A stretch of 64,000 bases of DNA. Source: Pelomonas sp. Root1217. Lineage in GTDB: Bacteria; Pseudomonadota; Gammaproteobacteria; Burkholderiales; Burkholderiaceae_C. Shown here in pieces: positions 1-64,000 of this stretch. Position numbers and translations under genes: made by a program. The notes beneath the pieces are model-generated. The model was not told the origin of the DNA, ran no database searches, and saw only the letters and a list, made by a program, of their open reading frames with translations. The stretch lies in contig NZ_LMDC01000012.1 in assembly GCF_001425705.1 (NCBI RefSeq), positions 3,402-67,401 on the forward strand, read 5' to 3'. Numbering within the stretch: position 1 is the first letter of the stretch; each line of letters begins with the position of its first letter.

Positions 1-19
1 CGAGTCGCCGATGAGCACC

Positions 20-113
20 GAATATGCCGAGTTCAACCTGCGTGAGAAGCCTGCAATCCCCCCGATGACAGCGCCTTGCTCCCGCTACTCGGCATATTCC
101 TTGACTCGGAATA
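20..113. repeat. cluster of inverted half-sites (core TCGGCATAT)
   Basis: A 13-bp perfect inverted repeat pairs GAATATGCCGAGT (20-32) with ACTCGGCATATTC (87-99). A related copy, ACTCGGAATA, lies at 104-113, and the same core recurs inside the palindrome at 118-143. Repeated half-sites in both orientations beside a truncated recombinase gene look like the end of a mobile element or a recombinase binding region. The element type was not identified. Confidence 0.45.
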
Positions 114-117
114 GTGA

Positions 118-143
118 CGCCTATGCCGATATCGGCATAGGCG
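118..143. repeat. 26-bp perfect palindrome abutting the integrase remnant
   Basis: Bases 118-143 read identically on both strands, with the centre between 130 and 131. Its arms carry the TATGCCGAT core shared with the half-sites upstream. Recognisable integron-integrase coding sequence resumes at the right edge of the palindrome, so it probably marks an insertion or deletion junction. It could also serve as a recombinase, transposase or regulator binding site. Confidence 0.6.
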
Positions 144-315
144 GCACTGCTTCGCGACGCATCTGCTCCAAAGCGGTAGCGATATTCGCACCGTCCAGGA
201 ACTGCTGGGCCATGCCGACGTGGCCACCACCATGATCTACACCCACGTGCTGCGTTTGGGTGGCGGTGCCGTGCGAAGTCCGCTGGACGCATTGCCATCC
301 ACCGGGGCGCCATGA
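142..315 (+). pseudogene. integron integrase (IntI-like) C-terminal remnant
   Basis: The frame reads [16 protein letters not shown], then [20 protein letters not shown], then a [10 protein letters not shown]-like tail and a stop at 313-315. This is the typical end of an IntI tyrosine recombinase. It includes the box II R-H region, the LLGH motif and the catalytic Tyr in TMIYTHV. A normal IntI is about 320-340 residues; only about 57 remain. The usual RHSF reads RHCF here. Everything upstream is replaced by the palindrome and half-site region, so the gene is non-functional. No attI or cassette array was seen in the window. Confidence 0.75.
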
Positions 316-388
316 AGCGGGCACTGGCGAGCTTGCGCTCGTGGCCGAGACCAGGCGCCTAGGTGTCTTCAGACCCGATCCGGTGCGT

Positions 389-595
389 TCAACGATCAGA
401 CCGCTCGACGATGACCTTGCCGAACTGGAGCACCGGCGCGATGTCGGTGTAGTTGGCGATGTCGCCTCGGATCTCCACCTCACCTTGAAAGGCTCCAAGG
501 AGCCGCTGGACAGGTCTCGCGATGCAGCGTGCCCCGGTTTGAGGGGCACCGTCGTGAACCGGCTCTACCAGCGAAGTCCGCGTCGGGCCGCGGCG
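389..595 (-). other. possible 3' remnant of an unidentified coding region
   Basis: Between the integrase remnant and the tetR gene, one minus-strand frame is open for about 68 codons and ends at 389-391. Its tail contains EVEIRGDIANYTDIAPVLQF, which looks protein-like. It has no convincing start, and an in-frame stop lies at 596-598. It may be the truncated end of a gene, but its family was not recognised and it may be chance. Nothing else is evident in 316-595. Confidence 0.25.
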
Positions 596-1246
596 TCAAG
601 GTGCTTTCGCGTAGGCCGCCATGAACACCCGCACCGCCTCGCGCAGCAGTGCTCTGTCTTCCCGCGCGTCGGGCATGTCGAGCATCAACAACCCGCGGAT
701 GTGGCCGTCGCCAAGGAACATGGACAGGAACAGATCCGCCGCCTGGCGCGGGTGCCGGATGTTCAGCGCGCCCTGCGCATCGGCGCGGCGCAGATAGGCC
801 GCCAGGTCGCCGATCAGCCGGTCGGCCCCCTGCCTGTAAAAGGCCAGGCAGGCCTCGCGCTGCACCGCGGCGGCGCCATAGATCGAACGAAACTTGCCCA
901 GCACTTCCTCCTCGCGCGCGAGCGCCAGGAACTGCTCTCCGACGGCCAGCAAAGCCTTCTGAGGCTGCGTCGGGTCCAGCGCTTCGACGCCAGCGACCCC
1001 GCCCATGACGCGGTCGGTGCGATCGCGAATCACCGCCTCGAACAGCCCCTCCTTCGAACCGAAGTGGCTGTAGATGGTCATCTTCGAGACACCGGCCTCG
1101 GCGGCGATGGCATCGACGCTGGCCCGCTCCAGACCGTGCGCGTTGAAGTGGCTGTGCGCCGCTTCCACGATGCGCCGCAAGCGCTCGGGGTCGCGCGGCC
1201 GGCCGCGACGCGGTGGGGACTCGACTGGCTTCTCGTTTTCGGGCAT
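596..1246 (-). CDS. TetR/AcrR-family transcriptional regulator
   Basis: A 216-residue one-domain repressor. The N-terminal HTH (about residues 20-70) reads ILEAA-like, then VDAIAAEAGVSKMTIYSHFG, the classic TetR recognition helix. The C-terminal part resembles the AefR-like ligand-binding class. It is divergent from an RND efflux operon and separated from it by only 67 bp. That gap holds a near-perfect inverted repeat overlapping the predicted pump promoter. By analogy with AcrR-type regulators it probably represses both itself and the pump and is relieved by a pump substrate. The inducer cannot be inferred from sequence. Confidence 0.9.
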   Translation of the reverse strand: MPENEKPVESPPRRGRPRDPERLRRIVEAAHSHFNAHGLERASVDAIAAEAGVSKMTIYSHFGSKEGLFEAVIRDRTDRVMGGVAGVEALDPTQPQKALLAVGEQFLALAREEEVLGKFRSIYGAAAVQREACLAFYRQGADRLIGDLAAYLRRADAQGALNIRHPRQAADLFLSMFLGDGHIRGLLMLDMPDAREDRALLREAVRVFMAAYAKAP

Positions 1247-1257
1247 CGCCGTCTTTG

Positions 1258-1309
1258 TGTACTTGACAGTCCACTATATGCCAATATACTTATTGGACGC
1301 TCAAGTACA
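1258..1309. promoter_or_regulatory. operator/promoter region between tetR and the RND operon
   Basis: TGTACTTGACAGTCCA (1258-1273) and TGGACGCTCAAGTACA (1294-1309) are inverted copies with two mismatches. The left arm contains TTGACA (1264-1269), and TATACT at 1285-1290 could be the -10, although the 15-bp spacer is short. The right arm ends 4 bp before the outer-membrane factor ATG. The arrangement fits repressor binding that occludes both divergent promoters. Confidence 0.6.
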
Positions 1310-1313
1310 GTAT

Positions 1314-2810
1314 ATGAAGACCGTCACAACACCCGCCACGTACGGCGATCGCCACCCCGGCGCCCGACCGACCCGCCTCGTCTCGGCCGCCGCGGCGCTG
1401 ACGATCCTGTCGGCCTGCTCGGCACCGCCCGTGCAACCGTCGACGCCTTCGGTGCCGCTATCCGCGGCATTCGCGCAGGCCGGGTCGGCCGCCGCCGCTG
1501 CCCAGGCCTTCGATGGCGCCTGGTGGGCCGGCTACGGCGATCCGGTGCTGACAGCGCTGGTCGAAGCGTCCTTGGCTGCCAACCAGGATGTGGCGATCGC
1601 GCTGCAACGCGTTGCCCAGGCCCGCGCCGGCCGCGATGCCGCGGCCTCTCGTCTGTGGCCCACGGTGGGCGTGCAGGCCTTCGCCTCGCACAGCGGCAGT
1701 GGGCTGCCTCAAGCCGTGAAGCAAGGCATGCCCGACACGCGTGCGCTGCGCGCCGGTGTCGACGTGGCCTGGGAGATCGATCTCGCCGGCGGTGTGCGTG
1801 CGGCACGCGACGCGGCGCAGGCTGATGCAGGCGCAGCAGCGGCGGGTGTCCAGGGCGCGCGGCTGCTGGTGGCCAGCGAGGTGGCGCGGCAGTACTTCGT
1901 GCTGCGTAGCGCCGAGGAGCGTCTGCGCATCGTGCAGGCTCTGGCGGCGGCCCAGCGCGAAACGGCGGCGCGCGTCGCCAGCCGCCTGCGCGAAGGCGAG
2001 GCCAGTGCCTTTGACCTGGATCGCGCGCGCGCCGAAGCCGGGGCGCTCGACGCGCAAGTGCCGCCGTTGCGGACGCTGGTGGGCACGTCGCAGACGCGGC
2101 TGGCCGTGCTGCTGGGCCGCAACCCGTCGGCCCGCGTCGTCGACGAGAACGCAGGCTTTGCCTGGCCTGCCGTGCGCGAGATCGGCGCCGGGCAGCCCAG
2201 CGAATTGCTGCGGCGCCGCCCCGACCTGATCGCTGCCGAGTCGCGCGTTGCCGCAGAGACGTTGCGCGGCGCCGAAGCGCGAGCCCAATACTGGCCCAAG
2301 CTTTTTCTGAGTGCCTTGTTCGGCCGCGAGGACCTGCGGCTGAATGCACTCGACCTCGCGCCGGTGCATTTTTCGAACGTCGCGCTGGCCTTTGCCATGC
2401 CGGTCTTCAACGCCGGCCGCATCGACGCGGGCATCCGCGCGCAGTCGGCACGGGCCGACGAGGCGCTGCTGGTGTGGCAGAAGGCGGTGCTGGTCGCCGT
2501 GCAGGAGGTCGAGGACAGCCTGCTCGTGCGCACCCAGGAGGCCGAGCGAGCGGCTGCGTTGAGCAGCACGGTCGATCACCGCCGCCGCTCGCTGCAGCGC
2601 GCGCAATCGCTGCAGCGTGAAGGACAGATCGACCTGCTGGTGCTGCTCGACGTGCAGCGATCGGTGCTGTCCAGCGAGCTCACCCTGGCGGACAGCCGCC
2701 TGCACCAGGTGCTGGCCGACGTGCAGCTCTACAAGGCCCTGGGTGGCGGTCTCGAGCCGACCCGTGCCGGCAGTGCCATGACTTACTTCGCCGAGAGGGC
2801 ATCCCAGTGA
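1314..2810 (+). CDS. RND efflux outer-membrane factor lipoprotein (NodT/OprM type)
   Basis: About 498 residues, the usual length for the TolC-like NodT family that forms the trans-outer-membrane duct of tripartite pumps. The signal peptide ends in a lipobox (ILSAC, Cys about residue 35), so it is lipid-anchored. Two OEP repeats follow, with the family-typical LRRRPDLIAAE segment mid-protein. The ATG at 1314 was chosen because it gives the lipobox leader. No Shine-Dalgarno is visible, since the operator arm ends 4 bp upstream, so translation may be leaderless or start slightly downstream. It is the first gene of the operon and overlaps the adaptor by 4 bp. Confidence 0.9.
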   Translation: MKTVTTPATYGDRHPGARPTRLVSAAAALTILSACSAPPVQPSTPSVPLSAAFAQAGSAAAAAQAFDGAWWAGYGDPVLTALVEASLAANQDVAIALQRVAQARAGRDAAASRLWPTVGVQAFASHSGSGLPQAVKQGMPDTRALRAGVDVAWEIDLAGGVRAARDAAQADAGAAAAGVQGARLLVASEVARQYFVLRSAEERLRIVQALAAAQRETAARVASRLREGEASAFDLDRARAEAGALDAQVPPLRTLVGTSQTRLAVLLGRNPSARVVDENAGFAWPAVREIGAGQPSELLRRRPDLIAAESRVAAETLRGAEARAQYWPKLFLSALFGREDLRLNALDLAPVHFSNVALAFAMPVFNAGRIDAGIRAQSARADEALLVWQKAVLVAVQEVEDSLLVRTQEAERAAALSSTVDHRRRSLQRAQSLQREGQIDLLVLLDVQRSVLSSELTLADSRLHQVLADVQLYKALGGGLEPTRAGSAMTYFAERASQ

Positions 2811-3919
2811 ACAGAATTTTCTTCGCCGTATCCCTCGTGGCCGTGGCCGGCTGCAGCGCCCCGCCCGCACCGGTCGCCGCCGCCAAGCCGGTCTTCGTCA
2901 CCACCGTGAGCCCCGCCGTGTCGGCGCAGACCCGCAGCTTCACCGCCGTGGTCCGCGCCCGTGTCGAGACGGAGCTGGGTTTTCGCACCGGCGGCAAGGT
3001 GGTGGATAGGCTCGTCGAGGTGGGCGACACCGTGAAGGCCGGCCAGGCGCTGGCGCGGCTGGACCCGGCGGACTATCAACTGGCCGTGAGTGCCGCCGCC
3101 AATCAGGTCCAGGCCGCGTCGGTGGATGCGCAGCAGGCCGCGTCCGACGAAGCGCGCTTGCGCCGCCTGCTGGCCGACGGCTCCGTGGGCGCTGCCGACC
3201 ACGAGCGCCAGAAAGCGCGTGCCGACGCGGCCGCCGCCCGGCTCGAACAGGCGCGCCGCCAGCTCGACCTGGCAGGCAATCGCGAGGGCTACGCGACGCT
3301 GGTGGCACCCTATGCCGGCGTGGTCACGGCGCTGCGCTTCGAGCGCGGCCAGGTGGTGGCCGAGGGCCAGCCAGTGCTGTCGCTGGCCCGCGACGGCGAA
3401 CGCGAGATCGTTGCCGAACTGCCCGAGGCCTGGGTCGGCCGGGTGCGCGCGCTCACCGCCACGGCCACGCCCTGGCAGGACGCCAAGTCACCCTTGAGGC
3501 TGGTGCTGCGCGAGCTCTCGCCGCTGGCCAGTGCGCAGGGCCGGACTTTCCGCGTGCGCTACGCCGCGGCGCCGGAATCGCGCGCGCAGGTCGGCGCGCT
3601 GCCACTGGGCAGCACCATGCAGCTGAACCTGTCCGGGCAAGCGACCGGGCCGGCGACCACCGCCGTGCCGGTCACCGCGCTGGTGAAGGCCAGCGCGTCC
3701 GCAGGGGTCTGGGTGCTCAACGCCAAGGGCTCCGGGCTGGTGTTCACACCGGTGCAGGTGGTGGCCATGGAGGACGCCCGAGTGCACGTCACCGGCCTGG
3801 CCGGCGGCAGCCGGGTGGTCAGCGTCGGCGCGCAGAAGCTCGATGCCGGCATCACCGTGCGCGCCGTCGAGCGTGCGCCTGAAGCCGGCGCGGCTGTAGT
3901 CGCCAGGAGCGGGTCATGA
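2807..3919 (+). CDS. RND efflux periplasmic adaptor (membrane fusion protein)
   Basis: A 370-residue MexA/AcrA-type adaptor starting with GTG inside the GTGA overlap with the outer-membrane factor. The N-terminus has a lipobox (VAGC), so it is a lipoprotein anchored in the inner membrane. Next come a lipoyl half-motif (GGKVVDRLVEVGDTVKAGQ), an alpha-helical hairpin rich in Ala/Gln/Arg, the second lipoyl half (APYAGVVTALRFERGQVV) and beta-barrel domains. It bridges the pump and the outer-membrane duct. It is translationally coupled on both sides by 4-bp overlaps. Confidence 0.92.
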   Translation: MNRIFFAVSLVAVAGCSAPPAPVAAAKPVFVTTVSPAVSAQTRSFTAVVRARVETELGFRTGGKVVDRLVEVGDTVKAGQALARLDPADYQLAVSAAANQVQAASVDAQQAASDEARLRRLLADGSVGAADHERQKARADAAAARLEQARRQLDLAGNREGYATLVAPYAGVVTALRFERGQVVAEGQPVLSLARDGEREIVAELPEAWVGRVRALTATATPWQDAKSPLRLVLRELSPLASAQGRTFRVRYAAAPESRAQVGALPLGSTMQLNLSGQATGPATTAVPVTALVKASASAGVWVLNAKGSGLVFTPVQVVAMEDARVHVTGLAGGSRVVSVGAQKLDAGITVRAVERAPEAGAAVVARSGS

Positions 3920-6900
3920 GTCGCTTCAACCCATCGCAATGGGCCGTCACGCACCGGGCCATGGTGCTGTTCCTCATCATCGCCACGCTCATCGTCGGCG
4001 CCTTTTCGTTCAGCAAGCTGGGCCGCCTGGAGGACCCCAGCTTCGACGTGCCGACGATGACGGCCATCGTCGTGTGGCCGGGCGCCACCGCGCAGGAGGT
4101 GCAGGACGAGGTGCTCAACCGCATCGAGCGCCGGCTGCAGGAGCTGGACCATTTCGACTACGTGCGCAGCTTCGCGCGCCAGGGCTACGGCGGTATCACG
4201 CTGTGGATGAAGGGCGGCAGCAGCAAGGCGGAGCTGGAGAACGCCTGGTACCAGGTGCGCAAGAAGATCGGTGACGTGCGCCAGGAGTTCCCAGAAGGCG
4301 TGCGCGGGCCGTTCTTCAACGACGAGTACAACGACCGCTACAGCGTGCTCTACGCGGTGAGCGCGCCCGAGCTGGCCATGGCCGAGCTGTTGACGGTCAC
4401 CGAAGACGTGAAGCGGCGCATCCAGAGTGTGGCCGGCGCCGCCAAGGTCGACGTGCTGGGCAAGCAGGCCGAGCGCGTGTTCGTTGAAATCTCGACGCGG
4501 CGGCTGGCCGCGATGGGCATCGCCCCGACGGCCGTGTTCGACGCGCTGGCGCGGCAGAACCTGGTGGCCCCGGCGGGCTCGGCCGATACCACCCACGACC
4601 GCGTGCAGGTGCGGGTGGACGGCGGCCTGCGCAACGCGGCCGACGTGGCCAACGTGACGCTGGAGGTGGGCGGCCAACTGCTGCGGCTGGCCGACATCGC
4701 GACCGTGCGCACCGGCTACGAAGATCCGCCGAGCATGACCATCCGCCACAACGGCGTGCCGGTGCTGGCCATCGGCGTAACCATGCAGGCCAACGGCAAC
4801 GTGCTGGACTTCGGGCGCGCGCTCGACGAGCGGCTGGCGCAGCTGCGGCAGGAACTCCCGGCGGGCGTGCAGATCCAGCAGTACGCGGACCAGCCGCGCG
4901 TGGTGGCGGAGTCCGTCTGGGAGTTCGAGCGCTCGTTCCTGGAGGCGCTGGCCATCGTGCTGGCCGTGTCCTTCCTGTTCCTGGGCTGGCGCACCGGCAT
5001 CGTGGTGGCCGCGTCGGTACCGCTGGTGCTCGGGCTGGTGGCGGCCGTCATGTACGCCGCCGGCTGGGCGCTGGACCGCATCTCGCTGGGCGCGTTGATC
5101 ATCGCGCTGGGCCTGCTGGTCGACGACGCCATCATCGCGGTGGAGATGATGGTGGTGAAGCTGGAAGAAGGCTGGGACCGCATGCGCGCCGCCACCTACG
5201 CCTACACGTCCACCGCGTTTCCGATGCTGACCGGCACGCTGGTCACGGCAGCCGGCTTCATGCCGGTGGGCTTCGCGAAGTCGATCGCCGGCCAGTACGC
5301 GGGCGGCATCTTCTGGGTCGTCGGCGCGGCGCTGATCCTGTCGTGGGTGGTCGCCGTGGTGTTCACGCCCTACCTTGGCGTGCTGCTGCTGCCGAGGAAT
5401 CTTGCAACCGGCACACACCACGACCCCTACGACCGGCCCGTGTACCGCCGGCTGCGCGGCATCGTCGACTGGGCCGTGCGGCGCCGGGCCTGGGTGCTGG
5501 GCATCACGGTGCTGCTGTTCGCCATCGCTGGTGCCGGCATGCTGGCGGTGCAGCAGCAGTTCTTCCCGACCGCGTCACGGCCCGAACTGCTGGTGGAACT
5601 GCGGCTGCGCGAAGGCGCGTCGTTCGCCGCCACCTCCGCCCAAGTCAAGCTGCTTGAGGCGCGCCTGGCGAAGGACCCGGACATCGAGTTCTTCACCGCC
5701 TACACCGGCGCCGGCACGCCGCGCTTCTATCTGTCCATCCAGCCGGAGCTGCCGAACCCGGGGTTTGCGCAGATCGTCGTCAGGACGGCGGGTACCGAAC
5801 AGCGCGAACGCGTGCGCGCCCGTCTCATGGAGCTGTTCGCCAAGGATGAAGTCCTGCCCGACGTCAACGCCCGCGTGACGCGTCTGGAGTTCGGACCGCC
5901 GGTGGGCTTTCCGGTGCAGTTCCGCGTGATCGGCCCGGACAAGGCGCAGGTGCGCGAGATCGCCTACCGGGTGCGCGACGCGGTGCGCCAGAACCCGCTG
6001 GTGCGCGACACGCAACTGGACTGGAACGAGCAGGTCCGCTCGGTGCAGGTCCACGTCGATCAGGACAAGGCGCGGCTGCTGGGCCTGTCCAGCGCCGACA
6101 TCCAGGGCCTGGTGCAGACCACGCTGGACGGCGCGCCGGTGACGCAAATCCGCCGCGGCGAGGAACTCGTCGACGTGGTCGTGCGGGCGACGCCCGAGGA
6201 GCGCAAGAACATTGGCCAGCTCGGCGACCTGCAACTGTTCACGCGCAGCGGCGTCAACGTGCCCCTGTCCCAGGTGGCGCGCGTCGAGCCGGGTTTCGAG
6301 GAGCCGGTGCTGTGGCGGCGCAACCGCGACATGGCGCTGACGGTGCGCAGCGACGTCGTCGACGGCGCGCAGGGCCCCTACGCCACGGCGCAGATCCGGC
6401 CGTCGCTGCAGCCCATCATCGACAGCCTGCCTGCGGGTTACCGCATCGAGGAAGGCGGCGCCATCGAGGAGAGCGACAAGGCGAACAAGGCGCTGTTCGC
6501 GGTGTTCCCGGCGATGTTCGCGGTGATGCTGACGCTGCTGATGATCCAGCTGCAAAGCTTCTCGCGGCTGTTCATGGTGTTCATGACAGCACCGCTGGCG
6601 CTGATCGGCGTGGTGCCGGCACTGCTGCTCTTCAATGCGCCGTTCGGCTTCGTCGCGCTGCTGGGCGTGATTGCGCTGGGCGGGATGATCATGCGCAACT
6701 CCATCATCCTCGTCGACCAGATCGACCAGGACATCGCACGCGGCGTGGCGCCCTGGGCCGCCATCGTCGATGCCACGGTGCGGCGCTCGCGCCCCGTCGT
6801 GCTGACGGCCGCAGCCGCGGTGCTGGCCATGATCCCGCTGACCCACAGCGTGTTCTGGGGGCCGATGGCCATCTCGATCATGGGCGGCCTGGTCGTGGCC

Positions 6901-7011
6901 ACGGCGCTGACCCTCGTCTTCGTCCCGGCGCTGTACGCCACCTGGTTCCGCGTCCGGCGTGACAGCCCAGCGCGGGCGCCCGACCAGGCACTCATGGGAG
7001 CCAGCGCGTGA
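3916..7011 (+). CDS. RND multidrug efflux permease (HAE1/AcrB type)
   Basis: A 1031-residue inner-membrane proton-driven exporter of the AcrB family, full length. It has TM1 at the N-terminus, a large periplasmic porter loop, TM2-6 with the paired acidic residues of TM4 (GLLVDDAIIAVEM), a second loop, and TM7-12 (GMIMRNSIILVDQID). It starts at the ATGA overlap with the adaptor. With the two upstream genes it forms a complete tripartite pump. The order, outer-membrane factor first, differs from the common adaptor-pump-duct order. Substrate is unknown; drugs, biocides or solvents are typical. Confidence 0.95.
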   Translation: MSRFNPSQWAVTHRAMVLFLIIATLIVGAFSFSKLGRLEDPSFDVPTMTAIVVWPGATAQEVQDEVLNRIERRLQELDHFDYVRSFARQGYGGITLWMKGGSSKAELENAWYQVRKKIGDVRQEFPEGVRGPFFNDEYNDRYSVLYAVSAPELAMAELLTVTEDVKRRIQSVAGAAKVDVLGKQAERVFVEISTRRLAAMGIAPTAVFDALARQNLVAPAGSADTTHDRVQVRVDGGLRNAADVANVTLEVGGQLLRLADIATVRTGYEDPPSMTIRHNGVPVLAIGVTMQANGNVLDFGRALDERLAQLRQELPAGVQIQQYADQPRVVAESVWEFERSFLEALAIVLAVSFLFLGWRTGIVVAASVPLVLGLVAAVMYAAGWALDRISLGALIIALGLLVDDAIIAVEMMVVKLEEGWDRMRAATYAYTSTAFPMLTGTLVTAAGFMPVGFAKSIAGQYAGGIFWVVGAALILSWVVAVVFTPYLGVLLLPRNLATGTHHDPYDRPVYRRLRGIVDWAVRRRAWVLGITVLLFAIAGAGMLAVQQQFFPTASRPELLVELRLREGASFAATSAQVKLLEARLAKDPDIEFFTAYTGAGTPRFYLSIQPELPNPGFAQIVVRTAGTEQRERVRARLMELFAKDEVLPDVNARVTRLEFGPPVGFPVQFRVIGPDKAQVREIAYRVRDAVRQNPLVRDTQLDWNEQVRSVQVHVDQDKARLLGLSSADIQGLVQTTLDGAPVTQIRRGEELVDVVVRATPEERKNIGQLGDLQLFTRSGVNVPLSQVARVEPGFEEPVLWRRNRDMALTVRSDVVDGAQGPYATAQIRPSLQPIIDSLPAGYRIEEGGAIEESDKANKALFAVFPAMFAVMLTLLMIQLQSFSRLFMVFMTAPLALIGVVPALLLFNAPFGFVALLGVIALGGMIMRNSIILVDQIDQDIARGVAPWAAIVDATVRRSRPVVLTAAAAVLAMIPLTHSVFWGPMAISIMGGLVVATALTLVFVPALYATWFRVRRDSPARAPDQALMGASA

Positions 7012-7067
7012 CGGAGCTGCTCCCAGGGCACTGGACCCAGGGCCACTTCGCCGTGGCACGCGTGATG

Positions 7068-7823
7068 TCAGGCGGCGCGCATCGCCTGCTGAGCCAGCAC
7101 CTCGTCCAAGCGCCGATGCGCCGCGCTTTCCCAGGCGATGGGCAGCTGGTTCTTGGCCTGGAGGTAGTGATGCGTGAAGACACCCAGGTACGCGTCAAGC
7201 GTCTTGCCGGCGACCTCGTCACCCGCCAGGCTCAGGCACTGCGCGGCCACCTCGCTGGTGCAGAAATGGTCGCTGCAACGTGAGCGGCGCAACCTGTATT
7301 GCGAGGCCTCGGCGGGCACCAGGCTGAGCACGGGCATGTGGTTCAGGTAGGGGCTTCGGCTGAACATCTTGCGTGCCTCGGACCAGGTGCCGTCCAGCAG
7401 GATGAACAACGGGCGCTTGGTCGCGCCGTCCCGGCCTGCTGTGCGCGGCTGAATGGCATGCACCACACGCTCCGGCGTGGCGTACTGGCCCGGGAAGACG
7501 ACGTAGGGATCCCAGGCCGGCTCGCTCAACAGGGCGAGCAGCGCTGGGTCGGGTTCGGTTCGCGACCAGCCGAAGGCGAAGGTGTCCGCGACGGTATCCG
7601 CGATCAGCCAACCGGTGTTGGTGGGCTTCAGCGGCTCGATGTCGGCCATCAGCAGGCACACCGCTGCGCGCGTGTTCACCGACGGGCGCAAGGCGCACAT
7701 GCAGTGCGTGGAGACCAGCCGGCAGCCTTCGCAGCGCTCGCGCTTGAAACCGCCGCGAGCCGAGAACGGCTTGGTGGCACTCGCCAGGCGCGCGGCGCGC
7801 AGAAGGGATACGGCATGAGACAT
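7068..7823 (-). CDS. DTW-domain tRNA-uridine aminocarboxypropyltransferase (TapT/YfiP-like)
   Basis: A 251-residue protein with an N-terminal Cys cluster (CEGCRLVSTHCMC) and the signature DGTW within LFILLDGTWSEARKMF. The family uses S-adenosylmethionine to attach the 3-amino-3-carboxypropyl group that makes acp3U in tRNA. E. coli TapT is of similar length. The start at 7823 (MSHAVSLL) was preferred over an upstream ATG at 7922, which would add 33 poorly conserved-looking residues. It is convergent with the RND pump gene. Confidence 0.85.
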   Translation of the reverse strand: MSHAVSLLRAARLASATKPFSARGGFKRERCEGCRLVSTHCMCALRPSVNTRAAVCLLMADIEPLKPTNTGWLIADTVADTFAFGWSRTEPDPALLALLSEPAWDPYVVFPGQYATPERVVHAIQPRTAGRDGATKRPLFILLDGTWSEARKMFSRSPYLNHMPVLSLVPAEASQYRLRRSRCSDHFCTSEVAAQCLSLAGDEVAGKTLDAYLGVFTHHYLQAKNQLPIAWESAAHRRLDEVLAQQAMRAA

Positions 7824-8002
7824 GCGCGGATTGTCGGAGCACTGCTCATCCAAACGGATGCCCCCATCCCATCCGTCTGTCGGCTGTGCAACCAAGGTGG
7901 CGCTTCCTAGACTGCCCTGCAACGAGTGGATTGCGAGCTGGCCAAAGCCGTTGACGCGGCGGATGGGCGGCCAGCCCGATCCCAGTTGACAGGGAGATTT
8001 CC

Positions 8003-10108
8003 ATGCTGACTTCCTCGATTTCGCGTATCGGGAGGCGCCTTGCCGCGCTGCTGGCGCTGACCGGGGCCGCGCTGTGCTGCCCCGCCCCCGCGCTGGCCCA
8101 CAACGACGGCGCCTACTGGCACGACTCCGGGCCTGCGGCGCACAACCCCCAGTGGATGCTGACCCTCGGCGCCACGAAGAAGCTCACCGAGCTGTCCCTG
8201 CCGGGTACGCATGACAGCGGAACCTTCCACGGTGTGGGCGGCCCCATCGCGCAGACGCAGACCATGACCATCCGGGAGCAGCTGGATTCGGGCATCCGAT
8301 ACCTGGACATCCGGCTCAAGTACTACGACCTCCTTGCGCTTCAAGACTGCAACCAGTACTACCAATCGCCGAACTGCGCGCTGCTGGTGTTTCACGGCGG
8401 TGTCGACATGTTCCTACCTTTCAAAAGCGGCGTACTGCAGCCGACCGTCGCCTTCCTGAAAAGCAACCCGTCGGAACTGGTCATCATGAGCGTCGTCATG
8501 GAGACGGCCGACTGCAAATGCGACCCAGCGCCTGCGCTCGACGCATTGCTGGACCAACCCGCCGTCATCGATGGCGTGGCCACAGGTCAAAAGTATGCGG
8601 ACTATCTGCTGCCCGCCACTTGCCCGGGTCCGGCCACATTGACCTTGGGCCCGGTGCCCCCGCTCAATTCGAAACCCGATCCGAACTCGTGTGACGCACG
8701 CGGCAAGGTCCTGCTGACCCACCAATACATGGGTCCGTTGTCCACCCGCCACTACTACCGGCCCATCGTTTCGATGGGATACACGGCCGTGCTGTTCGAC
8801 AAACTCCGCAGCAATCTGGACCTCTATCACCGACTCTGGCTGCCCGTCAAAAGCCATCTGGCAGACGCAGCCAATATCACCGGCACGAACGCCCTCTACT
8901 ACGTTGGCAGCGGTGGCTCTGACGGCGGGTTTCCCTATTTCTTCGCCAGCGGCCATTCCAGCGCCGAGACGGGTGCCCCGCGCCTGTCGACCGGGCTGGT
9001 GGACGGCGCCAGCGCCGACGCCTCCACCTTTCCCGACTTCCCGCGCACCGCCTGCGCCCTCGGCCTGTGCACCATTTCCTACGAGGGCATGAACACGCTG
9101 ATCGCTGACTACGTGATGCGCCCGGAGTTCCACGTTGCCGGCCGCCGCATCGGCATCATCCGCGCGGACTTCCCAGGGTCGCGCTTCATCACGGCGGTAG
9201 CCAGCGTGAACGCAGGCGTCACCTTCAACCGCCCGACCTTCGGCTACACCCTGGTGACCTCGGACAGCCGGCCCTACACCCCCGGTACCTGGACCAACCG
9301 GCAGGTCGTCATCACGCCCCAGTGCGACGTCGTCTGCATCGGCAATCGAGCGGTCGTGTCGGAGGACACGCCCAACGGCTTCAGCTACACCCTGACGGGC
9401 GGTGGCTACAGCGTCAGCTTCACGACCAGCCCCGTCAGGGTCGACCTGAAGCCGCCGACCATCAAGGCAGCCGCGACGACGCAACCCGGCGCAGCGGGCT
9501 GGTACACCGGCGACGTGGTCGTGCGCTTCACTTGCGCCGACACGGGCGGCTCGGGCGTCGCGGTCTGCCCCGACGACCTGGTCCTGAGCAAGCAGGGCAC
9601 CGTGTCCTCCGGCTCGAAGTACGCCGTCGATGTCGCGGGCAACAAGAGCGACAGCAGCAACATCGTCACGGTCAAGATCGACAAGACACCCCCCGCCGTC
9701 GTCTACCGCGGCAACCTGGGCTCGTACGCGCCGGGGCAGAGCGTCGATATCACGTGCGAGGCCATGGACAAGGAGTCCGGCGTGGCGTCGACCAACTGTG
9801 CCGACATTCGCGGCCTGGCGTCTTCCTTCGGCCCGGGCAGCCACCGCTACAGCGCCATCGCCACCGACGTCGCCGGCAACACGGGCATGGGTGCGGCCAG
9901 CTTCACCGTCGTGGCGTTGCCGGGCGACGTGAACTTCGATGGCGCCATCGACTGCCGCGACCAGGCCGTGGTGAAGACCGCGTTCGGCAAGCGCGCCGGC
10001 ATGCCCGGATTCGACGCGAGAGCGGACGTGAACGGCGACGGCGTCGTCGACATCCGGGACCTGGCGTTCATCGCGCAAAAGCTCCCGGCGGGCACGACCT
10101 GCCCCTGA
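8003..10108 (+). CDS. secreted phosphatidylinositol-specific phospholipase C-like protein with C-terminal dockerin
   Basis: 701 residues with a Sec signal peptide (cleavage near APALA-HN) and a GGGA-type RBS before the ATG at 8003. Residues about 40-400 are a PI-PLC X-like domain. His70 lies in LPGTHDSGTF and His131 in LLVFHGG, the positions of the two catalytic histidines of bacterial PI-PLCs. Two Ig-like segments follow, with repeated VDVAGN/TDVAGN motifs. The last 60 residues are a type I dockerin with two calcium-loop repeats (GDVNFDGAID and DVNGDGVVDIRDL). The next gene encodes a cohesin. It is expected outside the cytoplasm, cleaving phosphatidylinositol or a related glycolipid; the true substrate is not known. 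Confidence 0.85.
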   Translation: MLTSSISRIGRRLAALLALTGAALCCPAPALAHNDGAYWHDSGPAAHNPQWMLTLGATKKLTELSLPGTHDSGTFHGVGGPIAQTQTMTIREQLDSGIRYLDIRLKYYDLLALQDCNQYYQSPNCALLVFHGGVDMFLPFKSGVLQPTVAFLKSNPSELVIMSVVMETADCKCDPAPALDALLDQPAVIDGVATGQKYADYLLPATCPGPATLTLGPVPPLNSKPDPNSCDARGKVLLTHQYMGPLSTRHYYRPIVSMGYTAVLFDKLRSNLDLYHRLWLPVKSHLADAANITGTNALYYVGSGGSDGGFPYFFASGHSSAETGAPRLSTGLVDGASADASTFPDFPRTACALGLCTISYEGMNTLIADYVMRPEFHVAGRRIGIIRADFPGSRFITAVASVNAGVTFNRPTFGYTLVTSDSRPYTPGTWTNRQVVITPQCDVVCIGNRAVVSEDTPNGFSYTLTGGGYSVSFTTSPVRVDLKPPTIKAAATTQPGAAGWYTGDVVVRFTCADTGGSGVAVCPDDLVLSKQGTVSSGSKYAVDVAGNKSDSSNIVTVKIDKTPPAVVYRGNLGSYAPGQSVDITCEAMDKESGVASTNCADIRGLASSFGPGSHRYSAIATDVAGNTGMGAASFTVVALPGDVNFDGAIDCRDQAVVKTAFGKRAGMPGFDARADVNGDGVVDIRDLAFIAQKLPAGTTCP

Positions 10109-10148
10109 GCGACCGTCAACGAACTGCATTCCATCCAAGGAGAAAGAA

Positions 10149-10736
10149 ATGACGAAACTGACTTGCCTGTGCGGGATGGTGCTGGCAATGCTGGCAGCGC
10201 CCGTGTCGGCGACGACCCTGTCCTTCGCTGCCCCCGCGCCTGCAGTGCAGGTGGGCGACACCTTCACGCTGGACGTACTCGTTGCGGATGCCCCGGACCT
10301 GTACGCCTTCCAGTTCGACATCGCCTTCGACCCGGCGATCGTCCAGGCCAACACGGTGCAGGAAGGGGACTTCCTATCCGCCGGCGGCCGGGCGACGTTC
10401 TTCCTGCCCGGCACCATCGACAACAGCGCCGGCACGGTGTCATTCACGGCCAACACCCTGGCCGGTCCCGGCCCGGGCGTCAGCGGCGACGGCCTCATCG
10501 TGCACCTGTCGTTCCACGCACTGGCAGCAGGGCAAAGCAGCCTGTCGTTCGGGAATGTCGTGCTGCTCGATTCGGCACTGATGGAGGTCGCCACGACGCA
10601 CATGGCTGGGGCCATCAGCGTTGCCAGCGTGCCGGAGCCGGCGTCCGTTGCCCTGTTCGGCATCGGGCTGGCCGTCCTCACGGCGGGCGCTCGGCGGCGG
10701 GGGCGGCACACGTTGCCGAATCCAGACCGAACCTGA
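10149..10736 (+). CDS. cohesin-domain protein with PEP-CTERM sorting signal
   Basis: 195 residues: a signal peptide ending PVSA, then one cohesin domain (about residues 25-160) with the typical VGDTFTLDVLV strand and YAFQFDIAFDPAIV. It ends in SVPEPASVALFGIGLAVL followed by an Arg-rich tail, a textbook PEP-CTERM exosortase signal. It sits 40 bp downstream of the dockerin-bearing phospholipase with an AAGGAGAAAG ribosome-binding site. The likely role is to hold the dockerin enzyme at the cell surface or in the extracellular matrix. The pairing is inferred from domain logic and adjacency, not shown. Confidence 0.85.
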   Translation: MTKLTCLCGMVLAMLAAPVSATTLSFAAPAPAVQVGDTFTLDVLVADAPDLYAFQFDIAFDPAIVQANTVQEGDFLSAGGRATFFLPGTIDNSAGTVSFTANTLAGPGPGVSGDGLIVHLSFHALAAGQSSLSFGNVVLLDSALMEVATTHMAGAISVASVPEPASVALFGIGLAVLTAGARRRGRHTLPNPDRT

Positions 10737-10771
10737 CCCGAACGCCGCGTTTGACGGCATGATGGCGCGGC

Positions 10772-11398
10772 ATGACCGCGCCATTGCACCTCCTTATCGT
10801 CGACGACCACCCTGTCGTTCGGGTCGGCATGGCGCAGCTGCTGCGCACGCAGCGCGAGGGCTGCGAGGTGAGCGAAGCCGACAGCCTGCCCGCCGCGCAA
10901 GCACTGCTGGCACGCCGGCCCGACGTGGCCCTCGTCGTGCTCGACGTGCACCTGCCTGGACTCGCGCCGTTGCAGGCCCTCCAGCAGCTGCGCGCCGAGT
11001 GGCCGCTGCTGCCGGTGCTGCTGATGTCGGCCGACAGCGACCCGCTGCTGGCCATGCGCGCCCTCGACGAGGGCGCCGCTGGCTGGCTTCCCAAGAGCGC
11101 CGACGTGGGTGTACTGTTCGGCGCGCTGGAGCTGGTGCTGGCCGGCGGCTGCTACCTGCCGCCCTTCCTGCTGCAGCGCAGCGCCGAGCTGCCTGAAGAG
11201 GCGCTCACGCAGCGTCAGGCCGAGGTGCTGGCGGAACTCGTGAAGGGCCGTAGCAACAAGGAGATCGCACGGGAGCTGGGCATGGGCGAGCCGACGGTCA
11301 AGGGTCATCTGGTGACGATCTTTCGCATCCTGCGCGTGCGCAACCGCGCCGAAGCCGCACTGGCCGGGCAGGCGCGGCTGGCGTCAATGCGCTTCTGA
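10772..11398 (+). CDS. LuxR/FixJ-family response regulator
   Basis: 208 residues: an N-terminal receiver with acidic pocket DDH and phospho-acceptor Asp58 (VVLDVHLPG), then a C-terminal LuxR HTH (LTQRQAEVLAELVKGRSNKE). It is a DNA-binding output partner, most likely of the hybrid kinase that converges on it, since the two genes overlap by 15 bp at their 3' ends. Targets are unknown. The neighbouring cohesin gene ends 35 bp upstream on the same strand, so read-through transcription is possible. Confidence 0.9.
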   Translation: MTAPLHLLIVDDHPVVRVGMAQLLRTQREGCEVSEADSLPAAQALLARRPDVALVVLDVHLPGLAPLQALQQLRAEWPLLPVLLMSADSDPLLAMRALDEGAAGWLPKSADVGVLFGALELVLAGGCYLPPFLLQRSAELPEEALTQRQAEVLAELVKGRSNKEIARELGMGEPTVKGHLVTIFRILRVRNRAEAALAGQARLASMRF

Positions 11399-13114
11399 AG
11401 GCGGTTCCGAGGGCGCGCTGAGCCAGGCGCGCAGCGCCGCCGCCGGCAGTGGCTTGCGCGCCGGCTGCACGCGCAATGCACGCAGGGCCTTCGCGCTCAT
11501 CGGCAGGGTCTCGCCGCTGATCAGCAGGGCGGGCAGCCTGTCGCCGAAGGCCTCGCGCAAGGCCTCGATGGCACTCAGCCCGTCGCCTTCCGCGAGCCGC
11601 CAGTCGCTGATGAGGCGCTGCGGCCGGGCACCGGCCGCGCGCAGGCGCGCCAGCAGCGGCGCCACCGCAGCTTCGGCCCAGACCTCGCAGCCCCAGGTGC
11701 GCAGCAACGTCACCGTGGCCTCGCGCACCGCTTCGTCGTCCTCCACCAGCGCCACGCAGCGGCCCTGCAGCGGCTGGCCCTGCGGTACGGTGCGAGGCTC
11801 GGTCAGCAGGCGGGGCTCATCCTCGGGCAGGCTCACGGCGAAGCAGCTGCCGTGCCCCAGGCGGCTGCGCAGGTCCACGGGGTGGTCCAGCAGCCGGGCC
11901 AGCCGCGCGACGATGGCCAGGCCCAGGCCGTGGCCCCGGCGCCGGTCGCGCCCCGGGTTGGCGAGCTGCACGAACTCCTGAAAGATGCGCTCGTGGTGCT
12001 CGGGCGCGATACCCGGGCCGGTGTCCCAGACGGCAATCTGCACACGGCCGCCGCGCCGCCGCGCCGCCAGCAGCACGCCGCCATGCAAGGTGTGCGTGAG
12101 CGCGTTGGACAGCAGGTTGCGCAGCAGGCGTTCGAGCTGCTGCGCGTCGCTGCGCACCCACAGCGGGGTCGGGCGCAGCCGCCACTGCAAGCCCTTGGCT
12201 TCGGCCAGCACGGCGTATTCGGTGGAGAGGCGCTCGAACAGGGGCTGCAGCGGCAGCGAGCGGCACTGCGGCTGCAGTGCGCCGCTGTCCAGGCGCGACA
12301 CGTCGAGCAGGTTCTCCACCAGCCCGTCAAGCGCCTGCGCCATGGCCTGCAGCTGCTCCGCCGTCTGCGCTGCACGCCGGCCCTGCAGCTCGTGCGCGGC
12401 CTGTGCGGCCAGCAGGCCCAACGCATGCACGGGCTGGCGCAGATCATGGCTGGCGGCGGCCAGGAAGCGCGTCTGCGCTTCGCGCGCCGCCTGGGCCTGG
12501 GCCAGCAAGGCCTCGCGCTCGAAGCGCAGCGCGTGGCTCTCGCGCAGCAGCCGGGTGTGGCGCAGCGTCAAGGCCATCGCCAGGGCCACGGCCGACAGCA
12601 CCAGCAAGGCGTTGTAGGCGCCGCCCCAGCTGCCGAGCGACAGGAAGAGCGCGATCAATGCCACGGCGACGGGCCCGAGCAGCATCACGAAGGCGCGCGG
12701 TTGCGGCGCCATCACGTTGATGCTGGCCACGCAGGTGACGCAGGCCAGCATGCCGGCATACATCTGTGTGGCGCCCTGCCGTGCGTCAAATGCCATCACC
12801 AGCGCCAGCGCCCAGAGCCCACCGGTGAGCAGTGCGCCCAGCTCGGCGCGGCGCTCCCACGGTGCGGGGTCCGCGGCCTCGGGCAACTGCGCCACCTGGC
12901 GCTTCCACAGCATGCGCAGCACGATCAGCGCTGCAAACGCCGCGCCCCAGGTCAGCAGCGCCGGCAGCGCCACCCGGTCGATCTGCGTGCCCACATGCAG
13001 CAGCACCAGCAGCGCCGCCGCCACCAGGCTCACGCCGCTCTGGGCGTAGAACAACAGCAGCATCGCGCGGCGCGTACGTTCGTCCTGGGGGTGGGGCAGC
13101 ATGCCCCGCATCAT
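11384..13114 (-). CDS. hybrid sensor histidine kinase with C-terminal receiver
   Basis: 576 residues. About six transmembrane helices occupy the first 190 residues with little periplasmic sequence, suggesting sensing within or at the membrane. A short coiled coil leads to HisKA with the phospho-His in AAASHDLRQP. The HATPase domain has N-box LLRNLLSNALTHT, then DTGPGIAP and GHGLGLAIV. The C-terminal receiver has Asp in LISDWRLAEGDG. Its probable partner is the convergent LuxR-type regulator. The internal receiver may act as a phosphate sink or phosphatase control. Confidence 0.9.
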   Translation of the reverse strand: MMRGMLPHPQDERTRRAMLLLFYAQSGVSLVAAALLVLLHVGTQIDRVALPALLTWGAAFAALIVLRMLWKRQVAQLPEAADPAPWERRAELGALLTGGLWALALVMAFDARQGATQMYAGMLACVTCVASINVMAPQPRAFVMLLGPVAVALIALFLSLGSWGGAYNALLVLSAVALAMALTLRHTRLLRESHALRFEREALLAQAQAAREAQTRFLAAASHDLRQPVHALGLLAAQAAHELQGRRAAQTAEQLQAMAQALDGLVENLLDVSRLDSGALQPQCRSLPLQPLFERLSTEYAVLAEAKGLQWRLRPTPLWVRSDAQQLERLLRNLLSNALTHTLHGGVLLAARRRGGRVQIAVWDTGPGIAPEHHERIFQEFVQLANPGRDRRRGHGLGLAIVARLARLLDHPVDLRSRLGHGSCFAVSLPEDEPRLLTEPRTVPQGQPLQGRCVALVEDDEAVREATVTLLRTWGCEVWAEAAVAPLLARLRAAGARPQRLISDWRLAEGDGLSAIEALREAFGDRLPALLISGETLPMSAKALRALRVQPARKPLPAAALRAWLSAPSEPPSEAH

Positions 13115-13207
13115 GCCCAGCGGCGCGCACGTTGCCAGCCCTCCGAACGGATAGGGCCCGGGGCGACGACTGCAATCCCCGGGCGTGTGTTGAGAAAGAC
13201 GGTCGCT

Positions 13208-14110
13208 TCAGGCGGGCAGCGATCCCGCACCCGCGCCCATCGCCCGCAGCCCCAGCCGCAGCTTGTCCCGCCCGGGCGGCGCGCCGAACAAGCGGCTGTA
13301 CTCGCGGCTGAACTGCGAGGGGCTGTCGTAGCCGACGCTGTAGCCGATAGCCGCCACGTCGCCGGCGTCCGCCAGGATGCGTGCCCGCGCCTCCTGCAGC
13401 CGGATCAGCTTCTGGTATTGCAACGGGCTCATGGTCGTCGCGCCGCGGAAGTGGCGGTGAAAGGACGACTCGCTCATGGCCACCATGTCGGCCAGCATCG
13501 GGATGGAAATGGCTTCGGCGTGATGGCTGCGGATGAAGCGGATGGCCCGCCCGATCTGCGACAGCCGGCTGTCGGCCAGGCCGATCTGCCGCACCATGGC
13601 GCCCTGTGCGCCGTGCAGCAGCCGCCACACCAGCTCGCGCTCCACCAGCGGGCCTAACACGGCTGCGTCGCGCGGCGAGTCCTTCAGCCGCAGCAGGCGC
13701 ACCAGGGTGTCGACGAGGTCTTCCGGGGCATCGCTGACGGCGTAACCGGCAGGCTCCGCCGCAGCCGCCGCAGGCCCCATCTCCAGCAGCAGCGAGGAGA
13801 TGGTCGCCACGCTCAGCGTCATGCCGGCGCCGAGATAAGGCTTCTCGGGGCTGGCTTCGATGACACAGCCCGCGATGGGCAGCTCCACGCCCACGACAAG
13901 GAACTGGCCCTGGCCGTACTCGAACACCTCATCGCCCAGCATGGCGCGCTTGGCACCCTGCGCGACGAGCACGAAGGTCGGCTCCATCACGTGATGGACC
14001 ACCTCGGTGGGCGCCTCCACCGAGCCCGCGAAAACCTCACCCGCGCGGCGCTCGCCCACGGGGGCGGCGTGGCGCTGGATGAGCTGCCGCAATTCTTCCA
14101 ATGAACCCAT
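13208..14110 (-). CDS. AraC-family transcriptional regulator
   Basis: 300 residues: an N-terminal AraC-type binding domain (about residues 20-160) and a C-terminal double HTH (about 200-290). The latter includes ISIPMLADMVAMSESSFHRH and the second-helix region SVGYDSPSQFSREYSRLFG. The start at 14110 (MGSLEELRQ) was chosen over a more upstream ATG. It is divergent from an SDR-like gene, and the shared 235-bp gap carries two identical 13-bp direct repeats. This is the usual arrangement for an AraC activator of a neighbouring oxidoreductase. The effector is unknown. Confidence 0.88.
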   Translation of the reverse strand: MGSLEELRQLIQRHAAPVGERRAGEVFAGSVEAPTEVVHHVMEPTFVLVAQGAKRAMLGDEVFEYGQGQFLVVGVELPIAGCVIEASPEKPYLGAGMTLSVATISSLLLEMGPAAAAAEPAGYAVSDAPEDLVDTLVRLLRLKDSPRDAAVLGPLVERELVWRLLHGAQGAMVRQIGLADSRLSQIGRAIRFIRSHHAEAISIPMLADMVAMSESSFHRHFRGATTMSPLQYQKLIRLQEARARILADAGDVAAIGYSVGYDSPSQFSREYSRLFGAPPGRDKLRLGLRAMGAGAGSLPA

Positions 14111-14175
14111 GCCGTCACCGTAACCGCTGCGCCCGGCCCGCTCAAGATGCGGGTGCACGATCCTGGCCGGATTGA

Positions 14176-14271
14176 GCGAATCGTGCAACAGCTTGGTGGT
14201 TTTGGGCTATCGCCCCTGGGGCCGAAGGCGCGCTCGTTCTGCGGCAACCTCACGATGGGCGAATCGTGCAA
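14176..14271. promoter_or_regulatory. two 13-bp direct repeats, candidate AraC binding sites
   Basis: GCGAATCGTGCAA occurs exactly at 14176-14188 and again at 14259-14271, 83 bp apart (about eight helical turns), between the AraC regulator and the SDR-like gene. AraC proteins commonly bind direct repeats. The downstream copy lies 75 bp before the SDR-like start codon. Confidence 0.5.
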
Positions 14272-14345
14272 TCACATGACCGGAATCGACTGCTCGAAAT
14301 GGGCGCCGGCCGATTCAATGCGGGCCTTCGCGCAAGGAGGTCCAC

Positions 14346-15116
14346 ATGACGATGCAAGGCAACACCATCCTCGTCGCCGGCGGCACCCGCGGCATCGGCC
14401 GCGGCCTGGCCGAATTGCTGTGCCGGCTGGGCAACGAGGTCATCCTCTTCGGCGGCGAGCCTGGCGCCGCGCAGGCCGCCGCGCGCGCCAGTCCCCGCAT
14501 GCGCGCCATCGACCTGGATCTGACCAACCCCTGGGGCGTCGCCGGCTTCTGCGAACAAGTCGCCGCGACCTGGCCGAGGCTGAACATGCTTGTCAACATC
14601 TCGATCGCTTTTCCGATGAGGGATCTGCCGGGCTTGCATGTGCTGCTCGACGCTGACGACAGCGGCGAGAAGCTGGAAGCCCATCAGCTGGGCATGCAGC
14701 AGCTGACCGGCGCGCTGTTGCCCCACTTTCGCAAGCGAGCCCACAGCTCGGTTCTGAACGTGGCCGCAGGACCGATGCTGGCGCTGCCGAACGTTCAGCG
14801 AGGAAGGCTCGTGGACGGCCTGGTCATCGAGGCCGGCCGGCCTGCCTGCGCCATGTCGGTCAGAAAGCGCTGGGCCAGCGCCTGCATCGACGTGACCGAC
14901 GTCGCCCTCCCGTCACGCGCGGAGCGCATGAGCCCGGCGCATGCGTCCCGACCCCACGGCGTGCCCCGGGCCGAGTTCATCTCCAGCGTGGCTCACCTGC
15001 TCGCCGAAGGCCTGCACGAAGCGGCGGCCCTGTCACGGTTGCGAGCCCTCTGGCCGGCAGCCCAGCCCGCGACGCAAAAGTCCCGGGACGACGAGCTGGT
15101 CTCGGAATACCAATGA
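14346..15116 (+). CDS. SDR-family-like protein with degenerate active site
   Basis: 256 residues starting after a strong AAGGAGG (14334-14340). The first half is a Rossmann fold with the glycine motif GGTRGIGRGLAE and an acidic D-L-D-L strand end, followed by NMLVNIS in place of the usual NNAG. Residues around 140-170, where short-chain dehydrogenases carry Ser and YxxxK, read NVAAGPMLALPN and contain no YxxxK. It probably binds NAD(P), but classical catalysis is doubtful. It may be a non-catalytic paralogue or use a different mechanism. It is divergent from an AraC regulator. Confidence 0.6.
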   Translation: MTMQGNTILVAGGTRGIGRGLAELLCRLGNEVILFGGEPGAAQAAARASPRMRAIDLDLTNPWGVAGFCEQVAATWPRLNMLVNISIAFPMRDLPGLHVLLDADDSGEKLEAHQLGMQQLTGALLPHFRKRAHSSVLNVAAGPMLALPNVQRGRLVDGLVIEAGRPACAMSVRKRWASACIDVTDVALPSRAERMSPAHASRPHGVPRAEFISSVAHLLAEGLHEAAALSRLRALWPAAQPATQKSRDDELVSEYQ

Positions 15117-15165
15117 ATCAGCACGGGCACCATTCGACGCCGTATTCGGACACACCATCGGGATA

Positions 15166-18095
15166 ATGGCCGCGGCGCCGCCCGCGACAACCGAGACCTG
15201 GGCAGGCCGTCCCTCCCAAAGCGTGAAGCGTCTCTTGAGTCCCCTGATGGTCGGTCGCGACAGCGAGCTGGATGTGCTCGCGGACGCGTTCGCCGACGCC
15301 TGCGCGGAAACGGTGCGCACCGTCGTGATCAGCGCGGAGGGTGGTGGCGGCAAGAGCCGGCTGATCCGGGAAGCGACGGAGCGCCTCGGCCGCCAGGCCC
15401 TGGTCCTGAGCGGCTGGTGTGTCGAGCAAGGCGAGCCGGGGCTGCCGTTCGCGCCCTTCGTCTCGGCCGTGCGGCGCCTGGTGCAGCTGCGCGGCGTTGC
15501 CGAGATCGTCACGCTCGTGGGGCATGCCGGCGCGCGCGAACTGGCGCGGCTGTTGCCTGAGCTGGGGCCGGCACCGTCGGAAGGCGACCCCGGCATGGCG
15601 CGCTCGCGGCTGTTCGAATCTTTGCGCCTGCTGCTCGAGCGCCTGGCCGCTCAGGCCCCGGTGGTGCTGGCGCTGGAAGACCTGCATTGGGCCGATCGTG
15701 CCACGCGCGATCTGCTCCTCTACCTGGCGCGCAACCTGCACGGCACGCGGTTGCTGCTGATCGCGTCCTACCGTACCGAGGCCCTGGCAGAGGCGCACCC
15801 GCTTCGAGGCGGGTTTGCGGAGCTGGCCAGGATCGAAGGCGTGACCACGCTCGCGCTGCCACGCCTGTCGCGCGCCAATGTGGCGCTGCACCTGACCGCG
15901 ATGCTGGGCCATGAACCGGCGCCTGATGTTGTCAACGGCGTCCACGCTCGCGGCGGCGGCGTGCCGCTGTTCACCGAGGCCCTGGTCACGCCGACGGGCG
16001 CCGTGCGGCCGAGGCTGATGGGTTCGCTGCGCGACCTGCTGCTCGGCGCGGTGAACGAGTTGCCGGAGCGGGCTCGCGAAGGCCTTCGCGCGATGGCGGT
16101 GGGTGGCTTTCGCGTTGGGCATCGGTTGCTGGTCGCCGTCGTGGGTGCCGACGGCCTGGACGCTGCGCTTCGGGCCGCGATCGCGGCCCATGTGGTGATC
16201 GCAGCCGATGCCGATGGCTACGCCTTCCGCCATGCCTTGATCCAGGAGGCGATCCGCGACGAACTGCTGCCCGGCGAACGGCAGCGGCTGCATCGCGCCT
16301 ACGCCGAGGCCCTCGAGGCCGACCCGTCGCTGGGCGCAGACGCCTGGGTGGCGGCCAGCATCGCCCTGCACTGGCGCGCGGCGGACGACCCCGCCCGGGC
16401 GCTCAACGCGGCCTGGCGGGCCGCTCGAGAAGCCACGGCCCGGCTGGCCTATGCCGAGCAGTTGACGATGCTCGAACATGCTCTCGACCTGTGGCCCCGC
16501 GTCGAGCCGGCGCAGCGCCCACAAGGCATCGACCGAGCACAGCTGCTGGAGGCTGCAGCCGACGCCGCCTGCTGGGCGGTCGAGACCGAACGGGGGCAGC
16601 GCATCGTCGAAGCCGGCCTCGCAGAACTCGATCCCGCGACCGAAGGCGAGCGCATCGCCGCACTGCTGCTCGAGCGCGCCATGATGCGCCAGCAGGGCAT
16701 GCATGAGGGCGAGCTGGGCGACCTTCGCGAGGCGCTGCGTCTCGCCCCCGGGTCGACGCGCACGCGGGCGGCGGCGCTCGGCCAGATCTGCCGCGCGCTG
16801 GCCCAGCATGGTCGCGCCGACGAGATTGGTGCGCTGGCGGACGAGCTGGACGAGTTGGCGATGCGGCTTGGCGAGGCCGAGTGGACGGTCGAGGCTCTGG
16901 TGTCCGGTGCACTCGCCCGGCCTGTCGGCGACATGGCCGCGATGACGCGGCTTGAACGCGCCTTGGGTGAAGCGCAGGCCGGCGCATCAGGGCGCGTAGA
17001 GATGATCGCCCGCGTCGCGATGGTCGATCTGCTCGATGCACGCGGCGAGCACGCAGCGGCCGTCGAGGCGGCAAGCGCGGCATGGCAGCGGGCCCGCCAG
17101 CTCGGCCAGGCCCGCTATATGGGCGCGTCAGTCGCCCAGCTTCTTGCGCGTGCGCTGATGGCCGTTGGGCGTTGGGACGACGCAATCGAACTGATGGCAG
17201 AAGCTCGCGAACTTGATCCGTCGCCTCTGGGCAGCACACAGTTGTCGCAGGTGAGTGGCCTCATCGCGGCAGGCCGAGGTGATCTGACCCCGGCAGAGCG
17301 CGCGTTGAAGGTCTTGGCCGGCGTCGAAGCGAGCCCGCAGGACGCGCCGCCGCGCAGGTCCAGCTGTCAATGGCGATCGCCCTGCTTCAGGGCGACATGG
17401 CCGCCGCCGTCGAGGCCGGCCTTCGCATCGGCTCGCTCAGGGGCTGGTTGCCGCCACGGCTGCTCTGGCCGTTGATTGCGCATGCGTGGCGCGTCTGCGT
17501 CGAGTCGGGCGGGGCCGACGCGCTGCGCGATCTGCTCGTGGAGTCATCAGTGCCTCTGGCCCAGCCAGGCCCGGTGGAGCGGGCCTGCGCCCTGACATCA
17601 CTGGCCGAGCGTGGCCGCCTGGGCGGCGCTTCGGATGTGGTCGCCTGGGGCGCCGCGGTCGTGGCCTGGCAGGCAATTGGCAACCTTCCATGGCTGGTCT
17701 ATGCACTGATGCGACAGGGCTCCGCCGGGCTTGCCGCCGGTCAACGTGGCGCGGCCACCGCAGCGCTGCGCCGTGCGGCGCAGCTCGCGCGGCAACTGGG
17801 CGCCGAACCCTTGAGCGCGCAACTCAACAGCGTGGCCAACCGGGGCAGGGTCGAGATCTGGCCGGACGAGGGCGGCGCACCGTCAGCCTCGCCCCAGGGC
17901 CTGACGGCGCGCGAAGTCGAGGTGTTGGCGCTGCTGGTCGAGGGCCGCTCGAACCGGGAGATCGCCGCGGCGCTGTTCATCAGCGTGAAGACGGTGAGCG
18001 TGCATGTGTCGAACATCCTGGCCAAGCTCGAGGTGCCGTCGCGAGGAGCCGCTGCGGCGGCCGCGCACCGGCTCGGCCTGGTCAGCGCCGTGTGA
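15166..18095 (+). pseudogene. large LuxR-family ATP-binding regulator (LAL/MalT-like), split by a frameshift
   Basis: The upstream frame encodes an ATPase of the STAND/AAA type: Walker A SAEGGGGKSRL near residue 65, Walker B VVLALEDLHWAD, then a long helical TPR-like region. Near 17338-17350 this frame loses sense (PPRRSSCQW...). The coding signal continues in another frame (RAAAQVQLSMAIALLQGD) to a C-terminal LuxR HTH (LTAREVEVLALLVEGRSNRE) ending at 18095. Together the halves make one regulator of about 975 residues. The break lies in a GC-only stretch (gacgcgccgccgcgc) and may be a real mutation or a sequencing error. The ATG at 15166 was chosen; 15247 is an alternative. Confidence 0.75.
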
Positions 18096-18104
18096 GGCCG
18101 CCGG

Positions 18105-18659
18105 CTACAGCGACCTGATGTCGGCGATCAGTTCGGGGAATGCCTTGGCAGAGAAGGAATGGCCGCGATCGGTGAAGGCCCGTGAGGTCGCGCCCGGGAG
18201 TTTTTCGGCCCACCGGGCTAGGTGCGAGAAGGGAACCCATTCGTCGTCCGCGCTGTGATACAGCACGATCACGCCCATGCTGGGCACGGTCGCGGCGAAA
18301 TCGACGGGCAGCGCGAAGTCGTCGCCACCCCATTCGCCATCGGCGCATTTGTAGGGCGTGGCGATGAGGAACAGCCCGGCCAGCGACAGGTCCCGGCGCT
18401 CTTGCGCCAGGTACTTCAGCACCGCAGCGCCGCCCAGGGAGTGCGCCACCACGATGCGCGGGTCGCCGCCAGCTTTCAGCTCGGCAGCCATCTCGTCCTT
18501 CCAGGTCTTGTAGACCACGTTCTCCAGCCCGGAGAACTTCGGGTACCTGAGCGCATGGCCGGGCGCGAGGGTGTTCTGCACGTAGGTCGCAAGCGCCTGA
18601 TCCTCGGCGTGCGCGCCTTCGCCCGCGCCTTGCACAAACAAGATGTCGTGGTTCTGCAT
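18105..18659 (-). CDS. small alpha/beta hydrolase (RBBP9/YdeN-like)
   Basis: 184 residues, the size of the RBBP9/YdeN family of small serine hydrolases. The nucleophile elbow is VVAHSLGGAAV (Ser about residue 74), the acid lies in YHSADDEWVPF, and the His in DRGHSF, so the triad is complete. It has no signal peptide and is predicted cytoplasmic. It is the last gene of a three-gene operon; its ATG directly follows the TGA of the EamA exporter. It converges with the frameshifted LuxR gene 9 bp away. The substrate is unknown. Confidence 0.8.
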   Translation of the reverse strand: MQNHDILFVQGAGEGAHAEDQALATYVQNTLAPGHALRYPKFSGLENVVYKTWKDEMAAELKAGGDPRIVVAHSLGGAAVLKYLAQERRDLSLAGLFLIATPYKCADGEWGGDDFALPVDFAATVPSMGVIVLYHSADDEWVPFSHLARWAEKLPGATSRAFTDRGHSFSAKAFPELIADIRSL

Positions 18660-19559
18660 TCACTTTTCTCCTGGGTTGAGGGGACTCAATCGATGGTTAG
18701 CAATGCCTTGCGGCCCCGGTGAAGTGGCCAGCCAGGAGCCGCACAGGATCAGCGCGAAGGCGATGAGGATGCGGCCGTCGAGCGGCTCGCCGAGCAGCGC
18801 CACACCGGCGGCGACGGCCACGGCCGGCGACGCGTAAGTGATCACGACGGCGCGCTCCGAGCCGATCTCGCGTATCAGCAGGAAGAAGGCCGCGAAGGCG
18901 ACGGCCGTGCAGGCGATGCCCAGCGCGACGATCGCGGCAGTGGCCCGGGTACTGGGCCAGGCGGCGGGCCAGCTGCCCAGGGCCGGGACCAGATAGGCCA
19001 GCGCCGTGATGGCAAGGCATGCCGTCGTCATCGGGATCGCAGGCGCATCGCCGAGCCAGCGCGCCGCGATCATCGAACCGCCCGCATAGCAGGCGGCGGC
19101 GAGCAGCACCTCGAGCACGGACAGCCGATCACCGCCGAGTGCCGGCAGCGCCAACACCGCAACGCCCGCAAGCCCGCACAGCAGGCCGGCGAGGCGGCCT
19201 GCACCGAGGCGGTCGTGATCGCGGCGCATTCGATTCAGCGCCACCGTGATGATGGGCGTGGCCGCCACCAGCAAGCCGGCCATCGAACTGCTGATGTGCA
19301 GCTCGCCACGCACGATCAAGCCCTGGGGAACGATCATCTCGACGACCGCGAAGGCAAGGATGGGGCGCCAATGCACCCGCAGCGCCGCCATGCCGGCACC
19401 ACGCAGCGCGAACGGCAGCAGCACCGCCGCCCCCAGCGCCGTGCGGGCAAAGACGATGAAGGGCACCGGCACCTCCGCGACGGCCACCTTGATCAGCAGG
19501 TAGGGCATGCCCCAGAGCACGCTGAGCATGATGAAGAGGGCGAGGCCGCGCCGGCTCAT
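18660..19559 (-). CDS. EamA/DMT-family transporter
   Basis: 299 residues with about ten predicted transmembrane helices in two five-helix halves (EamA duplicates), including LSVLWGMPYLLIK in helix 1 and a final ILIAFALILCGSWLA. These are drug/metabolite exporters of the inner membrane. The start at 19559 overlaps the TGA of the upstream methyltransferase gene (ATGA), which sets the start and indicates coupling. The substrate cannot be deduced. Its grouping with a methyltransferase and hydrolase may mean a modified small molecule is exported. Confidence 0.88.
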   Translation of the reverse strand: MSRRGLALFIMLSVLWGMPYLLIKVAVAEVPVPFIVFARTALGAAVLLPFALRGAGMAALRVHWRPILAFAVVEMIVPQGLIVRGELHISSSMAGLLVAATPIITVALNRMRRDHDRLGAGRLAGLLCGLAGVAVLALPALGGDRLSVLEVLLAAACYAGGSMIAARWLGDAPAIPMTTACLAITALAYLVPALGSWPAAWPSTRATAAIVALGIACTAVAFAAFFLLIREIGSERAVVITYASPAVAVAAGVALLGEPLDGRILIAFALILCGSWLATSPGPQGIANHRLSPLNPGEK

Positions 19560-20167
19560 GACGCCCTCCTGGCCAGGAAAGTGACCCAGTCGTTGCCGTC
19601 GCCGCCGACGCTCTGGGCCTGCCACGCCACCGACAGACCGGCCGCGGCGAGCCGCGCGGTGAAGCGCTCACCGGTCCAGCACACGGTGTGCCAATCGCCA
19701 TCCGTCTCGCCTTCGCCCTCGCGCATCGCGACCAGGAAGGCCCCGCCGGGCCTCAGGGCTGCGTGGATCTTGCGCAGCACGGCGTCGATCTGCTCGCGGT
19801 CGACGTAGATCAGCACGCCCATGGCAAGCACGCCGTCATAGGGGCCGCCGAGGTCGTCGGTGATGACGTTCAACAGGTCGGCCGCGTGGCCGCGCTCGGC
19901 CATCAGGTCCAGGAAGGCTTGCGTGGCGTCGCTGCGCCGGACGACCGCGCCGAGCGACTCGACGAAGTCCGCATCGCGCCCCGGACCGGAACCGATCTCC
20001 AGCACCGACCCGCCGGGCGGCAAGCACTGCACCAGGCGCAGCAGCGCCTCCCGGATGTGCAGCGGGCGCTCGGCGTCAACGAGCGAGTCGTACTGGCGCG
20101 CATACGCTTCGTAGCACTGCACGGTACGCCGCGTGTTCGCCACGGCGCTTGCGGTCGGCTTGGGCAT
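19556..20167 (-). CDS. class I SAM-dependent methyltransferase
   Basis: 203 residues with a Rossmann-type methyltransferase core: motif I SVLEIGSGPGRDA (about residues 54-66), acidic SDA after strand 2, then GVLAMGVLIYV, and LRPGGAFLVAM as post-motif III. A ribosome-binding site (GAGGAAG) precedes the ATG at 20167. It is the first gene of the operon with the EamA exporter and the hydrolase. The target is unknown; the architecture is typical of small-molecule methyltransferases. Confidence 0.85.
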   Translation of the reverse strand: MPKPTASAVANTRRTVQCYEAYARQYDSLVDAERPLHIREALLRLVQCLPPGGSVLEIGSGPGRDADFVESLGAVVRRSDATQAFLDLMAERGHAADLLNVITDDLGGPYDGVLAMGVLIYVDREQIDAVLRKIHAALRPGGAFLVAMREGEGETDGDWHTVCWTGERFTARLAAAGLSVAWQAQSVGGDGNDWVTFLARRAS

Positions 20168-20235
20168 CGCTTCCTCTTCAGTGATCGATGCCCTTCAGTC
20201 TGGGTCTAAGGCATGGCAACGCTCATGGTGCGAAA

Positions 20236-20267
20236 TGCCTAGGCGCCGCTGCCGCGAGCACTAGGCA
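20236..20267. repeat. inverted repeat after the acyl-CoA ligase gene
   Basis: TGCCTAG (20236-20242) pairs with CTAGGCA (20261-20267) around an 18-nt GC-rich loop, 23 bp beyond the ligase stop. On the minus strand it is followed only by TTTCGC, so it is at best a weak terminator. It could also be an operator for the upstream region of the methyltransferase operon. Confidence 0.3.
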
Positions 20268-20290
20268 AAAGCCCCTGCCGCCGGAACCGG

Positions 20291-21961
20291 TCAACCGCCC
20301 AGCGCCTTCTCCCGCTCCTGCAACGCGCGCCACATGATCTTGCCCGCGCCGCTCTTGGGCAGGCCGTCCACGAACTCGATCAGCGCCGGCACCTTGTAGG
20401 CGGCCATGTTGGCGCGGCACCAGTCGCGCAGCTCGTCGGCCGTCAGCGCCTCATGCCCGGCACGCTTGACGACCACCGCCTTGACGGTCTCGCCGCGGTA
20501 GGCATCGGGCGCCGAGATGATGCAGGCTTCGGCGATGCCCGGGTGAGCGTGCATGAGGTTCTCGACCTCGCTCGGCCAGACCTTGAAGCCGCTCGCATTG
20601 ATCATGCGCTTGAGGCGGTCGGTCATGAAGAAGTAGCCGTCGGCGTCGGCATAGCCGATGTCGCCGGTGCGAAAGAAGCGCTTGCCTTCGAAGTCGATGA
20701 AGGCGGCCGCGGTCGCGTCGGGGCGGCGCCAGTAACCGTCGAAGACCATGGGGCCATGCACGATGATTTCGCCGGCCTCACCGGGCGGCAGCTCCTTGAG
20801 CGTGTCGGGGTCGACGATGCGCGAGTCGCAGCTGATGTAGGGCACGCCCAGGCATTGCTGCTTGGGCGAATCGTAGGGGTTGCTGTGGCTGGGTGCGGCC
20901 GTTTCGGTCAGGCCGTAACCTTCCATGTAGCGCAAGCCCCAGCGTTGCCACAGCCGCTCGGCAATCGCCTGCGGCATGGATGCGCCGCCGCCGCCGATGG
21001 TGACCATGCTGCTCAGGTCGAAGCTGTCCACGTACGGGCTGGCCAGCAGGTCGATGACCATGGTGGGGATGTTGGTCCAGCGCGTGACGCGGTGCTCTTT
21101 GATGAGGCGGGCAGCGTACTCGCGCTGCCAGCGCGGCATCAGCACCAGGCAGGCGCCGGCTGCCAGCGTGCCGTGCATGATGACGACCATGCCGGTGATG
21201 TGGAACATCGGCACGACGCCGAGCACCACGTCCTCGTGGCTGACGTTGGCCCACAGGCCGCCGGCAAAGATGTTGTGCTGCAGGCTGCGGTGCTTGTGCA
21301 TGCAGCCCTTGGGGTGGCCCGTCGTGCCGCTGGTGTAGGGCAGCAGGGCGAGATCGTCGGCGCCCACCTCCAGCGCCGGCGGAGCGGCCGTGCAGGCGAG
21401 CGCGTCGGCCCAGGCCGTAGTGCCTGCGGGCAGGGCTATATCGGTGTTGAGCCAGTCGGCCCAACCGGTGGGGAGACCGGCGCCATCGGAATGGCCATCG
21501 GGCAGCACCTCCGCCAGGCGCGTGACGAGCAGGTCTTGCGCAGCCATGCCGGCCGACAGCCATTCGGCGCTGAGGTCGGCGCTGGTGATGGCGAGCACGG
21601 CGCCGCTGTCCTCGATCAGGTGCTTGATCTCCGCCGCCTTGTTCATCGGGTTGACCGGCACGACGACGGCGTTCGCGCTCAACACGGCGTAATGCGCGAT
21701 GACGAGCTGGGGGCAGTTCTGCAGGCCGACCAGCACCCGGTCACCCCGCTTGACACCCCGCTCGGCCAGCCAGGCGGCCAGCCGCGCCACCTGGGCGGCC
21801 AGTTCGGCATAGGTGGTCACCTGGCCCAGGAAGACCAGCGCTGGCCGATGCGGGAAGCGGCGTGCACTGACCAGCAGGTTGTCGGGCAGCGCCGTCGCTG
21901 GCGGCTCGATGGCACGGGCCACACGGACGGGCCAGAACTTGTGATGTGCTCGGGGGGTCAT
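20291..21961 (-). CDS. AMP-binding acyl-CoA ligase (long-chain fatty-acid-CoA ligase family)
   Basis: 556 residues of the acyl-adenylate family. The P-loop is LLPYTSGTTGHPKG, followed by YMEGYGLTETAAPS (motif A5), FFRTGDIGYAD (A7/A8), DRLKRMINASGFKVWPSE (hinge), and the catalytic Lys in LPKSGAGKIMWR near the C-terminus. It makes acyl-AMP and then acyl-CoA from a carboxylic acid; chain length is not certain. The start at 21961 overlaps the EamA stop (ATGA). It is the third gene of a tetR-eamA-ligase operon. Confidence 0.88.
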   Translation of the reverse strand: MTPRAHHKFWPVRVARAIEPPATALPDNLLVSARRFPHRPALVFLGQVTTYAELAAQVARLAAWLAERGVKRGDRVLVGLQNCPQLVIAHYAVLSANAVVVPVNPMNKAAEIKHLIEDSGAVLAITSADLSAEWLSAGMAAQDLLVTRLAEVLPDGHSDGAGLPTGWADWLNTDIALPAGTTAWADALACTAAPPALEVGADDLALLPYTSGTTGHPKGCMHKHRSLQHNIFAGGLWANVSHEDVVLGVVPMFHITGMVVIMHGTLAAGACLVLMPRWQREYAARLIKEHRVTRWTNIPTMVIDLLASPYVDSFDLSSMVTIGGGGASMPQAIAERLWQRWGLRYMEGYGLTETAAPSHSNPYDSPKQQCLGVPYISCDSRIVDPDTLKELPPGEAGEIIVHGPMVFDGYWRRPDATAAAFIDFEGKRFFRTGDIGYADADGYFFMTDRLKRMINASGFKVWPSEVENLMHAHPGIAEACIISAPDAYRGETVKAVVVKRAGHEALTADELRDWCRANMAAYKVPALIEFVDGLPKSGAGKIMWRALQEREKALGG

Positions 21962-22833
21962 GCGGGCGTCTCCGTTTTCCTCTGCGCGACGACGAGGTAG
22001 ACGCCGAGCAGCGTCACACCCATGCCGGCGATGGCTTGTGCGCCGAGTGTCTCGCCGAACAGCAACCACGCCATCACCGAGGTGACAGAGGGCACCAGAT
22101 ACATGGTGCTTGACACGGCCGTCACGCGGCCATGGCGCAGCATGTAGAACATCAGGCTGATGCCGCCGGCCGTCAGCACCAGGATGCTCCAGGCCATCGC
22201 GACGAGAACATGGGCATTCCACTCGACGCGCATAGGCTCCAGCCACCAGGCCAGGGGCCAGGTGACGGCCAGAGCCGCCACGAACTGCACGACCTGACCG
22301 GTGCGCAGGTCGAAGTTGGGCACGAAGCGCTTCTGGTACAGCGTGCCGCCGGTGATGGCGAGCAGGGCCATCAGGCACAGCAGCAGCGGCGGGCCGTAGC
22401 TCGTGCCCAGGTTGAGCTTGTGCCAGATGACGAGGACGACGCCGGCCAGCCCCAAGGCCACGCCCGCCCATTGCCGCGGCGCCACACGCTCGCCAATCAG
22501 CGGCGCTGCTGCCGCCACCAGCACCGGCTGCAGGTTGACGATCAGCGCCGCCGTGCCAGCCGGCAGGCCCTGGCGGATGGAGACCCAGACGCCGCCGAGG
22601 TAAAGCGCCTGGATGCCCAGGCCGGCGATGGCCAGGTGGGCCATGTCGCGGCGCGACGGCCAGGGCGCGCGCGCGGCAAAAGCCAGGCCCAGCATCAGCG
22701 CGACCACGCCGGCATAGCGCCAGCTCAGGAAGGTCAGCGGATCGGCATAGGGCGCGGCCAGCTTGGCGACGATGTAGCCGGTGGCCCAGATGAAGATGAA
22801 GAGGGGTGGGGCGAGGCGGTCGAGGGCGGACAT
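21958..22833 (-). CDS. EamA/DMT-family transporter
   Basis: 291 residues with about ten transmembrane helices in the two-fold EamA arrangement (FIFIWATGYIVAKLAAPY in helix 1, GMGVTLLGVYLVVAQ in helix 10). It lies 15 bp after the TetR gene and overlaps the acyl-CoA ligase by 4 bp, so the three are probably co-transcribed. It may move an acid or acid-derived compound handled by the ligase, which is inference from context only. Confidence 0.88.
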   Translation of the reverse strand: MSALDRLAPPLFIFIWATGYIVAKLAAPYADPLTFLSWRYAGVVALMLGLAFAARAPWPSRRDMAHLAIAGLGIQALYLGGVWVSIRQGLPAGTAALIVNLQPVLVAAAAPLIGERVAPRQWAGVALGLAGVVLVIWHKLNLGTSYGPPLLLCLMALLAITGGTLYQKRFVPNFDLRTGQVVQFVAALAVTWPLAWWLEPMRVEWNAHVLVAMAWSILVLTAGGISLMFYMLRHGRVTAVSSTMYLVPSVTSVMAWLLFGETLGAQAIAGMGVTLLGVYLVVAQRKTETPA

Positions 22834-22848
22834 GAGGCGGCATCATGC

Positions 22849-23544
22849 CTAACCCGCCAAGACCTTTGCACACATCAGTCTCATCAGTTCCACCGGCTCC
22901 GGGAGCGGGCCGGGCAAAGGCAGGCCGGCGAAGGCCTCGTCCAGGCTCAGATGTGACAGGCCATGGGCCAGGCTCCATCCCGTCAGCGCGATCAGCGGGC
23001 CAGCCGACGCGTCGAAGCGGGTGGCTGCGTCCAGCAGCACGCGGAACGACGCCTCCGCCGCGCGATCCAGGCCCGGGTGCTGCTGGCGCGACGCGAGCAC
23101 GGGGCCGAACATGAGGCGAAAGCGCGCCGGCCGGCGCCGCGCGAAGTCGACATAGGCGGCGGCGATGGCCAAAAGCTGCTCGCGCGCATCGGCCGGGTGG
23201 GCGTCGACGCGCGCCTGCATGGCCGCACCCAGCTGCTGGAAGCTGCGCTCGGCCAGCGTGGCCAGCAGCTCCGGCAGGCCGGCGAAGTGGTGATAGGGCG
23301 CCGCGTGCGACACGCCGGCGCCACGGGCCACGTCGCGCAGGCTCAGCGCCGCCGCGCCGCGCTGGGCCAGCAGGGCCTCGGCCGCGTCCAGCAGCGCCTC
23401 GCGCAGCTCACCGTGGTGATAGACACCGGCCGCCTTGGCGCGCGGACGCGGGGGGCGATCTGCCGCCTGCGGGACCCGTGGCACGCGCGCCGGCTTGGCT
23501 TCATCAGTCTGAGCGGTCTTCCGTTTCGGCGCTGCCTTGGTCAT
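22849..23544 (-). CDS. TetR-family transcriptional regulator
   Basis: 231 residues: a basic, Pro-rich N-terminal tail of about 35 residues, then a TetR HTH (LSLRDVARGAGVSHAAPYHH), then a C-terminal domain like TetR_C of the WHG type. The start at 23544 is used; an alternative ATG three codons upstream (23553) falls inside a 19-bp perfect inverted repeat, implying autoregulation. It is probably the first gene of the eamA and acyl-CoA ligase operon and diverges from an NTF2-like gene. Confidence 0.88.
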   Translation of the reverse strand: MTKAAPKRKTAQTDEAKPARVPRVPQAADRPPRPRAKAAGVYHHGELREALLDAAEALLAQRGAAALSLRDVARGAGVSHAAPYHHFAGLPELLATLAERSFQQLGAAMQARVDAHPADAREQLLAIAAAYVDFARRRPARFRLMFGPVLASRQQHPGLDRAAEASFRVLLDAATRFDASAGPLIALTGWSLAHGLSHLSLDEAFAGLPLPGPLPEPVELMRLMCAKVLAG

Positions 23545-23551
23545 GCAGCAC

Positions 23552-23570
23552 ATCTTGCCACCGGCAAGAT
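23552..23570. promoter_or_regulatory. 19-bp perfect inverted repeat, candidate TetR operator
   Basis: ATCTTGCC (23552-23559) and GGCAAGAT (23563-23570) flank a 3-bp spacer directly upstream of the tetR start codon at 23544. The size and symmetry suit a TetR dimer, and the position suits autorepression and control of the divergent gene. Confidence 0.6.
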
Positions 23571-23655
23571 CCGGGGAGATACTACCTTCTATCTTTACAT
23601 CGTCAAGATCGTGCGACGTGCGCGCGACTTGACGGCCTCTTGAAGGAGGGCGGCC

Positions 23656-24108
23656 ATGTATCACGCCATCGTCAAACGCAAGCTGCTGAACGCCTTTGAG
23701 GCGCTGAACGCGGGACGCTATGCAGGCATCCCGGGCCAGTTTGCGGCGCGGCATTGCCACAGCATGGTCGGCGCGCACGCGTTGGGCGGTGAGCGCCGCG
23801 ACTTGGACGCGACCACGCGCTGGTATGCGCGGCTGCAACGCCTGCTGCCGGGCCTGCACTTCCAGATCGATGGCGTCTGGGTCAGCGGCTGGCCATGGCG
23901 CACGCGCGCCGTCGTCGCCTGGCGCGACTGCTTCCAGCTGCCGGGCGGCCGCGAGGGTCACAACCGCGGCATGCATGAATTCGAGCTGCGCTGGGGCCGC
24001 GTCAGCGCGTTGACGGTGCACTGCGACACCGCCCGGCTGGCGGGCTATCTGGCAGAGGTCGCCGCAGCGGGTCAGCCCGAGGCCTTGGCTGAACCGATCA
24101 CGGGCTGA
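23656..24108 (+). CDS. NTF2-like / SnoaL-like domain protein
   Basis: 150 residues with a strong AAGGAGG upstream of the ATG. The predicted alpha+beta cone fold includes an N-terminal helix (FEALNAGRY), the mid-strand LLPGLHFQIDGVWVSGWPW, and C-terminal HEFELRWGRVSALTVHCDT. The family covers small isomerases, hydrolases and ligand-binding proteins, so no reaction can be assigned. It is divergent from the tetR operon and probably under the same operator. Its 3' end overlaps the convergent Cys-rich gene by 37 bp. Confidence 0.7.
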   Translation: MYHAIVKRKLLNAFEALNAGRYAGIPGQFAARHCHSMVGAHALGGERRDLDATTRWYARLQRLLPGLHFQIDGVWVSGWPWRTRAVVAWRDCFQLPGGREGHNRGMHEFELRWGRVSALTVHCDTARLAGYLAEVAAAGQPEALAEPITG

Positions 24109-24296
24109 CGCGCGTCGGCCTCGATCAGCCCACGCAGGCAGGGCAGGCAAAGGCAGCCGCTGTACTGCTCGGCCAGCTGCACCCGCAGCCTCTCGGTCAG
24201 GCGGATGCCGAAGCAGGCGCAATGGCCGGCATTGACGCCGCACTCGAAGCCACCGCCGCAACGCGGGCAGCTGATGTCGAGCATCGGGCCGTTCAT
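24072..24296 (-). CDS. cysteine-rich CWC-type small protein
   Basis: 74 residues with eight cysteines: CPRCGGGFECG, CACFG and CLCLPCLRG. These resemble the cysteine-rich CWC family, a probable zinc-binding fold of unknown function. Its ATG overlaps the stop of the upstream DUF1801 gene, so the pair is co-translated. The 3' end overlaps the NTF2-like gene on the other strand. Confidence 0.7.
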   Translation of the reverse strand: MNGPMLDISCPRCGGGFECGVNAGHCACFGIRLTERLRVQLAEQYSGCLCLPCLRGLIEADARQPVIGSAKASG

Positions 24297-24715
24297 GAAC
24301 GCTTCTCCTTGAGTGCCGTTGCGCAGAGTTCTTCCAGCACGCCGAGGTCCACGTCGGCCAGGCGCTTGACGTAGACACAGCCCTTGCCATGGCGATGCTT
24401 GCCCAGGCGCGCGAGCAGGGCCGCGCGCTCGGCGGGAATGCAGCCGGTGTTGAAGTAGAGGCTGATGTCGCCCTTGCCGCCCGCGCCGCTGGCGAAGCCG
24501 ATCTCGAAGATGTCGCCCTCGCCGCCACTGTCATAGACGTAGTGGTGGCGGCCGAAGCCGACCATGCGGCCCCACATCACCGGCCGGTGGCCGCTGGCGC
24601 GCTGCATCAGCGCAGCAAGCGCCCGGCAGTCGGCCGCCCGCACTTCGGGCTGGGCGGCGAAGTGGGCCTCGACATCGGCGTCGGTCGGGACGGTCTTGTT
24701 GGCGGCGGTGGCCAT
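24293..24715 (-). CDS. DUF1801-domain protein
   Basis: 140 residues matching the YdhG-like DUF1801 pattern: an N-terminal helix, MWGRMVGFGRHHY, and the strand region KGDISLYFNTGC. It ends with a Lys-rich helix containing GKGCVYVKRLADVD. The family is common and its biochemical role is unknown. It lies 6 bp from the downstream end of the large DUF3857 gene on the same strand and overlaps the CWC gene, giving a likely operon of three genes. Confidence 0.75.
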   Translation of the reverse strand: MATAANKTVPTDADVEAHFAAQPEVRAADCRALAALMQRASGHRPVMWGRMVGFGRHHYVYDSGGEGDIFEIGFASGAGGKGDISLYFNTGCIPAERAALLARLGKHRHGKGCVYVKRLADVDLGVLEELCATALKEKRS

Positions 24716-24721
24716 GAGGGC

Positions 24722-27361
24722 TCAGGCAGGACTGGCTGAGCCCGATTGTGCGGCGCTGGCCTGGCCATGGCCCAGCCGCCGCATGAAGGTGCGGCGCACG
24801 CGGTCGGAGCGCCGGAAATACGCGATCCAGATCCAGGCGGATAGCCAGGTGCGCACTGCGGCGCCGGCGTCCTTGGCCGTCCATTGCTCGCTCAGCGTCG
24901 GGATGATCTGCGAGGCCAACGCGTCGCCAAGGGTGACGATGGCCACGAACAGCATCCAGCCGATGTAGATCCGCGGCATATTGCTGCGCCGCTTCAGCAT
25001 CAGCACGAGCAGCAGCAGGGCGCCAGCCATGATGGTCAGGTTGGCGACGAGTTCGGCCAGCAGCAATGGCGCCCACAGCGCGTGGTAGGTCGGCGAGGAC
25101 GACAGGGTCAAGCCGCTCCAGGCCTGCACGGTCAGAGCCGGCAGGGCGGCGAGGAGAGTCTTGCCGGTGGTGAAGAGCGTCGCGGCAAGACCGATCAGCG
25201 GCAGCCAGAGCCAGCCGCCCAGCCCGTCGATCGCATGGCCCCAGGGCGGCAGCGCCGCGGGCTGGGGATCCCAGAGGTAGAGGCGGCGCGTCAGCACGCC
25301 CAGGCCGCTCAGCGCCAGCAGGCCGACGACCAGCGGCAGCCAGTGCGGGGAGTCGCCACCCAGGGTGGCGGGGGCGGGAACGGCGGCGTCCTGGTGATAG
25401 AGGTTGTAGCTGACGCCGGTGCGCGCCTTGTCGAGCTGGGCGACGTAGCGCTGCATGCCCGAGGCATCGACATGGTCGGCCCGGGTTTCGTAGCGGTCGG
25501 TCAGCACGATGGTGTTGCGGTCACGCCAGGATTCCTCGCGTCGCAGCGTGAAGGCGGGGTCCTCGACGAGCACGTTGTCGGGCTTGATGTCCCAGGTCTG
25601 CGGCAGGCGGAACTCGCTGACGAGCTTGAAGTCCACCGGGTGGCGCAGCGCCAGCGGGCCCTGGCGGTTCAGGCCCTTGGGGCGGCGCAGCCACTCGTGC
25701 AGATCGGGCACCTCGAGCTCGCCGGTCCAACGGGCCAGCTTGTCGTTGCGCACCCAGTAGCTGGGCATGCGGTAGTGCTCGACCAGCTCCAGCGTGTTGG
25801 CGTCGAGATCGTCACGGGTGGTGAAGGGCTGGTCCACCGTCAGGCCAGGGTAGCTTGCAGCGTAGAAGTCGAGGTATTGCTTTTGCAGGTCCTGGCGGGC
25901 GGTGGTGGCCAGGGCGTCGCGCAGCACTTCGGCGGCTTCACCCTGGGTGCGTGTCGTCACGGTCAGGGTGGCGGGCTTGTCGAAGCCGGTGCTGGCATCC
26001 AGCACGGCATGCAGTTCGCGCTTGAGGGCGCGCGCCTCGAGGCCGGCCATGGGCACGAGTTCGCGCGTGTCGGCGTCCACGAGCAGGGCGCGGCCGAAAT
26101 CGGCCTGTACCCATTGTGCGACGCCCTTGCCCGCCTGAGGCGCGCGGGTGGGGTCCAGCCAGACGCGCTGTCCACCCAGATCGGCCTGCACCAGCACATG
26201 GTTGAAGGCCCAGGGCGTGGGCAGACGCTCGGCTGTGGCCTGGCGCAGGCTGGTGTGGACGAGGGCGGGGCGTGCCGGGATGCCCAGGCCGCGCAGTAGG
26301 GCGAGGCTGAGCAGGGTCTTGTCCTTGCAGTCGCCGAAGCGGCGCTGCAGCACCAGCTCGGGCGCATGGGGGGCGTGCGAGTTGGTGCCCATCTCGATGC
26401 CGAGGTAGCGCACCTCGCGCTGCACGAAGCGCAGGGCGGCCAGCAGGCGCTGCTCGGGGTCGGCCGTGGTGGCCGCGATGCGGGCCACCTCGCGGTCGAC
26501 GGCGGGCAGCGGGCCGGCGGGCAGGCGGTAAAGCGGCAGGGCCCAGCGGGCCACGGCGGACCAGTCCTCGAACTCGCCCCATTCCGCCCACGCATAGGGG
26601 TCGTACCAGCCAGGGCTGTTCTCGTCGACCAGCCGCGCCGGCACCTCGCGCAGCCGCCAGCGGTGGTCCAGCTCGCCGCTCGCTTCGGTGACGCTGGCGG
26701 CCTGGGCGCCGTTGTGCAGCTTCCAGTGCAGCGGCCGGCCCTGCGGCCAGAGCAGCCGTGCATGGCGGTAGGCGACCGGCACGCCCCAGTCGAAGTCGAA
26801 GCTGCCGAAGCGGCGCCCGCCAAAGACGGGGTTGCTGCCCTGCACGCTGTAGACGGTCTCGACGATGTCGCCGACGCGCACGTCGTGCAGCGCGACATGG
26901 GCCGTCAGGCGTCCGTCGAAGATCAATGATTCCAGGCTGGCTTCGCGCTGCAGCAGCTTCAGCGCACCCGGCGCCACGCGCGACACGACGCGACCGGCGC
27001 GGCGCACCTCGATGCGGTGGACGGTGAGGGTCTGGTAGCTCGGGTCGAAGCGGATCTGCACATTGGCGATGTCCTCGACACCGCGTTCGTTCACCGCGCG
27101 GGTGGCCACGTGGTGGTAGTCCGTCAGCGTCGAGCCGGCGACGCGGACCTGCTCGTCCGCCAGCAGATAGTGCCGGCCCTGGCTCAGCCCTTCGGCTGGC
27201 GCGGCGGCGTCCAGCGGCACGACCTGGGCGTCCACCCAAGCCGGTGGCGGCGCATAGCTCAAGCCCTTGAGTGGCACCGCATCCGCGGCATGCACGCCCG
27301 CGGCCAGCAGCCCCCACAGCAGGCAGGCGCCGGCCAGCCTCTCCCTCCATGTGCGCATCAT
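24722..27361 (-). CDS. DUF3857/transglutaminase-like protein with C-terminal DUF2569-type membrane domain
   Basis: 879 residues with a signal peptide (ending VHAADA). Residues about 50-230 are a DUF3857 beta domain and about 270-420 a transglutaminase-like core. The catalytic Cys is in RFGDCKDKTLL, the His in WAFNHVLVQ and the Asp in VWLDPT. A DUF3858-like region follows, then a transmembrane segment near LPLVVGLLALSG. The final 170 residues form a four-helix DUF2569-like module (GGWLWLPLIGL...). The catalytic part is predicted periplasmic. The substrate is unknown. A GGGAGG ribosome-binding site precedes the start. Confidence 0.8.
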   Translation of the reverse strand: MMRTWRERLAGACLLWGLLAAGVHAADAVPLKGLSYAPPPAWVDAQVVPLDAAAPAEGLSQGRHYLLADEQVRVAGSTLTDYHHVATRAVNERGVEDIANVQIRFDPSYQTLTVHRIEVRRAGRVVSRVAPGALKLLQREASLESLIFDGRLTAHVALHDVRVGDIVETVYSVQGSNPVFGGRRFGSFDFDWGVPVAYRHARLLWPQGRPLHWKLHNGAQAASVTEASGELDHRWRLREVPARLVDENSPGWYDPYAWAEWGEFEDWSAVARWALPLYRLPAGPLPAVDREVARIAATTADPEQRLLAALRFVQREVRYLGIEMGTNSHAPHAPELVLQRRFGDCKDKTLLSLALLRGLGIPARPALVHTSLRQATAERLPTPWAFNHVLVQADLGGQRVWLDPTRAPQAGKGVAQWVQADFGRALLVDADTRELVPMAGLEARALKRELHAVLDASTGFDKPATLTVTTRTQGEAAEVLRDALATTARQDLQKQYLDFYAASYPGLTVDQPFTTRDDLDANTLELVEHYRMPSYWVRNDKLARWTGELEVPDLHEWLRRPKGLNRQGPLALRHPVDFKLVSEFRLPQTWDIKPDNVLVEDPAFTLRREESWRDRNTIVLTDRYETRADHVDASGMQRYVAQLDKARTGVSYNLYHQDAAVPAPATLGGDSPHWLPLVVGLLALSGLGVLTRRLYLWDPQPAALPPWGHAIDGLGGWLWLPLIGLAATLFTTGKTLLAALPALTVQAWSGLTLSSSPTYHALWAPLLLAELVANLTIMAGALLLLVLMLKRRSNMPRIYIGWMLFVAIVTLGDALASQIIPTLSEQWTAKDAGAAVRTWLSAWIWIAYFRRSDRVRRTFMRRLGHGQASAAQSGSASPA

Positions 27362-27403
27362 GGCGCCTCCCTATGTTCTGGCGCGGCGATTATCGGCAGC
27401 TTC

Positions 27404-28093
27404 TCAGGCGAGCTCGGACTGCGGGTCTTCGGGTGGCACCAGCGGCGTGGCACGGGCCAGCGCCATCCAGGTTGCGAAGTCGGGCTTGCAGGCGCGCTTG
27501 GGCGCCGGCCGCGCCAGCTCGAGGTGGCTGCCATGACCGATCAGCACGCCGTAGTCGGGCGGGATCTCCTCGGGCGTCGCGATGCCTGCCTTGATGACGA
27601 ACCAGCACTGGCCGCACAGGGCGCGGTAGGCGGCGGACTTGGTCGGGCGGCGCAGCTCGCCGAGCAGGTCGGCACGGCTGACCTTGATCTCGTGGATGGC
27701 CGGCTCGAGGTAGTCCTCCACCGTGCTGTGGCGGATCGAATAGACGTCGGGCATGGCGTTGACCCAGAGCGTCTTGCCCTCTTCGCCGGGCAGGCCTGCG
27801 CGCAGCGTCAGGCCGCGCCAGGCAATGCGGCCGGCGCGCTGCATCTCGGTGGCAACCCGTTCGACCAGGGTCTCATGGGCGTCGCGGGCGGTGCGGTTGC
27901 GGCTCAGTGAATCGGCGATCAGCCCGACGCCGGCGTCGGTCACACGCAGCCGCTCGCGGCCGCCCGGCTCCTGCAGGCGCTCGACCCAGCCCGCCGCGAG
28001 CAGCTCGACCTCGACGAGGTCCTGGCTGGGCCAGCCGGCGCTGCGCCAGAGCTGGCGCAGGCGCTGCAGGTGGAGGCGGGTGGGGGCGGGCAT
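27404..28093 (-). CDS. uncharacterised protein with PD-(D/E)XK-like nuclease motif
   Basis: 229 residues. The N-terminus resembles a winged helix (LRQLWRSAGWPSQDLVEVELLAAG...GRERLRVTDAG). The C-terminal half contains MPDVYSIRHST and then AIHEIKVSRADLL, the spacing of a PD-(D/E)XK catalytic core as seen in MmcB-type proteins. A conserved-looking Cys pair is present (CGQCWFV). The start at 28093 was chosen because a longer start would run into the terminator of the upstream gene. A DNA-processing role is plausible but not proven. Confidence 0.55.
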   Translation of the reverse strand: MPAPTRLHLQRLRQLWRSAGWPSQDLVEVELLAAGWVERLQEPGGRERLRVTDAGVGLIADSLSRNRTARDAHETLVERVATEMQRAGRIAWRGLTLRAGLPGEEGKTLWVNAMPDVYSIRHSTVEDYLEPAIHEIKVSRADLLGELRRPTKSAAYRALCGQCWFVIKAGIATPEEIPPDYGVLIGHGSHLELARPAPKRACKPDFATWMALARATPLVPPEDPQSELA

Positions 28094-28128
28094 GCGGGCA
28101 TCATCATCTTCGTCGCGCCGGAACGGAA

Positions 28129-28159
28129 AAAGCCCCCGGCCGGTGGGCACGGGGGCTTT
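28129..28159 (-). terminator. rho-independent terminator of the DUF4397 gene
   Basis: AAAGCCCCCG (28129-28138) and CGGGGGCTTT (28150-28159) form a perfect 10-bp stem with an 11-nt loop, 18 bp after the DUF4397 stop. On the minus strand it ends in a run of T (28127-28131). Confidence 0.85.
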
Positions 28160-28176
28160 GCCGAGGCGCTGGATGC

Positions 28177-29508
28177 TTACGGGCGCTCGCGCTTGGGCAG
28201 GGCAGTCATGCCTGGCACGGGCGAGTTGGTCGTCGCAACGGTGGCTGTGGTGGGCACAGCAAAGAAGGTCCAGACACTGCCGGTCGGCAGGGCCAGCGTG
28301 GAGTGGGTGTAGATCGGCAGCGCCGAGGTGGGGATGGTCACGTCAACCTGGATGCTGGCCGAAGAACCGGTCGTGTTGGTGGCAGACACGGTGCCGGACG
28401 CCACGTTGGAGGCGATGGCACCGAAGCCGACGTTCAGGCCCAGGCCTGAGGTGGGCAGCGCGTTGACGACGCGGATCTTCACATCCCCGGAGCCGGCGGC
28501 GCCGGTGGGCAGGCGATTGTCGTCGTCCAGCGTGACCAGCTTGGGAGCGGCCGGGTCACCCCAAACCAGCAACGTGTAGTCGTGGCCGGCGGTCAGCGCG
28601 GGCGCGGTGAAGGTCTTGTCGACGCCGTTGACCTGCGCGGTCAGCGTGCTGGCGCCGGACGCAGTCGTCACGTAGTCGCCGATCAGCGGGCTGATGGCTG
28701 CGGTGAACAGCGGCTGGTTGTTGATTGACGAGCTGACCGTGCCGGCATTGGCGAGGGCGGCAACGGTGCGCACGCGGGCTTGGGTGTTGGCAAAGTTCTT
28801 CACTGCACCCTTCTGAACCGCGGTGATGCCGTTGACCAGCACGCCACCTTCGGAGGCGACCAGGATCAGCGAGTTCACGCTGGCCGAGTCGAGCGTGACA
28901 GCGGGTATGTTCAAGCGCAGGTCGGTGCGCCTGCCGTAGCCGGTGACGCAGACGCGGAAAGTGCCGGAGTTGACCTGGATGTAGCCGCTGCCCGAGCCGC
29001 CCTGCAGGTTGGTCGTCAGCGCGGTGTCCGCAGCCAGCGAGCAATCGGCGGCCGTCGTCAGGTAGACGTCAAGGGCGCCGGCATCGGGGGCGAGGTTCAG
29101 GACCAGCAGCTTGGCCTTGTTGGCCTCGGGTGCATCCTGGTTTTCTTGCAGCAACGTGGTGCGAATGGCGCCAGCGAAGCCGTAGGTGATGTAGGTGTAA
29201 TTGCTGCCGGCAGCCGATGGCACCGCCGTGGCCGAGATGCTGGTGCCCACGTCGCTGGTGAGTACCCGAACCGCGGTGGCACTGGTGTTCACGGTGGCGT
29301 AGTCGCCAACGGAGGCGTAGGCCACCTTCGAGTTGATGGTCTTGTCGTCGACCGACAGATCCAGCGACGCATAGGAGCGGGTGGCATTGAGCAGGCGAAC
29401 CTTTGTGTCGCTGCCGCCGCCGCCGCCGCTGCCGCAAGCAGTCAGGAAGGCAGTGGCCGACAGGCTCAGCGTCAGGACCAGCCGGGTGGCCCAGGGGGTG
29501 AATCGCAT
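28177..29508 (-). CDS. DUF4397-domain lipoprotein
   Basis: 443 residues with a lipobox (LTACGS; Cys about residue 25) followed by a GSGGGGGSD linker encoded partly by four GCC repeats. Two DUF4397-like beta domains follow (VRLLNATRSYASLDLSVDD and VRVVNALPTSGLGLNVGFG), a family of secreted or surface proteins with unknown role. The start at 29508 follows GGAGAG and gives a normal lipoprotein signal. Transcribed alone, it ends at a strong hairpin terminator. Confidence 0.82.
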   Translation of the reverse strand: MRFTPWATRLVLTLSLSATAFLTACGSGGGGGSDTKVRLLNATRSYASLDLSVDDKTINSKVAYASVGDYATVNTSATAVRVLTSDVGTSISATAVPSAAGSNYTYITYGFAGAIRTTLLQENQDAPEANKAKLLVLNLAPDAGALDVYLTTAADCSLAADTALTTNLQGGSGSGYIQVNSGTFRVCVTGYGRRTDLRLNIPAVTLDSASVNSLILVASEGGVLVNGITAVQKGAVKNFANTQARVRTVAALANAGTVSSSINNQPLFTAAISPLIGDYVTTASGASTLTAQVNGVDKTFTAPALTAGHDYTLLVWGDPAAPKLVTLDDDNRLPTGAAGSGDVKIRVVNALPTSGLGLNVGFGAIASNVASGTVSATNTTGSSASIQVDVTIPTSALPIYTHSTLALPTGSVWTFFAVPTTATVATTNSPVPGMTALPKRERP

Positions 29509-29645
29509 CGAGAACTCTCCGAAAAAACCAAACCGCCGGGCACTCATCGACAGGAGTGCGGCCAAGAACGCGGATCGCGATTAGAACTCAAGCCGAGGAT
29601 GTCACGATTTCCACGATCTAGCGGCGGGTGAAGAACTGTTGCTGA

Positions 29646-31978
<2,333 letters not shown>

Positions 31979-32247
31979 GGTGAGGGCTCCGTGATCTGAA
32001 GGCTCGGCGTGGTGTTCAACGCCATGCCGTCAGCATCGGCGCCCAGCCCTTTTGGGGACATCACCCGGAGGGTGGAGCGAGGGGGGACAAGCCGCCGCCG
32101 CATCCCCCTTCTCTCCCACTTCCTCCCTCCAAAGAGGGAGCAAAACTGGGGTCGGAGTCGATTTGTGGCCCAGTCCTTGTCCCCTCACGGTCACGGCAGC
32201 GTCGCCAGGACTACGCTGGTGTCCCTCTCTTCGTCGATGCCTGCCCC
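31979..32247. other. non-coding stretch with a short hairpin
   Basis: This 269-bp gap before the cupin gene has no convincing ORF. CTCCCTC (32123-32129) and GAGGGAG (32134-32140) form a 7-bp stem with a 4-nt loop. It is followed by CTGGG...CCCAG (32146 to about 32174) around a GTCGGAGTC core. This resembles dispersed intergenic repeats of GC-rich proteobacteria, but whether it is repeated elsewhere in this genome is unknown. Confidence 0.35.
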
Positions 32248-32637
32248 ATGTCCAACGCCCCCGCCTACGCCCACGTCGCCATCAGCCCCGTCGACATCGC
32301 CGCCAGCCTGGCGGAACTCTGGTCGCCGCGTGTCATCGGCGCCTTCGACGACAACTACGTCAAGGTCGCCAAGGTGCAGGGCACCTTCGGCTGGCACCGG
32401 CATCCGGACGAGGACGAGCTCTTCCACATCCTGCGCGGCCGGCTGCGCATCGACTTGCGCGATGGCGCCGTGACGCTGGAAGCCGGGCAGATGTTCGTCG
32501 TGCCGCGCGGCGTGGAGCACTGTCCCGTCGCCGAGGAGGAGTGCCTGCTGATGCTGGTGGAGCGCAAGACGACGCTGCACAGCGGCGACACGCCGAACGA
32601 GAAAACCCGCTCCATCGAGGAACAACTCGGCAGCTAG
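32248..32637 (+). CDS. cupin-domain protein
   Basis: 129 residues, a single cupin_2 barrel. Motif 1 reads GTFGWHRHPDEDELFHILRG, with two His and one Glu as metal ligands. Motif 2 reads AGQMFVVPRGVEHCPV, with the third His. It is small, cytoplasmic and metal-binding; members range from isomerases to sugar-binding proteins, so no reaction is assigned. The stop overlaps the stop of the convergent DNA-repair gene by 4 bp (CTAG). Confidence 0.82.
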   Translation: MSNAPAYAHVAISPVDIAASLAELWSPRVIGAFDDNYVKVAKVQGTFGWHRHPDEDELFHILRGRLRIDLRDGAVTLEAGQMFVVPRGVEHCPVAEEECLLMLVERKTTLHSGDTPNEKTRSIEEQLGS

Positions 32638-33302
32638 CCAGCGCCCCGGCTGAGCTCGCGGCGCGCGTCGGCGCCAATCCAGCGCGCCGATTTCTCCTCA
32701 CGCCGGCAAAGCCGCTCCGCCACAGTGAGCGCAGGCTCACGTAGCGCCTTGCTGCGTTTGCCGATCTGCCGCAATGCCCAGTTGACGGCCTTCTTGACGA
32801 AGTTGCGTTCGTCGTCAGCCGCGGCTTCGATGAGCGGCAGACGGGCGATGAAGTCGGCATCCGGCCGCTGCTTCTGATGCACAGCGGCCACCGCCAGCAG
32901 CGTGAAGCCGGAGCGTTTCTCGAACTCCAGCTCGCGCGCCGCCCAGCGCGGGATCGCCTCCCAGGCCAGCGGGCTCTTCACGAAGGCGTTCAGGCAAGCC
33001 TGGTCGCAGACGTCCCAGGCCCGCATGCCGGTGACCCAATGGTCCATCTGCTGCCGGGTGAACTTCGCCGGCTCGGCCACCATGCTGGCGAGGATTTGCG
33101 CGTCGGGGATACCGGTGTCCCACAGCGCCAGGGCCAGCCCGTGGTCGCGCTTGAACTCGCGGGCCAACGCCCGCAGCGTGGGCACGGCCAGGCCCAGGCG
33201 ACCCTCGCCGGTCAAGCCGAAGCCGGCCATGGCTTCGAGTGCTTCGGGCCGGGCCGCGGCGTGCAGGCGTTGCAGGGCAAGGTCGAGTCGGGAGGTGCTC
33301 AT
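32634..33302 (-). CDS. DNA alkylation repair protein (AlkD/HEAT-repeat family)
   Basis: 222 residues made of short helical repeats. The family-typical stretch is THWVTGMRAWDVCDQACLN-like (residues about 105-125), matching the W...D region that positions alkylated bases in AlkD-type glycosylases. KKAVNWALRQIGKRS follows. It probably removes or recognises alkylated bases. The start at 33302 (MSTSRLDL) leaves only 48 bp to the divergent MerR gene. Confidence 0.8.
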   Translation of the reverse strand: MSTSRLDLALQRLHAAARPEALEAMAGFGLTGEGRLGLAVPTLRALAREFKRDHGLALALWDTGIPDAQILASMVAEPAKFTRQQMDHWVTGMRAWDVCDQACLNAFVKSPLAWEAIPRWAARELEFEKRSGFTLLAVAAVHQKQRPDADFIARLPLIEAAADDERNFVKKAVNWALRQIGKRSKALREPALTVAERLCRREEKSARWIGADARRELSRGAG

Positions 33303-33313
33303 GACGATGGCGC

Positions 33314-33344
33314 TTGACTTAGAGCGCACTCTAGGTCGTCCAAT
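33314..33344 (+). promoter_or_regulatory. MerR-type promoter with 19-bp spacer and dyad
   Basis: A -35 TTGACT (33314-33319) and a -10-like TCCAAT (33339-33344) are 19 bp apart, the elongated spacing typical of MerR-controlled promoters. The near-perfect dyad TAGAGCGCACTCTA (33320-33333) sits in the spacer. A start of transcription about 7 bp later would coincide with the merR ATG at 33351. Confidence 0.6.
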
Positions 33345-33350
33345 GCTCTC

Positions 33351-33791
33351 ATGACAGCCCGAGACGATCCTCCCTTGCTGCTGATCGGCGCTCTGGCCGC
33401 GCGCTGCGGCAAGTCCGTCCACGCGATCCGCTGGTACGAAGCGCAAGGCCTGGTTCCGGGCGTGGCGCGCGATGCCGGCGGGCGAAGGCGCTACCGCGAG
33501 CAGCATGTCGCCTGGCTCGAACTGATGGACAGGCTGCGTACCACGGGCATGTCCATCGCCGAGATGCGCCGCTATACCGAACTCGTCACGCAGGGCCGCA
33601 AGAGCCTGGCGGCTCGCCGGGAGATGCTGGCCGCCCACCGCGCCGAGGTGCTGGCCACCATCACCCGCTGGCAGGAGGCGCTGTCTGCGCTGGACCAGAA
33701 GCTGGATTTCTACGACGACTGGATCGCCACCGGCCAGCGCCCGGCCCGGGACCCGATCTCAGACCCGCTCAAACCGAGGAGCGCCCGATGA
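33351..33791 (+). CDS. MerR-family transcriptional regulator
   Basis: 146 residues: an N-terminal winged HTH (IGALAARCGKSVHAIRWYEAQGLV...RRRYREQHV), then a long coiled coil (about 75-125) and a short C-terminus with no metal-binding Cys. It therefore fits the drug/aldehyde-sensing type rather than the metal type. No Shine-Dalgarno is visible, and the promoter geometry suggests a leaderless mRNA. It is coupled by ATGA overlap to an NTF2-like gene, its likely target along with itself. Confidence 0.85.
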   Translation: MTARDDPPLLLIGALAARCGKSVHAIRWYEAQGLVPGVARDAGGRRRYREQHVAWLELMDRLRTTGMSIAEMRRYTELVTQGRKSLAARREMLAAHRAEVLATITRWQEALSALDQKLDFYDDWIATGQRPARDPISDPLKPRSAR

Positions 33792-34204
33792 ACACCCCCG
33801 CCACCAACAAGGCTCTGCTGCAATCCATCTACGTCGCCCTGGCGGACGGCGACGGTGGCCCCTTCGTCGCCGCGATGGACGAGGACTTCAAATGGACCAT
33901 TGCCGGCGTGTCGCCGTGGTCTCGCTGCTGGGCCGGCCGCGACGTGGTGCGCGGGCAGCTGCTGCAGCCGCTGTTCCAGCGCTTTGCGACGCGCTACCGC
34001 AGCCGCGCCCAGCGCTTCATCGCCGACGGCGACCATGTCGTCGTGCAATGCCAGGGCGAGGTGCAGACCCATGCGGGCGAGGCCTACGACAACCATTACT
34101 GCATGGTCTTCCGCCTGCAGGACGGCCGGCTCAAGGAGGTCACGGAGTACATGGACACCGACCTCGCCTGCCGCGTGCTGGGCACGCCCGAGGCGGCGCG
34201 CTGA
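33788..34204 (+). CDS. SnoaL-like / NTF2-like protein
   Basis: 138 residues with the SnoaL-like pattern: an N-terminal helix (LLQSIYVALADGDGGPFVAA), DFKWTIAG, and C-terminal strands VVVQCQGEV and NHYCMVFRLQDGRLKEVTEY. This polyketide-cyclase-like fold is used by many small enzymes and binding proteins. It is translated from the ATGA overlap with merR, so it is probably induced by the same signal. Its function is not determined. Confidence 0.8.
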   Translation: MNTPATNKALLQSIYVALADGDGGPFVAAMDEDFKWTIAGVSPWSRCWAGRDVVRGQLLQPLFQRFATRYRSRAQRFIADGDHVVVQCQGEVQTHAGEAYDNHYCMVFRLQDGRLKEVTEYMDTDLACRVLGTPEAAR

Positions 34205-34206
34205 AG

Positions 34207-34812
34207 TCAGGGCGCCGTGCGGCGCCTGCGCAGCCAGCCGGCCAGCGCGCCACCACCGGCGAGTGCCAGCCAGCCGGACGCCGGCTCGGGCACGGCAGTG
34301 ACCGACACGTTGTCGATCAGCCCGCCGTACTGGTCGGACACGCCCAGCGCGTCAAAGCGCAGCAACGCGCTGCCGCTTTGCCCTAAGTCCACGGTGGCCG
34401 AGAAATGCTGCCACTGCGTCGTCGAGCCGCCGGCCACGTTGTCCAGCAGCGTGCCCGACAGCGAACCGAGGCTGTAGCCCAGCGTGTTCGAGCCCGCCGC
34501 CACATTGGTCCGCGGCGAGTACCAGAAGCTCAGCTCGACCCAGCCCGTCGCGGTGATCGTCTGGCTCATCGCGCTGTTGCCGAAGGTGTCCAGCTCGACG
34601 TGATAGAGGCCGTCCTGGGAGACGTTGCCCTCGAAGTTGTTCTGCACCTCGATGTCCGGCGCGCCGACCCAGCCGGTCAGCGTCGGCACGATCAGCCAGT
34701 TGCCCGGGTTGGCCGCATCGGCCTCGAAGCTACCGTTGACGACCAGGTTGGGTCCGGCGGCAAAGGCGGGCGCCAGGGCCAGGACAAGGACGGCGGCGGC
34801 GATGGTTTTCAT
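34207..34812 (-). CDS. PEP-CTERM sorting-domain protein
   Basis: 201 residues with a signal peptide ending in AFAAG and a CBM/DUF642-like beta-sandwich opening LVVNGSFEADAANPGNW. It ends in AVPEPASGWLALAGGG followed by an RRRR tail, the exosortase recognition signal. It is expected to be exported and anchored or released into the matrix. Its opening motif suggests carbohydrate binding. A GGGGAAG ribosome-binding site precedes the ATG. It is the second PEP-CTERM substrate in the window; no exosortase gene is present here. Confidence 0.85.
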   Translation of the reverse strand: MKTIAAAVLVLALAPAFAAGPNLVVNGSFEADAANPGNWLIVPTLTGWVGAPDIEVQNNFEGNVSQDGLYHVELDTFGNSAMSQTITATGWVELSFWYSPRTNVAAGSNTLGYSLGSLSGTLLDNVAGGSTTQWQHFSATVDLGQSGSALLRFDALGVSDQYGGLIDNVSVTAVPEPASGWLALAGGGALAGWLRRRRTAP

Positions 34813-34985
34813 GGGCTTCCCCTGAAATGACCCGCGGGAGTCTAGGCAGGAGGGGCCGTCGGCACCCTCCCTATGAACGCATTCGCCAAGGGCTCATGCG
34901 GCCGACTCATAAGCCCATTGGGAGAACGCGCGTGGCCTGTCGCAAAGCCTAGGACAATTGCGCCACCCCTTTCTCGTCGCCTGCC

Positions 34986-36551
34986 ATGAAGCTGCCACCC
35001 CTCTTCTCGACGCTCGCGCTGGCCCTGACCCTGAGCTGCGCTCCTGCCCACGCCGCCACCGGCCCGGGTGTCTCCTGGCAGGCCGCTGCGGCCGATGCCG
35101 ACATCGACCGCTACTTCGTCCAGGCCAAGGCCGAGAAGAAGCCAGTGCTGCTGTACTGGGGCGCGAAGTGGTGCCCGCCCTGCAACCAGCTCAAGGCGAC
35201 TCTCTTCAACCGCGCGGACTTCATCGAGCAGAGCAAGGCCTTCGTGGCCGTGGGCATCGACGGCGACGCGCCTGGTGCGCAAAAGCTCGGCACACGCTTC
35301 AAGGTGCGCGGCTACCCCACGCTGATCCTGTTCAACCCGGCTGGCAACGAGATCACCCGCCTGCCGGGCGAGGCCGACGCGGCGCAGGTCATGAAGGTGC
35401 TGCAGCTCGGCCTGTCCAGCGGCCGCCCGGTCAAGGCGGTGCTGGCCGATGCCCTCAATTCCAAATCCACGGGCAAGAAGCTCGGCGCCAACGAGTGGCG
35501 GCTGCTTGGCTTTTACGGCTGGGAGACCGACGAGCAGCAACTGCTGCCGGTGGAGCAGCGCCCGGCAACGCTGGCCCAGCTGGCCAAGGCCAGCGAGGGC
35601 GTCGACGCCGAAACGACGACGCGGCTGTGGCTGAAGTCCATCGGCGCGATGGCCGAGGGCAAGGTGGCCGATCCGGCCCAGTTGCCCAGGCTGCGCGCCG
35701 TACTGGCAGACGCGGCGCAGTCGCGCGCGCAGATGGATGTGCTGACCAACGAGGCGCCCGACCTCGTCAAGGCGCTCGCTGCGCAACCTGGCGAGGCGCG
35801 CAACACGCTCGTCACCGAGTTCGATGCGGCGCTGAAACGCCTCAACGAAGATGCCACGCTGTCCCGCGCCGACCGGCTGAACGCACTGCAGGCCCGCATC
35901 GATCTGGCGCGGCTGGACGCGGCCAAGGATGAGCCGAACCCGAAGGGCATCCCCGCCGCGCTGCTGGCCGAAGCCCGCGAGCAGGCCAGCCGCGCCAACC
36001 GCGAGATCACCGACGGCTACGAGCGCCAGGCCGTCGTCACAGAAGCCGCCCACCTGCTCGGCCGCGCCGGCCTGTGGAAGGAGAGCGACGATCTGCTGAA
36101 GTCGGCCCTGGCGCGCAGCCACTCGCCCTACTACCTGATGAGCCAGCTCGGCGGCAACGCGAAGAAACAGGGCCGCAAAGCCGACGCGCTGCGTTGGTAC
36201 GAGGAGGCCTTCAACAAGAGCGAGGGGCCTGCCACGCGGCTGCAGTGGGGCACGACCTACCTCGGCGCGCTGGTCGAGCTGTCGCCCGAGGACACGCCGC
36301 GCATCGAGAAGGCGGCAGCCCAGCTCTTCAGCGAGGCAGACAAGGACCCCGGCGCCTTCTACGAGCGCAGCGAGCGTTCATTGAAAAAGGTGGCGACCCT
36401 GCTGGGCGCGTGGAACCAGAGCCCGGTGCAAGCCGCCGCCGTGGGCAGGCTCAAGGCCCAGCTCGACGGCGTCTGCGGCAAGCTGGATGCCGCCGATGCC
36501 AAGGCCCGGTCGGCCTGCCAGGGGCTGATGAAGCCGGCCAGCAAGGCCTGA
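34986..36551 (+). CDS. periplasmic thioredoxin-domain protein with long helical C-terminus
   Basis: 521 residues with a signal peptide (ending PAHAA). A thioredoxin domain at about 45-150 has the CPPC active site (Cys63, Cys66) and the cis-Pro in VRGYPTLILF. The remaining 350 residues are Ala-rich and helical, TPR-like (ADALRWYEEAFNKSEGPATR). It is probably a periplasmic disulfide reductase or isomerase with a protein-interaction tail. The 173-bp upstream gap holds no recognisable element. Confidence 0.82.
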   Translation: MKLPPLFSTLALALTLSCAPAHAATGPGVSWQAAAADADIDRYFVQAKAEKKPVLLYWGAKWCPPCNQLKATLFNRADFIEQSKAFVAVGIDGDAPGAQKLGTRFKVRGYPTLILFNPAGNEITRLPGEADAAQVMKVLQLGLSSGRPVKAVLADALNSKSTGKKLGANEWRLLGFYGWETDEQQLLPVEQRPATLAQLAKASEGVDAETTTRLWLKSIGAMAEGKVADPAQLPRLRAVLADAAQSRAQMDVLTNEAPDLVKALAAQPGEARNTLVTEFDAALKRLNEDATLSRADRLNALQARIDLARLDAAKDEPNPKGIPAALLAEAREQASRANREITDGYERQAVVTEAAHLLGRAGLWKESDDLLKSALARSHSPYYLMSQLGGNAKKQGRKADALRWYEEAFNKSEGPATRLQWGTTYLGALVELSPEDTPRIEKAAAQLFSEADKDPGAFYERSERSLKKVATLLGAWNQSPVQAAAVGRLKAQLDGVCGKLDAADAKARSACQGLMKPASKA

Positions 36552-36554
36552 CCG

Positions 36555-36758
36555 CTAGGAATCAGAGAGCAGCGGGTCGCGCCGCAGGTCGGCGTCCACG
36601 TCCATCAGCACGCTGGCCAGTTCCAGCGTGCGCCACAGCCCTTCGGGCATGGCCAGGATGGCCTCGGGGGTGCGCGCCTGGCTGACCCAGGCACCGATCT
36701 CGGCATGCTGCTCGGCAGTCAGCAGGCAACGGTCACGCATCTCGTCGAGTGTCTGCAC
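36555..36758 (-). CDS. small uncharacterised protein (67 aa)
   Basis: 67 residues starting with GTG after an AAAGG site. The sequence is acidic and helical (LTAEQHAEIGAWV, GLWRTLELASVLMDVDADL) with a single Cys. It has no known domain, and its GC3 and composition are gene-like. It converges with the thioredoxin gene 3 bp away. Confidence 0.5.
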   Translation of the reverse strand: MQTLDEMRDRCLLTAEQHAEIGAWVSQARTPEAILAMPEGLWRTLELASVLMDVDADLRRDPLLSDS

Positions 36759-36829
36759 GCTCAGCCTTTCATTGCGGCACGGTCGCCATCGTGGGATAGG
36801 AATCTAAGCCAGGCCCGCGACTTCAGGCA

Positions 36830-36961
36830 TCATTTTTTTCGCGTCTTGGCCGGCGGAGGCGGCGTCTTGGCCACATCGCCGATGACCGTCTTGAGCGGGC
36901 AGACCCGGAAAGCCGGGCACTTGGCGCAGCCGACAACGGCAGCGATCGGGCAGAGGGTCAT
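36830..36961 (-). CDS. 43-residue four-cysteine protein
   Basis: This short ORF reads MTLCPIAAVVGCAKCPAFR and continues VCPLKTVIGD, then a Pro/Lys tail. The cysteines at 4, 12, 15 and 21 (C-x7-C-x2-C-x5-C) form a compact motif suitable for a metal site or Fe-S cluster, and codon use is strongly GC3. The start at 36961 was chosen because the frame upstream becomes low-quality. Its function is unknown. Confidence 0.55.
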   Translation of the reverse strand: MTLCPIAAVVGCAKCPAFRVCPLKTVIGDVAKTPPPPAKTRKK

Positions 36962-37017
36962 GGCTGGCGTTCCGGCGGGCTGAGGGATTGCGGCCCAGCA
37001 TACGCCGCCGCGGCCCG

Positions 37018-37179
37018 TCAGGCCGTGATGCCCGTGCGAAAGGCGGCGATGAAGTCCGCCGCGGCGCGTGGCACCCAGGCCGGCCTGCCGGTCGTCGCCA
37101 GCGTAGACAGGGCCTGAAGCCACCCACGCGCGCTTTCCCGCCGCTCGCGCGGCTGCCTCAGCCACTCATCCCGGCTCAC
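37018..37179 (-). CDS. small uncharacterised protein (53 aa, GTG start)
   Basis: The frame from GTG at 37179 (VSRDEWLRQPRERRES) to the stop at 37018 has gene-like GC3 and a helical C-terminus (WVPRAAADFIAAFRTGI). No domain was recognised and no clear ribosome-binding site is visible. It may be real or a remnant. It is divergent from the S33 peptidase operon. Confidence 0.35.
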   Translation of the reverse strand: MSRDEWLRQPRERRESARGWLQALSTLATTGRPAWVPRAAADFIAAFRTGITA

Positions 37180-37241
37180 CGCGGCAGGCCGCCGCCCGGG
37201 CCGGATACTGCTTGCCACTGCAACGACAAGAAGAGATTGGC

Positions 37242-38702
37242 ATGCGTGATTGGCGAGGACGCCTGCTGGCCCTGCTGACAATGGCCGGCCTGTGCACGGT
37301 GGCGGCCGCAGGGCCGCTCAAGCCCTGCCGCATCGACGGCATCCCCAACGAGCTGCAATGCGGCAGCCTGCAGCGCCCGCTGGACCCGGCCCGGCCGGAC
37401 GGCGTGAAGATCGACATCCACTACGTCGTGGTGCCCGCGCTGGCGCGCAACAAGCAGCCCGACGCCGTGCTGCTGCTGGCCGGCGGGCCTGGCCAGAGTG
37501 CGATCAAGGTGGCTGCGCGCGTGCTGCCGCGCCTGTCCAGGCTGAACAACCGCCGCGACCTTGTCTTCATCGACCAGCGCGGCACCGGCCGCTCGGCGCC
37601 GCTGGACTGCCCCGACGACAGCAAGCTCTCCGTCGCCGAGCAGCTCGAGCCCAGTGCGCAGATGCGCCGCATCGACGAATGCCGCGCCGAGCTGGAAAAA
37701 CTGCCTTACGGCAAGGACGGCGGCCTGCGCTTCTTCACGACGACCATCGCGATGCAGGACATGGACGCCGTGCGCGAGCAGCTGGGGGTGCCGCAGTGGA
37801 ATCTCGTCGGTGCCAGTTACGGCACGCGCGCCGCGGTGGAGTACCTGCGCCTGTTCCCCACCAAGGTCCGCCGCACCGTCATCGACGGCGTCGCGCCGCC
37901 GGACATGATCCTGCCGGCCAGTTTCTCCACCGACGGCCAGGCGGCGCTGGACAAGCTCTTCCAGGCCCACGCCAAGACCCACCCCGAGCTGCGCGCCGAC
38001 TGGCAGAAGCTGCTGGCCTCGCTGCCGCGCCAGGTCAATGTGCAGCAACCGCTGACCGGCGTGCCCGAGCGCTTCACCGTGGACCGCGAGTTGGTGATGC
38101 GCTCCGTGCGCGGGCCGCTCTACCAGCCCGCCCTGGCGGCAGCCCTGCCCGCCGCCATCCACGCGGCGGCCAGCGACGGCAACTTCGCCAGCCTCTTCGG
38201 CCTGACGACGGCCTTTGGCTCCAGCCCCTCCATGCGCCTGGCCATGGGCATGCATTTCTCGGTCATGTGTGCGGAGGACGTGCCCCGCATAGCCGAGGCG
38301 AAGGACACGCCGGGCGCGGACTTCCGCACCATCGACGCCGAGATGTACGCCCGCGTCTGCAAGACCTGGCCACGCGGCGACGTGGCGGCGGACTTCTACA
38401 GGATGCCGCCTGCACCCAGCCCGGTCCTTGTGCTGAGCGGCGGCGCCGACCCCGCCACGCCGCCACGCCATGGCGAGCATGTCGCCAAGGCCTTGGGCGC
38501 CGGCCATCCGGAGCGCGTGCAGCACGTGGTCGTTGCCGAGGCGGGCCACGGCGTCATGGCCGTGGGCTGCATGCGTGACCTGATGTTCCGCTTCATCGAC
38601 GCCAAGCAGGACGAGGCCGCCCTGCCCCAGGACGCCGCCTGCGCGACGCGCATTCCGCGACCCGTCGCCTTCCAGCCGGTTCAGGGAGGGGCCGCTCAAT
38701 GA
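37242..38702 (+). CDS. secreted alpha/beta hydrolase, S33 tripeptidyl-peptidase-like
   Basis: 486 residues with a signal peptide (ending TVAAAG). The core reads VLLLAGGPGQSA (oxyanion region), FIDQRGTGRSAPLDC and nucleophile NLVGASYGTRAAVEYL. A TAP-like C-terminal domain carries LSGGADPATPP (acid) and EAGHGVMAVGC (His). These are features of exported prolyl or tripeptidyl aminopeptidases. The start at 37242 follows AAGAAGAG. It overlaps the ABC ATPase gene by 4 bp, so it belongs to the same operon. Confidence 0.85.
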   Translation: MRDWRGRLLALLTMAGLCTVAAAGPLKPCRIDGIPNELQCGSLQRPLDPARPDGVKIDIHYVVVPALARNKQPDAVLLLAGGPGQSAIKVAARVLPRLSRLNNRRDLVFIDQRGTGRSAPLDCPDDSKLSVAEQLEPSAQMRRIDECRAELEKLPYGKDGGLRFFTTTIAMQDMDAVREQLGVPQWNLVGASYGTRAAVEYLRLFPTKVRRTVIDGVAPPDMILPASFSTDGQAALDKLFQAHAKTHPELRADWQKLLASLPRQVNVQQPLTGVPERFTVDRELVMRSVRGPLYQPALAAALPAAIHAAASDGNFASLFGLTTAFGSSPSMRLAMGMHFSVMCAEDVPRIAEAKDTPGADFRTIDAEMYARVCKTWPRGDVAADFYRMPPAPSPVLVLSGGADPATPPRHGEHVAKALGAGHPERVQHVVVAEAGHGVMAVGCMRDLMFRFIDAKQDEAALPQDAACATRIPRPVAFQPVQGGAAQ

Positions 38703-39493
38703 TCGACATCCAGGATGTTCACAAGCAGTTCACGGCCCAGAGCGGCGGCAGCCTCTTCAAGCGCCGGAACTCCAAAGACAGCAAGCGCGTCGTGCACGCG
38801 GTACAGGGCGTCAGCGTCAAGGCCGCCAACGGCCGCATCACCGGCCTGCTGGGCGCCAATGGCGCCGGCAAGACGACGACGCTGCGCATGCTGGCCGGCC
38901 TGTTCCCGCCGGACGCCGGTCACATCAGCGTGGACGGCATTGCCGTGCAGGACGCGCCGCTGAAGGCCTTGTCGCGCATGGGCATCCTCGGCGATGCCCA
39001 TGGCCTGTACCCGCGCCTGTCGGCGCGCGAGAACATCGTCTACTTCGGCCGCCTGCAGGGCATGAGTCCCGATGCCGCCAACGCGCGTGCCGAGGAACTC
39101 GCCAAGCTGCTCGACATGGGCAGCATCCTGGACCGCCGCGCCGACGGCTTCAGTCAAGGCGAGCGCATGAAGACAGCCCTGGCCCGTGCCCTCGTGCACG
39201 ACCCCGCCAACATCGTGCTCGACGAGCCCACCAACGGCCTGGACGTGCTGGCCACCCGCGCCTTGCGCGAGGCGCTGCGCTGGCTGCGCAGCCCCGAAGG
39301 CGGCGCCAAGTGCATCGTCTTCTCGACCCACATCATGCAGGAGGTGGAACACCTCTGCGACGAGGTCGTCGTCGTGTCCAAGGGGCGCAGCGTGGCCCAT
39401 GGCAGCGTGCCGCAGCTGCTGGAACTGGCCGGCGAATCGCGTTTCGAGGACGCCTTCGTCAAGCTCGCATTTCCGGAAGAGGTGGCGGCATGA
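38699..39493 (+). CDS. ABC transporter ATP-binding protein (NatA type)
   Basis: 264 residues. Walker A is GLLGANGAGKTTTLRML. The signature loop reads GFSQGERMKTALARAL, a variant of the usual LSGGQ. Walker B is IVLDEPTNGLDVLATRAL, and the switch His lies in FSTHIMQEVEHLCDEVVV. It resembles the ATPase of Na+/drug ABC-2 exporters and pairs with the following permease through an ATGA overlap. Confidence 0.9.
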   Translation: MIDIQDVHKQFTAQSGGSLFKRRNSKDSKRVVHAVQGVSVKAANGRITGLLGANGAGKTTTLRMLAGLFPPDAGHISVDGIAVQDAPLKALSRMGILGDAHGLYPRLSARENIVYFGRLQGMSPDAANARAEELAKLLDMGSILDRRADGFSQGERMKTALARALVHDPANIVLDEPTNGLDVLATRALREALRWLRSPEGGAKCIVFSTHIMQEVEHLCDEVVVVSKGRSVAHGSVPQLLELAGESRFEDAFVKLAFPEEVAA

Positions 39494-40653
39494 AACAAGC
39501 ACTGATCGTTTTTGTCAAAGAGCTCAGCGACGCGCTTCGCGACCGGCGCACGCTGCTGCGTCTGCTGATCCCAGCGGTTCTGATGGGGCCGCTGCTGCTG
39601 ATGGCGCTTTCAGGCCTGATCGCGTCGCTCGAGGAGCGCGCCGACAAGCGCGAGGTGCTGGCCGTTGGCATCGACACCGCGCCAACGCTGAAGAACTTCA
39701 TCGAGCGCCAGACCTACACGCTCAAGGCCGCGCCCGAGGACTACGAGGCCCGGCTGCGCGCCACCACGCTGCTGGAGCCGGTGCTCGTCGTGCCCAAGGA
39801 CTTCGAAGCCAAACTGCTGGCCGGCGAGGCGCCGACGGTGGAGGTGGTGAGCGACAGCGCCAACCAGCGGGCCAATGCCGGCGTTGGTGCCATCAAGAGC
39901 CTGCTCTGGGGCTTCAACCGCGAACGCTCAACGCTCAACCTCGCGATGCGCGGCGTATCCACCGAGCTGCTCGAACCCGTCGACATCCAGGACCGCGACC
40001 TTGCCAGCGCCCAGGCGCGTGCCGCGCGGCTGACCGGCATCATCCCGATGTTCATCATCATGGCCGTGCTCTACGGCGCGCTGACCGCGGCGCTGGACAG
40101 CACGGCGGGTGAGCGCGAGCGCGGCTCGCTGGAGCCGCTCTTGATGAACCCGGCGCCACACGGTGCCATCGTGACCGGCAAATGGGGCGCCGTGGCGCTG
40201 CTGGGCATGGCGGTGGCGCTGCTGTCCTCGTTGAGCTTCGTGCCGGCGCAGTGGCTGCTCAAGAGCGATGTGCTGCAGGCCCAGTTCAGCTTTGGCGGGC
40301 CCGAGGTGCTGGCCTTCTGGCTGCTGCAGATCCCGCTGGCCGCCGGCCTGTCGGCTCTGTTGATGGCCTTGGCCATCCGCTCCAAGACCTTCAAGGAAGC
40401 CCAGGCCGGCAGCACCCTGGTCATCACCGCCGTCACCTTGATGCCCATGGTCAGCCTGCTCAACCCGGGTGGCGAGGCGGCCTGGTACTACTGGGTGCCA
40501 GGCCTTGCGCAGAACACGCTGATGATGGCCGTGCTCAAGGGCGAGGCGCTGCGCTGGAGCCAGGTCATGCCGGGCGTCGTCGTTGGTTTTGCGCTGGCGG
40601 CCGTAGCCCTGCTTTACGTGGCCCGCTCGATGCGGGCGGCGGTGGCGCGCTAA
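39490..40653 (+). CDS. ABC-2-type permease (NatB type)
   Basis: 387 residues: one N-terminal transmembrane helix, a large extracytoplasmic domain (about 45-180), then five helices beginning at LTGIIPMFIIMAVLYGAL. The second part includes the conserved cytoplasmic STAGERERGSLEPLLMNP motif of ABC-2 exporters. It is the membrane partner of the upstream ATPase. The exported substrate (ion, lipid or peptide) is not evident, but coupling to a secreted peptidase is notable. Confidence 0.9.
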   Translation: MKQALIVFVKELSDALRDRRTLLRLLIPAVLMGPLLLMALSGLIASLEERADKREVLAVGIDTAPTLKNFIERQTYTLKAAPEDYEARLRATTLLEPVLVVPKDFEAKLLAGEAPTVEVVSDSANQRANAGVGAIKSLLWGFNRERSTLNLAMRGVSTELLEPVDIQDRDLASAQARAARLTGIIPMFIIMAVLYGALTAALDSTAGERERGSLEPLLMNPAPHGAIVTGKWGAVALLGMAVALLSSLSFVPAQWLLKSDVLQAQFSFGGPEVLAFWLLQIPLAAGLSALLMALAIRSKTFKEAQAGSTLVITAVTLMPMVSLLNPGGEAAWYYWVPGLAQNTLMMAVLKGEALRWSQVMPGVVVGFALAAVALLYVARSMRAAVAR

Positions 40654-40665
40654 GCTGCGCGCCGC

Positions 40666-41181
40666 ATGAAACCCATCGTCACCCTCGCCGCCATGGCGCT
40701 GCTGCTGTCCGGCTGCACCAGCTTCAAAAGCTTCACCGCCTTCGAAGCCGCCACGCCGCCGGACTACAGCGGGCCCACGGTCAACGTCGCCGATCAGGTC
40801 ACGGCAATAAGCCCACAGCGGCTGCACGTCTTCGAGATGACCGAGGTCGACGGGCGGCGACTTTCCAGCAGCAGCATGGCCAGCGCGCGGGCCGGACAGG
40901 GCAACGCCATGACGCTGGCGCCGGTGGCGCTGACCAACGAACTGCCGCCGCAGTCCGCGCGGGTGCGACTGCAGGCCGCAACCCAGTACGCCTCACCGCT
41001 GGTCGCGATGTCGAACCCGAGCTGCCGCACCGTGGGTGACGTGAGCTTCACGCCGCAGGACGGTAAGCGCTACACCGTTGCCGGCCACATCGCCGCCGAC
41101 CGCTGCGAAGTCTGGATCGAGGAGATGGCGACCGGGCAGGTCGTCACAGAGAAGCTCACTGGCCCGGGCACCGAACGCTAA
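40666..41181 (+). CDS. lipoprotein of unknown function
   Basis: 171 residues with a lipobox (LLLSGCTS, Cys about 17). The mature part is soluble and beta-rich, with two cysteines (CRTVGD and DRCEVWIEE) likely to form a disulfide. It starts 12 bp after the NatB-type permease and is probably the last gene of that operon. No domain was recognised. Its stop overlaps the convergent gene by 4 bp. Confidence 0.7.
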   Translation: MKPIVTLAAMALLLSGCTSFKSFTAFEAATPPDYSGPTVNVADQVTAISPQRLHVFEMTEVDGRRLSSSSMASARAGQGNAMTLAPVALTNELPPQSARVRLQAATQYASPLVAMSNPSCRTVGDVSFTPQDGKRYTVAGHIAADRCEVWIEEMATGQVVTEKLTGPGTER

Positions 41182-41684
41182 CCCAGCCGTCGAGCGGCCG
41201 CCTTGAGCAAGGCCCGCGAATACCAGCGGTGAAAGCCCAGCAGGGCGTGGAAGACCCGGCCGAAGCGCGGCTCGCCGCCAGGCTCGCGGCGGCGCGGCAC
41301 GACGGCTGAGCCGAACCACAGCGTGGTACCCGCCGCACCCGCCTCGGCCTTGAACCAGGAGCGCGTGGCGCCGCTGTCCTCGTGCATCAGCAGCTCGTCG
41401 GGCCTGCGCGCCTCGATGGTCCAGACCGCCAGGCGCTCGCCCTCGCCCTGTGCCACCGCGCGCGCCATCGCGTCGCTGGAGGGGCGGCCGAACAGTGCGA
41501 TCAGCGCGCGCTCGACCTTGAAGAGGCGCGTCGTGTAGAAAGCCTCGACGAACTCGGCGAGGGTCACGGTGCGCGGGAACTTCAGCATGTAGGCATCGGC
41601 AAAGGCGCCACGCTCGGCGGCGAGGCGAGCCAGCAGGCTGTCGGCGGGAACAGGCGTGTCCAGGGGCATGTCCAAGGGCGTCAT
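41178..41684 (-). CDS. uncharacterised protein (168 aa)
   Basis: A soluble protein without a signal peptide. It contains FVEAFYTTRLFKVERALI, then WTIEARRPDELLMHEDSGAT and TLWFGSAVVPRRR. The pattern of a helix followed by antiparallel strands resembles START/SRPBCC-like folds, but the family is not certain. An in-frame ATG five codons in (MPLDTPV) is an alternative start. It stands between the NatAB operon and a DUF4892-like gene. Confidence 0.6.
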   Translation of the reverse strand: MTPLDMPLDTPVPADSLLARLAAERGAFADAYMLKFPRTVTLAEFVEAFYTTRLFKVERALIALFGRPSSDAMARAVAQGEGERLAVWTIEARRPDELLMHEDSGATRSWFKAEAGAAGTTLWFGSAVVPRRREPGGEPRFGRVFHALLGFHRWYSRALLKAAARRLG

Positions 41685-41718
41685 GGGCGCGAGCGTAAAC
41701 GCCCTAGGCCGCAGCCGG

Positions 41719-42759
41719 TCACTTCAGGCCATCGAGCAGCGATTTGCGCAGCGTCGCCTCGTCGGCAATGCCCTGGTGGCGGCGCATCAGTTGGCCGTCC
41801 TGGAACGTGAAGAAGGTCGGCAGGCCGCTGACGCCGTACTGGACGGCGAACTCGTTGCCGCTGACCGACGTCCAGGGCTGGAAGGCCACGCGAACAAAGC
41901 TCACGCCCTTGGGCGACTCGTGCTGGGCCAGCGCGTTAAAGGTCGGGTTGGCCCTCACGCAATAGCCGCAACCCGGCTCATGGGAGCTCAGCTGCAACAC
42001 CACCCAACCCTTCGTGTTGCGCACGAAGGCGCCGAGTTCGGCCGGCGCCACCTCCTTGACGAAGGGGTTGGGCGCCGGTGCCGATGCGGGAGGTTGCGGG
42101 CTCGGGGCCACGCGGCCAGGTGGCGGCGGCAGCGGCGCGTCGGCGGCTGGCGCGCGCTGGGCGTCGATGTAAGCCAGCAGCGGGCCGCGGTCCAACTGGG
42201 GTGCGCTGACGGTCTTGATGACGGAGGCATAGCCGGCGTGCGCCGCACCCACGCGGATGGCCACGACGGCGTCGGCGCGGTGGCCGATCAGGTACATGCC
42301 GCGGTCGCCGAAGTAGTTCCACGTCAGCTTCTTGGCCAGGTCCAGTTCGTGGAACCAGTAGACGCCTGCGTCCTCGGCGCCATCGGGCGACCTGCAGGGT
42401 ATGTCGCAGATGGTGACCAGCTCGAAGCCCTGGTCGCGCAGCAGGCCGGCGTAGTGGCGGGCAATCAACAACGGGCTGTCGTCGGCCTCGTGCCTGTACT
42501 GCACCAGGCTCACCGCGCCCTCGTAAGGCAGGCGCACGCGGCTGGTGCGGTTGCCGCCCTTGGCACGCTCGGGCGGGCTGATGGGCAGGGCGCCCGCTTC
42601 CAGCGGGTTGTCATAACGGCCCAATGCCTTGGCGCGCGGATAGGGCCGCAGCTCGTCGACCGCCGCCTGGGCGCTGGCGACGCTCAACAGCAAGGCGATG
42701 GCGCCCAACAGGCGGCGCGAAGCCCGCACCGTGGCACGGTGATGTGGTTCGGATCTCAT
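41719..42759 (-). CDS. exported DUF4892-like protein with C-terminal thioredoxin domain
   Basis: 346 residues with a signal peptide (ending SAQAA). Residues about 34-200 resemble the DUF4892 region of the two OmpA proteins at 50845-52925: a strand pair, then LLIARHYAGLLRDQGFELV, a CDIPC pair, and VVAIRVGAAHAGY. A Pro-rich linker leads to a thioredoxin-like domain with CGYC (Cys264, Cys267) and the cis-Pro in VSGLPTFFTF. The start at 42759 follows GGGAGAG. It may reduce or isomerise disulfides near the outer membrane; this is inference. Confidence 0.65.
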   Translation of the reverse strand: MRSEPHHRATVRASRRLLGAIALLLSVASAQAAVDELRPYPRAKALGRYDNPLEAGALPISPPERAKGGNRTSRVRLPYEGAVSLVQYRHEADDSPLLIARHYAGLLRDQGFELVTICDIPCRSPDGAEDAGVYWFHELDLAKKLTWNYFGDRGMYLIGHRADAVVAIRVGAAHAGYASVIKTVSAPQLDRGPLLAYIDAQRAPAADAPLPPPPGRVAPSPQPPASAPAPNPFVKEVAPAELGAFVRNTKGWVVLQLSSHEPGCGYCVRANPTFNALAQHESPKGVSFVRVAFQPWTSVSGNEFAVQYGVSGLPTFFTFQDGQLMRRHQGIADEATLRKSLLDGLK

Positions 42760-42855
42760 GTCTCTCCCTGACTTCAAACCCACGTCAAGCGCGGGCGCGG
42801 CAGTCTAGGAGGCCGACGGAGGCGCAAGCCCGCGCAAGTCGTTACGACCTGTTTG

Positions 42856-43119
42856 CTAGGGGGCCGGCGGCGCGGTTTCGCGCTCCATCCAGCCCAGCCA
42901 GCGCATCGCCTGCTCGCGGCTGTCGCCGCACATCTCCTCGTGCGGCAGCAGCGATCCGCACACTGCGGGGCGCTCGGGCCGGCCAAAGATGCGGCAGCGG
43001 TCCTCTTCATCGAGCTGCACGCAGCGCACGCCGGCCGGCTTGCCATTCGGGTGGCCGGGGATGGGCGAGCTGATCGACGGGGCGATGCAGCAGGCGGCGC
43101 AGTGAGGGCGGCAGTCCAT
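42856..43119 (-). CDS. YkgJ-family cysteine-cluster protein
   Basis: 87 residues with the CxxCC motif (CRPHCAACC at the N-terminus), then [17 protein letters not shown] and [10 protein letters not shown]. This arrangement defines the YkgJ (zinc- or Fe-S-binding) family of unknown role. The start at 43119 gives the canonical N-terminal MDC. It is divergent from the cytochrome b561 operon, 76 bp apart. Confidence 0.85.
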
Positions 43120-43195
43120 GGCCGCGATTGTCCGGCCGGCTTCAGAAAACCCTAAGCCGGCGCCAGCAGCATGGCGCCAACCCAAGGAGGCCAAC

Positions 43196-43921
43196 ATGGA
43201 CACACCCCTGAACGACACGCCATCCGCCAACCCGCCCGCGACTGTCACGCAGCCATTGTGGGACGCGCCGGTACGCCTGCTGCACGCCCTGATGGCGCTG
43301 AGCACGGCCGGCGCCTGGCTGACCGCCGAGGCCGACGGCTGGCGGGCCGTGCACATCAGCTTCGGCCTGACGCTGGCGGGCGCCATGGTGCTACGCCTGC
43401 TGTGGGGCTTCGTCGGCACGCCGCCCGCACGCTTCACGAGCTTCGTGCGCGGGCCGGCGGCCGTAGCCGCCCATTTGCGCGAGCTGCTGGCGGGCCGGGC
43501 GCGGCCCCACGCCGGCCACAACCCGGCTGGCGGCTGGGCCGTGCTGGCGTTGCTTGGCACCGGCTTGCTCGCCGCCGGTAGCGGCTGGCTGGCCTGGCAG
43601 GGCGGCGAAGACTGGGAAGAAGTGCACGAGGCCCTGGCCAACGGGCTGCTGGTGCTCGCCGGCGTGCACGTGGCGGCGGTGCTGCTGACGAGCTGGCAGG
43701 CGCGCGACCGCCTGGTGCCGGCGATGCTGACCGGGCGCAAGGCGGTGCCGGCCGGCACGCCGCCGACGCGGGTCATGCACCGCAGCTTGGCTGTGGCCGT
43801 GCTGGTCGCCCTGCTGGGCTTCTGGGCCTGGAGCCTGGGACCGACCTCGCCGTGGCAGGACGCCGACACGGCGGCCCATGGCGAAGGGCGGCATCATCAC
43901 GAACGAGACCACGACGACTGA
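43196..43921 (+). CDS. cytochrome b561-family membrane protein with His-rich tail
   Basis: 241 residues after a strong AAGGAGG site. Four transmembrane helices carry candidate haem-b ligands: His in [10 protein letters not shown], in RAVHISFGL and in [12 protein letters not shown] Trp-Gly-rich loop ([14 protein letters not shown]) is typical of Ni-hydrogenase-type/b561 cytochromes. The C-terminal tail ([14 protein letters not shown]) could bind metal. It lies directly upstream of a two-component pair (11 bp), suggesting shared regulation of membrane electron flow. Confidence 0.82.
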
Positions 43922-43932
43922 CCCTAGACCAG

Positions 43933-44592
43933 ATGCGCATCCTGCTCGCCGAAGACGACCCCCTGCTGGGCGACGGCCTGCGTGCCGGCCTGCGCCAGCA
44001 GGGCTTCCAGGTGGACTGGGTGCGCGACGGCGAGGCCGCCGAGCGCGAGCTGCGCGCCGCGCCCTATGCCGCAGCCGTGCTGGACCTGGGCCTGCCCCGC
44101 CTGGATGGCTTCGAGGTGCTGGCCCGCATCCGCGCCGCGGGCTGCATGGTGCCGGTCCTCGTGCTGACAGCCCGCGACGCCGTGCCCGACCGCATCCGCG
44201 GGCTGGATGGCGGCGCCGACGACTATGTCGTCAAGCCGGTGGACCTGTTCGAGCTGGGCGCGCGGCTGCGCGCTATGGCGCGGCGCGCCCATGGCCAGCC
44301 GCAGGAGCAGCTGGCCTGGCAGGACGTGCTGCTGGACCCAGCCGCCCGCCGCGTGACGCAGGCCGGCGCCGAGGTTGCGCTGTCGGTGCGCGAGTTCGAC
44401 CTGCTGGCCCTGCTGCTGCGCCAGGCCGGCCGCGTGCTGAGCCGCGAGCAGCTGGAGGGCCAGCTCTATGCCTGGGGCCAGGAGGTGGAAAGCAACGCCA
44501 TCGAAGTCCACGTGCACCATCTGCGGCGCAAGCTGGGCGCCGGGCTGATCGAGACGGTGCGCGGCGTCGGCTACCGGGTGCCGCGGCCATGA
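43933..44592 (+). CDS. OmpR/PhoB-family response regulator
   Basis: 219 residues: a receiver with the acidic pair in LLAEDDPLL, Asp51 (AAVLDLGLPRLDGF), Thr in VLTARD and Lys in YVVKPVDL. The C-terminal winged helix includes LSVREFDLLALLLRQAGRVLS and IEVHVHHLRRKLG. It resembles QseB/PmrA-type regulators. The ATG at 43933 was chosen. The stop overlaps the start of the cognate kinase (ATGA). Confidence 0.92.
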   Translation: MRILLAEDDPLLGDGLRAGLRQQGFQVDWVRDGEAAERELRAAPYAAAVLDLGLPRLDGFEVLARIRAAGCMVPVLVLTARDAVPDRIRGLDGGADDYVVKPVDLFELGARLRAMARRAHGQPQEQLAWQDVLLDPAARRVTQAGAEVALSVREFDLLALLLRQAGRVLSREQLEGQLYAWGQEVESNAIEVHVHHLRRKLGAGLIETVRGVGYRVPRP

Positions 44593-45932
44593 AGGCGCTG
44601 GCCTCGCTGCAGGCGCGGCTGCTGGCCGGCGTGCTGGCCGTGGCCCTGGGCATCGGTGGGCTGACGGCCGCGCTGGCATTGCGCCAGGCCGAGCACGAGC
44701 TCGACGAATTGCTGGACGCCCACCTGACCCAGGCCGCGGCCCTGCTCGTCGTGCAGCACAGCCGCAAGCTGGCCCATGACGACGACATGGTGCTCGACGC
44801 ACCCAGCCTGCACCGCTATGCGCCGCGCGCCGTCTTCCAGGTCTTTCACGAAGGCCGGCTGGCGTTGCGCTCGTCGCAGGCGCCTATCGAGCCGATGGCG
44901 CCGCTGGCGGACGGCTTTCATGCCGTGACGCGCGGCGACGTGGGCTGGCGCGTCTTCGTCACGCACGGCGCCAGCGCAGACGTGACTGTGCTGGTTGGCG
45001 AAAGCGAGTCGGCGCGACAGGAAATCCTGTGGGCCATGCTCGGGCCGCTGCTGGGCCTGGGCGCCGCCGCACTGGTCTTGATGCTGTTGCTGGCCGTGGC
45101 CGTGCTGCGCTGGGGGCTGGCACCGCTGCGCCGCCTGCGCACCGAGCTGGCCACGCGCCAGCCCGACCAGCTCGCCTCCCTGGCGCTGGCGGACATGCCT
45201 GCGGAACTGGCCCCGCTGCTGGGCACGCTGAATGCGCTGTTCGCGCGCATCGAGGCGCTGCTGCAAGGTGAGCGCCGGCTCACTGCCGATGCCGCGCACG
45301 AGCTGCGCACACCCATCGCTGCCATCCGCGTCCAGGCCCAGGTCGCGCAGGGCGCCCGCGACGGGGCCGAGCGCGCCCAGGCGCTGGCTGCCACACTGGC
45401 CGGCTGCGACCGCGCCGCGCGCCTTGTCGACCAGTTGCTGATGCTGGCCCGATTGGAAGCCGCCGCCGCGCCGCCGCGGGCGCCGCTGGACCTGGCCGCG
45501 CTGGCCCGCCAAGCCGTAGCGGACGCCGCTGAGAGCCCGCAGCAGCGCGGCCATGCGCTGGCCCTCGATGCGCGCGGACCGGTCCCGGCCCGCGGCGACC
45601 CGCTGCTGACGCAGGTGCTGCTGCGCAATCTGCTCGACAACGCGCTGCGCTACAGCCCGCCCGGCAGCCCGGTCACGCTGAGCGTGGACGCCACGACAGG
45701 AGGCTGGCAGCTGTGCGTCGAAGACGGCGGCCCTGGCCTGGACGAGGGCGGGCTGGCGCGACTGGGCCAACGCTTCCAGCGCGGCGCCGAGGCCACGTCA
45801 TCGGGCAGCGGCCTGGGTTGGTCCATCGTGCTGCGTATCGCGGCACTGCAGGGCTGGGGCGTGTCGGCCGACCGCTCGCCCACCCTCGGCGGCCTGCGCG
45901 TGAGGCTCGCGCCCGAGAAATCCGACGAGTGA
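44589..45932 (+). CDS. sensor histidine kinase (QseC/EnvZ class)
   Basis: 447 residues: an N-terminal transmembrane helix, a periplasmic sensor of about 125 residues, and a second helix (GPLLGLGAAALVLMLLLAV). Then come HAMP-like sequence, HisKA (DAAHELRTPIAAIR, phospho-His) and HATPase (LLRNLLDNALRYSP, EDGGPGLD, SGSGLGWSIV). It is translationally coupled to the response regulator. The ligand is unknown. A 76-bp gap containing a short AT-rich stretch separates it from mnmG. Confidence 0.92.
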   Translation: MKALASLQARLLAGVLAVALGIGGLTAALALRQAEHELDELLDAHLTQAAALLVVQHSRKLAHDDDMVLDAPSLHRYAPRAVFQVFHEGRLALRSSQAPIEPMAPLADGFHAVTRGDVGWRVFVTHGASADVTVLVGESESARQEILWAMLGPLLGLGAAALVLMLLLAVAVLRWGLAPLRRLRTELATRQPDQLASLALADMPAELAPLLGTLNALFARIEALLQGERRLTADAAHELRTPIAAIRVQAQVAQGARDGAERAQALAATLAGCDRAARLVDQLLMLARLEAAAAPPRAPLDLAALARQAVADAAESPQQRGHALALDARGPVPARGDPLLTQVLLRNLLDNALRYSPPGSPVTLSVDATTGGWQLCVEDGGPGLDEGGLARLGQRFQRGAEATSSGSGLGWSIVLRIAALQGWGVSADRSPTLGGLRVRLAPEKSDE

Positions 45933-46008
45933 CTTATCCACAGCCACTCCTTAAAATTCGGGGTTTGCCCGAGCACTCGCACGGGCTGCTGTTCTTTCCA
46001 GGACCGAG

Positions 46009-47954
<1,946 letters not shown>

Positions 47955-47958
<4 letters not shown>

Positions 47959-48581
47959 GGGACGCGCTCCAAGCGGCGGCACGCGAACTCGGCCTCGAAC
48001 TCAGCGACACCCAACTCGCACAGCTGCTGGCCTACTTGGCTCTACTGCAGAAGTGGAACAAGGTCTACAACCTGACGGCCGTCCGTGACCCGGCGCAGAT
48101 GCTCAGCCATCACCTGGTGGACAGCCTGTCCGTCATCGCGCCGCTGCAGCGTCACGGCGCGCCGGCACGGTTGATGGATGTCGGCGCCGGCGGCGGGCTG
48201 CCGGGCGTGGTCATCGCGATCTGCTTCCCGGGCTCCGACGTGAGCTGCGTGGACGCCGTCGCCAAGAAGGCCACCTTCATCCAGCAGGTTGCGGCCGAAC
48301 TGAAGCTGCCCAACCTGCACGGTGTGCACAGCCGCGTCGAGCAGCTGAAGACCGAACCGTTCGGCGTGATCACGTCGCGCGCCTTTGCATCACTGGTCGA
48401 CTTCACGAGTCTGACCCGTGAGCACCTCGCAGAAGGCGCCGTCTGGATGGCCATGAAGGGCCAGCACCCCGCCGACGAGATCGCCGCCCTGCCCGCCGAC
48501 GTGGATGTGTTTCACGTGGAACAACTGGCCGTCCCGGGTCTGGATGCCCAGCGCTGCATCATCTGGATGCGGCCGAAGTAG
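47955..48581 (+). CDS. rsmG: 16S rRNA (guanine527-N7)-methyltransferase RsmG
   Basis: 208 residues of the GidB/RsmG family. [17 protein letters not shown] at about 30-46 is the family signature, followed by the SAM motif [17 protein letters not shown] and [12 protein letters not shown]. It methylates G527 in 16S rRNA. The start overlaps the mnmG stop. A parS-like site lies near the 3' end, read as VFHVEQ. The stop is directly followed by a long inverted repeat. Confidence 0.95.
48508..48523. promoter_or_regulatory. parS-like ParB site 3 (inside rsmG)
   Basis: TGTTTCACGTGGAACA differs from the parS consensus at one position (G for A at position 12). It lies 187 bp upstream of the parA start. 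Confidence 0.75.
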
Positions 48582-48675
48582 AAATGCAACCACAGAGGCA
48601 CTGAGGCACAGAGAAGCGGTGCCAACGCCTTGAATTTGCATTCCTCTGTGGCTCCGTGTCTCTGTGGTTGCATTT
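48582..48675. repeat. long imperfect inverted repeat between rsmG and parA
   Basis: A 32-bp arm (48582-48613, AAATGCAACCACAGAGGCAC...) pairs with 48644-48675 with three mismatches around a 30-nt loop. Both arms contain CACAGAG twice. It starts at the base after the rsmG stop and ends 19 bp before the parA ATG. It resembles a dispersed non-coding palindrome (REP/MITE-like) and could form a strong RNA hairpin before parA. Confidence 0.75.
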
Positions 48676-48694
48676 GCCCCCGCTACCATCCTCC

Positions 48695-49468
48695 ATGGCC
48701 AAAATTTTCTGCATCGCCAACCAGAAGGGCGGCGTCGGCAAGACCACCACCACCGTCAACCTCGCCGCCGGCCTCGCGCAGATCGGGCAGCGCGTTCTCG
48801 TTGTTGACCTGGACCCCCAGGGCAATGCGACCATGGGTTCAGGCATCGACAAGCGCAAGCTGGAGCTGACCGTCTACGACGTGCTGCTGGAATCCGCCTC
48901 CCTGGCCGAGGCCAAGGTCCGCGCCGAAAAGGCCGGCTATGACGTGCTCGGCGCCAACCGCGAACTCGCCGGCGCAGAGGTGGACCTGGTCGCGCTGGAG
49001 CGCCGCGAGGCCCGCATGAAAGCCGCCTTGCTCGACGCCGGCAAGGACTACGACTTCATCCTCATCGACTGCCCCCCGTCGCTGTCGATGCTGACCCTGA
49101 ACGGCCTGTGCAGCGCTCACGGCGTCATCGTGCCGATGCAGTGCGAGTACTTCGCGCTGGAAGGCCTGACCGACCTGGTCAACACCATCAAGCAGATCCA
49201 TGCCAACCTGAACCCCGACCTGCAGATCATCGGCCTGCTGCGTGTCATGTTCGACCCGCGCATCACGCTGCAGCAGCAGGTCAGCGACCAGCTCAAGACT
49301 CATTTCGGCAACAAGGTCTTCGACACCGTCATCCCGCGCAATGTGCGGCTGGCCGAGGCGCCGAGCTACGGACTGCCGGGCGTCGTGTTCGACCCCAGTT
49401 CCAAGGGCGCGCAGGCATTTGTCGAGTTCGCCAAGGAGATGGTGAAGCGCATCGAGACAATGCGGTGA
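48695..49468 (+). CDS. parA: chromosome-partitioning ATPase ParA/Soj
   Basis: 257 residues. The deviant Walker A is ANQKGGVGKTTTTVNLA (residues about 8-24), followed by VDLDPQGNATMGSG and Walker B DFILIDCPPSLS. The length and motifs match chromosomal ParA/Soj, which moves ParB-parS complexes toward cell poles. The start at 48695 (MAKIF) was chosen over an upstream ATG within the repeat. parB does not follow; a GNAT gene overlaps its stop (GTGA). Confidence 0.95.
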   Translation: MAKIFCIANQKGGVGKTTTTVNLAAGLAQIGQRVLVVDLDPQGNATMGSGIDKRKLELTVYDVLLESASLAEAKVRAEKAGYDVLGANRELAGAEVDLVALERREARMKAALLDAGKDYDFILIDCPPSLSMLTLNGLCSAHGVIVPMQCEYFALEGLTDLVNTIKQIHANLNPDLQIIGLLRVMFDPRITLQQQVSDQLKTHFGNKVFDTVIPRNVRLAEAPSYGLPGVVFDPSSKGAQAFVEFAKEMVKRIETMR

Positions 49469-50001
49469 GCGTGGCCGCACTGCGCCCCATGCGTGCCGAC
49501 GACGCTGACGCCGTCGCCGCCCTGCACGCCACCAGTTGGCGCAGCGCCTACCGCGGCATCGTGCCCGACGACTTTCTCGATCACGACGTCTTCGCCGAGC
49601 GCCAGGCCGTCTGGCGGGAGCGGCTGCAGCTTTCGCCGGCAGTCGCTGCCTTCGGCATCGTGGCCGAGGAAGACTCGGGCCGGATGATTGGCTTTGCCTA
49701 CGTGCTGCCCGGCCATGACCCGGTCTGCGGCACGCTGGTCGACAACCTGCATGTCCACCCCGAGCTCAAGGGCGGCGGCATCGGCCGCCTGCTGTTGCGG
49801 GCCGTCATCGCCGAGCTGGGGCCGGCGCGCACCCAGCCCCTGTACCTGTGGGTGCTGGACCAGAACGAACCCGCCAAGCGCTTCTATTCCCGAATGGGCG
49901 CCGAATTCATCGACCCCGGCATGACGCCGCCCTTTGGTGGCGTCTGCCTGCCCGAATGGCGCTGCATCTGGCGCGACCCTTCAGTGCTGCTCACGTCATG
50001 A
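49465..50001 (+). CDS. GNAT-family N-acetyltransferase
   Basis: 178 residues starting with GTG in the parA stop overlap. The acetyl-CoA site reads VHPELKGGGIGRLLLRAVI (Q/RxxGxG/A-like), preceded by the strand TLVDNLHV and followed by LYLWVLDQNEPAKRFYSRMGA. The acceptor is unknown. Translational coupling to parA is notable, since parB normally occupies this place; a second GNAT gene overlaps its end. Confidence 0.85.
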   Translation: MSVAALRPMRADDADAVAALHATSWRSAYRGIVPDDFLDHDVFAERQAVWRERLQLSPAVAAFGIVAEEDSGRMIGFAYVLPGHDPVCGTLVDNLHVHPELKGGGIGRLLLRAVIAELGPARTQPLYLWVLDQNEPAKRFYSRMGAEFIDPGMTPPFGGVCLPEWRCIWRDPSVLLTS

Positions 50002-50744
50002 TTGATGCCCTCGCCCTGCGCGCCGAACACGCCGGCCTGGACGCCAGCGCGCCACCACAGCAGGCCGACATCGACGGCTGGCTGATCCGCCTGTCGCCTG
50101 GCAAAGCCAAGCGCTCACGCTGCATCAATGCGCTGCGCCAGGGCAGCTTGCCGCTGGACGAACTGCTGGCACGCTGCCAGCGCGCCTACGACGCCGCCGG
50201 GCTGCCGCTGGCCGTGCGCGTGACGCCCTGGAGCCAGCCGGCGGACCTCGATGCCTTGCTCGCCGCCAAGGGCTGGGGGGTGTTCGACGCGGCCGATGTG
50301 ATGGTGCTGGACGCCCTCGCACCGGCGCCCTCACCCATCTCCCTCCAGGCTCTTGATGCAGGCGCCTATGCCAGCATCGTCGGCACACTGCGCGGCTCGT
50401 CAGCGACGGCCATTGCGGCCCACGCCGAGCGCATTGCTAACGCCCCGGTCACCTACCAGGGCTTCGCACTGAACGACGCCGGCGGCGCGCTGCTGGCCTG
50501 CGGGCAAATGGTGGTCGATGGCGACATCGTCGGCCTCTACGACATCTTCTCCGCCGTGCCGCGCCAGGGCCATGGCGAGCGCCTGTGCCAGGCCTTGCTG
50601 GCCCTCGCCCACACGCAGGGCGCCCGCCAGGCCTATCTGCAGGTGGGTAGCGACAACGCCGTCGCCCAGCGCCTGTATGCGCGCATGGGCTTCGTCTTCG
50701 CCTACCGGTACCACTACCGCAGCCCGGAGAAGCAACTCGTCTGA
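49998..50744 (+). CDS. GNAT-family N-acetyltransferase (two-domain)
   Basis: 248 residues starting in an ATGA overlap. The C-terminal GNAT domain has VPRQGHGERLCQALLALAH and AYLQVGSDNAVAQRLYARMGF, with the acetyl-CoA loop Q-G-H-G. The N-terminal half (about 1-120) is more divergent but appears to be a degenerate GNAT-like lobe. It probably forms one transcript with parA and the first GNAT. Its substrate is unknown. Confidence 0.8.
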   Translation: MIDALALRAEHAGLDASAPPQQADIDGWLIRLSPGKAKRSRCINALRQGSLPLDELLARCQRAYDAAGLPLAVRVTPWSQPADLDALLAAKGWGVFDAADVMVLDALAPAPSPISLQALDAGAYASIVGTLRGSSATAIAAHAERIANAPVTYQGFALNDAGGALLACGQMVVDGDIVGLYDIFSAVPRQGHGERLCQALLALAHTQGARQAYLQVGSDNAVAQRLYARMGFVFAYRYHYRSPEKQLV

Positions 50745-50844
50745 CGGCGAGTCACTTCTTTCAGCTCCCACGTTTGCAGGTCGCTGTGGCGAGGGTCTCG
50801 CGCGTTGGCTGCGTCAACATCGCGCCTCCAACCCGCCGCCACTC

Positions 50845-51876
50845 ATGACGTCCCTCCGCGCCGCCCTCGCCCTGCTTGCCGCCCTGACCCTCGCCACTGC
50901 GCGGGCCGACGCCCCCAAGGCCGACGTCGCCAAAAGCGCCGACCACCCTGTCCTCAAGCGCTTTGCCGGCAGCGTGCTCGTCGGCTACGCCCAGCAGGAC
51001 TGGGAGCAGCGCAGCTTTCCCGACGCCAGCGGCGTGTCCAAGACCGAGAACGACAAGTTCAATCGCCCGGTCAGCCTCGAAGGCAAGGTGACCCGCCTCT
51101 TCTACTTGGCCCCGCTGGGCAAGAGCCCGCTGGAGGTCTACCGCAACTATCAGCAGGCGCTGATCGCCGCCGGCTTCAAGACCACCTGGCAGTGCGAGAG
51201 CGAGGCCCAGGGCTGCACCAAGGCCTACTTCGCACTCGACGGCTACGAGCGCGCCAAGGGCATGCAATGGGCCGAGGGCGACGTGCCTGCGGCCGGCAGC
51301 GAGCACCGCGGCAGCACTTGGCCACTGGCCATGTCGATCAGCTACGACGGCGCCCGCATGATGGTGGGCACGCTTGCCAGCGGTGGCCGCACGCTGAACC
51401 TGCTGCTGTTCACGTCCATGGCCGCCAACGAGCACACCAACCGCGCCGCCACCTACATCGAGATCGTCGAGCCCAAGGCCATGCCCACCGGCCAGGTCAC
51501 GGTCGACGCCAAGGCCATCGGCCAGGGCCTGCAGGCTGAAGGGCGCATCGCGCTGTACGGCCTGTTCTTCGACACCGGCAAGACCGACATCAAGCCCGAC
51601 AGCAACGCGCAGCTGGACCAGATGGCCGCCGTGCTCAAGGCCCAGCCGGCGCTGAAGGTGCTGATCGTCGGCCACACGGACAACGTCGGCAGCATCGACG
51701 CCAACCTCACCCTCAGCGAAGGCCGCGCCAAGGCGGTCGTCGCGGCGCTGACTCAGCGCGGCATTGCGGCCAACCGGCTGCAGGCCCGCGGCATCGCCAA
51801 CTTCGCGCCTGTGGCGCCCAACACCAGCGACGACGGCCGCGCGAAGAACCGCCGCGTCGAGATGGTCCTGCAATAA
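50845..51876 (+). CDS. OmpA-family protein with N-terminal DUF4892 domain (copy 1)
   Basis: 343 residues with a signal peptide (ending TARADA). Residues about 30-210 form a DUF4892 domain (HPVLKRFAGSVLVGYAQQ and a C-x5-C pair CESEAQGC). The OmpA peptidoglycan-binding domain (about 230-343) has GLFFDTGKTDIKPDS, LIVGHTDNVG and NRRVEMVLQ. It is expected in the periplasm or outer membrane, bound to peptidoglycan. It is a tandem paralogue of the next gene. Confidence 0.85.
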   Translation: MTSLRAALALLAALTLATARADAPKADVAKSADHPVLKRFAGSVLVGYAQQDWEQRSFPDASGVSKTENDKFNRPVSLEGKVTRLFYLAPLGKSPLEVYRNYQQALIAAGFKTTWQCESEAQGCTKAYFALDGYERAKGMQWAEGDVPAAGSEHRGSTWPLAMSISYDGARMMVGTLASGGRTLNLLLFTSMAANEHTNRAATYIEIVEPKAMPTGQVTVDAKAIGQGLQAEGRIALYGLFFDTGKTDIKPDSNAQLDQMAAVLKAQPALKVLIVGHTDNVGSIDANLTLSEGRAKAVVAALTQRGIAANRLQARGIANFAPVAPNTSDDGRAKNRRVEMVLQ

Positions 51877-51896
51877 CCACCCGCAACGACGACGCC

Positions 51897-52925
51897 ATGA
51901 ACGCCACCCTCCGCTTCACCGCCGCCCTGCTCGCCGCTGCCGTCCACCTCAGCGCGCCGGCCGCCGACGCGCCCTACACCGACGTGCCCGGCGCCGCAGA
52001 TCACCCCCTCATCAAGCGCTTCGCGGGCTCCTGGCTGGCCGGCCAACGCGTCTCCAACTGGGACGCCGCCGTGCTGCCCGCCAGCCCCGAGCTGTCCAAG
52101 GCGGACAAGCGGCAGTTCAAGGACCCAATGCTCAACCTCGAAGGCAAGGTCACGCAGACGGTCTACATCGCGCCGCGCGGCAAGGCCAACTTGGAGGTGT
52201 GGCGCAACTACGAGCAGGCGCTCAACGCCGCCGGCTTCAAGAAGCGCTTCTCGTGCGAGCGCGACTGCTTCGACCTCTACTTCGCCTGGCTCAAGCAGAG
52301 CGATCCGACCAAGGGCTTCAACTGGGCCAAGGGCACGGTCGACACCCCCAGCAGCGGCCGCTACAGCCTGACCTCGGCCCTGTCCGGCGACGAAGGCCGC
52401 ATGCTCGTCGGCACCCTGGGCAAGCCTGGCCAGGAAGCCACCGTGCTGCTCTACAACTCCCTGGCCGCCAACGCCACGACCGGCCTGGTGGCCACCTATC
52501 TGCAGGTCGTCGAGCCCAAGGCCATGGAGACCGGCCAGGTCACCGTGGACCCGGCCGCGCTGCAGGCCGGTCTGGCCGCGGAAGGCAAGGTCACGCTGAC
52601 CGGCCTGTTCTTCGACACCGGCAAGACCGAACTCAAGCCCGAGTCCAAGGCCCAGCTCGACGCGATGGCCGAGCTGCTGAAGAATCAGCCGACGCTGAAG
52701 GCCTGGATCGTCGGCCACACCGACAACGTCGGCGGCTTCGAGGCCAACCAGGCGCTGAGCATGGAGCGCGCCCGCGCCGTCGTGCTGGCCCTGACCGCGG
52801 CGCCATACAAGGTCGACGCCAAGCGCCTGAGCGCCAAGGGCCTGGCCAGCCTGGCACCGGTGGCGGGCAATGGCGACGAGGCGGGGCGGGCGAGGAACCG
52901 GCGCGTGGAGCTGGTGGCGCAGTAG
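51897..52925 (+). CDS. OmpA-family protein with N-terminal DUF4892 domain (copy 2)
   Basis: 342 residues, 20 bp after copy 1 and clearly homologous along its length: HPLIKRFAGSWLAGQR, the Cys pair CERDC, VEPKAMETGQVTVDPAAL, then OmpA domain GLFFDTGKTELKPES and IVGHTDNVGG. It has a signal peptide ending PAADA. The pair arose by tandem duplication and has diverged mostly in the DUF4892 part. It converges with the alpha-2-macroglobulin gene 22 bp away. Confidence 0.85.
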   Translation: MNATLRFTAALLAAAVHLSAPAADAPYTDVPGAADHPLIKRFAGSWLAGQRVSNWDAAVLPASPELSKADKRQFKDPMLNLEGKVTQTVYIAPRGKANLEVWRNYEQALNAAGFKKRFSCERDCFDLYFAWLKQSDPTKGFNWAKGTVDTPSSGRYSLTSALSGDEGRMLVGTLGKPGQEATVLLYNSLAANATTGLVATYLQVVEPKAMETGQVTVDPAALQAGLAAEGKVTLTGLFFDTGKTELKPESKAQLDAMAELLKNQPTLKAWIVGHTDNVGGFEANQALSMERARAVVLALTAAPYKVDAKRLSAKGLASLAPVAGNGDEAGRARNRRVELVAQ

Positions 52926-52947
52926 CCCGGCGGCGCCAGAGCCTGCC

Positions 52948-55900
52948 TCACGGCTCGATGCCGAACACCGCGTTCGGCGCTTCGCCAAACACCTCCGGCG
53001 CGTACATCGCCTCCACGCGGGTGGGAGACAAGGTGAACTGGCCAGGGTTGTTGAGTCGGATCGTGTATTCCAGGCTGAAATCGCCGCGCGGCACATGGCG
53101 GTAGAAGGACTTGAACGACGTGAAGTCGCGGGCCTGGTACAGCGGCCAGGCGTTGCCCGTGCGTTGCTCGCCGGCCTGGGCCGCGGCGGAATCGCGGCCC
53201 AGGCCGTTGCCCAGGATGCTGGCGCCGGCTGGCACCGGGTCGTCCACCACGACCCAACTCATGTCGGCCTGGGCGCGGATGCTCAGGTGCACGCGCGCGA
53301 TGTCGCCCACATGCCATTGCCCCGGCACCTTCTGCTGCACGGGGGTGATGCTGCGGCTGATGCCGTAGCCGGCTGAGCGGGGCGCCGTCAACGGCACGGC
53401 GGCGCGCACCTCCACCGAAGCCCAGGGAGCGCCTGCACCGTCGTGCTGGATGTGCAGCGCGTCGGTGGCCTTGCTCAGGGGAGCGTCGAAGGACTTGCTG
53501 CCGGGCTCCTTCCAGCTCAGCGTCTTGCGTTGCTGGCCCAGCGTGACACGCGTCTCGCCGGCCACGGGCACCGGCTCCAGCAGTCGGGCGAAGGCATCGA
53601 CGGCCAGCGTGCCCCAGGCGTTGGCGTTGGTGGTGGCCCAGGCGCCGTTCGTTTGCTGGCGGCTCAGCAGCCCCGTCAGCAGGCGTGGCAGGTCGGCTTT
53701 CCAATCGGGCAGGTCGGCAACGGCAAGCAGCAGGCGCGCGGCGTCCACGTCGCCATGGCTCATCAGCCACCACCAGTAGTCGCGGGCCTCGGTGGAAAAG
53801 ACTATCCGGCGCCCCTGGTAGGTCAGCCGCGCGCGCAGCGCGTTCGCGGCCGAACCTTGCAGGGCCGGCGGCGCATCGGTTCTCCTCAGCACGGTCAGCC
53901 AGTCGATCAGCATGCGGGTGGTCCACTCATCGGGGTCGACGCGGATGGCGTCGAGCTGCCCGGGCGCCAGCCGTTGGTAGCGCGCGAGCGTCGCCAGCGC
54001 GCCGATCCTGCGCGCCAGGGCGTCTTCCCGGGGGGCCCAGAACGCGCGCTGGATGCGCCCGGCGGCGAAGCCTTCCAGCCCGGCCAGCATGCGCTTGCGC
54101 TCGGCCACGGGAATGGGCCAGCCCGACGTGTCGGCCACATCCAGCAGATGGCTGGTCAGCGTGTCGCTGCCCAGCCGCGCGAGGGTGGACTCGGGCGGGA
54201 AGTAGTTGGCCAGCCCGTCTTCGTCGAGGTAGCGCGGCAGCTCCGCCATGGCCGCATCCCAAGCCTTGCGGTCGTGCATGCCGACGGCGCGCGACACGCT
54301 CTGCTCCAGGCAGCGGTAGGGGTAGCTGGCCAGCCAGGCCTGCACGCCGCCCAGTTGGCCGGCCAGCGAGGGCAGCAACTGCACGCTCACACGGGCGGTG
54401 CCGGCTACGGCCCCGGCGCCGTCGAAGCCGAACGCCGGCACGTCGAAGCTGCCGTTGACCTGGGCCAGCGTGGCCGCCTGCACGGTGACGGGCACGGTGG
54501 GTTCGACCTGCTGCGTGGTCTCCAGCACGTCTTGCCGGCCGGCAGCGCCGCGCTCCTTCGCGGCGAAGCGCCAGTTCAGGGCCTTTGCACCCGTGGGCAC
54601 GCGAACCTCCCAACTGAGCTGACGCGCCTCGCCCGCGGCCAGGCGCAGCGCCTGGGCCGGCAGCGCGGCCTGGCCGGCAAGGCCGGCGCTGGCGTCCAGC
54701 GTGATGGGGCCCGCGGACGTGTTGCGCACCGTCACCAGCGCCGCAAACCGGTCGCCCTCGCGGACACGCGGCGGCAGGCCGGCGGTGAGCTGCAGGTCCT
54801 TCATCACGTCCAGATGCGCCGCGCCGGTGCCGAACTCCTCGCTGCCGGCGCTGACCACCGCCACCAGCCGGAAGCGGCTCAGCCCGTCCTTGATGGGAAA
54901 GCTCACGACGGCGTCGCCGTTGTCGTCGATGGGCACGTCGGCCTGCCAATACAGCAGGGAATCGAGCAGGGTGCGGGCCGGAGGCGACGGTGCGTCGGCG
55001 GGGCCTGTGCCGGGGACCTCGCCGCCCTGGGCTGTGAGCACACGTTGCAATACCTCGGGATACACGCCGTCGTTCTGCTTGATCTTCTGGGCACTCTGCA
55101 ACGCACTCCGCTCCCCAATGACGGTCACAATCCCGGCGGCCTTGTCAGCCGAGATCTTGAGGATGTCCATGAGCACGCCCTCCGCCGAGCGCAGCATGGC
55201 CCGCTCGTCCACCGCGGGGTTCATGACCACGCCGCTGGTCGTGTGCACCTTGTGCAGGCGGGGGGCCTGCATGCTGGCCAGCAGCTGCCAGCTCGGGTTG
55301 TCCTTCAGGCTCAGCAGCGCCTCGTCCACCGCCACAAAGCTGAGCTTGCGGGCCGCCGGCAGAGGCTTGCCGTCCGCCATCGCGACGTGGATGCGCACCC
55401 GGGCGGTGTCGCCAGGCTGGTAGCGCGCGCGGTCGGGCGTGAGGCTGACCCGCAGCGCATGGGCCTCGGTGGACACCATCAGCTCGGTGATGCCCGTGGC
55501 CACGGCCGCCGGCAGCGCCCCCGCCTCGGCATCCAGCGCCAGCAGCGAGACCGCCACATTGCCCGCCCACTCGCGGCGAATGGGCAGCGGGATACGGGCC
55601 TGCGCCGCGTCCAGCGTGAGCACGCGGGAGTCCAGGACGCCCCGGCGCTCCATCGTCAGCCACACGCGCGACCGCTTGAAGGGGCTGGAGACCGCGATGC
55701 TGGCCGTTTCACCCTCGCGATACAGGGCCTTGTCGGCGTTCACAAAGAGCGGGGCGGCCGGCAAGCGCTGCGCATCAGAAACCGTGGACACGCTGTAGGC
55801 GGTGGCCACCCTGCCATCCGCGTCCGCTGCGGTCGACTCGAACCGGTACACGCCAGCCTTGCGGGGCACGAAGCCGCACACCAGCTCGCCCTTGTCATCG

Positions 55901-58647
55901 GTCAGGCCCTTGCAGACCTCGCCCAGGTCCTCGAGGGGGCCGGAGGCGTACGGAGCCCGCCACCTGGCGCTGATGCTGACGGGCTGCCGGCTGCGCCGCG
56001 CCCCGCTGTCGTCGAGCACCAGGCTTTGCACTTCCAGCGGCCGCTGGACCGCGACCGAGCCTCTCGTGCGCACGCCGACCGTCAGCAGGCTGGGCAGCAC
56101 GTCAAAGCGCTGCGACACGGTCTGGGCCTCGCCGTTGGGGTCCTGATAGCTCAGTTCGGCACGCAGCACATAGGGCAGCGCGCGCCTGGGCAGCGCCGGC
56201 AGCGTCGCCCGCGCATGGCCCTGGGCATCGAGTTGCAGCGCTTGCGTGTCCAGCAGCAGCTGAGCCGGCTCCGGTTCAGCTGCGGTCAGATCCTCGTTGA
56301 GGAAGCCCAGGACGTGGTCCGCATAGCCATCGAGCAGATCGGGCCTGCGGTATCCCTGCGCCTGGGCATAGGCCCGCAGCGTGACGGGCCAGTGCCGCGC
56401 CGCGCCGCCATCGGCATGATGCAGGTCCAGCTGCAGCGTCGGTGCCGCGCCGAAGGTCAGCCGTGGCGCCTGGATGGCGCCCAGCATGCCAGGCAGGCGA
56501 AAGGCTTCGACGGTGAATTGGGCCGTGTCGTAGTCGGCAAAACCCAGGGGCGAATCCTCGTCGAGCCTCAGATACACCACGTAGCTGCCCAGGGGCGCAT
56601 CACCGGGCAGCTCAAAGCGGGAGAGGCCTTCGCCGCGCGCGATCTCCTCCAGCGGGACGGTCCATTTCTTGGATGATCCGAGATGAACAATCGTCGCGCT
56701 GCGGGGAAGCTCGCCTGCGGCCAGCCCGGCGGTGTTTTCCCGCCGGACCACATGCCGCATCGACACCGTCTCGCCCGACTTGAACAGGCTGCGGTCCAGC
56801 ACGGTATGCGCCCGGGTGAATGAGCTGCCCCAGGTTTGGTGGACGCCGTAGCTGGCGGCGTCGAGCAGGCCGGTCCAGCGGCTGTTGGCGACCGAGACAT
56901 CGCGCTCGCCGTCGGGCCAGGTGTGCCGGGCGATGACCGTCACGCCGGTACCGAGGGGGTCGCTGCAACGGGCGAGCGCGCTGCGGTCGATGGACGCCAC
57001 GCCGTCTGCATCGCTGCGGCCCTGCCAGACGAGCGTGCCGCGGCAGTCATAGGCCCGGAGGTCCACTGCAGCGACCGGGGCGCCGCCGTCCAGCTGCGTC
57101 ACCCACACGGCGCTGTTGGCCTCGGCAACCTTCAAGTGCACGGCCAGCCGCGTCAGCAACACGGCCACGCTGTCGTACGCGGGGTCGGCATCGCCCTGCA
57201 CAGCGAACGCCTGCAGTTCCAGCAGATGCAGGCCCGCGCCCTTGAGCGCCACCCCCCCACGGCGGGCCTCGGGAGAGACCGCAGCCTCCACGGCCTGCAG
57301 CGGGATGGCGGCGGCGTCGCCCAGAAGGGGCGGATGGATCTGCCCGCGCGGGCGCCAGGCGTCGGGCATCGAGAAGTAGTGGCGCGGGCCCTCACCGACG
57401 CCGAGCAACCCCATCCTCTGCAGGATGAGCTTGTCTGCCGCCTCACCGCCGTCTCCCGCGCCGATGAGTTTTTCGCGGATGACCGGCTGCGTGGCCGCCC
57501 CCTGGAGGAAGACCGGGACCATGTTGTCGGTCTGAAGCGGCCGGATGGACACCGTGGGCGCCGGAAAGTACGCCAGCCCCAGCGCAGGCAGCGTCTTGAT
57601 GCGGGCGGGCCGGCGGTCACTCGCCAACTTGCGGCCCGCGTCGTCCACGAAGTCCTGGTCCGGCCAGCGGATCTGATACTCGGCTCGGGGCTGGAAACCG
57701 CCTTCGAAGGTGACCGTGCTGTCGGCGCCCGAAAAGAACCTAGTCGGCTGGACCGTCACCGTGCCAGCGCGCAAGCCCTGCCCCGTGTCCAGGCGGATCT
57801 CGCCAAGCAGGGCTTCAGGCATCGCTGCGTTGAACTCCAGAGCGATGGGGAAGTTGGCGGCACAGTCGCCATCGGGCTGCAGGCGCAGGCACGCCACGGT
57901 CACGGCCGGCAGCGAGCGGACCGTGAAGTTCATCACGTAGGGCTTCAAGGTCGGGCGCACCAGCCGCAGCGTGACGAAGCTGTCCGGCGCCAGAGGAAAG
58001 GGGCAGCGCACTGCTTCCAGGCGGTCGGGTTTGTCCCACAGCCAATCGGCCTGCGTCTTCAGCGCGTCGCGGGCCTCGACCGGCAGGTGGATGGCCGGCA
58101 TCTCGGGCTGGCCCGGTGCCTCGCAGCGCAGGTCGGTCGGGGTGCCGCCCAGGGGATGGGTGTAGCGCAGCAGAAAGACCTGGTCTTCCTTGATCCGGGT
58201 CATGCCGGGCCGGGGGAAAACGCCCTCGACTTTGCGCTTCATCTCATCGGTCAACGCCGGCAGCTGGAAGCGGAACACCAGCGGCTCGCCCACGGCATGA
58301 CCGGCCAGGGACTTCAGCGCGGGCTTGATGCGGAACTCGCAGGCCCGGCCGTCGCGCGCCTGATCTTTCAGATCCATCACCCAGGTGCGGTCATCCACCC
58401 AGTGCGCCGCCCCGGCCAGCCCGCAGTCCACGTCAAACGGCCCTGGCGCGGCCACCTTGCCCAGAGGCACCATCGGCTCGCTGAACGTGGCCCGGACCTG
58501 CTCCGCACCCGGAACCCGCCCCTGCGGGCTGAAGCTGAGCACCCGCGCGGCGGGCTCAGCCGCGCTGGCAAGCACAGAGGCTATTGCCAGCGCGCCGGCG
58601 GCGAACATCCGTGCGGAAAAGGGCTGTGCTACCCAGGTGTGAGGCAT
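52948..58647 (-). CDS. bacterial alpha-2-macroglobulin (YfhM-like)
   Basis: 1899 residues with a Sec signal peptide ending VLASAAE and no lipobox. It consists of serial MG (macroglobulin) beta domains, a bait-like central region, A2M domains and a thioester-type helical domain. The thioester motif CLEQ is intact (Cys about 1446). Such proteins trap proteases in the periplasm. E. coli YfhM is a lipoprotein usually next to pbpC; here the protein looks soluble and no pbpC flanks it. The ATG at 58647 follows GGGGAGA. Confidence 0.88.
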   Translation of the reverse strand: MPHTWVAQPFSARMFAAGALAIASVLASAAEPAARVLSFSPQGRVPGAEQVRATFSEPMVPLGKVAAPGPFDVDCGLAGAAHWVDDRTWVMDLKDQARDGRACEFRIKPALKSLAGHAVGEPLVFRFQLPALTDEMKRKVEGVFPRPGMTRIKEDQVFLLRYTHPLGGTPTDLRCEAPGQPEMPAIHLPVEARDALKTQADWLWDKPDRLEAVRCPFPLAPDSFVTLRLVRPTLKPYVMNFTVRSLPAVTVACLRLQPDGDCAANFPIALEFNAAMPEALLGEIRLDTGQGLRAGTVTVQPTRFFSGADSTVTFEGGFQPRAEYQIRWPDQDFVDDAGRKLASDRRPARIKTLPALGLAYFPAPTVSIRPLQTDNMVPVFLQGAATQPVIREKLIGAGDGGEAADKLILQRMGLLGVGEGPRHYFSMPDAWRPRGQIHPPLLGDAAAIPLQAVEAAVSPEARRGGVALKGAGLHLLELQAFAVQGDADPAYDSVAVLLTRLAVHLKVAEANSAVWVTQLDGGAPVAAVDLRAYDCRGTLVWQGRSDADGVASIDRSALARCSDPLGTGVTVIARHTWPDGERDVSVANSRWTGLLDAASYGVHQTWGSSFTRAHTVLDRSLFKSGETVSMRHVVRRENTAGLAAGELPRSATIVHLGSSKKWTVPLEEIARGEGLSRFELPGDAPLGSYVVYLRLDEDSPLGFADYDTAQFTVEAFRLPGMLGAIQAPRLTFGAAPTLQLDLHHADGGAARHWPVTLRAYAQAQGYRRPDLLDGYADHVLGFLNEDLTAAEPEPAQLLLDTQALQLDAQGHARATLPALPRRALPYVLRAELSYQDPNGEAQTVSQRFDVLPSLLTVGVRTRGSVAVQRPLEVQSLVLDDSGARRSRQPVSISARWRAPYASGPLEDLGEVCKGLTDDKGELVCGFVPRKAGVYRFESTAADADGRVATAYSVSTVSDAQRLPAAPLFVNADKALYREGETASIAVSSPFKRSRVWLTMERRGVLDSRVLTLDAAQARIPLPIRREWAGNVAVSLLALDAEAGALPAAVATGITELMVSTEAHALRVSLTPDRARYQPGDTARVRIHVAMADGKPLPAARKLSFVAVDEALLSLKDNPSWQLLASMQAPRLHKVHTTSGVVMNPAVDERAMLRSAEGVLMDILKISADKAAGIVTVIGERSALQSAQKIKQNDGVYPEVLQRVLTAQGGEVPGTGPADAPSPPARTLLDSLLYWQADVPIDDNGDAVVSFPIKDGLSRFRLVAVVSAGSEEFGTGAAHLDVMKDLQLTAGLPPRVREGDRFAALVTVRNTSAGPITLDASAGLAGQAALPAQALRLAAGEARQLSWEVRVPTGAKALNWRFAAKERGAAGRQDVLETTQQVEPTVPVTVQAATLAQVNGSFDVPAFGFDGAGAVAGTARVSVQLLPSLAGQLGGVQAWLASYPYRCLEQSVSRAVGMHDRKAWDAAMAELPRYLDEDGLANYFPPESTLARLGSDTLTSHLLDVADTSGWPIPVAERKRMLAGLEGFAAGRIQRAFWAPREDALARRIGALATLARYQRLAPGQLDAIRVDPDEWTTRMLIDWLTVLRRTDAPPALQGSAANALRARLTYQGRRIVFSTEARDYWWWLMSHGDVDAARLLLAVADLPDWKADLPRLLTGLLSRQQTNGAWATTNANAWGTLAVDAFARLLEPVPVAGETRVTLGQQRKTLSWKEPGSKSFDAPLSKATDALHIQHDGAGAPWASVEVRAAVPLTAPRSAGYGISRSITPVQQKVPGQWHVGDIARVHLSIRAQADMSWVVVDDPVPAGASILGNGLGRDSAAAQAGEQRTGNAWPLYQARDFTSFKSFYRHVPRGDFSLEYTIRLNNPGQFTLSPTRVEAMYAPEVFGEAPNAVFGIEP

Positions 58648-58803
58648 GCCGCGTCTCCCCGTAGTTAGTTATTGGCGGCAATTGTGGGGGCCAAAACCGA
58701 GCCGCCACGGCGCGCCTGGGCTCCTGAAAACCCGCCGGCGCCCGGCTGGACCGGGCTTGATGACGATCAAGGCCTGCGCGCCGCCGCGGCGCACAGTGCA
58801 GGC

Positions 58804-60846
58804 ATGAACCATCCCCTGAACGTCCAGGTGCTCGGCAGCGGCTGCAGCAAGTGCCGGAGCACCATCGGCCTCGTCGAGCGCGCCGCCGAGGAGCTCGGCA
58901 TCGAGGTCGCGATCATCAAGGTCGAGAACCCCGACGACATCCGCGCGCACGGTGTGCACGCCACGCCGGCTGTCGTCATCGACGGCCAGGTCGTGCACAG
59001 CGGCGGCCTGCCCTCGCATGCGGCGGTGCGCGCCTGGCTGCAGGCGGCAGGCATCGGCTTGCTGAGCCGGCCGACGCGCCACCTCTTCTTCACTGGCAAG
59101 GGCGGCGTCGGCAAGACCTCGCTGTCCACCGCCGCCGCGCTGACGCTGGCCGACGCCGGCAAGCGGGTGCTGCTGGTCAGCACCGACGCGGCCTCCAACC
59201 TCGACGAGATGCTGGGCGTGCCGCTGCGCAACACGCCGGTGCCGGTGCCCGGCGCACCGGGCCTGTCGGTGCTCAACATCGACCCCGACAACGCCGCCGA
59301 GTCCTACCGTCAGCGCGTGCTTGCTCAGATGGATGCCCAGGCCAGCGCCGACGAGCTCGCGACCGTGCGCGAGCAGCTTTCCGGCGCCTGCACGACCGAG
59401 ATTGCCGCCTTCGACGAGTTCTCGTCGCTGCTGGCCGACCGCGCCCAGCCCTGGGACCACATCGTCTTCGACACCGCGCCCACCGGCCACACCCTGCGCC
59501 TGCTCAGCCTGCCCAAGGCCTGGACCGGCTTCCTGCAGGGCAACGACCGGGGCGCCTCGTGCCTGGGCCCGCATTCGGGGCTGAAGATGCAGGAGGACCG
59601 CTTCAAGGCCGCGCTGCAGACCCTGAGCGATCCGGCGCGGACCACCGTCGTCCTCGTCACCCGCCCCGACCGCGGCGCCATCGCCGAGGCCGCACGCACC
59701 TGCGCCGACCTGCACGCCCTCGGCCTGCACAACCAGCGCCTGGCGATCAACGGCGTCTTCCATGCCAGCGACCGCGGCGATGCCGTCGCCCGCGCCATCG
59801 AGGACCTCGGCCAGCAGGCCCTCGCCGACATGCCCGCCGCGCTGCGCGAGCTGCCGCAGGACCACGTGCCGCTGCGCGCCTTCGACACCGTCGGCCTGCT
59901 CGCGCTGCGCGCCCTGCTGGCCCCCGGCGCAGCCGCCATCACCATGCCCGCCACGGCTGTCACGGCTGCAGCGCCCGCGCCGGCCGGCCCGCCGCTGCCC
60001 GGCCTCGCGGCCCTGGCCGACGACCTGGCCGCCGCCGGCCACGGCCTGATCATGGTCATGGGCAAGGGTGGCGTCGGCAAGACCACCATCGCCGCGGCCC
60101 TGGCCCTGGGCCTGGTGGCGCGCGGCAAGACCGTGCACCTGAGCACCACCGACCCCGCGGCGCACCTCGCCCGCACGCTGGACGGCGAAGTGCCCGGGCT
60201 GCAGCTCAGCCGCATCGACCCCAAGGCCGAGACGCAGCACTACATCGACAAGATAATGGCCGCCCGCTCGCCCGGGCTGGACGCGCAGGAGCGGGCCCTG
60301 CTGCTCGAAGATCTGCAGTCGCCCTGCACCGAGGAGGTGGCCGTGTTCCACGCCTTCTCGCGCATCGTCAGCGAGGCGCGCAGCGCCTTCGTCGTGCTCG
60401 ACACCGCGCCCACCGGCCACTCCATGCTGCTGATGGACGCCACCGGCGCCTACCACCGGCAGATGACGCGCGCCTTCGAGGGGCAGACCGCGGCACGCGT
60501 CATCACGCCGCTGATGCGGCTGCAGGATGCCAGCTACACCAAGATCATCCTCGTCACCCTGCCCGAGGTGACGCCGGTGTCACAGGCCTCGGCGCTGCAG
60601 GACGACCTGCGCCGCGCGGGCATCGAGCCGCATGCCTGGGTGCTCAACAAGAGCGTGCTGGCCGCCGGCACGCGCGACCCGCTGCTCGCGGCCCGGCTGG
60701 CTGGCGAGCGGCGCCAGATCGAGCGCATGTCCGCCGGCCTGGCGCGGCAGCTGTTCGCGCTGCCATGGCTGCCGGTGCCCCCCGTCGGCGTCGGCGAGTT
60801 GTCCCGGCTGACCCTCCCCGCGGTGGCCACACCGGGCGCAGCCTGA
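58804..60846 (+). CDS. ArsA-type arsenite-stimulated double ATPase fused to an N-terminal thioredoxin-fold domain
   Basis: 680 residues. Residues 1-80 are a small thioredoxin-like domain with CSKC (Cys14, Cys17) and cis-Pro in HATPAVVID. Two ArsA halves follow: P-loop 1 FFTGKGGVGKTS (about 97) and P-loop 2 VMGKGGVGKTT (about 419), each with a downstream DTAPTGH. The three cysteines that bind As(III)/Sb(III) in E. coli ArsA are kept in context: Cys196 (GACTTEIAAFDEF), Cys253 (ASCLGP) and Cys508 (SPCTEEVAVF). No arsB, acr3, arsR or arsC is nearby. The start at 58804 was chosen because upstream residues are not protein-like. Confidence 0.88.
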   Translation: MNHPLNVQVLGSGCSKCRSTIGLVERAAEELGIEVAIIKVENPDDIRAHGVHATPAVVIDGQVVHSGGLPSHAAVRAWLQAAGIGLLSRPTRHLFFTGKGGVGKTSLSTAAALTLADAGKRVLLVSTDAASNLDEMLGVPLRNTPVPVPGAPGLSVLNIDPDNAAESYRQRVLAQMDAQASADELATVREQLSGACTTEIAAFDEFSSLLADRAQPWDHIVFDTAPTGHTLRLLSLPKAWTGFLQGNDRGASCLGPHSGLKMQEDRFKAALQTLSDPARTTVVLVTRPDRGAIAEAARTCADLHALGLHNQRLAINGVFHASDRGDAVARAIEDLGQQALADMPAALRELPQDHVPLRAFDTVGLLALRALLAPGAAAITMPATAVTAAAPAPAGPPLPGLAALADDLAAAGHGLIMVMGKGGVGKTTIAAALALGLVARGKTVHLSTTDPAAHLARTLDGEVPGLQLSRIDPKAETQHYIDKIMAARSPGLDAQERALLLEDLQSPCTEEVAVFHAFSRIVSEARSAFVVLDTAPTGHSMLLMDATGAYHRQMTRAFEGQTAARVITPLMRLQDASYTKIILVTLPEVTPVSQASALQDDLRRAGIEPHAWVLNKSVLAAGTRDPLLAARLAGERRQIERMSAGLARQLFALPWLPVPPVGVGELSRLTLPAVATPGAA

Positions 60847-60953
60847 TACCGGTGCTAACGCCGGCACGCGCCGGCATGGCGCGACGCCTGTAGAGTCCAG
60901 CCGCCTCTTCGATCCTCGAAGGGCCCGACTCGACCCCCTGCAGGCTCAGCCCC

Positions 60954-63194
60954 ATGAAATCCCTGAACGCTTCCCTGATGACCACGGCGGTGTGGCTCGC
61001 GCTGTGCAGCGCCTGCCCGTCGGCGCACGCGGCCGACGCCATTGCGTCCAGGCCCTGGATGAACGGCAGCAAGACATCAGTCCAGCGCACCGAGCTGCTG
61101 CTCAAGGCCATGACGCTGGACGAGAAGCTGCTGCTGGTGTTTGGATACGCCTCGGGCGACCAGCTGGCGCAGGTGGACAGCGCCGTGATCCCCGGCGTCA
61201 ACACCAAGGAAGTCATCGCCACGGTGATTCCGGGCTCGGCCGGCTACATCCCCGGCATCCCCCGGCTGGGTATCCCGGCCCAGCACCAGGCCGACGCCTC
61301 CATCGGCGTGCGCAACCCCAACCTGGAGCGCACCTCCCTGCCGTCGTCGCTGGCCACTGCCGCCAGCTGGGACCCGCGCGTGGCAGAGGCCGGCGGCAAG
61401 ATGATCGGCCTGGAGGCCCGGCAATCGGGCTTCAACGTCATGCTCGCGGGCGGCGTCAACCTGGCGCGTGAGCCGCAGAACGGCCGCAACTTCGAGTACA
61501 CCGGCGAGGACCCGCTGTTGGCCGCCGACATGGCCGCCGGGCTGATCCGCGGCGTGCAGTCCAACCACATCATCTCGACGATCAAGCACTACCTGATCAA
61601 CGCGCAGGAGACCGGCCGCAACATCGTCAGCGCACAGGTCTCGCCCGCCGCGCTGCGCATGAGCGACGCGCTGGCCTTCGAGCTCGCCATCGAGAAGTCC
61701 AGCCCGGGCTCGGTGATGTGCTCGTACAACCGCATCAACGACGTCTACGCCTGCCAGAACGCCTTCTGGCAGAACCAGGTGCTCAAGGGCGACTGGGGCT
61801 ACAAGGGCTATGTCATGTCCGACTGGGGCGCCGTGCACTCGACGGTGCTCGCCGCCACGGCCGGCCTCGACCAGCAGTCCGGCTTTCCCTTCGACAAGGC
61901 CCCGTACTTTGCCAAGCCGCTGAAGGAGGCCGTCGAGGACGGCTCGGTGCCGCAGTCCCGTGTCGACGACATGGCGCGGCGCATCCTGTGGGCGATGTTC
62001 GACAAGGGCGTGATGGACCACACCGTCAAGGCCGGCCCCATCGACTTCGCGGCCCACGCCAAGGTCTCGCAGTCGGCCGCGGAGCAGTCCCTGGTGCTGC
62101 TGAAGAACGAGGCCGGCGTGCTGCCGCTGGTCGCACCCAAGCGCGTGGCCCTGATTGGCTCGTATGCCGACAAGGCGGTGCTCGCCGGCGGCGGCTCGGC
62201 ATCGGTCACGCCCATCGGCGGCAACGCGGTGCCGGGCCTCGGGCCGGGTGGCTGGCTGACCCAGGTGTGGCAGCCCTCGTCGCCGATGAAGGCCTTGCAG
62301 CAACGCATGCCGTCGACGCAGTTCAGCTTCGACGCGGGCACCGACGTGGCGTCGGCAGCCAAGGCCGCGGCGGCAGCGGACGTCGCCATCGTCTTCGTCC
62401 ACCAATGGACGGCCGAGTCGCTGGACGCGTCGCTGACGCTCGAAGGCAACCAGAACGACATCGTCAGCGCGGCCGCCAAGGCCAACCCGAACACGGTCGT
62501 CGTCGTCGAGAGCGGCGGCGCGATCCTGATGCCCTGGCAGCCGGACGTGAAGGCGATCCTTGCGGCCTTCTACCCGGGCGCCGCCGGCGGCGAAGCCATC
62601 GCCCGCATCCTCACCGGCGAGGTCAACCCGTCCGGCCGCCTGCCCATTACCTTCCCTGCGAGCACCGACCAACTGGTGCGCCGGCAGATCGCCGGCAAGT
62701 CGGACGGCCCGCTGTTCACGGTCCGCTACACCGAGGGCGCGGCGGTCGGCTACAAGTGGTTCGACCTGCACGGCCACAAGCCGCTGTACGCCTTTGGCCA
62801 CGGCCTGTCGTACACCAGCTTCGAGTTGGGTGGCCTGCAGGCGAGCCAGGCCAAGGCGCAGGTGACCGTCAAGTTCTCGATCCGCAACGCCGGCAGCCGC
62901 GCGGGCGACTCGGTCGGCCAGGTCTATGTGCGTGCACCGCAGAGCGCGCATTGGGAGGCGCCCCGGCGACTGGTCGGCTTTGACAAGCTCAAGCTCAAGC
63001 CCGGCGAGACCGGCACCAGCGCGGTCACGATCGATCCCCGGCTGCTGGCCACCTTCGACGAGGCGACCGGCGAATGGGTCATCGCGCCAGGCACCTATGA
63101 AGTGCAGCTCGGTGCGGGCTCGGACGACATCCGTGCCACTGCCAAATTGGCGCTGGCGGGCCGCAGGTTCACTTCCGCCCAGCTGAGGCGCTAG
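60954..63194 (+). CDS. secreted glycoside hydrolase family 3 beta-glucosidase-like enzyme
   Basis: 746 residues with a Sec signal peptide (ending SAHAADA). The (beta/alpha)8 domain includes IKHYLINAQETGR and the nucleophile segment GYVMSDWGAVHST (Asp290). An alpha/beta sandwich domain (VALIGSYADKAVLAGGGSASV, GEVNPSGRLPITFP) is followed by a C-terminal fibronectin-III-like domain. It is likely periplasmic or secreted and acts on beta-linked glucosides; the exact substrate is unknown. A second GH3 gene starts 158 bp downstream. Confidence 0.9.
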   Translation: MKSLNASLMTTAVWLALCSACPSAHAADAIASRPWMNGSKTSVQRTELLLKAMTLDEKLLLVFGYASGDQLAQVDSAVIPGVNTKEVIATVIPGSAGYIPGIPRLGIPAQHQADASIGVRNPNLERTSLPSSLATAASWDPRVAEAGGKMIGLEARQSGFNVMLAGGVNLAREPQNGRNFEYTGEDPLLAADMAAGLIRGVQSNHIISTIKHYLINAQETGRNIVSAQVSPAALRMSDALAFELAIEKSSPGSVMCSYNRINDVYACQNAFWQNQVLKGDWGYKGYVMSDWGAVHSTVLAATAGLDQQSGFPFDKAPYFAKPLKEAVEDGSVPQSRVDDMARRILWAMFDKGVMDHTVKAGPIDFAAHAKVSQSAAEQSLVLLKNEAGVLPLVAPKRVALIGSYADKAVLAGGGSASVTPIGGNAVPGLGPGGWLTQVWQPSSPMKALQQRMPSTQFSFDAGTDVASAAKAAAAADVAIVFVHQWTAESLDASLTLEGNQNDIVSAAAKANPNTVVVVESGGAILMPWQPDVKAILAAFYPGAAGGEAIARILTGEVNPSGRLPITFPASTDQLVRRQIAGKSDGPLFTVRYTEGAAVGYKWFDLHGHKPLYAFGHGLSYTSFELGGLQASQAKAQVTVKFSIRNAGSRAGDSVGQVYVRAPQSAHWEAPRRLVGFDKLKLKPGETGTSAVTIDPRLLATFDEATGEWVIAPGTYEVQLGAGSDDIRATAKLALAGRRFTSAQLRR

Positions 63195-63352
63195 CAGCTT
63201 CGCTCAAGCCTGGGTTGGTGCAGGCCTCTTCGACCTGATGCGCGTCCGGGTCGGGCCGCATGCGGGTACGCCCCTTTCCCGTCAGTATCTGCCGCCATGC
63301 GCCGCCCTGCGTTAGGGTGTGCGCCCAGACTGAAACGCCCACGAAAGAGACC

Positions 63353-64000
63353 ATGAGGAATACCGGTGTGACGCGTCGCAACTTTGTCCAAGGTGTCGGT
63401 GCCGTCGGGCTTGCCGCGGCGGGCCATGCGGTGGCGGCACCCTCCGATCAGCCGCTCTACAAGCAGACTTCCGCAGGCGTTGAACCGCGCGTGAACGACC
63501 TGCTTTCCCGCATGACGCTGGAGGAGAAGGTGGCCCAGATGATGTGCATCTGGATCGGCAAGAACCGCGTGCAGAACGAACGCGGTGACTTCGACGCGGT
63601 ACGGGCTGCGCAGGCGCTGCCGCACGGCTTGGGCATGCTGGGCCGCCCGAGCGACCGCAAGGGCGTGGCCAACCAGAACGCCGGTGCCGATGCCAACATG
63701 GCCAACCGCGCGGCGGCCGAGACGGCGGCCTACGTCAATGCCGCCCAGGCCTGGGCCGTGCAACACACGCGGCTGGGCATCCCGCTGTTCATGCATGAGG
63801 AAAGCCTGCATGGCTATGCGGCGCGCGACGCGACCTGCTTCCCGCAGGCGATTGGCCTGGCGTCGTCCTTCGACCCGGCGCTGATCGAGCGGATCTTTTC
63901 TGTCTGCGCCCGGGAGATGCGGGCGCGGGGTGCCCACATGGCCTTGGCGCCGGTCGTCGATGTCTGCCGCGACCCGCGTTGGGGCCGCGTGGAGGAAACC
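63353..64000 (+). CDS. glycoside hydrolase family 3 protein with Tat signal (partial, runs off the window)
   Basis: The frame opens at ATG 63353 after GAAAGAG and stays open to the last base, giving 216 residues. The N-terminus MRNTGVTRRNFVQGVGAVGL is a twin-arginine signal. The GH3 N-terminal domain follows: LLSRMTLEEKVAQMM, LGIPLFMHEESLHGYAA and FPQAIGLASSFDPALIE. It ends in the window edge near VVDVCRDPRWGRVEET. It is probably an exported, prefolded (Tat-dependent) beta-glucosidase or xylosidase acting with the preceding GH3 enzyme. Confidence 0.88.
   Translation, partial: MRNTGVTRRNFVQGVGAVGLAAAGHAVAAPSDQPLYKQTSAGVEPRVNDLLSRMTLEEKVAQMMCIWIGKNRVQNERGDFDAVRAAQALPHGLGMLGRPSDRKGVANQNAGADANMANRAAAETAAYVNAAQAWAVQHTRLGIPLFMHEESLHGYAARDATCFPQAIGLASSFDPALIERIFSVCAREMRARGAHMALAPVVDVCRDPRWGRVEET

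Follow-up and report, generated by a model that had tools for sequence, protein, structure and literature searches.

Known systems related to the locus

Cellulosomes are built on a scaffoldin with several cohesins, together with several dockerin-bearing enzymes acting on plant polysaccharides. The PEP-CTERM segment acts as a sorting signal, presumably cleaved by exosortases, and a role as an anchor is not proven for it. As far as the main text of Haft et al. (2006) goes, most PEP-CTERM proteins are encoded by single-gene operons, and the words "cohesin" and "dockerin" are both absent from it. In genomes of ANME archaea (PMC5244752), dockerin and cohesin domains are abundant, as are archaeosortase/exosortase domains, which resembles the combination reported here; unlike the present case, the accessible part of that account gives domain counts and speculates on adhesion, without paired adaptor-enzyme genes. 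In the open-access literature, we found no paper joining a cohesin/dockerin pair with PEP-CTERM/exosortase and no report of physical binding in such a pair.

Organization of the two-gene locus

The window analyzed in this study is a 64,000-nucleotide stretch from the genome of a Roseateles relative. It carries on the forward strand CDS 1 (8003–10108, 701 aa), encoding a secreted PI-PLC-like protein with an Ig-like region and a C-terminal dockerin (Pfam, NCBIfam, phmmer), and, after an intergenic gap of 40 bp, CDS 2 (10149–10736, 195 aa), encoding a cohesin-PEP-CTERM protein (Pfam, TIGR02595). The initial annotation had proposed a PI-PLC-like enzyme with a C-terminal dockerin 40 bp before a monocohesin-PEP-CTERM gene; coordinates and Pfam scores agree with this, the cohesin and dockerin hits both lying above the curated cut-offs.

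As in cellulosome pairs, a Pfam cohesin is combined with a dockerin having duplicated calcium loops, and the window dockerin matches solved dockerins. Unlike in the cellulosome, one cohesin and one dockerin, those of this pair, are the only ones detected by Pfam in a genome that is 99.7% complete, and the cohesin ends in an exosortase-type tail. Neither a scaffoldin with several cohesins nor a set of dockerin-bearing enzymes for plant polysaccharides was found in the whole genome.

The PI-PLC-like protein and its dockerin

The CDS 1 product begins with a signal peptide (aa 1–32; 8003–8098, forward strand), as read by eye from the translation. The N-terminal half of a PI-PLC catalytic domain was recognized at aa 48–165 (8144–8497, forward strand), which matched PDB 1aod in phmmer with an E value of 1.9e-13, or 3.6e-16 when a profile of five orthologs was used; the rest of the PI-PLC barrel was matched weakly by the ortholog profile. 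Residues H70, D71, R104, and H131 are invariant in the 5 orthologs and align to the catalytic residues of Bacillus PI-PLC, which we take to be His32, Asp33, Arg69, and His82. Because no match to the Pfam PI-PLC model was obtained at E ≤ 1 and the AlphaFold model was unusable (pLDDT of 33.7 for the PLC domain with five close orthologs in the alignment, the TIM-barrel fold not being readable), the PLC assignment rests on sequence similarity. The similarity and aligned catalytic residues are shared with bacterial PI-PLC (PDB 1aod, 2or2), and the CDS 1 protein may have lipase activity; it differs from those enzymes in its environmental Gram-negative host and in a long C-terminal extension, consisting of the dockerin and an Ig-like region that scores below profile cut-offs.

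The dockerin (aa 640–694; 9920–10084, forward strand) scored 42.4 bits with Dockerin_1 (PF00404; cut-off 22.9) and contains the duplicated Ca-binding loop-helix motif, with loops at aa 642–653 and 675–686 whose Asp/Asn residues are invariant across the 5 orthologs. It had been called type I, which agrees with the Pfam family name but not with its closest PDB dockerin sequence, 2y3n_B, whose parent entry is titled type II cohesin-dockerin. Two cysteines 49 residues apart were found in 25 of 25 dockerins of group A (see below). By this spacing, Cys651 in loop 1 (9953–9955, forward strand) and the C-terminal Cys700 (10100–10102, forward strand) would form a putative disulfide clasp.

The cohesin-PEP-CTERM protein

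CDS 2 is preceded by a ribosome-binding site, AAGGAG (10137–10142, forward strand), and encodes a signal peptide (aa 1–21), both read by eye. The cohesin domain (PF00963; aa 31–157; 10239–10619, forward strand) scored 44.6 bits against a cut-off of 24.1. It is followed by a PEP-CTERM signal (aa 160–184; 10626–10700, forward strand) with the PEP motif, a hydrophobic stretch, and a basic C-terminal end (RRR), scoring 26.3 bits in Pfam (cut-off 20.7) and 22.1 with TIGR02595 (cut-off 16). No NCBIfam equivalog scored above its cut-off for the window cohesin protein, and among 8 cohesin relatives scanned against NCBIfam only L074 narrowly passed a subfamily model, NF038126. In a model of the pair from another relative, L076, the cohesin half resembled solved, cellulosomal cohesins (Foldseek E 5.7e-6); since the co-folded model (pTM 0.57) came with neither coordinates nor interface scores, it is no evidence for docking.

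The genome has 72 PEP-CTERM matches and two exosortases, which were typed above cut-offs as XrtA and XrtB. Tail and exosortases are those of PEP-CTERM/exosortase systems, whereas the sorted protein, unlike usual PEP-CTERM proteins, resembles an adaptor for docking and has a partner gene. Exosortase was detected in 40 of 42 pair-bearing genomes versus 6 of 15 genomes sampled from other genera of the family and lacking a dockerin hit; the two exceptions were G655 (83% complete) and G587 (95%). Its presence is not specific to the pair, because 8 of 8 tested non-carriers within the genus also have one and G655 and G587 have none detected. Three genomes (G119, G282, and G344) have exosortases and a dockerin protein, yet no neighboring cohesin.

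Upstream region and neighboring regulators

Upstream of CDS 1, a block conserved among the 5 orthologs (7845–7924, forward strand) contains the palindrome CATCC-N4-GGATG (7847–7860) and a second half-site, and its core is invariant in 5 of 5 aligned orthologous upstream regions. The pattern CATCCRWNNGGATG occurred in 13 of 263 loci examined, every one a copy of the PLC region; with one mismatch permitted, it had 4 matches in the window versus 2.2 expected. The block is a candidate operator or promoter. Sigma-54 promoters have been reported for PEP-CTERM genes; the best match in the 410 bases upstream had 8 of 10 specified bases, a score reached or exceeded by 73 of 500 shuffles, and this candidate was rejected. 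No sigma-70 promoter was found in a scan of 7800–11450.

The pair is followed by a gene for a LuxR-type response regulator (10772–11398, forward strand; Pfam). At E ≤ 1e-60 this gene was detected in 5 of the 20 genomes of the genus, precisely those with the full-length PLC-dockerin gene. The convergent neighbor, a hybrid histidine kinase (11384–13114, reverse strand; Pfam), is kept with the locus, being 88–95% identical next to 4 other orthologous loci. This two-component system, inherited with the pair, may regulate the two genes by way of the palindrome conserved upstream of them.

Recurrence of the pair in related genomes

The PLC version was present in 5 of 20 genus genomes, and the cohesin-PEP gene adjoined it in all 5, which bears out the expectation of conserved adjacency. 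Across 399 family genomes, 19 of 29 Pfam cohesins in short ORFs had a Pfam dockerin no more than 5.5 kb away, against 0.07 expected; the 29 include a secretin fragment (G334, L039) and a contig fragment without a PEP tail (G163, L197). None of the 20 cohesins in ORFs of 700–1100 aa was near a dockerin by the same distance. The 15 of these 20 that were read all carry a Pfam Secretin domain, and these cohesin places were kept apart.

Counting from the dockerin side, 36 of 61 full-profile rows in ORFs of up to 1600 aa had a PEP-motif cohesin within 5 kb; the other 25 comprised 20 with no neighboring cohesin, 4 whose cohesin had no terminal PEP motif, and 1 not fetched. This count leaves out 12 partial Dockerin_1 rows and 15 giant-ORF rows (14 not fetched). 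There are also giant adhesins that combine a dockerin and a cohesin within a single ORF. Cohesins with sorting-type tails and no nearby dockerin were also seen (G056, L194; L246, L249).

The 22 short-ORF cohesins that were read first all had a PEP-CTERM-like tail, and outside the order, too, tails of the PEP or VPLPA type occur beside dockerins. At least 91 of 274 genomes were matched class-wide with a profile that itself contains the PEP tail, so that many matches are tail-only; 19 places were followed. Part of the cohesin calls came from purpose-built HMMs trained partly on the same loci.

In total, 49 neighboring cohesin/dockerin pairs were assembled. Their enzymes are unrelated and include PI-PLC-like, M12B, C25, GH10, M20, penicillin amidase, metallo-beta-lactamase fold, and other proteins; unlike in the cellulosome, proteases, amidase, and lipase-like proteins thus stand next to GH10. 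Judged from sequence, the PLC locus is a single example of a unit that is widespread and carries many enzyme types. The earlier view of a pair holding a phospholipase stands as regards the minimal pair with its PEP-CTERM tail, but the phospholipase is the variable part of the unit.

Matched cohesin and dockerin groups

Distances among cohesins and among dockerins of the 49 pairs were correlated at r = 0.84, and 2000 permutations gave at most 0.17. With four clusters, the two partitions agreed with an ARI of 0.925 (largest of 1000 permutations, 0.18); with two clusters, the ARI of 0.222 did not exceed that of the best permutation. Both trees recovered groups A, B, and C regardless of enzyme, with one stray dockerin. 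In five genomes with pairs from different groups, each cohesin belonged to the group of its own neighbor, and species descent alone is therefore insufficient to account for the match. The sequences show that plug and socket stay matched as a set, whereas the enzyme was exchanged for other hydrolases among relatives.

Proposed function and alternatives

We consider it probable that an exosortase-sorted monocohesin adaptor docks the enzyme of the neighboring gene at the cell surface or in EPS. Both proteins would exit the cytoplasm through their signal peptides. According to the published model, XrtA or XrtB would recognize, process, and sort the monocohesin via PEP-CTERM to the surface or the exopolysaccharide matrix. 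The Ca2+-binding dockerin would then plug into the neighboring cohesin, as family relationship, pairing, and co-divergence suggest, and the PI-PLC-like enzyme would be retained by the producer cell and not lost by diffusion.

The initial annotation had taken PEP-CTERM as a surface anchor. The tail is present, but as a sorting signal it is equally compatible with retention in the EPS matrix. A variant of the docking explanation, which leaves the place open, is that the processed cohesin-PEP protein is released to the exopolysaccharide and keeps enzymes in the biofilm matrix and not in the envelope. We regard this as plausible, at somewhat less than an even chance: Haft et al. (2006) proposed that PEP-CTERM proteins pass through the outer membrane and contribute to the extracellular material, and PepA of Aquincola influences bound versus soluble EPS, while the sequence itself favors neither matrix nor envelope.

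Neighbor pairing and co-divergence would be expected equally if the dockerin were a Ca2+-dependent folding or stabilizing cap and the cohesin a periplasmic chaperone or inhibitor, with tethering incidental, and the Cys pair of group-A dockerins does suggest a rigid cap. A chaperone would need no sorting tail, however, and such tails were found in all the short-ORF cohesins first read and beside dockerins outside the order; this explanation seems unlikely. Still less likely, to the point of being very improbable, is gene adjacency for unrelated reasons, with the dockerin binding elsewhere, e.g., to the cohesin-like domain of a secretin. Secretin-cohesin fusions (PF00263 and PF00963) do exist in related genomes, but this genome has no second Pfam cohesin, none of the 20 cohesins in 700–1100 aa ORFs lies near a dockerin, and cohesin and dockerin groups correspond across enzyme types.

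Implications

With docking by the monocohesin as the preferred explanation, we rate as evenly balanced the broader proposal that the exosortase/PEP-CTERM pathway serves in part to install docking adaptors, such that exosortase-sorted monocohesins display exchangeable enzymes on Gram-negative cells in at least 3 plug-socket groups, one of them disulfide-clasped. If true, this would be an independent, non-cellulosomal cohesin-dockerin branch that occurs in Burkholderiales and also in other parts of the class, there with tails of the PEP or VPLPA type. A clear function has so far been missing for non-cellulosomal cohesin/dockerin domains and for PEP-CTERM proteins generally, and the conserved pairing with an assayable enzyme allows both questions to be tested directly in a Gram-negative bacterium. 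Should binding occur, the loci would provide compact docking pairs, which may differ in specificity, for enzyme retention on Gram-negative cells. The recurrence of the pair suggests a general means of holding enzymes outside such cells.

Domain composition of the gene pair

Two ORFs on the same strand, 40 bp apart, were found exactly where the initial annotation had placed a PI-PLC-like dockerin gene and a cohesin-PEP-CTERM gene. The upstream gene (8003-10108, + strand) encodes protein 1, of 701 aa, and the downstream gene (10149-10736, + strand), which is preceded by AAGGAG, encodes protein 2, of 195 aa. Pfam searches detected Dockerin_1 at aa 640-694, at the C-terminus of protein 1 (42.4 bits; cut-off, 22.9), and a single Cohesin (44.6 bits; cut-off, 24.1) together with PEP-CTERM (26.3 bits; cut-off, 20.7) in protein 2. 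The profile search thus bore out both proposed docking domains, and by the features tested the proteins are assigned to the cohesin, dockerin and PEP-CTERM families. Both are probably exported.

No Pfam PI-PLC model matched protein 1 at E ≤ 1. Residues 48-165 resembled the PI-PLC structure 1aod (E = 1.9e-13, and 3.6e-16 with a profile of five orthologs); the remainder of the barrel was matched weakly, and the predicted fold of the domain had a pLDDT of 33.7. H70, D71, R104 and H131 were invariant in the five orthologs and aligned to the catalytic residues of Bacillus PI-PLC, which we take to be His32, Asp33, Arg69 and His82. The structure match and the aligned residues are consistent with the PI-PLC-like character proposed earlier, and protein 1 may have the corresponding enzyme activity.

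Genomic setting and conservation in the genus

In the genome containing the window (6.65 Mb, 99.7% complete), a whole-genome search found the pair to be the sole cohesin and the sole dockerin, along with 72 PEP-CTERM matches. Exosortase genes were also sought, and two were found, scoring as XrtA and XrtB above the NCBI cut-offs. A second PEP-CTERM protein, without a Pfam cohesin, is encoded at 34210-34893 (- strand) of the window. Upstream of the pair (1074-7922) lie an RND-type efflux operon, with outer-membrane factor and fusion protein read by eye and an AcrB-type pump identified by Pfam, and a DTW-domain gene; the pump and DTW genes adjoin the pair in Pelomonas sp. Root1237 too.

Protein 1 was 98% identical to its counterpart in Pelomonas sp. 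Root1237, 95% in a Burkholderiales MAG, 75% in Roseateles caseinilyticus P7 and 74% in Pelomonas sp. Root405, and a host of Roseateles/Pelomonas type is therefore very likely. A full-length PLC-dockerin protein was present in 5 of 20 genus genomes (100, 98, 95, 76 and 75% identity), and a cohesin-PEP gene adjoined it in all five, so the adjacency is kept in relatives.

A LuxR-type response regulator gene begins 35 bp 3′ of the cohesin gene and is followed by a convergent hybrid kinase gene, both being kept at the four other orthologous loci. At E ≤ 1e-60, the regulator was found in exactly the five of 20 genus genomes with the PLC gene, a co-occurrence that could also stem from the shared descent of a clade. 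An upstream block with the palindrome CATCCAAACGGATG was invariant in 5 of 5 loci, with variable flanks; the pattern CATCCRWNNGGATG occurred in 13 of 263 loci compared, every one a copy of the PLC upstream region. Because the palindrome with one mismatch had four matches in the window versus 2.2 expected, only the conserved copy stands out. A link between the palindrome and the response regulator is our guess, and the pair may be regulated in this manner.

Cohesin and dockerin genes in the family

Pfam cohesin and dockerin models (E ≤ 0.001) found cohesins in 43 and dockerins in 68 of 399 Burkholderiaceae_C genomes. By ORF size, the 55 cohesin places (two below cut-off) comprised 29 of <700 aa, 20 of 700-1100 aa and six giants. 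A Pfam dockerin lay within 5.5 kb of 19 of the 29 short-ORF cohesins, versus 0.07 expected at random placement, and of none of the 20 in the 700-1100 aa class. Our own HMM found a dockerin neighbour for seven of the ten other short cohesins (loci L091, L092, L108, L109, L193, L195 and L196) and none for that of genome G056 (L194); the ten also included a secretin fragment (G334) and a contig fragment (G163). All 22 short-ORF cohesins first read had a PEP-CTERM-like tail.

Cohesins also occurred in other arrangements. Fifteen of the 20 ORFs of 700-1100 aa were scanned, and all were Secretin (PF00263) proteins with a C-terminal Cohesin domain (L015:1-1887; L033:1411-3291; L021, L024, L025, L027, L028, L030-L032, L034, L036, L037, L040 and L042). 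Dockerin and cohesin adjoined within single ORFs of 2508-12971 aa at G587:C1:6590-7180, G587:C64:45519-46001 and G318:C2:2578-3090; these are possibly self-associating adhesins.

On the dockerin side, 88 rows less 15 in giant ORFs and 12 partial ones left 61, two loci giving two rows each. A cohesin with a terminal PEP motif lay ≤5 kb away in 36 of the 61, a count resting on our own cohesin HMM (E < 1e-5), which was trained partly on the same loci; four had a cohesin-like neighbour without an end PEP and 20 had none, sequence being read for 60. Some of the 20 look more like EF-hand repeats than dockerins. A fairer test used 18 loci chosen by dockerin alone, with no Pfam cohesin near (L093-L107, L110-L112): by our own HMM, ten had an adjoining cohesin-PEP gene (including the weak case L105, where Pfam finds PEP-CTERM alone), three a weak cohesin-like gene with no PEP at its end, and five none. 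The window pair is not a one-off in the family.

Near dockerin genes, cohesin-like ORFs of about 320-400 aa were also seen (L106:8134-9102, L099:668-1732 and similar ORFs in L107, L154, L155 and L190). The PEP-CTERM match was internal in L106 (aa 194-214 of 323) and L099 (aa 210-232 of 355), at least 100 residues following; the L154 ORF had zero Pfam matches. Proteins of about 990 aa with a C-terminal dockerin and no neighbouring cohesin were encoded in L104, L157 and L158 (genomes G119, G344 and G282, with exosortase); by eye, their N-termini resemble the GH10 set described below.

Co-divergence of cohesins and dockerins

Forty-nine neighbouring pairs were compared, each consisting of a cohesin (E < 1e-9) with a terminal PEP motif and the nearest dockerin in the locus. 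Their enzyme parts fell into 13 BLAST sets (12, 10, 7, 6, 5, 2 and seven singletons). Pfam, run on set members rather than on all 49 proteins, matched peptidase C25 (L074, L156), M12B reprolysin-like (L085), GH10 (L083), M20 (L075), metallophosphoesterase (L103), PKD (L078), penicillin amidase (L092), metallo-beta-lactamase fold (L108, L189), glucose/sorbosone dehydrogenase (GSDH; L094), IgGFc-binding-like (L112) and RHS/PKD (L193); in the set of six, L077 had a weak propeller match under cut-off and L162 a dockerin and EF-hand only.

Cohesin and dockerin distances were correlated (r = 0.84; maximum of 2000 permutations, 0.17), also among pairs of differing enzyme class (0.76). The two partitions agreed at three, four and five clusters (ARI 0.90, 0.925 and 0.91; maximum of 1000 permutations at four clusters, 0.18); at two clusters, the ARI of 0.222 was no better than the best permutation. 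FastTree clades A (25 members), B (13) and C (10) had supports of 0.81, 0.999 and 0.76 for cohesins and 0.83, 0.96 and 0.88 for dockerins, the stray L078 dockerin falling inside A. Group A enzymes were PLC-like, M12B, GH10, M20, penicillin amidase and one metallo-beta-lactamase-fold protein; group B comprised C25 and one GSDH, and group C all others except L078.

Seven genomes carried several pairs (16 in total); five of these (G078, G195, G269, G297 and G390) had pairs of different groups, every cohesin grouping with its own neighbour, and in G183 and G387 all pairs belonged to group A except the stray L078. Since cohesins follow their own neighbour's group in the five mixed-group genomes, common descent of the species is not enough to account for the agreement. 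Co-divergence of the two domains would be consistent with binding between cohesin and dockerin.

All 25 group-A dockerins had exactly two Cys, 49 apart, in the last 72 residues, a figure that is partly circular as clusters were drawn from dockerin identity; the spread across unrelated enzymes is not circular. One Cys lies in the first Ca loop and the other at or near the very C-terminal end (Cys651 and Cys700 in the window dockerin), and the pair is kept in L092 and L108 despite an eroded-looking first loop. The two residues may form a disulfide.

The dockerin gene and the cohesin gene are in a common frame in the relative L076. With TGA read as Ser, the dockerin end, linker and cohesin were folded as a single chain, using an alignment with misplaced ends. 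The model had a mean pLDDT of 77.9 and pTM of 0.57, with ten-residue blocks mostly 88-97 in the cohesin and 79-90 in the dockerin. Foldseek retrieved solved cohesins (best, 6kgc_A; E = 5.7e-6). The model supports the predicted cohesin fold, not docking.

Exosortases and occurrence beyond the family

PF09721 was searched in 80 genomes. Exosortase was found in 40 of 42 pair-bearing genomes, including two with weakly scoring cohesins (G288, G350), and was not found in G655 (83% complete) and G587 (95% complete). It was also present in 11 of 15 genomes with a dockerin but no neighbouring terminal-PEP cohesin, 6 of 15 family members from other genera that gave no dockerin hit, and 8 of 8 genus non-carriers. 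Pairs accompany exosortases, and exosortases are common without pairs.

At the order level, dockerins occurred in 21 and cohesins in 43 of 250 genomes. Adjoining cohesin-PEP pairs outside the family were found in G453 and G587; in G413 the cohesin matched very weakly and its tail was of a variant type. A class-level profile search of 274 genomes gave at least 91 with a match, many tail-only, and 19 places were read by eye. At ten of them, dockerin and cohesin-like genes were adjacent, the latter with tails that were PEP (L245, L250, L253), VPLPA- or VPIP-like (L240, L241, L247, L251) or less clear (L243, L244, L254). A dockerin match in another arrangement was seen in L248, L256 and L258, and no dockerin was seen by eye in L242, L246, L249, L252, L255 and L257, of which L246, L249 and L252 carry VPLP- or VPVP-like tails. 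A swap of tail type while the docking pair is kept would fit exosortase sorting. In L247:1-2827, the VPIP-tailed cohesin gene lies between two dockerin genes, one a subtilase, raising the question of a single socket for two plugs.

Relation to known systems

The window pair is not a cellulosome. Haft et al. (2006, PMC1569441) propose that PEP-CTERM proteins are cut and then directed either to the outer membrane or across it; they assign most such proteins to single-gene operons, and the words cohesin and dockerin are absent from their main text. The pair may reach its final location by such a route. A PEP-CTERM protein has been tied to floc formation (Xia et al. 2023, PMC9850573). In open-licence PubMed Central, no report was found of cohesin or dockerin together with PEP-CTERM, which may be in print elsewhere, or of cohesin and dockerin with phospholipase in a non-cellulosomal setting; for dockerin with exosortase, only a paper on ANME archaeal genomes was found (PMC5244752). 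No description of the combination was found there, and we regard the pair as a real, conserved and putative docking unit made from two known parts.
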